42,708 bases of DNA from an uncultured Burkholderiales bacterium (GTDB taxonomy: Bacteria; Pseudomonadota; Gammaproteobacteria; Burkholderiales; Thiobacillaceae), in assembly GCA_937949525.1 (NCBI GenBank), contig CALEDT010000041.1, positions 1-42,708 on the forward strand, in the 5' to 3' direction. The notes under the pieces were generated by a model. That model saw only the letters and a program-made list of their open reading frames with translations, ran no database searches and had not been told where the DNA came from. Below are positions 1-42,708 of this stretch, piece by piece. The translations under genes were made by a program, and so were the position numbers. Position 1 is the stretch's first letter. Each line of letters opens with the position of its first letter.

Positions 1-112
1 GCATCCCCACGTTCTCAGCGCAAGGGCACCGCATCGTATCAGCGGTACTTCTGGGGTATCAAAGCCGAGGCCCGGCAAAGCGTTGCGCAAGAAACGATAG
101 GACAGACGCTTC
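1..112. other. Left-edge stretch with no supported gene
   Basis: This is the region before trpG. All three forward frames can be read, but none gives a recognisable protein tail: frame 1 runs open into trpG and stops near 172, and frame 2 stops at 98-100. It could hold the end of an upstream gene or just the trpG leader. The only functional signal I see is an AGGA at 99-102, placed to serve the trpG start at 113. Confidence 0.4.
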
Positions 113-685
113 ATGCTGCTGATGATCGACAACTACGACTCCTTCACCTACAACCTGGTGCAGTACTTCGGTGAACTGGGCGAGGACGTCCAGGTGCACC
201 GCAACGACGAGATCACGCTGGAACGCATCGAGGCGCTGCGCCCGGAGCGCATCGTCCTCTCGCCCGGGCCGTGCACACCCAACGAGGCCGGCGTGTCCGT
301 GCCGGTGATCGAGACCTTCGCCGGCCGCATCCCCATTCTCGGCGTCTGTCTCGGCCACCAGAGCATCGGCCAGGCGTTCGGCGGGCGCATCGTGCATGCC
401 CGGCAACTGATGCATGGCAAGACCTCGCCCATCCATCACGCCGACCAGGGTGTATTCCGCGGCCTGCCCGATCCGTTCACCGCCACGCGCTACCACTCGC
501 TGGTGATCGAACGGGAGACCTTGCCAGACTGTCTGGAGATCACCGCCTGGACCGACGATGGCGAGATCATGGGCGTGCGCCACAGACATTTGGCCGTGGA
601 AGGCGTGCAGTTCCATCCCGAATCCATCCTGACCGAGCATGGCCATGCCCTGCTGAAGAACTTCATCGAGGAGCACCGCGCATGA
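113..685 (+). CDS. trpG: Anthranilate synthase component II (glutamine amidotransferase)
   Basis: This 190-residue class I glutamine amidotransferase supplies ammonia from glutamine to the TrpE subunit in tryptophan synthesis. It may also serve PabB in folate synthesis, as is common when one copy does both jobs. The N-terminus [15 protein letters not shown] is typical of TrpG/PabA. The nucleophile is Cys79 in GVCLGHQ, and the His168-Glu170 dyad lies in the FHPES motif; LSPGPCTP is the oxyanion segment. Length is normal for the family. The ATG at 113 has AGGA about ten bases upstream. Its stop overlaps the trpD start by four bases (ATGA), so the two are translationally coupled. No trpE is visible in the 112 bases to the left. 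Confidence 0.95.
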
Positions 686-1704
686 ACTACCCCGCCACGC
701 TGGGCAAACTGATCCACCGTGTCGACCTGACGCGCGATGAGATGCTGGATCTGATGCGCGCAATCATGACCGGTGAACTGACGCCGGCACAGATCGCCGC
801 CGCCATCGTCGCGCTGCGCGCCAAGGTGGAGACCGTCACCGAACTGGCCGCCGCCGCCACAGTGATGCGCGAGCTGTCGACCAAGGTGCCGGTCGCCGGC
901 GTGGCGCATCTGGTCGACACCTGCGGCACCGGTGGCGACGGCGCGCACACCTTCAACATCTCCACCGCCGCCGCTTTCGTCGCCGCCGCCGGCGGCGCGC
1001 ACGTGGCCAAGCACGGCGGCCGCTCGGTCTCGTCGAAATCGGGCAGCGCCGACGTGCTGGAGGCGCTGGGCGTCGATGTCAACCTGGCGCCGGAACAGGT
1101 CGCCCGCGCCATCGGCGAGATTGGCGTCGGTTTCATGTTCGCACCCAACCATCACAGCGCGATGAAGCATGCCGCGCCGGTTCGGCGCGAGCTGGGCGTG
1201 CGCACGCTGTTCAACATCCTGGGGCCGATGACCAACCCGGCCGGCGCACCCAACCAGGTGCTGGGCGTGTTCGCGCGCGAGCTGACCGGCCTGATGGCGG
1301 CGGTGCTGGGCGAACTGGGCAGCCGCCACGTGCTGGTGGTGCATGCCGCCGACGGGTTGGACGAGATCTCGCTGGCCGGCGAGACCCATGTCGCCGAGCT
1401 GAAACACGGCACGGTGCACGAGTACACCATCACGCCGGAACAGTTCGGCCTGACCCGCTGTGAATCCGCACATTTCGCCGTGGACGGCGTCGAAGCCGCC
1501 AAGGCCCGCCTGCTGGAGGCGCTGTCGGGACAACCGGGGCATGAGGCGGACATCGTCGCACTCAATGCAGGCGCCGCGCTGTACGTCGCCGGCCGGGCGC
1601 AGAGCCTGGCCGAGGGCGTCGCGCATGCGCAGCAGGCCATCCGCTCGGGTGCCGCGCGGGAGAAACTGGCGGCGCTGGTGGCGTTCAGCGCGGCCGGCCG
1701 ATAA
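682..1704 (+). CDS. trpD: Anthranilate phosphoribosyltransferase
   Basis: This 340-residue enzyme transfers phosphoribose from PRPP to anthranilate, the second step of tryptophan synthesis, in the cytoplasm. The PRPP and anthranilate sites are visible: [17 protein letters not shown], the [21 protein letters not shown] segment, and the conserved [11 protein letters not shown] loop. The start is the ATG at 682 inside the trpG stop; a longer frame reading back to 271 is only antisense-free shadow of trpG. The gene ends two bases before the recQ stop on the other strand. trpC, the usual third gene of this operon, is absent here because the convergent recQ follows directly. Confidence 0.96.
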
Positions 1705-1706
1705 CG

Positions 1707-3527
<1,821 letters not shown>

Positions 3528-3580
3528 TGCGGATCCTCCTCGGTGGTCGATGCGCCGTTGCGGGGATGGCGCGGCCGGCG

Positions 3581-5482
3581 TCACATCGGCCGCACGCCCG
3601 CGCCCCAGCCGGGCACCGAGGCCAGCAGTTCGCGCGTGTAAGCCTCGCTTGGCGCGCCCAGCACCGTATCGACGCTGCCCTGCTCGACGATGCGGCCGCC
3701 GCGCATCACCGCCACGCGATGCGCCAGATAGCTCACCACCGCCAGGTTGTGGGTGATGAACAGGTAGGCCAATCCGCGCGCGGCCTGCAACTCGGCCAGC
3801 AGGTTGAGTATCTGTGCCTGCACCGACACGTCCAGCGCGCTGGTGGGCTCGTCCAGGATCAGCAGCGCCGGCTCCACCGCCAGCGCTCGGGCGATGGCGA
3901 TGCGCTGGCGCTGGCCACCGGAGAACTCGTGTGGATAACGTCCGCCGGCATCGGCCGGCAGCCCGACCTGATCGAGCAGTTCGCGCGTGCGCCGGACGCG
4001 CGTGCCGGCATCCAGGTGCGGCAGCAGCGCCGCCATGCCTTCCTCGACGATGTCCTGCACACGCATGCGCGGGTTGAGCGATGCGAACGGATCCTGGAAC
4101 ACGATCTGCATGCGCGCACGCATGCGCCGCAGCGCCTCGCCGCGCAGGTTGGCCAGCGTCTCGCCGCCCAGCCGCACCGTGCCGCCGGTCGGTTCGATCA
4201 GACGCAGCACTGCGCGCGCCAGCGTGGTCTTGCCGCAGCCGGACTCGCCCACCAGAGCCAGCGTCTCACCCGGATGGACGGCCAGGCTGACGCCGTCGAC
4301 CGCGCGCACCGCGCCGACCTGACGGCGCAGCAGCCCGCGGCGGATGGGGAAGTGCACGGCGAGTTGATCGACTTCCAGCATGGCGGACGGCGACGGCGGG
4401 CGGGCGGCCGACGTCTGAACGTGAACGAGCCCGGCCGTGCTCCCTCCCAGCGCCCCAGCAGCGCTGGCGGAGGCGACCTGGGCGACGGTGCCGGAACGAC
4501 CGTCGTGTACGCCCGGATCCGCCAGGTGACAACGCGCGTAGTGCCCCGGCGCGGCCAGGTGCAGCGCCGGCGCCTCGCTGCGGCAACGCGCCCAGGCGCG
4601 CGGGCAGCGCTCGGCGAAACGGCAACCGGTGAACGCGGCATCGGCCGGCGGCACCCGCCCGGGCAGGCTGTCCAGGCGCTGGCCGCGCCGCTCGGGGCGC
4701 GGCAGCACGGCGAACAGCTTTTGCGTGTACGGATGACGCGGCATCGCGTACAGCGCATCGCGCGGCGCCCATTCGACGATCTCCCCGGCGTACATCACCG
4801 CCACCCGGTCCGCCATGTCGCGCGCCACGTCCAGGTCGTGGGTGATCAGCAGCAGGCCCATGCCGCGCTCGCGCCGCAACCCGTCCAGCAGCTCGAGGAT
4901 CTGCGCCTGCACGGTCACGTCCAGCGCGGTGGTCGGCTCGTCGGCGATCAGCACGTCCGGTTCGCCCGCCAGCATCATCGCGATCAGCGCGCGCTGGCGC
5001 TGGCCGCCGGATAACTGGAACGGATAGGCATCCAGGCGCTCGGCCGGCAGTTCCACCGCCGCCATCAGCCGCGCCGCCTCGGTGCGCGCGGCGCCGCCGC
5101 GCAGGCCGCGATGCGCGGCGAGCGCCTCGCCGAGCTGCGCCGCCAACGTCATCACCGGATTCAGACTGGTCATCGGCTCCTGGAAGACCATGGCCAGACG
5201 CCCGCCGCGCAGCGTGCGCATGCGCATCTCCGGCAGGTCCAACAGCTCGGTGTCGTCCAGACGCACGCTGCCGGCGGTGACGCGCGCGCCCTCGGGCAGC
5301 AGGCGCATCAGCGCCAGCGCGGTCATCGACTTGCCGCAACCGGATTCGCCCAGCAGCGCCACGCACTGGTTGGCACCGAGTTCGAACGACACGCCATCCA
5401 CCGGTACCGCCGGCCGTGCATCCGCCGCCGCGCCGAAGGGCGGCGCAAACTCGACCCGCAACTGTTCGACGCGCAGTCTCAT
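3581..5482 (-). CDS. Double ABC ATPase of an oligopeptide-type importer (YejF-like)
   Basis: This 633-residue cytoplasmic protein carries two fused nucleotide-binding domains, as in YejF and other peptide/nickel importers, so a single chain can power the permease pair. Domain 1 has Walker [11 protein letters not shown], signature LSGGQRQRA and Walker B VLIADEP. Domain 2 has Walker [11 protein letters not shown], signature FSGGQRQRI and [12 protein letters not shown]. Each half carries the peptide-importer signature sequence, and the linker after domain 1 has the cysteine-rich C-terminal motif of this family ([15 protein letters not shown]). The ATG at 5482 overlaps the upstream permease stop by four bases (ATGA). 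The long alternative frame to 5902 is a shadow of the permease. Substrate is inferred only as peptide-like. Confidence 0.9.
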
Positions 5483-6840
5483 CGCCGTCGCCCGCGCGGA
5501 TCGAGCGCCTCGCGCACGCTGTCGGCGAACAGGTTGGCGGCCAGCACCAGCGTGAACAGGAACACGAAAGCGGCGGCGAGCTGCCACCACACCACCGGCT
5601 CGCGCGCCAGCTCCAGGCGCGCGCCGTTGATCATGTTGCCGAAGCTGTTCATGCCCGGATCGACGCCGACGCCGACATAGGACAACACGGCCTCGGCGAG
5701 CACTAGTCCGGAGAAATCGATGACCAGCGCGATCAGCACCAGGTGCATCACGTTGGGCAGCAGATGACGCGCCAGGATGCGCGTGTGGCGCACGCCGAAC
5801 GCGCGCGCCGCCTGCACGAACTCCAGTTCGCGCAGCTTCAGCACCTCGCCGCGCAGCAGCCGCGCCAGCCCGGTCCAGCCGGTCAATCCGAGGATGCCGC
5901 ACAGCGCCAGCAGACGCGCATCGCCGCGCGCGGCGGCGGTATCGAACCAGTCCGGGTGGGTTTCGATCTGCACCTGTACCACCAGCACCGCGGCAGCGAT
6001 CAGCAGCACGCCCGGTATGGAATTGAGCGTGGTGTACAGATACTGGATCAGATCATCGACGCGGCCGCCGAAATAGCCGGCGGCGATGCCCAGCGTCAGC
6101 GCGAACGGCAGCATGATCAGCGTGGTCAGCGTACCGATCAGCAGGCCGGTGCGGATGGACTTGAGCGACAGGTACAGCACATCCTGGCCGACTTTGTCGG
6201 TGCCGAGCACGTGGTAATGCGGTGCCAGGGCCACCAGCAGACCCGCCGTCAGCATCACGCACAGCAGCGTCGCCCAGGCCGCACGCCGTCCCGGCGAGGC
6301 GGGCCGGCCGGCTCGGGCGCGGCCGAACGCCAGCCACAGCGGCAGCCACAGCAGTACGCCGCCGGCCAGTCCGGCCAATGCCCGGCGCGACACGTCCGGC
6401 CAGAACTCGCTGGCCGGATCGGCCAGATGCGCGCCGCCATGGGCCAGACGCGGATAGTCGCGCACGTCCACGCCATCGGCGCGCGTCATCGCCTGCTTGA
6501 CGTACAGATGCGTGGCGAACGGCGCCGAGTAGGTCTTCTCCACGCCCTCGCGCAGCGGCGTGAGCAGCGCGTCCAGCGCCGAGCGCACCTCGCCGCCGTA
6601 CTGCGCCGGTTGTCCGGGTTCGGTGTCCGGCAGGCGCTCGACGTAATGCAGCGAATCGAGCAGCCCGATCACGGCGAACGCCAGCAGCAACACGCCGCTG
6701 ACCGCACCCATGCGGCCGCGCATCACCTGGCGCCAGGGCGCGCGCAGCGCCTCCTCGCGCCGCAGCCGCCAGAAGGTCAGCGCCAGCACGGCCAGCATCA
6801 GCAGCAGCAGCGCGTCGGACCAGAGGATGACCGGTTTCAT
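5479..6840 (-). CDS. ABC importer permease, N-terminally extended (YejE/OppC-like)
   Basis: This 453-residue inner-membrane protein is the second permease of the peptide-type importer. The C-terminal part (about 205-450) is a normal OppC/DppC permease core. It begins with the family motif HVLGTDKVGQDVL and contains the ATPase-coupling EAA-type loop (EFVQAARAFGVRHTRILARHLLPN). The N-terminal part is unusual. Two hydrophobic segments at about 5-24 and 45-65 are followed by a hydrophilic stretch at about 66-150, then two more hydrophobic segments at about 152-172 and 190-208. Typical members are about 340 residues or less. The start ATG overlaps the upstream permease stop by four bases. Confidence 0.88.
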   Translation of the reverse strand: MKPVILWSDALLLLMLAVLALTFWRLRREEALRAPWRQVMRGRMGAVSGVLLLAFAVIGLLDSLHYVERLPDTEPGQPAQYGGEVRSALDALLTPLREGVEKTYSAPFATHLYVKQAMTRADGVDVRDYPRLAHGGAHLADPASEFWPDVSRRALAGLAGGVLLWLPLWLAFGRARAGRPASPGRRAAWATLLCVMLTAGLLVALAPHYHVLGTDKVGQDVLYLSLKSIRTGLLIGTLTTLIMLPFALTLGIAAGYFGGRVDDLIQYLYTTLNSIPGVLLIAAAVLVVQVQIETHPDWFDTAAARGDARLLALCGILGLTGWTGLARLLRGEVLKLRELEFVQAARAFGVRHTRILARHLLPNVMHLVLIALVIDFSGLVLAEAVLSYVGVGVDPGMNSFGNMINGARLELAREPVVWWQLAAAFVFLFTLVLAANLFADSVREALDPRGRRR

Positions 6841-7814
6841 TCCAGCCTCACGCGCGGATCCACCAGCGTGTACGACAGGTCGGTCAGCACCAGGCCGATG
6901 ATGTACAGCACCGAGCCCAGGAACACCATGGAGCGGACGATGGCGAAATCCTGCGCCTGGATGGCGTCGATGGTGTAGCTGCCCAGACCAGGTATGCCGA
7001 AGAACGATTCGATGATCAGGCTGCCCAGGAACAGGCGCGGAATGACCACGACGACGCCGGTGAGGATGGGGATCATGGCGTTGCCGAGCACGTGGCGGAA
7101 CAGTACGCGCGGTTCCGACAGGCCCTTGGCGCGCGCGGTGCGCACGTAGTCTTTGCCGATCTCCTCCAGGAACAGCGCGCGATAGAAGCGCGTGGAATCA
7201 CCGATGCCGGCGACCAGGCCGACGATCACCGGCATCACCAGAAACGGCCACGCCGCCCAGCCCGGCTGGTAGCCGGAGATCGGGAACCAGTTCCACAGCT
7301 TGCCCATCAGGTACTGGCCGGCGATCACATAGAACAGGCCGGAGATCGACATCAGCGCCACGCACAGCACCACGCCGCCGGTATCCAGCGCCGTGCCGCG
7401 GAAGAACGCCAGTAGCAGCGCAAAACTGAGGTAACACAACAGTCCGACCACGAAGGTCGGCAACGCGATGGCCAGGCTGGGCCACATGCGCGTCTGTATC
7501 TCGCGCGCGATGTCGCGGCCGTCGTCGGCGGCGCCAAAGTCGAACAGGAACAGGCGCAACGACTTGTCGACGAACAGCGTCTCGCTCAGCCGCGCCACGC
7601 CGCCTGCATCGGCGTTGTAGAACAAGGGCTTGTCGTAGCCATGCTCGCGCTTCCAGGTATCGATGGCCTCCTGCGTGACGTGCTTGGCGCCTAGATGGAT
7701 GCGCGCCATGTCGTCCGGCGTGTTGACCATGAAGAACAGCGTGAAGGTGAGCAGATTGACGCCCAGCAGTATGGGGAAGGCATACAGGATGCGGCGCAGG
7801 ATGTAGTCAAGCAC
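6837..7814 (-). CDS. ABC importer permease (YejB/OppB/DppB-like)
   Basis: This 325-residue inner-membrane permease pairs with the neighbouring permease to form the translocation path. The N-terminus LDYILRRILYAFPILLGVNLL is the typical DppB/OppB first membrane segment. The coupling loop near the C-terminus reads DYVRTARAKGLSEPRVLFRHVLGN, followed by the conserved ESFFGIPGLGSYT. The start is called at GTG 7814, because that places the first helix at the N-terminus and overlaps the upstream substrate-binding gene stop by eight bases. The in-frame extension up to 8078 gives low-complexity shadow sequence. Downstream it overlaps the second permease by four bases. Confidence 0.9.
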   Translation of the reverse strand: MLDYILRRILYAFPILLGVNLLTFTLFFMVNTPDDMARIHLGAKHVTQEAIDTWKREHGYDKPLFYNADAGGVARLSETLFVDKSLRLFLFDFGAADDGRDIAREIQTRMWPSLAIALPTFVVGLLCYLSFALLLAFFRGTALDTGGVVLCVALMSISGLFYVIAGQYLMGKLWNWFPISGYQPGWAAWPFLVMPVIVGLVAGIGDSTRFYRALFLEEIGKDYVRTARAKGLSEPRVLFRHVLGNAMIPILTGVVVVIPRLFLGSLIIESFFGIPGLGSYTIDAIQAQDFAIVRSMVFLGSVLYIIGLVLTDLSYTLVDPRVRLE

Positions 7815-9975
7815 CGGCGCGCTCCCGCACGCCGGCACGCTGCCGCCGGCGATAGGCCGTCGCCGCCGGCGCGATCGCCGCCGCCAGCAGCACCGCGCTG
7901 ACCGCCAGCGGCCACAGTACCGGCCGGTTCCAGCGCGCCTGGTAGGCCACGCGCGCGGCCGGGTCGACGCGCCGGTACTTGAGCGCGTTGTTGGCCATCT
8001 GGTTGGGCTTGACGTTGGCCACCCAGCCGTGGCGCAGGCCGAAACTGCGTGGATGGAAGGCGAACACCCAGGGCGCATCGTCGCGCACGATGGCCACCAT
8101 GCGGTCGATCAGCGCTTGGCGCTCGGGACCGTTGTCCATGTCCTTCATGCGTTCGAACAGCCGATCGAACTCCGGATTGGCGTAATTGCTGGCGTTCTCG
8201 CCCTGGCCACGCAGCTTGGCGTTGGGGCCGTACAGCAGGAACAGGAAGTTCTCCGGGTCGGGATAATCCGCGTTCCAGCCCCATTCGAACATCTGCGCGT
8301 TGCCTTTCTGGATCTTGTCCTGGAAGCGGTTGTAATCGGTGGACCGCACCACCAACTGGATGTCCAGCTTGGCAAACTGTTTGCGGTACCAGTCCAGGCG
8401 CGACTTCGCCTCCGGCCCGCTGGCCATGGTGTCGAAGTACAGCGTCAGCGGCCGACCGCTGGCGGCATCGCGGCCGTTGGGGTAGCCCGCATCGGCGAGC
8501 AGCCGGCGCGCCTCGCCCAGATCGCGCCGACGCGCCTCGCCGCGCGCCGCGTCCCATGTGAACACCACCGGATTGATGCCGTCGGCGCCGGCGCGGTGGC
8601 CGAAGATGCCAGGCGGTATCGGCCCGTGCGCGCGCTCGCCACGGCCATTGGTGAAGATGGAAATGAACTCGTCGTAATCCACCGCGATGGCGATCGCCTG
8701 GCGCAGCTTGCGCGCCCGTTCGGACAGCCCGCCCAGCACCGGATCGGCCATGTTGAAGCCCAGATACCACAGCGTCGGACGCGCCGCCGTGGACAGCAGG
8801 ATGCCGCGTTCGCGCATGGCCGGCGTCAGGTCCGGCTGGCCGTCGGCGCCGACGCGGATGGCCTGGTCGAAGCTGTCCGAACTGATGCCGGAGGCGTCGT
8901 AATAGCCCTGCAGGAACTTGTTCCAGTACGGCACGTTCTCCTTTTCCAGCGTGAACACCACCTCGTCCACCAGCGGCAGCGGCCGGCCGGCATCGGCCAG
9001 CAGGCCGGCGGCGGCGTCGCCCGGCTCGCCGGCATCGGGATAGCGCTCATCGCGGAAATGCGGGTTGCGGCGCAGGCGCATGACGCGGTTGGGGTCGTTC
9101 TCCGCCAGGTAGAACGGGCCGGTGCCGACCGGTTGCCAGTCCAGCGAGAAATTGCGCTCGGCCATGCCCGGCTGGCGGTAGAAGCGCTCTGCCTCGGGCG
9201 GCATCGGCGCGAAGAACGGCATGGCCAGCCAGTACATGAACTGCGGATACTTGCCGCGCACGCGCACGCGATAGGTGTGACGGTCGACCACGTAGGCGCC
9301 GGCGAAGGCCGGCGCGGCGACGTCGACGTAGGCATCGCGCGGCAGGTCCTTCACCGCCTCGGTCAGTTCCGCCGCCAGTTCGCGCAGGCCGACGATGTGC
9401 TCGGCCATCAGTCCGAGGATGGGCGACTGCGCACGCGGGTTGGCCAGACGGCGGATCTGGTAGACGTAGTCGTCGGCGGTCAGCTCGCGCGTGCCCAGCT
9501 CGCGGAAATCGCTGAAGCGGCGCATCCGCGCCAGCTCGCGCGCGTCGATCGGCAGGTAACGCGGGCTGCCGTCGGCGCGCAGCGCGAACGCCGGATGCGG
9601 CTGATAAAGGATGCCCGGGCGGATGCGGATCTCGTATTCCGACAGGGCGATGGCGGCGCTGGGCGCGTCCGCCGGCAGCGCGCGTCCGGCCGCGTCGTAA
9701 TAGCGCACCGTCGGCATTGCCGCTGCGGTCAGCGGCACGAGCTGATATGGCCGTTTCAGATAATGGTATTGCAGCGGCGGTTCATAGATGTTGGCGACGA
9801 ACTGGTACTGGTCCTCGCTGTAGGAACGCGCCGGATCGAGATGCTTGGGACGTTCGGAGAACGCCGTGAACAACGTACGCCCGGCGGGTTCGCCGGGCGC
9901 GTAGGGGCTGTTGATCGGGCCGGAACAGGCGGCGAGCAACAGCACGAACGGGATGAAGACCCACCGACGCGGCAT
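7807..9975 (-). CDS. Family 5 substrate-binding lipoprotein with C-terminal membrane helix
   Basis: This 722-residue extracytoplasmic solute-binding protein is the first gene of the importer operon. It should deliver peptide-like substrates to the two permeases. A short signal with lipobox LLAAC (Cys17) predicts a lipid-anchored protein. The solute-binding family 5 pattern is seen in the N-terminal HLDPARSYSEDQYQFVANIYEPP and in the later PVGTGPFYLAE and VDYDEF blocks. It is longer than usual, and the C-terminus holds a hydrophobic helix at about 683-703 followed by an Arg-rich tail, which would give a second membrane anchor. Only a weak ribosome site precedes ATG 9975. It sits 51 bases downstream of purA in the same direction. 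Confidence 0.87.
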   Translation of the reverse strand: MPRRWVFIPFVLLLAACSGPINSPYAPGEPAGRTLFTAFSERPKHLDPARSYSEDQYQFVANIYEPPLQYHYLKRPYQLVPLTAAAMPTVRYYDAAGRALPADAPSAAIALSEYEIRIRPGILYQPHPAFALRADGSPRYLPIDARELARMRRFSDFRELGTRELTADDYVYQIRRLANPRAQSPILGLMAEHIVGLRELAAELTEAVKDLPRDAYVDVAAPAFAGAYVVDRHTYRVRVRGKYPQFMYWLAMPFFAPMPPEAERFYRQPGMAERNFSLDWQPVGTGPFYLAENDPNRVMRLRRNPHFRDERYPDAGEPGDAAAGLLADAGRPLPLVDEVVFTLEKENVPYWNKFLQGYYDASGISSDSFDQAIRVGADGQPDLTPAMRERGILLSTAARPTLWYLGFNMADPVLGGLSERARKLRQAIAIAVDYDEFISIFTNGRGERAHGPIPPGIFGHRAGADGINPVVFTWDAARGEARRRDLGEARRLLADAGYPNGRDAASGRPLTLYFDTMASGPEAKSRLDWYRKQFAKLDIQLVVRSTDYNRFQDKIQKGNAQMFEWGWNADYPDPENFLFLLYGPNAKLRGQGENASNYANPEFDRLFERMKDMDNGPERQALIDRMVAIVRDDAPWVFAFHPRSFGLRHGWVANVKPNQMANNALKYRRVDPAARVAYQARWNRPVLWPLAVSAVLLAAAIAPAATAYRRRQRAGVRERAGA

Positions 9976-10026
9976 GGGTGGTCGAACCGCCGAAGCTACC
10001 TGCGCCGATGGTTCATGGCGGACGGA

Positions 10027-11340
<1,314 letters not shown>

Positions 11341-11391
11341 TCATTCGAGTAGCGCCACCCGCGAGCGGCGGACCGGGTGTGCGCACGCCGG

Positions 11392-11410
11392 CCGGCGCCG
11401 ATGCCGCCGG
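11392..11410 (-). terminator. GC hairpin after hisZ
   Basis: CCGGCG and CGCCGG form a six-pair stem around a seven-base loop, five bases downstream of the hisZ stop on the minus strand. There is no T run, so it may act only as a weak pause or 3'-end stabiliser. Confidence 0.3.
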
Positions 11411-11414
11411 TGAG

Positions 11415-12569
11415 TCAGGTCAGCGGTTCCACCTGCCAGACGCCGGCATTATCGCGCAACACGCGATCGCAACCGGATGCCGCGCGATACGCTTGCTGAC
11501 CGGGCAGTTCGACCACCACGCGCTCGCCGGCAGCGCGCAGTTCGGCGATGCGCGCCTGCAAGGCCGCGTCGTCGCACCAGGGCGCGAGGATGCCGGCACG
11601 TGCCGCCGGCGGCGGCAGACAGTCGAGCACCTGGCGCAGATCCAGGGAGAAACCGGTGGCCGCTCGGCTGCGCCCGAACACCGCGCCGGCGCCATCGTAG
11701 CGGCCGCCCAACGCCACGGCGCGCGCCTGACCACCGGCGTAGGCGGCGAAGGTCACGCCGTTGTGATAGCCATCGCCACGCAGGTCGCACAGGTCGATAC
11801 CGACGTCTGCGTCGCCGGCGGCTGTCAGCAACCGGTCGAGGTCGTCGAGGGCCCGGCGCAGGGCATCCTCGTCCGGCAGCGTCGCGCGCGCCGCCCGCAG
11901 CACGTCGGCACCGCCGTACAGTTCCGGCAGGCGCCGGAACGCGTCGCGCCAGGGTGCGGCCAGTCCGGCGCTGAGCGCCGCGATCTCGGGCACGTCCTTG
12001 GCCCGCAGCGCGGCGAACATGCGGCCGGCCATGTCCGCATGCAGTCCGGCGCCGCCGGCGAGTGCGCGAAACACGCCGACATGGCCCAGGCTCAGACGCA
12101 ATTCGGGTACACCGGCCGCGCGCAGCGCGGCCAGCAGCAAGGCCTGGATCTCCAGATCCGCCTCGATGCCGGCATGACCGAACAGTTCCGCGCCGATCTG
12201 GAACGGCTCGCGGCTGGCGAGCAGGCCATCGGGATGGGTGCGCAACACCGGTCCGGCGTAACACAGGCGGGTGACCCCGGGATGATCGATCAGGTGCGCG
12301 TCGATGCGCGCGGCCTGCGGCGTCATGTCGGCGCGCACGCCCAACAGTCGCCCGGACAGACCATCGACCACCTTGAAGGTCTTCAGCTCCAGCTCACGGG
12401 CGGCGCCGGTCAGCAGCGAATCGAGATATTCCACCAGCGGCGGGCAGACCAGGTCGTAGCCGTGACCGTCGAACAGTGCCAACAGGCGGCGGCGCAGCGC
12501 CTCGGCCTGACGCGCGTAGGGCGGCAGGATGTCTTCCAGATATTCGGGCAGCAGCCAGGCAGGAGTCAT
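11415..12569 (-). CDS. hisZ: ATP phosphoribosyltransferase regulatory subunit
   Basis: This 384-residue paralogue of histidyl-tRNA synthetase lacks the aminoacylation function. It binds and regulates the short form of HisG, the first enzyme of histidine synthesis. Class II synthetase-like features include LLPEYLEDILPPYARQAEALRRR at the N-terminus, the motif 2-like segment GVRADMTPQAAR, and a Gly-rich AVALGGRYDG block. It ends well short of a full HisS and has no anticodon-binding domain. The start overlaps the DUF2065 stop by four bases. By family knowledge the organism should carry a short HisG elsewhere. Confidence 0.93.
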   Translation of the reverse strand: MTPAWLLPEYLEDILPPYARQAEALRRRLLALFDGHGYDLVCPPLVEYLDSLLTGAARELELKTFKVVDGLSGRLLGVRADMTPQAARIDAHLIDHPGVTRLCYAGPVLRTHPDGLLASREPFQIGAELFGHAGIEADLEIQALLLAALRAAGVPELRLSLGHVGVFRALAGGAGLHADMAGRMFAALRAKDVPEIAALSAGLAAPWRDAFRRLPELYGGADVLRAARATLPDEDALRRALDDLDRLLTAAGDADVGIDLCDLRGDGYHNGVTFAAYAGGQARAVALGGRYDGAGAVFGRSRAATGFSLDLRQVLDCLPPPAARAGILAPWCDDAALQARIAELRAAGERVVVELPGQQAYRAASGCDRVLRDNAGVWQVEPLT

Positions 12570-12757
12570 TGCGTCAGCACCAGCAGGGCCAGCCCCGCCA
12601 GCATGGACATCAGACCCATGAAGCGCAACTGGCCATCCTTGAAACGAAGCATGCGGGAAAAGGCGTCGCGCCAGGCCGCGGGCGCAAGGAAAGGCAACAT
12701 GCCTTCGAACACCAGCATCAGCGCCAGCGCGGGCAGAAAGATGTCGCTCAGACTCAC
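12566..12757 (-). CDS. DUF2065 (YjeT-like) small membrane protein
   Basis: This 63-residue protein has two hydrophobic segments at about 5-27 and 45-61, separated by a short basic loop (AAWRDAFSRMLRFKDGQLR). Its length, composition and place between hflC and hisZ match the DUF2065/YjeT family, whose function is unknown. The ATGA overlap with hisZ implies coupled translation. The location suggests some link to the HflKC membrane complex, but nothing in the sequence proves it. Confidence 0.85.
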   Translation of the reverse strand: MSLSDIFLPALALMLVFEGMLPFLAPAAWRDAFSRMLRFKDGQLRFMGLMSMLAGLALLVLTQ

Positions 12758-12789
12758 GCGCCGCCTCCGCCCGGCCCGGCCGTATGAAG

Positions 12790-13671
12790 TTACTTGCCGC
12801 CGCCGCGCGGCGACTTCATGTAGCGGAAGAAGTCGGAGTTGGGTTGCAGCACCATCACGTCGGACTTGCCCGAGAAGCTCTGTTTGTAGGCTTCCATGCT
12901 GCGGTAGAAGGCATAGAACTCCGGATTCTGACCGAACGCCTGGCCGTAGATCGCCGCGGCGCGACCATCGCCCTCACCCTTGACGCGCTGCGCGTCGCGA
13001 TACGCCTCGGCGATGATCACCTCGCGCTGGCGGTCGGCATCGGCGCGGATCTTTTCCGCTTCCGCCGCGCCGGTGGAACGCAGCTCGTTGGCCACGCGCT
13101 TGCGTTCCGCCTCCATGCGGCGATACACGGATTCGCTGACCTCGGTGGGCAGATCCACGCGCTTGATGCGCACGTCCGTGACCTCGACACCGAAACGGCG
13201 CGCATCAGCATCGGCCGACTTGGTCAGTTCGGCCATGACGGTGTCGCGGTTGCCGGATACCACGTCGTGCACGGTACGGCGGCCGAACTCGGCGCGCATG
13301 CCATCGTTGACCGTCTGCTGCAGGCGGTTGATGGCGCGCCGTTCGTCGCCGGCGAAGCTGACGTAGAAGCGCTCGACGTCCTGGATGCGCCATTTGACGT
13401 AGTAGTCCACCAGCACGTTCTTCTTCTCGGAGGTGATGAAGCGTTCGGCGTCGGCGGTGTCCAGCGTCAGCACGCGCGTGTCGAACAGACGCACGTTCTG
13501 CACGATGGGCAGTTTGAAATACAGGCCGGGTTCCTCCTTGACGCTGACGATCTGACCGAGCTGGAAGACGATGGCGGCCTGGCGCTGATCGACCGTGAAC
13601 AACGACATCGAGGCGATGAAGCCGACGACGACCAGCGTGACCAGGACGCCGGCGGGATTCTTCAGGATCAT
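12790..13671 (-). CDS. hflC: HflC, SPFH-domain modulator of FtsH protease
   Basis: This 293-residue protein has one N-terminal membrane segment (about 7-25), a periplasmic SPFH/prohibitin domain (about 25-190) and a charged coiled-coil region (about 200-250, RRMEAERKRVANELRSTGAA). HflC and HflK form a large membrane cage around the FtsH protease and limit its access to membrane substrates. VDQRQAAIVFQLGQIV and DVRIKRVDLP are typical of HflC. The start overlaps the hflK stop by four bases. Confidence 0.95.
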   Translation of the reverse strand: MILKNPAGVLVTLVVVGFIASMSLFTVDQRQAAIVFQLGQIVSVKEEPGLYFKLPIVQNVRLFDTRVLTLDTADAERFITSEKKNVLVDYYVKWRIQDVERFYVSFAGDERRAINRLQQTVNDGMRAEFGRRTVHDVVSGNRDTVMAELTKSADADARRFGVEVTDVRIKRVDLPTEVSESVYRRMEAERKRVANELRSTGAAEAEKIRADADRQREVIIAEAYRDAQRVKGEGDGRAAAIYGQAFGQNPEFYAFYRSMEAYKQSFSGKSDVMVLQPNSDFFRYMKSPRGGGK

Positions 13672-14888
13672 GGGCGCGCCTCCCGATCACGTCCGCGGAA
13701 CGCATCGCGCGAGCGGAACAGGGTATCCGGCTGCGGCGCCGCGCCGGACGAGCTCTCCGCCGCGCGTTGCGCCGCCAACGCCTCCGCCTGCGCGGACTGG
13801 CCGGACTGGGTCAGGGTCATCAGCTTGTCGAGCGGCAGATAGAGCAGATTGCCGCTCTTGCTGTCGTCGATCAGCACCTTGGAGGTATTGGTCAAGATTT
13901 GCTGCATGGCATCCTGATACAGACGCTCGCGCGTGACCTGCGGCGCCTTGGCATACTCCGCCAGCACCGCCTTGAAGCGCGAGACCTCACCTTCCGATTG
14001 CGCGATCACGCGCTCCTTGTAACCTTCCGCCTCTTCCAGCAGGCGCGCGGCGACACCGCGGGCGCGCGGGATCACGTCGTTGGCATAGGCCTGACCCTCG
14101 TTCTTCAGGCGTTCCAGATCCTGGCCGGCCTTGACCGCGTCGTCGAATGCGGCCTGTACCTGCTCCGGCGGCTGCGCGTTCTGCATATTGAGCTTGCTGA
14201 TGGCGATACCGGTGCGGTACCGATCCAGGATCTCCTGCATCAGCTTGGTGGCGGTCTCCGCGATCTCGGCACGTCCCTCGTACAGCACGAAGTCCATCTT
14301 GCTCTTGCCGACGATCTCGCGCATCGCCGTTTCCGCCGCCTGTTTCACGGCTTCGTCCGGGCCGCGCGTCTGGAACAGGTAATCCTCGGGATCCTTGATG
14401 ATGTATTGCACCGAGAACTGCAGATCGACGATGTTTTCGTCGTCGGTCAACATCAGCGACTCGCTCAGCACCTTGGCGCGCACGTCATTCTTGTAGCCGA
14501 CCTCCACCGTGCGCACGGAATCGATGTTGACCACTTCGGCCGACTCGATCGGATAGGGCAGATGCCAGCGCGGCCCCGGCATGGTGGTTTCCACGAACTT
14601 GCCGAAACGCAGCACCACGCCGCGCTCGCCGGCATTGACGATGTAGAAACCGGAGGCCAGCCACACCACCACCACCAGGGCCAGGACCAGCCCGGCACCG
14701 CCGGGGATGTTGAACTCGCGCGGGCCGATACGCGGCGGCTCGTTGCCACCGCCGCCACCGCCCTTGCGGCCGAACATTTCGTTCAGGCGCCGATTGAAGT
14801 TCTTCCAAAGTTCATCGAGATCCGGTGGCCCACCGCTGTTGCGGTTGCCGCCGGGCGAGTTACCCCATTGGGGGTCGTTCCAGGCCAT
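13668..14888 (-). CDS. hflK: HflK, SPFH-domain modulator of FtsH protease
   Basis: This 406-residue partner of HflC has a Gly/Asn-rich cytoplasmic N-terminus (MAWNDPQWGNSPGG), one membrane helix at about 62-80 (LVLALVVVVWLASGFYIV), an SPFH domain starting at VNAGERGVVLRFGKFVET, and a Gln/Ala-rich C-terminal tail. ATG 14888 is chosen over the upstream in-frame codon at 14954 because MAWND is the usual HflK start. The gene begins inside hflX, overlapping its 3' end by 29 bases. Confidence 0.94.
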   Translation of the reverse strand: MAWNDPQWGNSPGGNRNSGGPPDLDELWKNFNRRLNEMFGRKGGGGGGNEPPRIGPREFNIPGGAGLVLALVVVVWLASGFYIVNAGERGVVLRFGKFVETTMPGPRWHLPYPIESAEVVNIDSVRTVEVGYKNDVRAKVLSESLMLTDDENIVDLQFSVQYIIKDPEDYLFQTRGPDEAVKQAAETAMREIVGKSKMDFVLYEGRAEIAETATKLMQEILDRYRTGIAISKLNMQNAQPPEQVQAAFDDAVKAGQDLERLKNEGQAYANDVIPRARGVAARLLEEAEGYKERVIAQSEGEVSRFKAVLAEYAKAPQVTRERLYQDAMQQILTNTSKVLIDDSKSGNLLYLPLDKLMTLTQSGQSAQAEALAAQRAAESSSGAAPQPDTLFRSRDAFRGRDREARP

Positions 14889-16035
14889 CGGGATCGTTAT
14901 CCAAGTCAGTTTTGGTGAAATGCGGCACCGTCTCCGGCGTTGCCGCCCGCGCATGCTCGGCGAGGGCGGCGCGCAGCAGTTCGACGCCCGCGCCGGTCAT
15001 CGCCGACAGCCAAACGGCCGCGATCTTACCATACTCGTCCCGCTCCAATCGGGGCTCCGCGCCGGTGAGATCGACCTTGTTCATGACCTCGATGCGCGGC
15101 ACATGTTCCGCGCCGATCTCCTTCAGCACCTTCTCCACTTCCGCGATCTGGCGCTCGCGGTTGGCGCTGGCGCTGTCCACCACGTGCAGCAGCAGGTCGG
15201 CGTGGGCGGTCTCCTCCAGCGTGGCGTGAAACGCGGCGACCAGCGCATGCGGCAGGCGGGTGATGAAGCCGACGGTATCGGACAGCACCACCTGCCGCCC
15301 CGCCTCGGGCAGCCACAGCTTGCGCGTGGTGGTGTCCAGCGTCGCGAACAACTGGTCGGCGGCGTAGGCACCGGCGTGGGTCAGCGTGTTGAACAGCGTC
15401 GATTTGCCGGCATTGGTGTAACCCACCAGCGAGATCGCCAGCACCCCGCCGCGCAGCCGGCCACGCCGCTGCACCGCCCGACTCCTGGCCAGCTTGTCCA
15501 GGCGCGACTCGATGGTGCGGATGCGTTGCAGCAGGATGCGGCGGTCGAGCTCGAGCTGCTTTTCGCCCGGGCCGCCACGCATGCCGATGCCGCCCTTCTG
15601 CCGTTCCAGGTGCGTCCAGCCGCGCACCAGGCGCGTGGCGTAGTGGCGCAACTGCGCCAGTTCGACCTGCAGCTTGCCTTCGTTGCTGCGCGCGCGCAGC
15701 GCGAAGATGTCCAGGATCAGCGCGGTGCGGTCGAGCACCCGGCATTGCAGGCGCCGCTCCAGATTGCGTTCCTGCACCGGCGACAGCTCGTGGTTGAAGA
15801 TCACCAGCGCCGCGTCGGCGGTACGCGCGGCAAGACCGATCTCATCGGCCTTGCCGGAGCCGGCGAACAACGCCGGATCGGGGCGGCCGCGTTTGCCCTC
15901 GACCACGGCGACCACTTCCAGGCCGGCGCTGCCGGCGAGCAGCTTGAGTTCGCTCAGGCTTTCGGCGTAGTCCGGATCGCCGAAATCGATGCTGGCGAGA
16001 ACGACGGATTCGCCGCGCGCCGGGCGTTCAAACAT
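14860..16035 (-). CDS. hflX: GTPase HflX
   Basis: This 391-residue ribosome-associated GTPase splits or rescues stalled ribosomes under stress, by family knowledge. The N-terminal HflX domain (about 1-190) includes the conserved GGIGMRGGPGEKQLE loop and a coiled segment. The G domain has G1 GYTNAGKS at 205-212, G3 DTVGF and G4 NKVD. The protein ends shortly after the G domain, as in short HflX forms. It follows hfq by three bases, the standard hfq-hflX arrangement. Confidence 0.96.
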   Translation of the reverse strand: MFERPARGESVVLASIDFGDPDYAESLSELKLLAGSAGLEVVAVVEGKRGRPDPALFAGSGKADEIGLAARTADAALVIFNHELSPVQERNLERRLQCRVLDRTALILDIFALRARSNEGKLQVELAQLRHYATRLVRGWTHLERQKGGIGMRGGPGEKQLELDRRILLQRIRTIESRLDKLARSRAVQRRGRLRGGVLAISLVGYTNAGKSTLFNTLTHAGAYAADQLFATLDTTTRKLWLPEAGRQVVLSDTVGFITRLPHALVAAFHATLEETAHADLLLHVVDSASANRERQIAEVEKVLKEIGAEHVPRIEVMNKVDLTGAEPRLERDEYGKIAAVWLSAMTGAGVELLRAALAEHARAATPETVPHFTKTDLDNDPDGLERPPMG

Positions 16036-16038
16036 GGA

Positions 16039-16284
16039 TCAGGCGGCGTCTTCCCCCGCCGGCGCGCGATGCTGTATGGTCACCGGACGTGCCGGCACCA
16101 CCGTCGAGATGGCATGTTTGTACACCATCTGCGTGACCGCGTTCTTCAGCAGCACGACATACTGGTCGAAACTCTCGATGTGCCCCTGCAGCTTGATGCC
16201 ATTGACCAGATAGACGGACACCTGCACCTGCTCCTGGCGCAGAATATTGAGAAACGGGTCTTGTAGCAGCTGCCCTTTGCTCAT
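16039..16284 (-). CDS. hfq: RNA chaperone Hfq
   Basis: This 81-residue Sm-like hexameric protein pairs small RNAs with mRNAs. Sm1 ([18 protein letters not shown]) and Sm2 ([12 protein letters not shown]) are intact, and the N-terminal [11 protein letters not shown] matches the canonical proximal-face sequence. The C-terminal tail is short. A good AAGGA site lies seven to eight bases before the ATG. miaA, the usual gene upstream of hfq, is absent; an unrecognised gene stands there instead. Confidence 0.98.
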
Positions 16285-16329
16285 GATGTTTCCTTTGTGT
16301 GAAATGTATGTGAAATGGCCGACGTCGCG

Positions 16330-16335
16330 ATTCTA
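16330..16335 (-). promoter_or_regulatory. Candidate -10 box for hfq
   Basis: On the minus strand TAGAAT lies about 46 bases before the hfq ATG in the 169-base gap after the upstream gene. A TTGCCT is present upstream but with a 20-base spacer, so the -35 is uncertain. Confidence 0.35.
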
Positions 16336-16453
16336 ACCCTGCGACGCAAGAAAGAAGGCAAGACCCGCACCCTTCGATCAAGTTTCCGCGTCCGGTGAGG
16401 CACCGATATACGCTTTCCCCGCGAAGAAGTGGAGCAACCCGAGCGCAGGCCTG

Positions 16454-17617
16454 CTAACCGGTACCCCATTGTGCCGTGGCGATGCCGTCACCCAGGTCCG
16501 CTTCGATCAGGCGCCGGCGCACTTCCAGCAGGCGCGCGATCAGCGCCGGCTCGGCCTGCGCGTAGGCATCGGCATCCGGCACCCGTTTGACCACCACGCC
16601 CAGCAGTTCGGTGATGGCATTGCCGATGGAGTTCTGACTGATGGTGACGATGATCTGGCCGGCATCGTTGCGATAGAGCAACTGCTTGAATGCCGGTTGC
16701 CAGCGGATGGAATTGGCGTAACGCGCATCGTGGATGCAACGGTCGCGCACCATCTTCGCTGTCTTCAGCAGGGCGTTGTTGAACAGCAGCTTGTTCTCCA
16801 CCAGCTCGGGGAAATACACGTCGCGCGGCATCGGCGAGTTGCGCGTCGACACCTGCCCGAAGAAGGTTCGATAAAAATCCAGGAAGCCCTTGAGCAGGGT
16901 GTCGTACTCCTGCCAGAAACGATACTCGCGCAGCGACTCGGCGCCGCCGGTCACCTCCCAGCTCGGCAGGCCCTGCGGATAGCCGGTCAGCGCGATGCGA
17001 CAGGAACCGGCCTGGCAGGGTCTGAGAATGCGCAGATCCAGACCCTCGAAGAACTCACGGTAGACATCGCGCATGTAGGCCTGGAACAGGGAGTGCTGAC
17101 CGCCATCGGTGAGGTTGGGGTTGTTGGTATCCGCCAGCGGCGCCGCGCGCAACTGCGCCTTGTCGAACACGATGAAATGGTTGTGCAGCATGCGGATGCT
17201 GGGCACGCCCGGCGAGGTCAACGGCCAGGTGGCATCCAGGCTGGCTTCCCCGGCCAGCAACAGATGGCGGTCCGGGTCCGGATACTGCTCCAGCATGTAA
17301 GCGAACAGGATCTGGTTCATGCGGTTCCACACGTTCTTCACCGCATCCGGTACCTGTGTGCGCCGCACCGGCCGGCCCAACGGGTCCAAGATGGTCTGCG
17401 AAGTGTTGTAGATGATGGAAGTATCGAACTCGTTGCTGTGGCCCAGTGCCTTGCGATACAGCAGCAGCCCCTCCGGGTTCTGTAGCAGGCCGTTGTTGTG
17501 CACCAGATCGTTGAGGTTCTCGGTGCTGTTGAAGAATTCGTTCGGCTTCATGCCTTCCGGCACGTCGAGCGGGATGGGACGGAAGGGGGTGACGATTTCG
17601 CGGGGACCGGACTGCAT
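16454..17617 (-). CDS. Unrecognised soluble protein, 386 residues
   Basis: I do not recognise this protein. From the ATG at 17617 it is 386 residues, with no signal peptide, no membrane segment, and balanced composition typical of a cytoplasmic enzyme. Notable segments are MKPNEFFNSTENLNDLVHNN near the N-terminus, LLLAGEASLDATWPLTSPG, RMLHNHFIVFDKAQL, a Cys pair in RPCQAGSCRI, and RDVYFPELVENKLLFNNALL. Acidic and aromatic residues are plentiful, and codon use looks like the neighbours. An in-frame start at 17710 exists, but its extra 31 residues look non-coding and MQSGPREI is a better start; neither has a clear ribosome site. It occupies the slot miaA usually holds before hfq. The His-Asn-His segment recalls HIT-type nucleotidyl enzymes but the full motif is not there. 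Confidence 0.75.
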   Translation of the reverse strand: MQSGPREIVTPFRPIPLDVPEGMKPNEFFNSTENLNDLVHNNGLLQNPEGLLLYRKALGHSNEFDTSIIYNTSQTILDPLGRPVRRTQVPDAVKNVWNRMNQILFAYMLEQYPDPDRHLLLAGEASLDATWPLTSPGVPSIRMLHNHFIVFDKAQLRAAPLADTNNPNLTDGGQHSLFQAYMRDVYREFFEGLDLRILRPCQAGSCRIALTGYPQGLPSWEVTGGAESLREYRFWQEYDTLLKGFLDFYRTFFGQVSTRNSPMPRDVYFPELVENKLLFNNALLKTAKMVRDRCIHDARYANSIRWQPAFKQLLYRNDAGQIIVTISQNSIGNAITELLGVVVKRVPDADAYAQAEPALIARLLEVRRRLIEADLGDGIATAQWGTG

Positions 17618-17863
17618 GGCGGGGAGAACGTGAGGTTGCGAAGGCGGCCATCGAAGCGGTGGCGCGCGCCAGGCGCAAGTGTAAGCCAGTACACGCTGGA
17701 TGCCATGCACGGCATCCCGTTACCGGTTGAGGTTTACGCCGGATGCCGGCGACGGGGCGTCGCACGCCCCACCGTCTGCCGGCGAGGTGCACAGGCAGGC
17801 GCCGCTTCGTATTTTTGATTATTAGTACATACAAGTATTTGCATATACGTGTTTTTATCCAAT

Positions 17864-17877
17864 GTGACTAAGATCAA
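17864..17877 (+). promoter_or_regulatory. Candidate FNR/CRP-family box
   Basis: GTGAC-TAAG-ATCAA matches eight of the ten fixed positions of the FNR consensus TTGAT-N4-ATCAA. It sits in the AT-rich patch upstream of the fcc remnant. TTAGTA at 17822 and TATACG at 17844 with a 16-base spacer are a possible but weak -35/-10 pair just before it. This is a pattern match by eye. Confidence 0.3.
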
Positions 17878-17903
17878 TTTTGCAACGGATGGAGACTTCG
17901 ACA

Positions 17904-18056
17904 ATGCCGGCCGGTAACAACGCGAACAACGCCCCCACTCCCGTCGTTCCGGCTTCTTGCGCCCTCCCCGGCCTGCTTGATGCGTCGACGCGGCCGTGCG
18001 GCAAACACCATCCCTCGCACCGCTGGCGCACCCTGAGTCGCAGCCGTTTCCGCTGA
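17904..18056 (+). CDS. Possible 50-residue leader ORF
   Basis: The ORF starts at ATG with GGAG nine bases upstream and encodes 50 residues beginning MPAGNNANNAPTPVVPASCA and ending in a Ser/Arg-rich tail. I recognise no family, and the C-terminal half looks like unselected GC-rich sequence. It ends 12 bases before a strong hairpin in the fcc leader, so a leader-peptide role is conceivable. It may equally be chance. Confidence 0.25.
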   Translation: MPAGNNANNAPTPVVPASCALPGLLDASTRPCGKHHPSHRWRTLSRSRFR

Positions 18057-18068
18057 CCGGAAGGCTGG

Positions 18069-18097
18069 GCAGGCCGCATCCCGTTCTTGCGGCCTGC
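18069..18097 (+). repeat. Ten-pair perfect hairpin in the fcc leader
   Basis: GCAGGCCGCA and TGCGGCCTGC are perfect inverted copies around a nine-base loop, starting 12 bases after the possible leader ORF and ending 113 bases before the fcc ATG. There is no T run after it, so it is not a standard terminator; it may be a pause, attenuator or protein-binding structure. Confidence 0.5.
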
Positions 18098-18210
18098 TGC
18101 GGATCACGATCCGTTCTTCGGTTCCGCAGCTCCCTGCACCTTGAGTCGTCGTTTGGCGCCCGCCGGGCGGTCCGACGGGCATCTTCGTGCATCAAAACAG
18201 AGGAGTCGTC

Positions 18211-19149
18211 ATGATCAGAAGTCGCACCATCGCCATCACGCTGCTGGCCTGACTGGGTTTCAGCCTTGCCGCGCAAGCCATTGAAGACCGCCGTGTCCGC
18301 CTGCTGGCAGCCACCTGCATCACCTGCCACGGGCCGGCTGGCGTCAGCTTGGGCGCCATCCCCAGCCTGGCCGGACAGGACGCCGCCGATCTGCGCGACG
18401 CCATGATGGAACAGCGCAAGGGCGAGCGTGAAACCACCGTGATGCGCAAGTACATGATGGGTTTCACCCCCGAGGAGATCGCGCAGCTCGCCGCCCATTA
18501 TTTCAAGCAGCACAAGCCGCGCAGCAAGATCATCATGCTGGACGGGCACATCGACATCGTGTCCAAGGGGCCCATGTTCAAGGCGGCCTGGAAAGAACCC
18601 TATCCCGGCATGATCGAGCACCGGCCCAACAACCTGGTCACCACGTTCGATCACAAGACCATGGTGGTCAGCAGCGAATTCGATGATGTCAAGGCGGACG
18701 TGGTCAACATCGTGCCGTTGCAACGCGCACCCAGGATCTGTAAGGACGCCGGGTTGCGCACCGACGCGCTGGACCGTTGGTGCCCGATCGACTTCGTCAC
18801 CTATGAGTCCACTTCGGTGCCCAACATCCACGTGATCGGCGACCCGGTGCTGTCCAATATGCCCAAGTCGGTGCACGTGTCCAACAACCAGGCCAAGATC
18901 TGCGCCGCCGCGATCATCGAACTGCTCAACGGCCGCCAACCCGAACCGGTGCCGGTGATCGGCAGCACCAGCTATTCGGTGACGTCCGACAAGACGTCCG
19001 GCGCCATCGCCGTGGTGATGCGCTACAACCCGGCCACCAAGGTGTACGAACGTCAACCTATGGGCGGCACCAACCCGCTGCACAGTGAATTGGACTTCGC
19101 CTACGGCTGGGCTTGGCACGAGAACATCTGGGCCGACACGTTGGCCTGA
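18211..19149 (+). pseudogene. Broken FccA-FccB fusion (flavocytochrome c sulfide dehydrogenase remnant)
   Basis: Reading from ATG 18211, which has a good GAGGAG site eight bases upstream, gives 312 codons with one interruption: TGA at 18250-18252 (codon 14), inside the signal peptide. The next 75 or so codons are an FccA-type cytochrome c: the heme site CITCH (Cys36, Cys39, His40), PSLAGQDAADLRDAM, and a Met-rich distal ligand region. At about QLAAHYFKQHKPRSK the sequence passes without a break into the C-terminal half of FccB: KIIMLDG, the flavin-domain block FKADVVNIVPLQRA-like, WCPIDFVTYES, HVIGDPVLSNMPKS and a C-terminus ending in WAWHENIWADTLA. The N-terminal FAD-binding half of FccB with its glycine motif is missing. 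In intact loci fccA and fccB are separate adjacent genes that oxidise sulfide in the periplasm, so this is best explained by an internal deletion. After the TGA no further stop occurs for about 298 codons, so decay looks recent. Confidence 0.85.
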
Positions 19150-19189
19150 CCCAACGCCGCCCTCCTTCGGGACGGCGCACGAACTTGTA

Positions 19190-19212
19190 CGCCCGCGCCG
19201 CGGGCGTTTTTT
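19190..19212 (+). terminator. Intrinsic terminator after the fcc remnant
   Basis: CGCCCGC and GCGGGCG form a seven-pair stem with a GCC loop followed by six T, 40 bases after the fcc stop. This is a textbook rho-independent terminator for the plus strand. Confidence 0.85.
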
Positions 19213-19246
19213 CGTGGTGCGCCCTGCCGGCCGCACCACGAAAAAA
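19207..19246. terminator. Symmetric inverted repeat acting as a bidirectional terminator
   Basis: A 15-base perfect inverted repeat (TTTTTTCGTGGTGCG at 19207-19221 and its complement at 19232-19246) spans the gap between the fcc remnant and rplS. Its T runs serve as the tails of the terminator hairpins on either side. Confidence 0.7.
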
Positions 19247-19264
19247 GGCCGCCCAGCGGCGGCC
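19241..19264 (-). terminator. Intrinsic terminator of the rpsP-rplS operon
   Basis: On the minus strand GGCCGCC and GGCGGCC pair around a four-base loop, followed by six T, 24 bases after the rplS stop. Confidence 0.85.
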
Positions 19265-19288
19265 TGCGTGACACTTGCTGCCGAGGGC

Positions 19289-19672
19289 TCAACCCTTGGC
19301 CGCGCGCTTGACGTGATCCAGTTTCTCCTTGATGCGCGCCGACTTGCCGGAGCGCTGGCGCAGGTAGTACAGCTTGGCACGGCGCACGTCACCGCGACGC
19401 TTGACCTCGATCGATGCGACCAACGGCGAGTAGGTCTGGAAGGTACGCTCCACGCCTTCGCCGGCGGAAATCTTGCGCACCGTGAACGCGGAGTTGAGTC
19501 CACGGTTGCGTTTGGCGATGACCACGCCTTCGTAGGCTTGCAGACGCTCGCGGTTACCTTCCTTGACCTTCACCTGCACCACCACCGTGTCGCCGGGGGC
19601 GAACTCGGGCAGGGTCTTACCTGCGGTCAGGCGGTCCATCTCTTCTTTTTCCAGTTGCGCGATCAGGTTCAT
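19289..19672 (-). CDS. rplS: Ribosomal protein bL19
   Basis: This 127-residue large-subunit protein sits at the 30S-50S interface. Family blocks are [36 protein letters not shown] and [25 protein letters not shown] site is seven bases before the ATG. It is the last gene of rpsP-rimM-trmD-rplS, the conserved bacterial order, and is followed by a strong terminator. Confidence 0.98.
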
Positions 19673-19732
19673 GCTCGTTTCCTCGTGAGTGGCCGACAGA
19701 GGTTGCGCCCGCGCGCGACATGTCGCCGTTCG

Positions 19733-20509
19733 TCAATCCGACGCGGCGGATGCCGCGTCGCCTTCCCGGCGTATCTCGCCGAGCAATTCCGTCTCCAGCG
19801 GACTCAGCACCCGCCGCTCCAACAAGTCCGGCCGCCGCGCCAGCGTGCGCGCCAGCGCTTGCCGCAGACGCCAGCGCGCGACCTCGCCATGGTTGCCGGC
19901 GCGCAGCACCGTCGGCACCTCCAGGCCCATGTAACGTTCCGGCCGCGTGTAATGCGGGCAATCCAGCAAGCCGTCGACGAAGCTGTCCTCGCGCGCCGAA
20001 TCGGCATGACCCAGCGCACCCGGCAGGAGCCGAATCACCGCATCCAGCAACACCATGGCCGGCAGCTCGCCACCGGACAGCACGTAATCGCCGATGGACA
20101 CTTCCTCCAGGCAATGACGCGCGAACAGGCGCTCGTCGATGCCTTCGTAACGCCCGGCCAGCAGCACCAACCCCGCTGCACCGGCCAGCTCGGCCACGGC
20201 CGCCTGATCCAGACGCCGCCCCTGCGGTGACAGGTAGATCAGGCGCGGCGCCGAAACGCCCTGGCGCCGCAGCGTCACGCGCGCGGCGGTCAACGCCAGA
20301 TCCAGCGGTTCCACCAGCATCACCATGCCCGGCCCACCGCCGAACGGCCGGTCGTCCACCGTGCGGTAATTGTCCCGCGTAAAGTCCCGGGGATCCCAGA
20401 ACCTTACGCTGCACAACCCATCGCGTATGGCCCGCCCGCTGACCCCATACCCAGTCAGCCCCGCGAACATGGCCGGGAACAGGGTGACCACATGGTAGCG
20501 TGGCGCCAT
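19733..20509 (-). CDS. trmD: tRNA (guanine-37-N1)-methyltransferase
   Basis: This 258-residue SPOUT-fold enzyme methylates G37 of tRNAs that read CNN codons, preventing frameshifting. The trefoil knot with the AdoMet site is seen in [13 protein letters not shown] and [15 protein letters not shown]. The substrate-side segment [17 protein letters not shown] is also intact. The ATG at 20509 lies eight bases after the rimM stop. Length and C-terminal domain are normal. Confidence 0.97.
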
Positions 20510-20517
20510 GGCCGCGT

Positions 20518-21003
20518 TCAGTAGTCCAGCCCCCAGTCCACTTCGATACGCTGCGCCGCCAGATCCACCGTCGGCACCAGCGCGGATACGAATGGCACCA
20601 AGTACTCACGTTCGCCGCGAATGCGTAACACGTCGTGTGCGCCGGTCTCCAGCAGGCCCTCGACGCGTCCCAGCGTCTGCCCTTGCAGGTTGACCACCTC
20701 CAAACCGATGAGCTGGTTCCAGTAATACTCGCCTTCCTCCGGCGGCGGCAGTTGTGCGCGCGCCACCGCGATCTCCATGCCGCGCAGCGCCTCGGCGGCG
20801 TCGCGGTCGCTCACGCCCTGCAGACTGGCGAGCAAGGACTGCCCGTGCACTTTGGCCTCGAGCACCGGGTACTCGCGCCAGACACCGTCACGGCCTAGAC
20901 GCCACACCGGATAGTCCAGCAGGCTATCGACATCGGCGGTGAACGGTTGCACCTTGACCCAGCCACGCACCGCGTAGGATGCGGCGACGCGCCCCATGAT
21001 CAC
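20518..21003 (-). CDS. rimM: Ribosome maturation factor RimM
   Basis: This protein of about 161 residues assists 30S head assembly and binds uS19. The N-terminal RimM domain reads [20 protein letters not shown], and a PRC barrel follows at [14 protein letters not shown] through the C-terminus EVDWGLDY. The start is uncertain. GTG 21003 gives VIMGRV, preserving the first strand; ATG 20997 is two codons later. Neither has a clear ribosome site, so coupling to rpsP 37 bases upstream is likely. The long frame back to 21270 is a shadow of rpsP. Confidence 0.92.
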
Positions 21004-21040
21004 AAGGTCGTCACGCGCCCGGGCGCCTGCCTGGCCGGCC

Positions 21041-21292
21041 TCAGTTGCTGGCGGAAGCACCACTGCGCACGATCCGCGCGACCGTATCGGAAGTCTGGGC
21101 GCCGACGCCCTGCCAGTAGGCCAGGCGCGCGCGATCGACGCGCAGGCGCTCGGCACCGCCACCGGGTACCGGGTTGTAGAAGCCGATGCGCTCGATGAAT
21201 CGACCGTCGCGCCGGTTGCGCGAATCGGTGACGACGATGTTGAAGAACGGGCGCTTCTTGGAGCCGCCACGGGCGAGACGGATGGTCACCAT
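21041..21292 (-). CDS. rpsP: Ribosomal protein bS16
   Basis: This 83-residue small-subunit protein begins [20 protein letters not shown], the hallmark of the family, followed by [12 protein letters not shown] and [19 protein letters not shown] 21292 has GAGGA about a dozen bases upstream. It is the first gene of the operon and is preceded by a good promoter. Confidence 0.98.
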
Positions 21293-21352
21293 GTCGATAC
21301 TGTCCTCGTAGATCCGGCCTGACCCGGCCGACGGAATTCGGAAAAGCTGCGG

Positions 21353-21381
21353 ATTATATAGCGCTGAACGGCTCATTCCAA
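21353..21381 (-). promoter_or_regulatory. Sigma-70 promoter of rpsP-rimM-trmD-rplS
   Basis: On the minus strand TTGGAA and TATAAT are separated by exactly 17 bases, with the -10 about 60 bases before the rpsP ATG. This is the best promoter match in the window and fits a highly expressed ribosomal operon. Confidence 0.75.
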
Positions 21382-21405
21382 GCCCGGAGCACGACAAACC
21401 GTCGA

Positions 21406-21891
21406 TCAGTCGCGGAAGTTCTGGAATTGCAGCGGGAATTCCGTGACCTGCTTGCGCACCAGCGCGATCGCCTCCTGCAAGGTGTCGCGCTTGGCACCGG
21501 AGACGCGCACGCTGTCGCCCTGGATGCTGGCGTTGACCTTGAGCTTGGCATCTTTCAGCAGTTTGACGATACGTTTGGCCAGTTCGGCATCCACGCCGCT
21601 CTTGACCGTCACGGTGCGCTTGGCCTTGTTGCCCGAGACCTTCTCGCTGCGACCGATGTCCAGGCAACGGATGTCGATGCCGCGCTTGATCAGCTTGGCG
21701 TTCAACACCTCCTGGACCTGGTCCAGCTTGAAGTCGTCGTCCGCGTACACCGTGAGCACCTGTTCCGCCTGCTCGACGCGCGCATCCGAGCCTTTGAAGT
21801 CGAAGCGGTTGGCGACTTCCTTGTTGACCTGTTCCACGGCGTTGCGGATTTCCTGTTTGTCGACTTCGGAAACGATATCGAAGGAGGGCAT
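21406..21891 (-). CDS. yajQ: YajQ family nucleotide-binding protein
   Basis: This 161-residue cytoplasmic protein of the YajQ (DUF520/UPF0234) family has two ferredoxin-like domains. Members bind nucleotides, and some bind cyclic di-GMP. The N-terminus [19 protein letters not shown] and the C-terminus [11 protein letters not shown] are diagnostic; [18 protein letters not shown] and [18 protein letters not shown] are core blocks. It is transcribed divergently from rpoZ. Confidence 0.96.
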
Positions 21892-21919
21892 GGCAGCATT
21901 CGCGGTGATGAATGACGCG

Positions 21920-21925
21920 ATTATA
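21920..21925 (-). promoter_or_regulatory. Candidate -10 box for yajQ
   Basis: A perfect TATAAT on the minus strand lies 28 bases before the yajQ ATG in the 93-base divergent gap with rpoZ. I see no convincing -35 partner. Confidence 0.45.
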
Positions 21926-21946
21926 GGGATTCACCGCCATGTCGCT

Positions 21947-21952
21947 TAGAAT
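21947..21952 (+). promoter_or_regulatory. Candidate -10 box for rpoZ-spoT
   Basis: TAGAAT lies 32 bases before the rpoZ ATG. No good -35 is seen at the right spacing. Confidence 0.35.
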
Positions 21953-21984
21953 CAGCGTGTTATTCATCGATATGAGGATCACCC

Positions 21985-22191
21985 ATGGCCCGTGTAACCG
22001 TGGACGACTGCATCAAGCACATCCCCAACCGTTTCGAGATGACTCTGGCCGCTGCCTATCGCGCGCGTCAGATCTCCACCGGCGCGACACCACGCGTGGC
22101 CCCCGGCCGAGACAAACCCGCGGTGCTCGCGCTGCGCGAGATCGCCGAGGGACTGACGGGCGTGGAAGTGCTGAAGAAGACGCCGCTCTGA
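21985..22191 (+). CDS. rpoZ: RNA polymerase omega subunit
   Basis: This 68-residue subunit helps assemble and stabilise RNA polymerase and, in proteobacteria, forms part of the ppGpp site 1. It begins [20 protein letters not shown], followed by [10 protein letters not shown] and [14 protein letters not shown], all conserved. A GAGGA site precedes the ATG. It is directly followed by spoT, whose product makes and degrades the ppGpp that omega helps bind. Confidence 0.97.
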
Positions 22192-22201
22192 GCAACGCAC
22201 G

Positions 22202-24349
22202 ATGTGGGCCAGCCCCGTGGCATCGCCCGCCCCCGCCTTGCCGCTGCCGGCCGGGGCGCTCGACTACCTCGAACCGGCCGACCAGGAGTCCTTCGCGCGC
22301 GCCTACCAGTTTTCCGCGCGCGCGCACGAAGGCCAGTTCAGGAAGGACGGGCTGCCCTACGTCACCCATCCGCTCGCGGTCGCCGAGATCCTGGCCAGTT
22401 GGCACCTGGACATCACCACGCTGATCGCGGCATTGCTGCACGACGTCGTCGAAGACACCGGCGTCAGCTCCGAGGACGTCGCGCGCGAGTTCGGCAAGTC
22501 CGTCGCGGCTTTGGTCGACGGCGTCACCAAGCTGGACAAGATTCAGTTCGAGGACAAGGCCCAGGCGCAGGCGGAGAACTTCCGCAAGATGTTACTGGCC
22601 ATGGCCCGGGACGTTCGGGTCATCCTGATCAAGCTGGCGGACCGGCTGCACAACATGCGCACGCTGGACGCCATGCGGCCCGACAAGATCCACCGCATTG
22701 CCCAGGAGACACTGGAGATCTATGCGCCCATCGCCAACCGCCTGGGGCTCAACAAGGTCTACCAGGAGCTGGAGGACATCGCCTTCCTGCACCTCTACCC
22801 CAACCGGCACAAGGTCATCGAGAAGGCGGTCAAATCGGCGCGCGGCAACCGCAAGGAGGTGGTCGACAAGATCCGCTCGGCGATCGAGGACAAACTGCGC
22901 GAATGCCGCATCCCGGCGCAGGTGTACGGGCGGGAGAAGCACCTGTTCAGCATCTATCGCAAGATGCAGGAGAAGCACCTGGCATTCTCCGAAGTGTTTG
23001 ACATCTACGGTTTTCGCATCATCGTGGAGGACGCGCGCGACTGCTATCTGGCGTTGGGCGCGCTGCACGCGCTGTACAAGCCCATACCCGGCAAGTTCAA
23101 AGATTACATCGCCATTCCCAAACCGAACGGCTACCAGTCCTTGCACACCACACTGTTCGGACCATTCGGTGCGCCGGTGGAAGCGCAGATCCGCACGCAG
23201 GAGATGCATCGCGTGGCCGAGGCCGGCGTGGCCTCGCACTGGCTGTACAAGACCGGCAACGCGACGTTGACCGACCTGCAGAGCCGCACACACCAGTGGA
23301 TGCAGAGCCTGCTCGACATTCAGGCCGACAGCCGAGACTCGGTGGAGTTTCTCGAACACATCAAGGTCGACCTGTTCCCGGACGAGGTCTACGTGTTCAC
23401 GCCGCAGGGTCGCATCATCGCGCTGCCGCGCGGCGCCACGGCGGTGGATTTCGCCTACAACGTCCACACCGACATCGGCAACCACTGTGTCGGCACCAAG
23501 ATCAACGGCGAGTTCATGCCGTTGTCGACGCCACTGCGCAATGGCGACCGGGTGGAGATACTGACTTCCGAGTCCGCCCGGCCGAATCCGGCCTGGGCCC
23601 ATTTCGCGCTCACCGGCAAGGCACGCGCGCACATCCGCAGCGCGCTGAAGAACACCCACCGGCACGAATCGGTGTTGCTCGGCGAACAGTTGCTGGAACA
23701 GGCGGTGCGCGCCATCGGCGGCGACATGCCGGGCGACGCGCAATGGGAACGCTACCAGAAGGAAAGCGGCCGCGGCCGCGAGGACACGCTGGCCGACATC
23801 GGCCTGGGCAAGAAGCTGGCGTTCGTGATCGCCCGCCAGTTGCTTGCCAAAGAGACCGATACGCTGGTGCGCGGCAGCGCGGGTCCCATGCTCATCCGTG
23901 GCGCTGAGGGCGTGGCGGTGCGCCTGGGCAAATGCTGCCGGCCGATTCCGGGCGACCCCATCATCGGCCAGATCATGAAGGACCAGGGCCTGATCATCCA
24001 CACGCACGACTGCGCGCAGGTGCGCCACTATCGGGACGATCCGGAGAAATGGGTCGATGTCGCCTGGTCAGCCGAACTGGACAAGCAGTTCGACGTCGGC
24101 ATCAAGGTCATCGTCGCCAATCAGCGCGGCGTGCTGGCCAAGGTGGCCAGCGCCATCGCCAACGAAGGCTCCGACATCGACAACATCCACATGGAGGAGG
24201 AGGCCGGTGCCTTCACCAGCCTGTATTTCACGGTCAGCGTACAGAACCGCCTGCACCTGGCCCGCCTGATGCGGGCACTGCGCGCCCTACCGGAAGTCGT
24301 CCGGCTGCAACGTATGAAGAGCCGCGGTGAAGACAAACAGGAGAGCTAG
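22202..24349 (+). CDS. spoT: Bifunctional (p)ppGpp synthetase/hydrolase
   Basis: This 715-residue RelA/SpoT enzyme controls the stringent response. The hydrolase HD domain is intact, with YVTHPLAVAEIL and the HD pair at 80-81 in LLHDVVEDT. The synthetase domain includes FDIYGFRIIV and the GYQSLHTT motif. A TGS domain follows (VYVFTPQGRIIALPRGATAVDFAY), then a zinc-type helical region with CCRPIPGDPI, and a C-terminal ACT domain. Conserved hydrolase residues mark it as SpoT/Rel-type, not RelA. It lies ten bases after rpoZ; the ribosome site is weak. Confidence 0.96.
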   Translation: MWASPVASPAPALPLPAGALDYLEPADQESFARAYQFSARAHEGQFRKDGLPYVTHPLAVAEILASWHLDITTLIAALLHDVVEDTGVSSEDVAREFGKSVAALVDGVTKLDKIQFEDKAQAQAENFRKMLLAMARDVRVILIKLADRLHNMRTLDAMRPDKIHRIAQETLEIYAPIANRLGLNKVYQELEDIAFLHLYPNRHKVIEKAVKSARGNRKEVVDKIRSAIEDKLRECRIPAQVYGREKHLFSIYRKMQEKHLAFSEVFDIYGFRIIVEDARDCYLALGALHALYKPIPGKFKDYIAIPKPNGYQSLHTTLFGPFGAPVEAQIRTQEMHRVAEAGVASHWLYKTGNATLTDLQSRTHQWMQSLLDIQADSRDSVEFLEHIKVDLFPDEVYVFTPQGRIIALPRGATAVDFAYNVHTDIGNHCVGTKINGEFMPLSTPLRNGDRVEILTSESARPNPAWAHFALTGKARAHIRSALKNTHRHESVLLGEQLLEQAVRAIGGDMPGDAQWERYQKESGRGREDTLADIGLGKKLAFVIARQLLAKETDTLVRGSAGPMLIRGAEGVAVRLGKCCRPIPGDPIIGQIMKDQGLIIHTHDCAQVRHYRDDPEKWVDVAWSAELDKQFDVGIKVIVANQRGVLAKVASAIANEGSDIDNIHMEEEAGAFTSLYFTVSVQNRLHLARLMRALRALPEVVRLQRMKSRGEDKQES

Positions 24350-24363
24350 CGGGCAGCTCGACC

Positions 24364-24413
24364 CGAGGATACGCGGCGTGCGCGATCCTCGATGGCTACC
24401 CGCTCCGGGTTTT
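24364..24413 (+). terminator. Hairpins at the end of rpoZ-spoT
   Basis: CGAGGAT/ATCCTCG (24364-24391) encloses a second short CGCG/CGCG stem. It is followed by ACCCG-CTC-CGGGT and a run of four T ending at 24413. The second hairpin touches the end of the convergent HU gene. Together they make a plausible rho-independent terminator for the plus strand. Confidence 0.6.
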
Positions 24414-24709
24414 CACTTCTTCTTCTTGCCCTTGACCGGATTGGCGGCGGCGGTCAGCGCGGCACCCGCCTTGAAGCGGACGACGTTCTTGGCCGCGATC
24501 TTCATTTCCTTGCCGGTCTGGGGATTGCGGCCGGTACGCGCCTCGCGCCGTTGCACGCTGAACGTGCCGAAGCCGATCAGCTGCACGTTCTCGCCCTTGG
24601 CGACGGCCTCGGTGATGGTCTCGATGGCGGCGCCGATGATGTCGGCAGTGGCGGCTTTGCTCGCGTTGGCTTTGGCGGCGACGGCTTCGATCATTTCGGT
24701 CTTGTTCAT
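24413..24709 (-). CDS. hupB: DNA-binding protein HU
   Basis: This 98-residue nucleoid protein bends DNA as a dimer. MNKTEMIEAVAAKANASKA, the GFGTFSVQRREARTGRNPQT arm and the MKIAAKNVVRFKAG strand are canonical. The C-terminus has an extra Lys-rich tail (PVKGKKKK), slightly longer than in classic HU. A strong AGGAG site lies seven bases before the ATG. It is a single gene, convergent with spoT. Confidence 0.96.
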   Translation of the reverse strand: MNKTEMIEAVAAKANASKAATADIIGAAIETITEAVAKGENVQLIGFGTFSVQRREARTGRNPQTGKEMKIAAKNVVRFKAGAALTAAANPVKGKKKK

Positions 24710-24779
24710 GCATGTCTCCTGCGGGTGTGTTGGGGGAGGAACGCGGCGTTTGGACGCGGCGCTAGTCTAGTGGAAGGCG

Positions 24780-24807
24780 GGATTACGCGGAAACCCCTTT
24801 TTGTCAA
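24780..24807 (-). promoter_or_regulatory. Candidate HU promoter
   Basis: On the minus strand a perfect TTGACA (24802-24807) is followed after 16 bases by TAATCC, a weak -10. It lies in an AT-rich patch with an A/T run just upstream, about 70 bases before the HU ATG. Confidence 0.45.
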
Positions 24808-24969
24808 CCGGATAAAAATTTTTTTACGGCATCAGGAAATTCCTATGACCCTTTGCAATCGCGCCGGCATGGCGGATTCGGCTGCCCGCACCCAACGACG
24901 CATCGGCGTGCATCGGCAAGGCTGGCGACGGACAATGACGGCATCGCAGCGCGCACCCGCCGATCCGAC

Positions 24970-25368
24970 ATGACCCGCATGCTCCCCACCCGTTCGCCCG
25001 ACGCCCGGCTGATCAACGTCTCGCATGCGATCTATGCCTTACATGCGCTCACGGTGGTCAGCGGCATGCTCACGCCGGCCTTCGTCGTCACCGCTTTCGT
25101 CACCGGCTGGCCGTCGTTGATCGCGGTGATATTGGGCTATCTCAAGCGCGCCGAGGCGCGCGGCACCTTTCTGGAATCGCACTTCCGCTGGCAGATACGC
25201 ACGTTCTGGTTCGCCCTGTTGTGGGTCACGCTGGCACTGCTGTCAGCCTTGACGCTCATCGGCATTCCTTTGGCCATCGTGCTGGCCGGGTTTGCCGGGC
25301 TGTGGGTGATCTACCGCGTGGTGCGCGGCTGGCTGAACCTGAACGATCGCCGGCCGATGCCCCGCTGA
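24970..25368 (+). CDS. Small membrane protein, DUF4870-like
   Basis: This 132-residue protein has three or four hydrophobic segments: about 18-35, 38-58, 75-95 and 97-117. The first pair is separated from the second by a polar loop, GYLKRAEARGTFLESHFRWQIRTFW. That loop, with helix pairs around it, matches the DUF4870/Tic20-like small membrane family of unknown function. No clear ribosome site precedes ATG 24970; an in-frame TTG further upstream gives an unlikely Arg-rich extension. Confidence 0.7.
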   Translation: MTRMLPTRSPDARLINVSHAIYALHALTVVSGMLTPAFVVTAFVTGWPSLIAVILGYLKRAEARGTFLESHFRWQIRTFWFALLWVTLALLSALTLIGIPLAIVLAGFAGLWVIYRVVRGWLNLNDRRPMPR

Positions 25369-25449
25369 TCGGCACCGAGCTGCGCCACCGAGTCGGCCGG
25401 GCGGCCGACCTGCGGGCGCATGGCTTGGCAGACGCAGCCCCGCGGCGCC

Positions 25450-26172
25450 TCAGCGCGACGGCGCGACCGGCGCCATCGGCAAGCCGAACATGCGCGGATC
25501 GAACAGCGGCACCACCGGCATTTGCGGTGCGCCCTGGGAGGCGGCTGGCGCAGCCATGGGTGCGCGCATCAGCGTGTTGACCGTGGGACCATAGGACTGC
25601 GGGTTGGCCACCGTACCACCCCACGCACCATACCAGTTGGGATTGAGCGGCGCGGTGGCCATGCCCGCGACGCGCGGATCCAGCGGCGCCGTCAGCCAGC
25701 GCAGATAGACGTTGGGGTTGACTGCATTGAGTACCAGTGCCAACGCGCGCGGGTCCATCGGCGCCATGACCCAGCGCATCAGCTTGTTCGGATCGGTCAA
25801 CACGGTCTGCACCGCGGCGAGGAACTGTGGATCCATCAATGCCCGCGTCCAGGCCGCCATCGCCATCGGATCCATGGGGCGGGCAAAGTTGGCGTAGGCG
25901 CGCGGATCCATCAGCGACTGCGTCGATTGCAGGTACAGGTTGGGGTCCATCAGCGACCGGGTGGCGGCCAGCAGGAATTCCGGCTCGGTCACCACCGCCA
26001 GCGCGGCGACGAACTTCTTCGGATCGGCCAGCATCTCCGCGTTGCGCGTGAAGTCGGACAGATAGTTCACCCATTCCTGGGTGTTGGTCGGAACGGCGGC
26101 TTCGGTGGCGGCGAACGCGGGGGTGGCGCTCAGGGACAAGGCGACAGCGAGGGTGATGCGACGGGCTTTCAT
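25450..26172 (-). CDS. Secreted protein of twelve Asp-Pro repeats
   Basis: This 240-residue protein has a clean signal peptide (MKARRITLAVALSLSATPAFA, cleavage after Ala21). From residue 50 to 202 it is made of twelve tandem 12-13-residue units. Each starts with Asp-Pro or Asn-Pro (once Glu-Pro), has an aromatic or aliphatic residue at position 5 and ends Leu/Met-Met/Thr/Ala; examples are DPNLYLQSTQSLM and DPQFLAAVQTVLT. The C-terminal 38 residues are Pro/Ala/Met-rich. I do not recognise a family. A strong AAGGAG site is six bases before ATG 26172, so this start is firm. It is a single gene facing away from nfeD, and the function is unknown; a periplasmic scaffold or binding role is a guess. 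Confidence 0.85.
   Translation of the reverse strand: MKARRITLAVALSLSATPAFAATEAAVPTNTQEWVNYLSDFTRNAEMLADPKKFVAALAVVTEPEFLLAATRSLMDPNLYLQSTQSLMDPRAYANFARPMDPMAMAAWTRALMDPQFLAAVQTVLTDPNKLMRWVMAPMDPRALALVLNAVNPNVYLRWLTAPLDPRVAGMATAPLNPNWYGAWGGTVANPQSYGPTVNTLMRAPMAAPAASQGAPQMPVVPLFDPRMFGLPMAPVAPSR
25567..26025 (-). repeat. Protein-level tandem repeat region (12 units)
   Basis: The DNA encodes the Asp-Pro units described for the secreted protein. The units differ at DNA level, with only the GATCC-type codons of the Asp-Pro start and a few flanking bases shared, so the array is old and held together at the protein level. Confidence 0.8.
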
Positions 26173-26196
26173 CCGGTTCTCCTTCATCCGATGGGG

Positions 26197-26220
26197 GGCA
26201 ATCCAGGCGATTGCCTTTTT
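26197..26220. repeat. Hairpin with T run in the leader of the repeat protein
   Basis: GGCAATC and GATTGCC form a seven-pair stem with a five-base loop, followed on the plus strand by five T. On the minus strand it lies in the 5' leader, 24 bases before the ATG of the repeat-protein gene, with the A run on its 5' side. Confidence 0.5.
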
Positions 26221-26245
26221 GGTGGACCTGCACGCAGGCGACGGC

Positions 26246-26276
26246 ATTGTGCCGGCAATCGCATCCTGCCTGTCAA
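26246..26276 (-). promoter_or_regulatory. Candidate promoter of the Asp-Pro repeat protein
   Basis: On the minus strand TTGACA (26271-26276) is perfect. The best -10 nearby is CACAAT (26246-26251), giving a long 19-base spacer. It is about 75 bases before the ATG. Confidence 0.35.
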
Positions 26277-26338
26277 GCAATGTACGGCGGGCACTCTCGC
26301 GTCCGGACTCGCCGCGCTTGCGCCCGAGGGCGGATGCC

Positions 26339-26344
26339 TATACT
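26339..26344 (+). promoter_or_regulatory. Candidate -10 box for nfeD
   Basis: TATACT lies 42 bases before the nfeD ATG, with CTTGCG 16 bases upstream as a possible -35. Confidence 0.4.
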
Positions 26345-26385
26345 GATACCGGATACCCGGCACCTGGCGAACGCCACTGGACGCG

Positions 26386-27765
26386 ATGCTTGCCCGTCAT
26401 CTGCTGTTGATACTGTCATTGCTGCTGCCCCTGTGTGCGCATGCCGGTGTCGCGCGCGTGCTGACCATCGAAGGCACGGTGGGCCCGGCCAGCGCCGACT
26501 ACGTGGTGCGCGGACTCGAGCGCGCGGCCAAGGATGCCGCGACGCTGGTGGTCCTGGAGATCGACACGCCAGGCGGCCTGGACACCTCCATGCGCGCCAT
26601 CATCAAGGCCATCCTGGCGTCACCGGTGCCGGTGGTCGGGTTCGTGCATCCGCAGGGCGCGCGCGCCGCCAGCGCCGGCACCTACATCCTGTATGCCAGC
26701 CATGTCGCGGCCATGGCGCCCGCGACCAATCTGGGCGCAGCGACGCCGGTGGCCATCGGCATCGGCGGCGCCCCCGCCGACAAGGAGCCCGCATCCCGTG
26801 GCAGGAAACCCACCACGGACGAACGGCAGGACGATACGCCGGACGCCGCGGCGCCCATGCCCGCCGGCGACGCGATGACCCGCAAGCAGGTGCACGACGC
26901 CACCGCCTACATCCGCGGTCTGGCCGAACTGCGCGGGCGCAACGTGGAATGGGCCGAGCGCGCGGTGCGCGAGGCGGTCAGCCTGTCGGCCGAGCAGGCC
27001 CTGGAGATCAAGGTGATCGATGTCATCGCGGACGACATCGGCGACCTGCTGACGAGGCTCGATGGCCGCGAGGTGCAGACGCTGGAAGGCAAGATCACGC
27101 TTGATCTCGAGGGTGCCGAAGTCCAGCGCCAGGCACCCGACTGGCGCAGCCGCCTGCTGGCGGTGATCGGCGATCCGGGCATCGCCTACATCCTGCTGCT
27201 GGTCGGGCTGTACGGCCTGTATTTCGAGTTCGCCAACCCCGGCTTCGTGCTGCCCGGCGTGATCGGCGCCATCAGTCTGATGCTGGGCCTGTTCGCACTC
27301 AACATGCTGCCGGTCAATTACGTCGGCCTGGGCCTGATCCTGCTGGGGGTGGCGTTCATGGTCGCCGAGGCGTTCCTGCCCAGCTTCGGCGCGCTCGGAT
27401 TCGGCGGCCTGGTGGCGTTCATCATCGGTTCGGTGATGCTGATCGACACCGACGTACCCGGGTATGGCCTGCCGTGGAGCCTGATCGTGCCGGTCGCGCT
27501 GGCCAGTGCCGGCTTCGTGTTCCTGGTCGCGAGCATGGCGGTGCGCGCGCGCCGGCGGCCGGTGGTGACCGGGCGTGAGGACATGATCGGCGCGCAGGGC
27601 ACTGTGCTGGCCGACTGCGACGGCGAAGGCTGGGCCACCGTGCACGGCGAAACTTGGCGCGTGCGTTGCGCCACGCCGCTGACGCGCGGCGATCGCATCC
27701 GCGTGACCGGCATGGACGGCCTGACATTGCAGGTACAACTCATGGACACTGGAGGACAGACATGA
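26386..27765 (+). CDS. NfeD-family membrane serine protease
   Basis: This 459-residue NfeD protein (long, ClpP-like form) has a signal peptide or first helix at 1-20 and a ClpP/crotonase-fold protease domain to about 215. Ser96 in RAASAGTY and Lys167 in [17 protein letters not shown] are the likely catalytic pair by comparison with archaeal stomatin-specific proteases. Four or five membrane helices follow at about 255-385, and a C-terminal OB-fold NfeD domain at about 390-450. A Pro/Asp-rich insertion (127-163) separates the catalytic Ser and Lys. Its stop overlaps the slipin start by four bases; NfeD proteins are known to pair with and cleave stomatins. Confidence 0.92.
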
Positions 27766-28538
27766 TGGGTTTCGATCCTTTCGGCGGCTTCGGCCTGATC
27801 ATCCTGATCGCGCTGCTGATCGGCGCCAGCCTGCGCATCCTGCGCGAATACGAACGTGCGGTGGTGTTCCAGCTCGGCCGCTTCTGGAAGGTCAAGGGGC
27901 CGGGCCTGATCATCCTGATTCCCGGCATCCAGCAGATGGTGCGCGTCGACCTGCGCACGCTGGTGTTCGACGTGCCCAGCCAAGATGTGATCTCGCGCGA
28001 CAACGTTTCGGTCAAGGTCAATGCCGTGGTGTATTTCCGCGTGGTCGACCCGGCCAAGGCCATACTCAACGTCGAGGACTTCATGAGCGCCACCAGCCAA
28101 CTGGCGCAAACCACACTGCGTTCGGTGCTGGGCAAGCACGAACTGGACGAGATGCTGGCCGAACGCGAGCGCCTGAACCTCGACATCCAGCAGAACCTGG
28201 ACGCGCAGACCGACGCCTGGGGCATCAAAGTGTCCACGGTGGAGATCAAGCATGTCGACATCGACGAATCCATGGTGCGCGCCATCGCCAAGCAGGCCGA
28301 GGCGGAACGCGAACGGCGCGCCAAGGTGATCCACGCCGAAGGCGAACTGCAGGCCGCCGAGAAACTGCTGGCCGCTGCGCAGACCCTGGCCGGCCAGCCG
28401 CAGGCCATGCAGTTGCGCTATCTGCAGACGCTGACCGCCATCGCCGGCGACAAAGCCTCCACCATCGTGTTCCCGGTGCCGGGTGAGTTCATGGATCTGC
28501 TCGGCCGCATCAACACGCGGCGCGGCAACGATACCTGA
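27762..28538 (+). CDS. Slipin (stomatin/prohibitin-family membrane protein)
   Basis: This 258-residue SPFH-domain protein has an N-terminal hydrophobic hairpin (about 9-26), the SPFH core [21 protein letters not shown] through [20 protein letters not shown], a charged helix ([17 protein letters not shown]) and a C-terminal QLRYLQTL segment as in slipins. ATG 27762 with GGAGG seven bases upstream is chosen; a second ATG follows immediately. It is coupled to nfeD, forming the classic NfeD-slipin pair thought to organise membrane microdomains. Confidence 0.93.
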
Positions 28539-28646
28539 GCGCCGGTGGCCACCGCCACGCCGGCAGTCGCATGCGGCGGGTCGATTTCCTGCCCGAAATG
28601 GCTAAGCTGGAAATGCCCGGCGCAGCGACGGGCGAGGAGACAGGAG

Positions 28647-28913
28647 ATGGACATGAGCACCTATACCGACAGCCGGGGCGCGGTTCAGGTCGAGCGGCGC
28701 ATCCATCCGCAACTGCGCGCCATCTACGATGACGCGCGCGTGCGCATCGACCGCTTCTTTCATGACAGCGACCATTGGGCCGGAACGCCGATCGACTACC
28801 TGGCCCTGCGTGTGGTGCACGAAGCCTATCCGGATCTGCCCGGCGACGACGTGCGCACGCTGGTGTCCGCCATCGAGCGGCGCTACGCCAAGCCTTGGGG
28901 CAGCACGCTCTGA
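28647..28913 (+). CDS. Small acidic/basic soluble protein of unknown function
   Basis: This 88-residue protein begins MDMSTYTDSRGAVQVERRIH. It has no signal or membrane segment. It contains many charged residues and aromatic-rich blocks such as RIDRFFHDSDHWAGTPIDY and LALRVVHEAYPDLP, so it looks like a genuine globular protein. GAGGAG and AGGAG sites support ATG 28647 or ATG 28653 (two codons later). I do not recognise the family. It lies 108 bases after the slipin gene and could be cotranscribed. Confidence 0.65.
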   Translation: MDMSTYTDSRGAVQVERRIHPQLRAIYDDARVRIDRFFHDSDHWAGTPIDYLALRVVHEAYPDLPGDDVRTLVSAIERRYAKPWGSTL

Positions 28914-28943
28914 ACCGGTGGCGCGGCCACGCGCAGTGATCCG

Positions 28944-28964
28944 GCCACGGCGCCGGGCCGTGGC
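28944..28964. terminator. Eight-pair hairpin between convergent genes
   Basis: GCCACGGC and GCCGTGGC pair perfectly around a five-base loop, in the 55-base gap between the small protein gene (+) and the alpha/beta hydrolase (-). It has no T run, but its place fits a shared 3' end. Confidence 0.5.
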
Positions 28965-28968
28965 GGCC

Positions 28969-29820
28969 TCAGTGTCGGGGTGGGCGCGGCAGGATCCGGT
29001 CGAGAAACGCGGCCAGCCCGTGCACGTAGTCGGTTCCACTGAGCAAAAAGCCGCTGTTGTGATCGCCGCGCAGTTGCAGAAACTGCTTGGCCGACGGTGC
29101 CGCCTCGTAGAGCGTGCGGCCGTGGCGATAAGGGATGATCTCGTCGTCCGGGCTGTGCGCGACCAGTACCGGCGCCTGCACCCGGGCAACGGCGTCCAGG
29201 GTGTCGTGGCGCAGACGCGCGAGGCGTCGGGCCGGCAGCCACCAGTACAGTTCCGCTGCCAGTTCCGGCACCGAGATGAAGGCGGATTCCAGGATCAGCC
29301 CGGCCACCGGCCGGTGTGCCGCCAGCCAGGCGGCCAGCGAGGCGCCAAGCGAGCGCCCGAACACGACGATGCGTGCCGGTGTTTCGCCACGCACCTCGAC
29401 CAGATGGTCCCAGGCCGCCAGCACATCCCGTTGCAGCCCCTGCTCGCTCGGTTTGCCTTCGCTGCGGCCATAGCCGCGATAATCGATGATCAGTACCGCC
29501 AGCCCCAGATCGTGGAAGACGCGCAGCGTATCCAGCCGGTGCGAAACGTTGCCGGCGTTGCCGTGCAGGAACAGCAGCGTGCCGCGCGCATCGGCCGCCG
29601 GCAGATACCAGCCATGCAGCCGCACGCCGTCGGCGGTATGCAGTTCGACATCCTCGTAGCCCAGACCGATGGCGCGTGGACTGGCGACCAGTTCGCGGGT
29701 CGGCACCCCGGGCAGGTACAGCAGGCTGGACTGGCCCAGGTACATCGCCAGCACCACGACGGCGTAGCCGCCGGCGATCAGCAGCAGGCCGTGCAGCACG
29801 CGATGCAGGCGGTCAACCAC
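28969..29820 (-). CDS. Membrane-anchored alpha/beta hydrolase (Bem46/ABHD13-like)
   Basis: This 283-residue protein has one N-terminal membrane helix (about 9-27) and an alpha/beta hydrolase domain. The oxyanion region is FLHGNAGNVSHRLD, and the nucleophile Ser is in VFGRSLGASLA. The acid Asp is in HSPDDEIIPY and the catalytic His in RGDHNSGF; all three are present. The best start is GTG 29820, which overlaps the upstream maturation protease stop by eight bases. Upstream in-frame codons only read the protease in the wrong frame. It is the last gene of the hydrogenase operon, though this family has no known hydrogenase role, so it may simply be cotranscribed. The substrate is unknown. Confidence 0.85.
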   Translation of the reverse strand: MVDRLHRVLHGLLLIAGGYAVVVLAMYLGQSSLLYLPGVPTRELVASPRAIGLGYEDVELHTADGVRLHGWYLPAADARGTLLFLHGNAGNVSHRLDTLRVFHDLGLAVLIIDYRGYGRSEGKPSEQGLQRDVLAAWDHLVEVRGETPARIVVFGRSLGASLAAWLAAHRPVAGLILESAFISVPELAAELYWWLPARRLARLRHDTLDAVARVQAPVLVAHSPDDEIIPYRHGRTLYEAAPSAKQFLQLRGDHNSGFLLSGTDYVHGLAAFLDRILPRPPRH

Positions 29821-30292
29821 CGTTTCCAGAATGATCGACGCCAGACAAGGGCCCGCCCTCACCCGACAGGTAGGGTACCAGCCACGCGCGTGCCGCCGCC
29901 AGATTCGCGGCCGCATGGGGGCTCAATGTCTGGCCGAGTCCGAAGCGGTAGCCGCGTATCGCCAGCGTCCACGCGGGTGGCGGCTCGCCAAAGATCTGTC
30001 GGCAGGCATGCAGCACGGCACCCGGTGACAGGGCATGGCTGCTGTAACTGGCGTCCCGCTCGGCGACGGTGGCGGAGAAGGTGAACGGCGCCGGCGCGGC
30101 CACGCTGGCATCGGCGAAGATCACCTGCCTGCGGCCTTGCAGGTCGAGCGCGAATTCCACCTGCAACTGGAAATCGGTGAGCAGTTCCACGCCGGGCAGT
30201 TGGGCGTCCTGCAGCGCCTCGATCAACAGGGGCCCGAGCGCGTCGTCGCCGCGACCGGGATTGCCGATGCCGATCACCAGGATGGGCGCCAT
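29813..30292 (-). CDS. hoxW: Hydrogenase maturation protease (HoxW-like)
   Basis: This 159-residue endopeptidase removes the C-terminal extension of the hydrogenase large subunit once nickel is inserted. The N-terminus ILVIGIGNPGRGDDALGP is the family signature. Likely nickel-sensing residues are Asp17, Asp61 (IFADAS) and His86 (SSHALSP). It starts six bases after hoxH, and that closeness suggests HoxH is its substrate. The long in-frame extension back to 31165 is hoxH shadow. Confidence 0.9.
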   Translation of the reverse strand: MAPILVIGIGNPGRGDDALGPLLIEALQDAQLPGVELLTDFQLQVEFALDLQGRRQVIFADASVAAPAPFTFSATVAERDASYSSHALSPGAVLHACRQIFGEPPPAWTLAIRGYRFGLGQTLSPHAAANLAAARAWLVPYLSGEGGPLSGVDHSGNGG

Positions 30293-30297
30293 GGCGT

Positions 30298-31785
30298 TCA
30301 ATGCGGCGCCACTCCTTCGCCGGCGCCACCCCGCATCATCACCTCGATGGTGTCGCCGCCGGCATCGATCAACTCCACCCGCAGCGGCATCCTGCCGAGC
30401 GCGTGTGTCGCACAGGACAGACAGGGATCGAACGCGCGCACCGCGACCTCGATGTGATTGAGCAGGCCCTCGGTCAGCTTGCGGCCGTCCAGATACTGGC
30501 GCGCGACCTGGCGCACCGCTTCGTTCATGGCCTGGTTGTTGTGCGTGGTGGAGACGATCAGGTTGGCGCGGATCACCTGATCGTGCTCGTCCACCCGATA
30601 GTGATGGATCAGCGTACCGCGCGGCGCCTCGATCATGCCGATGCCGCGTTCCTGGCGCTCGCCGCTGACCACCAGGTCGGTGCCCTGCAGGTCGGCATCG
30701 TGCAACAGCTCCTTGATCGCCTCGGCCGCGTGCAGCATCTCGATCATGCGCGCCCAGTGATAGCCCAGCGTGGCGCCGGCGACGCTGCCACCGTCGTAGG
30801 CGAGAAACTCCATGCGTTCGCGATCGGCCAGCGGCGTCGGGATGAAATCGCAGTGGGTCACGCGCGCCAGCGGGCCGACGCGGTACCAGCCGTGTTGCGG
30901 ACCGAGCGCGCGCAGGAACGGGAATTTCATGTAGGACCAGGGCTTCACTTCCTCGCTGATCTGCTCCCAGTAGTGGTTGTAGTCGACATGATCGAAGATC
31001 GTGCCGCCGTCCATGTCGCGGGCACGCAGGCCGCCGTGATACAGGTCCATCGCGCCGTCGGCGCGAATCAGGCTCAGCGTATGCGCGCGGAAGCGACCGA
31101 AGGCGTTGTACTCCTCCAGGTTCTGCTCGAACAGGCGGCGCGCCAAGTGCACGGCATCGCGGCACCAGCCGATGATCGGATAGATGTCTTTCAGCAGTTC
31201 GTCGCGCTCGGCCAGTGTCAGGTTCTTGTTGACACCGCCGGGTACCGAGCCGGTGCCGTGGATGCGCTTGCCAGCGGTGTGGCGGATCACTTCCTGGCCG
31301 TACTTGCGCAGCAGCACGCCCTGACGCGCGACCTCGGGATAGGCGGCGGCGACGCCGACGATGTTGCGACGCGCCACGTCCGAGTCGAAACCGAACAGCA
31401 GGTCGGGCGATGACAGATGGAAGAAATGCAGCGCATGCGATTGCAGGATCTGGCCGTAGTGCATCAGCCGGCGCAGCTTATCGGCCGTCGGTGTGAGCCT
31501 GAACGCGCCGACGATCTGGTCGAGCGCCTTGGACGCCGCCAGATGGTGCGACACCGGGCAGATGCCGCACAGGCGCTGCACCATGACCGGCACTTCCCAG
31601 TACGGCCGGCCCTGGATGAATTTTTCGAAGCCGCGGAACTCGACGATGTGTAGCCGCACCTGCTGCACGTGGTCGTTCTCGTCCAGCAACAGGGTGACCT
31701 TGCCGTGTCCTTCGACGCGCGACAGCGGATCGATGGCGACGCGACGCAGTTTTTCCGGATGGGGGGCGGTTTCCAGTGAGGTCAT
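30298..31785 (-). CDS. hoxH: NAD-reducing [NiFe] hydrogenase large subunit HoxH
   Basis: This 495-residue cytoplasmic subunit holds the NiFe(CN)2CO site. The N-terminal nickel motif is [11 protein letters not shown] (Cys73, Cys76), and the C-terminal one is [12 protein letters not shown] (Cys455, Cys458). A further 34 residues follow His461, the part expected to be cut off during maturation. The sequence (REFRGFEKF-like start, [16 protein letters not shown], and the CATH ending) fits group 3d soluble bidirectional hydrogenases rather than membrane uptake enzymes. It lies 36 bases downstream of hoxY. Confidence 0.95.
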
Positions 31786-31821
31786 GATGTACCTTCGATG
31801 ATCGCGGCGGCGGCGCGCGTC

Positions 31822-32373
31822 TCAGTCATAGCGGATCAGTTCCGCACCGAGGTGGGGCGTGCGCCCGGCCAGCAGGTCGGTCAGGAACTTCCAGATGGTG
31901 TCGGCAGAAGGCGGGCAGCCCGGCAGGAAGTAGTCCACCTTCACCACTTCATGCAGCGGGTGCACCTTGTCCAGTGGCAGCGGCAGTTCCGGGTCATTGG
32001 GGATCATGCCGCTGGCCAGGCTGATCTCGGTGACGTAGACCTCCTGCAGACAGTCGGCCAGGTCCAGATGGTTGCGCTGCGCCGGCAGGCCGCCGGTCAC
32101 CGCGCAGGCGCCGACCGCGACCAGGATCTTGCAGTTGCGGCGGAACTCGCGCAGCACGTGCACGTTCTCGGCGTTGCAGATGCCGCCCTCGACGAGGCCG
32201 ATGTCGCACGGGCCGCAATGCTTGATGTCGGTCAGCGGCGTGCGGTCGAACTCGACGTGCTCCAGCAGCGCGAACAGCCGCTCGTCGATGTCCAGGATCG
32301 ACATGTGGCAACCGAAGCAGCCGGCCAGCGAGGTGGTGGCGATGCGGACCTTCCTGGGCTCGTGCGTGGACAT
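31822..32373 (-). CDS. hoxY: NAD-reducing [NiFe] hydrogenase small subunit HoxY
   Basis: This 183-residue subunit carries a single proximal [4Fe-4S] cluster that takes electrons from HoxH to HoxFU. Likely ligands lie in LAGCFGCHMS, VGACAVTGG and PGCPPSADT, the short form without medial and distal clusters that is typical of group 3d enzymes. There is no Tat signal, so it stays in the cytoplasm. ATG 32373 has a GGAG site eight bases upstream; GTG 32382, overlapping the hoxU stop, is an alternative. Confidence 0.94.
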   Translation of the reverse strand: MSTHEPRKVRIATTSLAGCFGCHMSILDIDERLFALLEHVEFDRTPLTDIKHCGPCDIGLVEGGICNAENVHVLREFRRNCKILVAVGACAVTGGLPAQRNHLDLADCLQEVYVTEISLASGMIPNDPELPLPLDKVHPLHEVVKVDYFLPGCPPSADTIWKFLTDLLAGRTPHLGAELIRYD

Positions 32374-32378
32374 GGCCT

Positions 32379-33113
32379 TCACTCCCGAACCGAAGCGTTC
32401 TGCGCCGTGCGCGGCGCGTCGTCCAGCGCCTGCGCGCTGATCGGCCGTCGATCGTAGCGGCGCTCGCCGATGGGCGTGGCGAAACCGACCCGCTTCTTCA
32501 GGATCACGCCGACCGGGCAGACTTCCACCGCCTTGTCGCTGAGCGCGATGTCGGTATCGGCGAGTCGGCCGGACGCGGCGTTGACCACCAGGTGTTTGTC
32601 GATGCCGCGTCCGGACAGCGCGAACACGCATTTCTCGTCCACCTCGCAGGAGGCCCGCACGCACAGTTCGCACAGGATGCAGCGGTTGAAATCGAGCAGG
32701 ATGTCCGGGTGCGAGGCATCCACCGGACGGTTCGGGAAGAAATGGCGAAAACCGGCGGTCAGCACGCCCAGGTCGGCACCGAGCGCCTGCAACATGCAGT
32801 TGCCGCTCTTTTCGCACGACGGACAGAAGTGGTTGCCCTCGGCGAACAGCATCTGCACCAGGGTGCGGCGCAGGTCGTTCATCTCATCGCAGTCGCTCTC
32901 CACCTCCAGCCCGGCCTGTGCCGGCAGCGTGCAGGACGCGGCGGTGCGCCGGCCTATCCGCACGGTGCACACCTTGCAACTGCCGTGCGGCTTGAACTCG
33001 GGGTGATAGCACAGATGCGGAATGTAGCGGCCGGCGGCGAGCGCGGCCTGCAGCACGCTCTGGCCGGGGGCAAAGGGCACCTCTTCGCCGTCGAGCAGGA
33101 AAGTGTCGCTCAT
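32379..33113 (-). CDS. hoxU: Hydrogenase diaphorase subunit HoxU
   Basis: This 244-residue iron-sulfur protein is related to the N-terminus of NuoG. It has an N-terminal [2Fe-2S] ferredoxin fold (CYHPEFKPHGSCKVC...SCTLP), the His/Cys motif HFCPSCEKSGNC, and a CILCELCVRAS...CPVG [4Fe-4S] region. It links HoxY to the flavin of HoxF. It starts 16 bases after hoxF ends. Confidence 0.95.
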   Translation of the reverse strand: MSDTFLLDGEEVPFAPGQSVLQAALAAGRYIPHLCYHPEFKPHGSCKVCTVRIGRRTAASCTLPAQAGLEVESDCDEMNDLRRTLVQMLFAEGNHFCPSCEKSGNCMLQALGADLGVLTAGFRHFFPNRPVDASHPDILLDFNRCILCELCVRASCEVDEKCVFALSGRGIDKHLVVNAASGRLADTDIALSDKAVEVCPVGVILKKRVGFATPIGERRYDRRPISAQALDDAPRTAQNASVRE

Positions 33114-33129
33114 GGTTCCATCTCCCCGT

Positions 33130-34998
33130 TCAGCGTTCCAGTTCGGCGCTCAGATGCGCGCCGGCGTCGTCGCGCCCGGTCATGCGCCGGGCGGCGGCCA
33201 GTGCGCCGTCGAGATCGAACGCCGGGACGAAGTCGAGCGACTTCAGGCGACGTTCGAAGGTCGGCCGGAAACGCTTCAACGTATCCAGCGTCGGATTGCA
33301 GGCGGTATGGCCGAGGCCGCAGTGCGCGGACTGGTGCAGCACCCGATCCAGTTGCTCGATCTCGGCGAGGTCATACTGGGTGCCCTGGCCGGCAGCGATC
33401 TTGTCCATGGTCGCCTTCAGCATGCTGGTTCCGACCCGGCAGGGCGTGCAGAAGCCGCAACTCTCGTGCGCGAAGAAATGCGCGAAATTGCGTGCCACCT
33501 CGAACAGATCGCGGCTGCGGTCGAACACCATGAAGGCACCGGCGGTGGCCAGATCCTCGAAGGCGATGCGCCGATCGAACTCGTCGCCGGCGATGCACAC
33601 GCCCGAAGGGCCGCTGATCTGTACCGCCAGCGTATCCTCGGCGCCGCAGTCGGCCAGAACCTGGCGCACCGTGACGCCGAACGGGTATTCGTAGATGCCA
33701 GGCCGGGCACAGTCGCCGGATACCGACAGCAGTTTGGTGCCGGCTGATTTCGCCGTGCCGACCGCACGGTACCAGTCGCCGCCATGGCGCGCGATCAGCG
33801 CGGCGGCGCAGAACGTCTCCACATTGTTGACCGTGGTCGGTTTCTGCAGATAGCCGTGCGTGACCGGATACGGCGGGCGGTTGCGCGGAATGCCGCGCTT
33901 GCCTTCCAGCGACTCGATCAGCGCCGATTCCTCGCCGCACACATAGGCGCCGGCGCCCAGGTGGAGGTCGATGTCGAAATCGAAACCCTTGACGCCGAGG
34001 ATGCCCGTGCCCAGCAGATTGGCGGCACGCCGGCGGGCCAGCACCGCCTGCAGTGGTCGCAGCAGATGGCGGTATTCGCCGCGCAGGTAGAGCAGGCCGT
34101 GACGCGCGCCGATGACATAGGCGCACACGGTCATGCCCTCGAACACCAGATCGGCCTGCCGGGTCAGCAGTACCCGGTCCTTGAACGTGCCTGGCTCGCC
34201 TTCGTCGGCATTGCACACCACGTAACGCGGCGTGGCCGGCGCATTGCGGCACGCCTCCCACTTCAGGCCGGTGGTGAAACCCGCGCCACCACGCCCACGC
34301 AGGTTGCTGCGCTTGATCTCCTCCAACGTGGCCAGCGGCCCCGGCGCCGCATGTACGTTGGCCTCGCGCCAGGAGCGTTCGTTGGCCGGCGCCTCGGCGT
34401 CGACGCCGGCCCCGCGGGTCAGCGCCGCGCGCAGCGCGTCGCCCGGCATCAGATCGTGGCCCAGCAGCATGTCGCTGCGCCGGATGTTGTCGTCGATGAC
34501 GAACAGGTCCGCCGGCCACTGCGCCACCGGCTGCCCGGCGACGATCAGATCGGCGATGCGGTCCAGCACGGCCCGGCTGGCGCGCGGGATGGCCCAGCCG
34601 TTGACCAGCAGGCCCGGGCCCTGATCGCACAGGCCGGTGCAGGACGTGGTATCCACGCACACCAAGCCATCCTCGGATACCCGTCCCGGCTCCACCCACA
34701 GGCGCTCGCACAGGTAGGCCATCAGTTCCTGGTTGCCCTGCATGCGATCGGTGATGTTGTCCGAGAACAGCACGCGATAACGACAGGGCGCATCGGTGTG
34801 CAGAAAGGCATAGAAGCCGGCCACGCCCTCGATGCGCGCGCGCGGCAGGCCCAGGCGTTCGGCCAGTTCGTCGATCGCCAGCGGCGGAATCCAGTGCAGC
34901 GCATCCTGCACGTCGCGCAGCATCTGCACCAGGCGCGTGGCATCGTCGCCGTGCCGCGCGACGATGGCCGCCAACTCGGCACGCACGTCATCGTTCAT
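33130..34998 (-). CDS. hoxF: Hydrogenase diaphorase subunit HoxF
   Basis: This 622-residue flavoprotein reduces NAD+. It is a natural fusion. Residues 1-160 resemble NuoE, with [2Fe-2S] ligands such as CTGLC at 120-124. The rest resembles NuoF, with the FMN/NAD glycine motif GRGGAGF (235-241), YVVCNADEGEPGTFKDR, YVCGEESALIESLEG and the [4Fe-4S] site ESCGFCTPCRVGTS. ATG 34998 is favoured by GGAG five bases upstream; an in-frame ATG at 35022 is less likely. Because HoxF carries its own NuoE part, a separate hoxE is not needed. It is the first gene of the hox operon. Confidence 0.95.
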   Translation of the reverse strand: MNDDVRAELAAIVARHGDDATRLVQMLRDVQDALHWIPPLAIDELAERLGLPRARIEGVAGFYAFLHTDAPCRYRVLFSDNITDRMQGNQELMAYLCERLWVEPGRVSEDGLVCVDTTSCTGLCDQGPGLLVNGWAIPRASRAVLDRIADLIVAGQPVAQWPADLFVIDDNIRRSDMLLGHDLMPGDALRAALTRGAGVDAEAPANERSWREANVHAAPGPLATLEEIKRSNLRGRGGAGFTTGLKWEACRNAPATPRYVVCNADEGEPGTFKDRVLLTRQADLVFEGMTVCAYVIGARHGLLYLRGEYRHLLRPLQAVLARRRAANLLGTGILGVKGFDFDIDLHLGAGAYVCGEESALIESLEGKRGIPRNRPPYPVTHGYLQKPTTVNNVETFCAAALIARHGGDWYRAVGTAKSAGTKLLSVSGDCARPGIYEYPFGVTVRQVLADCGAEDTLAVQISGPSGVCIAGDEFDRRIAFEDLATAGAFMVFDRSRDLFEVARNFAHFFAHESCGFCTPCRVGTSMLKATMDKIAAGQGTQYDLAEIEQLDRVLHQSAHCGLGHTACNPTLDTLKRFRPTFERRLKSLDFVPAFDLDGALAAARRMTGRDDAGAHLSAELER

Positions 34999-35339
34999 AT
35001 CGTCTCCATCCTCTGTCTGCATCCGCCGTGGCCCGCACCACCGCGGCGTCACCGCTTACAGTGTAGGCTCGCTTGGCGGATTTCCCCAATGCCGGCATGG
35101 CGCGGCTTGCACCCCGGACGCAGGATTCTGGCCGCTGTACTTTGCAGCCAGGTTGCGCCGTGCCCGGCCGGCGAGGTCAAGCAAGGGCCATGCCGTAACC
35201 GACCGGCCACCTGTGCGCCGCCCGCGGCCACCCGGCATCCGGCGCGCGCACCGTACCCGTGCGCGCCTGCCCGGGCGCGGTGCGCAACCGGGCGTTTGGC
35301 GGTAGGCTTGGCGTTCCGTCACCGATCGCACGACCCGCC
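34999..35339. other. 341-base divergent gap between hoxF and msrB
   Basis: No gene is supported. It must hold the hox operon promoter (minus) and the msrB promoter (plus). A GC-rich nested hairpin lies at 35246-35285 (GCGCACC/GGTGCGC outside, CGCGCC/GGCGCG inside), about 55 bases before msrB. No sigma-54-type -24/-12 element was evident by eye. Confidence 0.5.
35060..35089 (-). promoter_or_regulatory. Candidate hox operon promoter
   Basis: On the minus strand TTGGGG and TACACT are separated by 18 bases, about 60 bases before the hoxF ATG. Both hexamers are partial matches to sigma-70. Confidence 0.35.
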
Positions 35340-35786
35340 ATGTCCGACACCCCGATACACCGCTCCGCCTCCGGCCATGACCTGACACCGCCGGATGCCG
35401 CGACGCTGGCGCGCTTGAGCGCCGATCTCAGTGCGGAGGAACGCCGTGTGCTGCTGCACCAGGGCACCGAGCCGCCCTTCTGTGGCGGCCTGTTGCACCA
35501 CAAGGCCGATGGCGTCTACCGCTGCCGCCTGTGTGACCTGCCGCTGTTCCACTCCAGTACCAAGTTCGAATCGGGCACCGGCTGGCCGAGTTTTTACCGG
35601 GCCTACGACCCGGAGCACGTGCGCGAACTGCGTGACACCAGCCACGGCATGCTGCGCATCGAAATCCGCTGCGCTCGCTGCGATGGCCACCTCGGCCATG
35701 TGTTCGATGACGGCCCACCGCCGACCGGTCGGCGCTACTGCCTCAATTCACTGTCGCTGCGTTTCGTCCCGGACGCGGCGGATTGA
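35340..35786 (+). CDS. msrB: Peptide methionine-R-sulfoxide reductase
   Basis: This 148-residue enzyme repairs oxidised methionine (R-epimer) in proteins. The catalytic Cys134 is in [13 protein letters not shown]. Zinc is held by CRLC and CARC pairs. The core blocks [11 protein letters not shown] and [10 protein letters not shown] are intact. There is no signal peptide, so it is cytoplasmic. It ends four bases before the DUF454 gene. Confidence 0.95.
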
Positions 35787-35790
35787 CCGT

Positions 35791-36345
35791 ATGCCGTCGG
35801 CGCACGGCACGGTTCCCGGCGCGTGCAAACACCGGTCGCTGCTGGTGCGGCTGCTGTGCGCCGGCCTGGGCGCGGTGTTCGTTGCGCTGGGCGTGCTCGG
35901 CCTGTTCCTGCCCGTGCTGCCGACCACCCCTTTCCTGCTGCTCGCCGCCGCCTGTTTCGCCCGATCGTCCAGCCGCATCTACCACTGGCTGATGCGTCAC
36001 CGCACGTTCGGGCCGCTGCTGCGAGAATGGAACCAGCATCGCGCCATTCCCTACCGGGCGAAACGCATGGCACTGGTGATGATCGCACTGAGTTTCACGC
36101 TGTCGATCGTGTTGTTCATCCCCTATTGGCAGGGCCGCCTGGCCATGGGGCTGGGCGGCATCGTGCTGTTCGTCTGGATCGCGCGGCTGCCTTCGCGCGA
36201 TGCGCCGGCGCACTCAATCGGGCAGATGCGAGGACGGCCCCTTGTCGCTGGTGACGAGATACATGCCCACACCGGCGAGGATCATCCACAGCGCCATGGC
36301 CCACACGCCCAGGATCTCCCACAGGCTGCCCAGAAAGAACAGTAG
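35791..36345 (+). CDS. DUF454 (YbaN-like) membrane protein
   Basis: The N-terminal 140 or so residues form a typical DUF454 inner-membrane protein. There is a first hydrophobic hairpin (about 21-48) with GVLGLFLPVLPTTPFLLLA, then SSRIYHWLMRHRTFGPLLREW, then helices at about 90-107 and 113-130. The function is unknown. The ORF continues to 184 residues, with a His/Gln-rich tail after about 145 that reads antisense to the neighbouring 65-residue gene. Family members usually end earlier, so the tail may be a recent stop-codon loss. Confidence 0.82.
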   Translation: MPSAHGTVPGACKHRSLLVRLLCAGLGAVFVALGVLGLFLPVLPTTPFLLLAAACFARSSSRIYHWLMRHRTFGPLLREWNQHRAIPYRAKRMALVMIALSFTLSIVLFIPYWQGRLAMGLGGIVLFVWIARLPSRDAPAHSIGQMRGRPLVAGDEIHAHTGEDHPQRHGPHAQDLPQAAQKEQ

Positions 36346-36411
36346 CACCAGTGACAGCGCCAGCAGCGCGTTGCCGAGCCAGAACAGGGGTTTGTGACGG
36401 AAATCGTTCAT
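36214..36411 (-). CDS. Small two-helix membrane protein, 65 residues
   Basis: It begins MNDFRHKPLFWLGNALLALS and has two hydrophobic segments at about 9-30 and 32-53 with a short polar tail (SDKGPSSHLPD). A strong AAGGAG site eight bases before the ATG shows it is a real gene. It overlaps the 3' end of the DUF454 gene by 132 bases in convergent orientation. I do not recognise a family. Confidence 0.75.
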   Translation of the reverse strand: MNDFRHKPLFWLGNALLALSLVLLFFLGSLWEILGVWAMALWMILAGVGMYLVTSDKGPSSHLPD

Positions 36412-36512
36412 GCGTGCTCCTTGTCGTTGAAGTCCTCATGATGCCGCCTATCGTCGCGCAGCGCAGCCCATCGAACGCCTCGAGGCGTAGCGCACCGCCA
36501 TGTTGCGGTTCC

Positions 36513-36536
36513 GTGACAGCAACACAATTCTGTAAC
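36513..36536. promoter_or_regulatory. Inverted repeat upstream of phoU
   Basis: GTGACAG and CTGTAAC are near-perfect inverted half-sites ten bases apart, ending 47 bases before the phoU ATG. CTGTNAY resembles one half of a Pho box, but Pho boxes are direct repeats, so assignment to PhoB is uncertain. Confidence 0.3.
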
Positions 36537-36583
36537 AATCGGTCGATACGCTATCCCACCTTTTCCCTATTCAGGACACCACC

Positions 36584-37246
36584 ATGCTGGAGACCCATCA
36601 CATCCTCGACGTTAAGAAGCAGCAGATCGAGGCCCACCTCGCCGTGTTGTTCGAGGAAGTCAAGAACGCGCTGGACGGCGCGATGATCTGCCTGGAGACC
36701 GGCAACCGCGACGGCTGCGACGCGATCGTGCGCAACGATGTCCGGATCAACGAGCGACGCCGGCTGGTAGAGCAGGATTGCCTGGTGGCCATCGCATCGC
36801 AGCAACCGGTGGCCAACGACCTGCGCGACATCGTCGCCGACATGCGCATCGCCAGCGAGTTGGAGCGCATGGCCGACTATGCCAGCGATATCGCCCGCCT
36901 GGTCATGAGCATGAACGGGCCCGGCATCGACAAACTCGGGCTGGCAGAAGTCCGCAGCATGGTCGATCAGTGCCAGACCATGCTCAGCGACGTCGAACGC
37001 GCGCACCGCTCCGCCGACGCCGCCCTCGCCCGCGCGGTGGCTGCCGCCGACGATAAGCTCGACGCCTCGCTGAAAGGCATCATCGACCAGTTGCTGGCGG
37101 CTATGCGCGGCGACACGACCCTGGTCGACAACGGTACGCGCATGCTCTGGATCGCGCACAACCTGGAGCGCTGCGGCGACCGCGCCACCAACATCGCGGA
37201 GCAGGTGGTGTTCCGCGTCGAGGGCGAAGCCACCGACCTGAACTGA
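36584..37246 (+). CDS. phoU: Phosphate transport regulator PhoU
   Basis: This 220-residue all-helical protein has two PhoU domains. It normally links the PstSCAB transporter to the PhoR kinase and limits phosphate uptake. Metal-binding ExxxD-type segments are seen in IASELERMADYASDIARLVM (first half) and IAHNLERCGDRATNIAEQVVF (second half). Here it stands alone, without pst or phoBR genes beside it. Confidence 0.93.
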   Translation: MLETHHILDVKKQQIEAHLAVLFEEVKNALDGAMICLETGNRDGCDAIVRNDVRINERRRLVEQDCLVAIASQQPVANDLRDIVADMRIASELERMADYASDIARLVMSMNGPGIDKLGLAEVRSMVDQCQTMLSDVERAHRSADAALARAVAAADDKLDASLKGIIDQLLAAMRGDTTLVDNGTRMLWIAHNLERCGDRATNIAEQVVFRVEGEATDLN

Positions 37247-37254
37247 AGCTTACG

Positions 37255-37282
37255 CGCATGCGCCCAGACCGGGGCGCATGCG
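37255..37282. terminator. Eleven-pair hairpin between phoU and the OmpA-like gene
   Basis: CGCATGCGCCC and its complement form a perfect 11-pair stem with a six-base loop in the 38-base gap between the two convergent genes. There is no T run on either side; it is probably a shared 3'-end structure. Confidence 0.6.
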
Positions 37283-37284
37283 GC

Positions 37285-38556
37285 TCAATGCGCGACGACC
37301 TCGACGCGACGGTTGGGCGCCAGGCACGCCTTGGTGACGGGTGTCGCGCCGCCGGCGCAGTGCTTGACCGGCTCGCTCTCACCCTTGGCCAGCACTTGGA
37401 TGTCAGCCGCGACGTAGCCGCGCTGCACCAAGTAATCACGCACCGCCTCGGCCCGCCGGCGTGACAGCTCGAGGTTGTAAGCAGCTGGGCCGAGACGGTC
37501 GGCGTGACCGGTCAGACGCACACGCATACCCGCGGGCACCTGACGCAGCCAGGCATCGATGGCAGCGCGACCGGTATCGGTCAATTCCGCGCTATCGAAG
37601 GCGAAGTGCGCCTTGGCCTCGTCGATCACGGCATGTTCGCGCGCCACGACGGCGGGCATCGCCGACACCGGCGCCGGTCGATCGGGATGGCCAGGCTGGC
37701 CATGGTCCGCCACGGCCACCGGCGTCACCGCGGCAGGCGTGGTCATGGCCGCGGCGACGGGCGACGGTGGCGAGGCGTGTTCTGCCGTCACCGCCTTGCG
37801 CACCTGCCCGCTCGGGTCCGCCTGCGCATCACCGGCAGGCGTCGTCGGCGCGTCACCACGGGCAGTCGGCAACGCAACCGGGGACGGCCGCATGGCCGCC
37901 TCGTCGCCCACCGGCAACGGAACCTGGCGGGCCGCGGCCTCCTGAGTCGAACCGTCCTGCGGTTGGCCGACCTCGGTGAGGTTGTCGAGCATCGCTTCGC
38001 GCATGGCCGGGCGGGCCGCGTCAACCTCCGGCATCGTCAGGACCGCCGGGCGCTCACCGGCCGGCGTGATCCCCGCGGACAGCAGTACCGGACCGGCCCC
38101 GACCGTGGTTGCGGCATCACGCCCCACCGCCTGGGCCGGCACGGACGCAGCGGGCGCCGGATCGCGCACGGGCATGGGCGGCTGCGCCTTGGCGACGGGC
38201 GGCATGGGTGGCACGGGCGGCATCGCCATGGCCGGTGCCATGCCGTAGGGCCAAACGTTCCAGGCCAGATACGGATTGGGCAGCAGCGGCGCATGCGGCA
38301 ACGCCGGCGGCATCTGCAGCACCGGCGGCCCCATCACCACGGGCCAGTACGCCGGCGCACCGGGCTGTGCACAGCCCGGTGCCGGACCAGCCACACCGAC
38401 CGGCTGGCATTGGGTGAGGCCATTGCCCAGCAACTGGCAGACCTGCTGCACCGCATGGATCACCAGCCGCGAGCAGAAATCCTCGCTGGCACGCGCCGAA
38501 CCGGGCGCGGCCACACCTGTGGCGATCAGCGCGAGCAAGAGGGCGCTTGGTTTCAT
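37285..38556 (-). CDS. OmpA-family peptidoglycan-binding protein with long Pro/Ala-rich linker
   Basis: This 423-residue exported protein has a signal peptide (1-23). A Cys-containing segment follows, then a long Pro, Ala, Met and Val-rich low-complexity region (about 60-300). A C-terminal OmpA domain (about 315-423) reads FAFDSAELTDTGRAAIDAWL, VRLTGHADRLGPAAYN and LSRRRAEAVRDYLVQRGY, which binds peptidoglycan. There is no N-terminal beta-barrel. AGGA precedes ATG 38556. By architecture it is a periplasmic or envelope-tethered protein; the specific role is unknown. It diverges from the DUF1134 gene. Confidence 0.87.
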   Translation of the reverse strand: MKPSALLLALIATGVAAPGSARASEDFCSRLVIHAVQQVCQLLGNGLTQCQPVGVAGPAPGCAQPGAPAYWPVVMGPPVLQMPPALPHAPLLPNPYLAWNVWPYGMAPAMAMPPVPPMPPVAKAQPPMPVRDPAPAASVPAQAVGRDAATTVGAGPVLLSAGITPAGERPAVLTMPEVDAARPAMREAMLDNLTEVGQPQDGSTQEAAARQVPLPVGDEAAMRPSPVALPTARGDAPTTPAGDAQADPSGQVRKAVTAEHASPPSPVAAAMTTPAAVTPVAVADHGQPGHPDRPAPVSAMPAVVAREHAVIDEAKAHFAFDSAELTDTGRAAIDAWLRQVPAGMRVRLTGHADRLGPAAYNLELSRRRAEAVRDYLVQRGYVAADIQVLAKGESEPVKHCAGGATPVTKACLAPNRRVEVVAH

Positions 38557-38616
38557 CGGTTTTTTCCTAACGTGTGCGACATCACCACCGCCGCGCATGG
38601 GCCTGACTGGCGACCT

Positions 38617-38637
38617 CATGGGACGTGATTTCCCATG
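38617..38637. promoter_or_regulatory. CATGGGA-N7-TCCCATG palindrome
   Basis: A perfect seven-base inverted repeat with a seven-base spacer lies in the 179-base divergent gap between the OmpA-like and DUF1134 genes. It has the form of a dimeric regulator site. Confidence 0.4.
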
Positions 38638-38735
38638 CATGTTAACAGTGGGCGCGCTGCCGATGCCGCCCGAGGCTTGCGTTTGGCCGCAAGGCGGGGA
38701 ACACTTGTGGCCAAACCTCCACCCGAGACCTGCCC

Positions 38736-39329
38736 ATGCCCCGCCCCGCCCTGCTCCGCTCCTTACCCTTCCCATCGTTCGCGCTGCTGCTGGTGCTGCT
38801 GGCGACGCTGATGGCCACATCATCCATCGCGCGTGCCGCGGAACCGGAAACCTATGACCAGGATTCCATCGTGCGCGAGGCCGCCGCCTTCCTCGGCGAT
38901 ACCACCGAGGGTCTGGCCAAGGTCATCGAAAAGGCGTTCCGCGATCACGGTCGCCCCAACGGTTACATCAAGGGTGAAGAACTCTCCGCCGCGATCACGA
39001 TCGGCCTGAGTTACGGACGTGGCGAACTGACGCTGAAGAGCGGCGAACGCGTCGACGTGTTCTGGCAAGGGCCCTCGCTCGGTTTCGATCTGGGCTTCAA
39101 TGCCTCGAAGGTGTTCATACTGGTCTACAACCTGCCCGGCAAGGACGCGATCTTCCAGCGCTTTCCCGGCGTCGATGGCAGCCTGTATTACTTCGGCGGC
39201 GTCGGCATGAACTATCAGCGCCGCCAGGACATCGTCCTCGCGCCCATCCGGCTGGGTGTGGGTTGGCGCGCCGGCGCCAGCGTGGGCTATATGCATTACA
39301 CGCGGGAACGCAGCTACCTGCCGTTCTAG
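38736..39329 (+). CDS. DUF1134 exported protein
   Basis: This 197-residue protein has a signal peptide (about 1-34, ending SSIARAA). The mature part matches DUF1134: DTTEGLAKVIEKAF, HGRPNGYIKGEE, VFWQGPSLGFDLGFNASKVFILVYNLP, and FPGVDGSLYYFGGVGMNYQRR. The family is periplasmic or membrane-associated and of unknown function. The ribosome site before ATG 38736 is weak. Confidence 0.88.
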   Translation: MPRPALLRSLPFPSFALLLVLLATLMATSSIARAAEPETYDQDSIVREAAAFLGDTTEGLAKVIEKAFRDHGRPNGYIKGEELSAAITIGLSYGRGELTLKSGERVDVFWQGPSLGFDLGFNASKVFILVYNLPGKDAIFQRFPGVDGSLYYFGGVGMNYQRRQDIVLAPIRLGVGWRAGASVGYMHYTRERSYLPF

Positions 39330-39374
39330 CCGTTCACAGCGCGCGCGACGACCCGGCAAGCACAGGAGGCGAGC

Positions 39375-40238
39375 ATGACCCCGCAAACCCTGGCGAGCGA
39401 AGTCCACCGGCTGTTCACGCTGCCCGACGTCGCCATCCGCCTGCATCAGTTGCTCGGCAAGGACGCGGTGACGACGCCGGAACTGGCCGAGATCGTCGCG
39501 CTCGATCCGGCCTTGTCGGCGACTTTGCTGAAGCTGGCCAACAGCGCCTATTACGGGCTGAGCCGGCGCGTGGAGACGTTGGCGCAGGCGATCAACGTGG
39601 TCGGCCATACGGCGCTGATCAACCTGTCCACCGCCATCTCGGTGCTGAACACCTTTACCGGCCTGCCACGCGAAGTGGTGGACATGACCCGCTTTTGGGA
39701 GCACAGCATGACCTGCGCCAGCCTCAGCCGCCTGTTGGCGCGACAGGCTCATCACGCCAACGCGGAAACCCTGTTCGTCGCCGGTCTGCTGCACGGGGTC
39801 GGCCGTCTGGTGTTCTATCTGCGCCGTCCGGAACAGTATCGCGCCGTGCTGGCGGCGCCGGAGCCAGGCTACCGCGCCATCGCGGCGCGCGAACGGGACG
39901 TGTTCGGCTTCGATTACGCCGAATTGGGCGCGGCCCTGCTGGAAGCATGGCGGCTGCCGGAGAGCCTGCGCGAACCGGTGCGCTATCAGTTGCGGCCCGG
40001 CGATGCGCCGACCTTCCGACGGGAGGCGGCGTTGCTGGCGCTGGCCAACGACATCGCCGAACGCATCGCACCCGACCAGGCCCTCGCCGAACCGACCGCG
40101 GCGGTGGACGCCGGGGTCGCGATGCTGGCCGGAGTCGAACTGGATGCCGCGACCCTCACCGAACTGATCCAGGCAGCCAACCTCGAGGCCCTGGAGTTCC
40201 TCGACATCCTGCGACCGGAAGCAACCATCATCCGCTGA
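39375..40238 (+). CDS. HDOD-domain signalling protein
   Basis: This 287-residue soluble protein has an HDOD domain over its first 200 residues. Signature blocks are LPDVAIRLHQLL, ALDPALSATLLKLANSAYYG and the degenerate HD region LFVAGLLHGVGRLVFYL. HDOD proteins lack enzyme activity and act in signal output. AGGAGG precedes the ATG by about six bases. It lies just upstream of the hybrid sensor kinase in the same direction, a common pairing. Confidence 0.9.
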   Translation: MTPQTLASEVHRLFTLPDVAIRLHQLLGKDAVTTPELAEIVALDPALSATLLKLANSAYYGLSRRVETLAQAINVVGHTALINLSTAISVLNTFTGLPREVVDMTRFWEHSMTCASLSRLLARQAHHANAETLFVAGLLHGVGRLVFYLRRPEQYRAVLAAPEPGYRAIAARERDVFGFDYAELGAALLEAWRLPESLREPVRYQLRPGDAPTFRREAALLALANDIAERIAPDQALAEPTAAVDAGVAMLAGVELDAATLTELIQAANLEALEFLDILRPEATIIR

Positions 40239-40239
40239 G

Positions 40240-40256
40240 CGGGCGTGAGCCGCCCG
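40240..40256 (+). terminator. GC hairpin after the HDOD gene
   Basis: CGGGCG and CGCCCG pair around a five-base loop right after the HDOD stop. There is no T run, so termination strength is doubtful. Confidence 0.35.
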
Positions 40257-40276
40257 ACGCGGCACGCGCCTCATGC

Positions 40277-40295
40277 CATGGGTGATTAGTCCCAT
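40277..40295. promoter_or_regulatory. CATGGG-N8-CCCAT inverted repeat
   Basis: An inverted repeat (CATGGG at 40277-40282, CCCAT at 40291-40295) lies upstream of the sensor kinase. Its half-sites are the same as those of the palindrome at 38617, and both contain TGATT in the spacer. Confidence 0.3.
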
Positions 40296-40321
40296 ACGCA
40301 GCCTTGCGTGAGGGCGCTAAC

Positions 40322-42708
40322 ATGGCCCGGTCCCGGTATGGATCAACCATGGCCACACCCGCCACCCTGCTGCCCCGCAAACTGATCTCCACGGTCGGCG
40401 CCGGATTCGCGCTGGCGCTGGGGCTGATCGTCGCCATATCCTGGCTCGGGTTACAGCGCATCGCCGCCAACAATGCTCATCTGGAAACCATCGTGCAGGA
40501 AAAAAACCTGAAGATGCGGCTCGCCAACCAGATGCGCGATATTCTGCGCGACCGCGCCATCTCCATGCTGTCCATCGTGGTGATGAGCGATGCGTTCGAA
40601 AAGGACCAGGAGATGCTGCGCTTCTACGGGTACGGCTCGCAGTACCAGTTGGTGCGCCTGCAACTGGAATCCATGCTCGGACTGGCGGAGGAAAACGCCG
40701 TGCTGGCGCGCATCGACAACCTCACCCGGACCAATCAGCCGCTGATGGTGCGCACCGTGGATCTGGCCATGGACGGCTACACGTTCCTGGCCTTCGAACT
40801 GCTGCAGAACGAAGGCATCCCATTGCAGCGGGCACTGGTGCGTGAACTCGACGAGCTGATCTCGATCCAGCGGACGATGACCGCCCAGGCGGTGGAAACG
40901 GCGCGTGCGGACTATCTGCGCACCCGCATGGTGCTGCTGGCGCTGGGCGCGGTCGCTCTGCTCGCCGCCGCGGTGGTGGCGGTCACCGTGATCCGCCGGA
41001 CCGCCCGTCTGGCCGCCGCCAGCGAGCGCGAGCGCACCAAGTTCCGCACGCTGTTCGAGACCAATACCGATGGCATCGTGATCCTGGACCGCGATGGTTT
41101 CATCGATTGCAACCCCGCCACCCTGCAGATGTTTCATATGCGCGACGTCGACGAATTCCGTAAGTACCGCCCCGAGGATCTGGGCATGACCAGCCAGCCC
41201 GGCGGCGCCAGCGCCTATGCCCTGGCCGAGCGCAATCTGCGCGCCGCCGTCGAGAACGGGCATGCCTTCTTCGAATGGAACGCCCGGCGGCCCGATGGCA
41301 GCAGCTTTCCGGCCGAGATCGCGTTGCACGCGATGACGCTGGACGGCAAGCCGGTGATCCAGGCGATCATGCGCGACGTCTCCGCGCGCAAGGAAGTCGA
41401 GGCCACGCTCAAGGCCGCGCGCGACGCCGCGCTGGCTGCGACCGAAATGAAGTCGCGCTTCGTCGCCAACGTCAGCCACGAGATCCGCACGCCGATGAAC
41501 GGTATCCTGGGCATGACCGGCCTGCTATTGGGCACCGAGCTGACGGCGCGCCAGCGCGAATACGCCGAGGCGATCAACCGCTCGGCAGAGGCTCTGTTGC
41601 GGGTGATCAACGACCTGCTCGATTTCTCCAAGATGGAGGCCGGCCGCCTGTCGCTGGAAGTGGTCGAATTCGACCTGCACAGCCTGATCCAGGACGTGCT
41701 GACCCTGTACGTGCCGCGCGTCGACGCCAAGGGTCTGAAGTTGCGCCTAGAGCGGCATGACAGCCTGCCCAACTGGGTGCGCGGCGATCCATTGCGGCTG
41801 CGTCAGATCCTGCTGAATCTGCTGGACAACGCCGTCAAGTTCACCCATCGAGGCGAGATTCTGCTGCGCGTGCAACCCTCGGCACGTGAGAGCGAGCTGG
41901 AGTTCACGGTGCGGGACAGCGGCATCGGCATGACGCCGGCGCAGCTCGCGCAGGTGTTCCAGGCCTTCGCCCAAGCCGACGGCTCGGTGAGCCGCCGCTA
42001 CGGCGGCACCGGGCTGGGCCTGACCATCTGCCGACAACTGGCCGAACTGATGGGCGGCAGCCTGGACGTGGACAGTGTCGAAGGCGCCGGCAGCACCTTC
42101 ACGCTGCGTCTGCCGTTGCCTGCCGCGGCGGCGCCACACGCGCATGCGCACGCATCGACACCGGCCATCGCCTTCGCGCACGCGCGGGTGCTGGTGGCGG
42201 AGGACAATCCGGTCAACCAGAAGCTGATCGGCTACATGTTGGGCAATCTGGGCATCGAGTGCGTCGTGGTGAGCGACGGCAAAACCGCATTCGAGCGCAT
42301 GGCCGCGGAATCCTACGACCTGGTGCTGATGGACTGCCAGATGCCCGAGTGGGACGGCCTCACTGCCACCCGCGCGATCCGGGCGCGCGAGGCTTCGGAG
42401 GGACGCGGACGCACGCCCATCGTCGCCCTGTCCGCCAACGCCATGGCCGGGTACGCCGAAACCTGTGCGCAGGCCGGCATGGACGGCTACCTGGCCAAGC
42501 CATTGCGCGAGCACGAACTGCTCGAGACCCTGGCACGCTGGCTGCCCGCGCACACGCCCGGCGAGGGACGTCGCGACACGGATCCGGCCGCGCCCGACCT
42601 GATCGACATAGCCAAGCTGCGCCGCATTTGTCGCGGCAACGATGCGCAGATCGACGAGATGCTGCACCTGTTCGTGGTCAGCAGCGAGAGCCTACTGGCG
42701 GAACTCGC
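40322..42708 (+). CDS. Hybrid sensor histidine kinase (3' end beyond window)
   Basis: The partial gene gives 795 codons before the right edge. The first helix is at about 22-42, followed by a periplasmic sensor region, a second helix at about 202-224, and a PAS domain from about 239 (KFRTLFETNTDGIVILD). HisKA has phospho-acceptor His386 in VSHEIRTPMNG. The HATPase domain has DNAVKFTH, DSGIGM and GGTGLGLTIC boxes. The receiver domain has acceptor Asp671 (LVLMDCQMPEWDG) and LAKPLRE. The last 40 residues look like the start of an HPt domain, whose His lies outside. ATG 40322 is chosen because GAGGG is eight bases upstream; ATG 40349 is an in-frame alternative with a poorer site. Numbering here is from 40322. 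Confidence 0.93.
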   Translation, partial: MARSRYGSTMATPATLLPRKLISTVGAGFALALGLIVAISWLGLQRIAANNAHLETIVQEKNLKMRLANQMRDILRDRAISMLSIVVMSDAFEKDQEMLRFYGYGSQYQLVRLQLESMLGLAEENAVLARIDNLTRTNQPLMVRTVDLAMDGYTFLAFELLQNEGIPLQRALVRELDELISIQRTMTAQAVETARADYLRTRMVLLALGAVALLAAAVVAVTVIRRTARLAAASERERTKFRTLFETNTDGIVILDRDGFIDCNPATLQMFHMRDVDEFRKYRPEDLGMTSQPGGASAYALAERNLRAAVENGHAFFEWNARRPDGSSFPAEIALHAMTLDGKPVIQAIMRDVSARKEVEATLKAARDAALAATEMKSRFVANVSHEIRTPMNGILGMTGLLLGTELTARQREYAEAINRSAEALLRVINDLLDFSKMEAGRLSLEVVEFDLHSLIQDVLTLYVPRVDAKGLKLRLERHDSLPNWVRGDPLRLRQILLNLLDNAVKFTHRGEILLRVQPSARESELEFTVRDSGIGMTPAQLAQVFQAFAQADGSVSRRYGGTGLGLTICRQLAELMGGSLDVDSVEGAGSTFTLRLPLPAAAAPHAHAHASTPAIAFAHARVLVAEDNPVNQKLIGYMLGNLGIECVVVSDGKTAFERMAAESYDLVLMDCQMPEWDGLTATRAIRAREASEGRGRTPIVALSANAMAGYAETCAQAGMDGYLAKPLREHELLETLARWLPAHTPGEGRRDTDPAAPDLIDIAKLRRICRGNDAQIDEMLHLFVVSSESLLAEL

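Follow-up and report, generated by a model that had tools for sequence, protein, structure and literature searches.

The reading frame at 18211-19149 (+) of the window, i.e., the stretch of 42,708 bases analysed here, is very probably a young pseudogene, in which a deletion fused fccA and fccB, and a nonsense stop interrupts the signal peptide. The initial annotation had described one frame with TGA at codon 14, joining a CITCH cytochrome domain to the C-terminal half of FccB without its FAD-binding N-terminus; frame reading, Pfam profiles and alignment with the FccB structure 1fcd_A all bear this description out. The frame runs from an ATG through the signal peptide with its TGA, a one-haem FccA domain (CITCH at residues 36-40) and the FccB half to a second, terminal TGA (19147-19149), with 298 open codons from the first to the second stop (Table 1). 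In the Pfam search, the part after the first TGA matched PF00034 Cytochrom_C (22.3 bits, cut-off 21.3), PF21706 FCSD_central from profile position 31 onwards (69.4 bits, cut-off 27) and PF09242 FCSD-flav_bind (29.9 bits, cut-off 26); PF13442 stayed slightly below its cut-off and none of the NCBIfam profiles exceeded theirs. Residues 72-297 of this part align with residues 164-400 of 1fcd_A (E 2.6e-36), an alignment start that leaves out the FAD-binding N-terminal half. The frame length together with the domain matches lies far outside what chance would give; both lesions, TGA and junction, are known at the level of the assembled sequence.

Table 1. Features of the fused fccA-fccB frame and its surroundings, in window positions
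Feature	Position	Strand	Evidence
Ribosome-binding site GAGGAG	18200..18205	+	sequence; adjoining leader kept in relatives L028 and L029
Start of the FccA signal peptide	18211..18249	+	signal peptides of relatives compared
TGA stop at codon 14, within the signal peptide	18250..18252	+	sense codon at the same codon number in five relatives compared
CITCH haem-binding motif of the FccA domain	18316..18330	+	motif; PF00034
fccA-derived part, cytochrome domain nearly complete	18211..18492	+	matches FccA of L028-L030 (tblastn, identity 64-68%) as far as residue 97-99
Junction of the deletion at Leu-Ala-Ala, not resolvable to the base	18487..18495	+	compared with six relatives that have fccA and fccB apart
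C-terminal half from fccB, including the fccB stop	18496..19149	+	82-85% identity to FccB of L028-L031; PF21706, PF09242
Terminator-like hairpin followed by a T run	19189..19207	+	consensus match only

The state before the damage can be read from 16 relatives (loci L028-L043, all MAG records), in which fccA and fccB are separate genes, 16-32 bp apart, in line with the initial annotation, which had noted that the two are normally separate. With start codons picked by script, FccB measures 420-426 aa in 15 of these records. Identity to the FccB half of the window is 67-85% in 15 relatives, the sixteenth (L043) having its pair cut by the contig end, and FccA identity reaches 64-68% in the closest three (L028-L030). 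Judged by identity, these pairs are orthologous to the broken one. Two of them, L028 and L029, also share the leader of the window, with exact identity over the 22 nt at 18200-18221. Their difference from the window lies in the two separate genes in place of one fused frame and in the direct neighbours. A gene neighbourhood shared with the fccAB of the relatives was rejected: the genes immediately adjoining the pair are different, which gives no grounds for describing the site as syntenic. Other parts of the window do find counterparts, at 28.6-28.9 and 35.4-36.4 kb in L032 (64-71%) and at 22.9-24.0 kb in L034 (37-52%), although the flanks compared were uneven, and a few relatives besides L032 match parts of the window away from the pair.

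Several side observations concern the surroundings of the gene. The leader at 18150-18221 holds a GC-rich stretch, a putative hairpin, which L028 and L029 have in common despite different adjacent genes. The scan yielded four terminator-like sites against 1.4 in shuffled sequences; promoter-like sites were absent from the + strand of 17650-19320. For a 418-codon frame at 16454-17710 (-), adjoining the pseudogene, the Pfam search gave nothing at E 0.001. In L033, a frame at 2860-3171 lies upstream of the intact pair and presumably resembles SoxZ.

The fused frame follows FccA up to Gln-Leu and FccB from His-Tyr-Phe, with Leu-Ala-Ala common to both. Aligning it with the fccAB of relatives, by which the initial annotation had proposed to place both breakpoints, fixes the junction at those three residues, while the exact base is not resolvable. 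Compared in that register with the six closest relatives, which stand in for the ancestral sequence here and in the similarity counts below, 658-668 bp are missing. The lost piece takes in the final fccA codons together with their stop, the spacer and almost half of fccB, including the FAD site and two functional cysteines, so the earlier claim that the FccA tail, the gap and about half of fccB had been removed holds at about 660 bp. The FAD motif and the equivalents of Cys42 and Cys161 are gone from the fused frame and present in the relatives.

The deletion ends where fccA and fccB are most alike, as had also been anticipated. When the fccA tail was slid along fccB in a 42-nt window, none of 1224 offsets matched better than the junction in five of the six relatives and one did in the sixth, the identity at the junction being 19-26 of 42. 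With a 24-nt window, the better offsets numbered 0, 2, 0, 2, 6 and 0 of 1242. The longest exact word common to both compared stretches is 6 nt in each relative, which would be too short for an assembler overlap. This pattern appears to fit slipped pairing or another short-homology event rather than a collapse by the assembler. We thus envisage that the locus once carried an fccA-fccB operon of a serine-type clade (see below), that a deletion, probably through slipped pairing between brief regions of similarity in mid fccB and the tail of fccA, fused both genes in frame, and that a nonsense mutation, arising before or after the deletion, would halt translation at codon 14.

The similarity to functional flavocytochrome c sulfide dehydrogenase FccAB (1FCD, 3VRD, 5N1T) is limited to what survived. 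The fused frame is built from the FccA cytochrome domain with a CxxCH motif and from the C-terminal half of FccB with the PF09242 domain. It differs in lacking the FAD-binding half, with the N-terminal FAD fold and the covalent-FAD cysteine Cys42, both of which the relatives have, and in carrying the TGA in its signal peptide. It also has no Cys161/Cys337 redox pair, because the region of Cys161 is deleted and the other active cysteine is a serine in its parent clade.

The selection analysis agrees with the recent loss proposed by the initial annotation. A branch codon model was fitted to 216 FccB-half codons from 16 sequences, with branch lengths fixed except for the tested tip. It gave an omega of 0.046 on the tip of the fused frame against 0.047 overall, with an approximate 95% upper limit of 0.10; omega = 1 was rejected (2dlnL 28.6). 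The FccB half thus still shows purifying selection, and the model detected no relaxation of it on this tip, as would be seen in a gene that is either too young a loss or not dead. Omega was raised on other tips (L036 0.23, L034 0.12), so the method can show shifts. For the FccA part alone (60 codons), omega was about 0.10, within a range of roughly 0.03-0.5, against 0.082 overall (2dlnL 6.7 for omega 1). Among 103 columns invariant in 15 relatives, the fused frame has changed one, and the other sequences depart at 0-5. Because the FccB half is still under purifying selection, the damage is probably young: if the remnant evolves neutrally, arithmetic from the codon model allows a neutral share of no more than about 6% of the tip (some 0.02-0.04 synonymous changes per site). 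The half keeps to what a complete FccB requires, which argues for a young deletion as well as a young stop.

Ordinary translation of the frame would yield 13 residues, as no start codon follows the TGA before 18349 and the genome has no SelB over the cut-off. No ATG, GTG or TTG occurs from the TGA to the haem motif; the first such codon, TTG 18349, comes after that motif. By ordinary translation, neither an exported cytochrome nor an FAD enzyme would be possible. Selenocysteine at the TGA was rejected, since the nine SelB matches in the genome all fall below the TIGR00475 cut-off, which two of 14 control genomes exceed. A changed code was rejected as well: the fused frame itself ends in TGA, so this codon is not generally reassigned.

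A fused protein conserved in relatives, which according to the initial annotation would have spoken against a lesion, was sought and not found. A 78-aa query spanning the junction was compared with 117 genomes of the family (own included), using the best E-value of each genome and matches listed to about E 1e-9. Some match occurred in 98 of the 117; among the matches listed, a strong one over both sides of the junction came from the own genome only. In another search, of 101 genomes (own included), no other genome matched both parts at comparable identity. One weak full-span match (38%, G031) is an FccB frame with the FAD motif and without CxxCH. In the search of 101 genomes, several matches were suspicious in that they began at query residues 39-47, and some frames of 550-790 codons could have hidden a fusion. 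We therefore read 19 loci, a portion of the places where a weaker match extended to the FccA side or the frame was long. None of the 19 has CxxCH in the FccB frame, and 18 have the N-terminal GxGxxG, the remaining one being cut by a contig end. A conserved fusion was thus rejected for the 101 and 117 genomes, among the matches listed, and for the 19 loci. The damaged frame has intact orthologues in relatives, with no fused relative among the matches listed from the 116 other family genomes or among the 19 suspicious frames.

Some of the evidence can be turned against a pseudogene. The 298 open codons, the ribosome and terminator-like sites and the purifying selection also fit a protein that is still in use, and an in-frame join has one chance in three. 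A working cytochrome-flavoprotein fragment, made by readthrough of the TGA or from a downstream start, would account for the long open frame, the nearly complete cytochrome domain and the low omega. It is nevertheless highly improbable: the fusion is absent from the other genomes examined (the 101 and 117, among the matches listed, and the 19 loci), the FAD site and Cys161 are lost, and a start at TTG 18349 would give a product with neither export signal nor haem site. The lack of SelB over the cut-off and the in-frame terminal TGA weigh in the same direction. The initial annotation had already ranked a readthrough protein as the less likely option, and its ranking is upheld. The TGA-C context may be leaky to readthrough. 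We give equally little credence to a live intermediate, in which low-level readthrough of TGA-C would supply a cytochrome-FccB-half protein in a lineage keeping three other FccAB-type pairs.

A sequencing or assembly error as the origin of the junction, the TGA or both, with an intact pair in the living cell, is unlikely, though less so than a working fusion. An error in the sequence could, in principle, account for either lesion, the genome (2.68 Mb) is an assembly of 64 contigs, and the selection on the FccB half looks undisturbed. Against this, two independent errors would be needed in one gene, the locus lies well within a contig of 119,628 bases (contig 41, of which the window is bases 1-42708), and words of at most 6 nt shared in the six relatives leave little overlap for an assembler to collapse. 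A young pseudogene therefore remains by far the most probable reading of the locus. Such a gene death is ordinary in kind; its likely cause is unusually easy to read.

The initial annotation had further proposed that a loss of sulfide oxidation would fit a shift to hydrogen or other donors. Hydrogenase genes do occur within the window: a nickel hydrogenase large-subunit frame at 30298-31785 (-), and a second one at 33130-35052 (-), whose domains are Complex1_51K and thioredoxin-like 2Fe-2S and which is probably HoxF/HoxE. Nothing links them to the fccAB lesion. A search for a second fccAB elsewhere in the genome, which the initial annotation had raised, uncovered three further full-length FccB frames (473, 476 and 495 codons), each with the Thr-Cys-Tyr motif and an FccA-like cytochrome frame beside it; soxB and dsrA are both present over their cut-offs. 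Sulfur oxidation is thus not lost on paper, and abandonment of sulfide for hydrogen is the least probable of the explanations considered. The findings suggest that one fccAB copy can be dispensable while several paralogues remain.

The clade behind the broken pair is the more interesting side result. According to PMC3504083, Cys42 serves FAD, Cys161 and Cys337 form a cysteine pair, and serine in place of either cysteine abolished the activity of an Sqr; PMC12010331 ascribes sulfide binding to the cysteine pair. The equivalent of Cys337 (1FCD numbering) is serine in all 16 records L028-L043, and likewise in the broken gene in the 1fcd_A alignment; the broken pair belongs to this serine-type FccAB clade. 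Among the papers listed, judged by titles and the openings of abstracts, none dealt with an FccAB variant with serine for Cys337. The serine-type clade may not be a sulfide dehydrogenase. In a broader set drawn largely from the same genomes, 18 of 19 loci have the serine, with the equivalents of Cys42 and Cys161 kept. The motif search on this set overlooked the FAD motif in two loci, L022 and L024, and Cys161 in the latter; the sequences themselves show that L024 contains both and that L022 contains the FAD motif. Only L027, a 57% relative, has cysteine at the Cys337 position.
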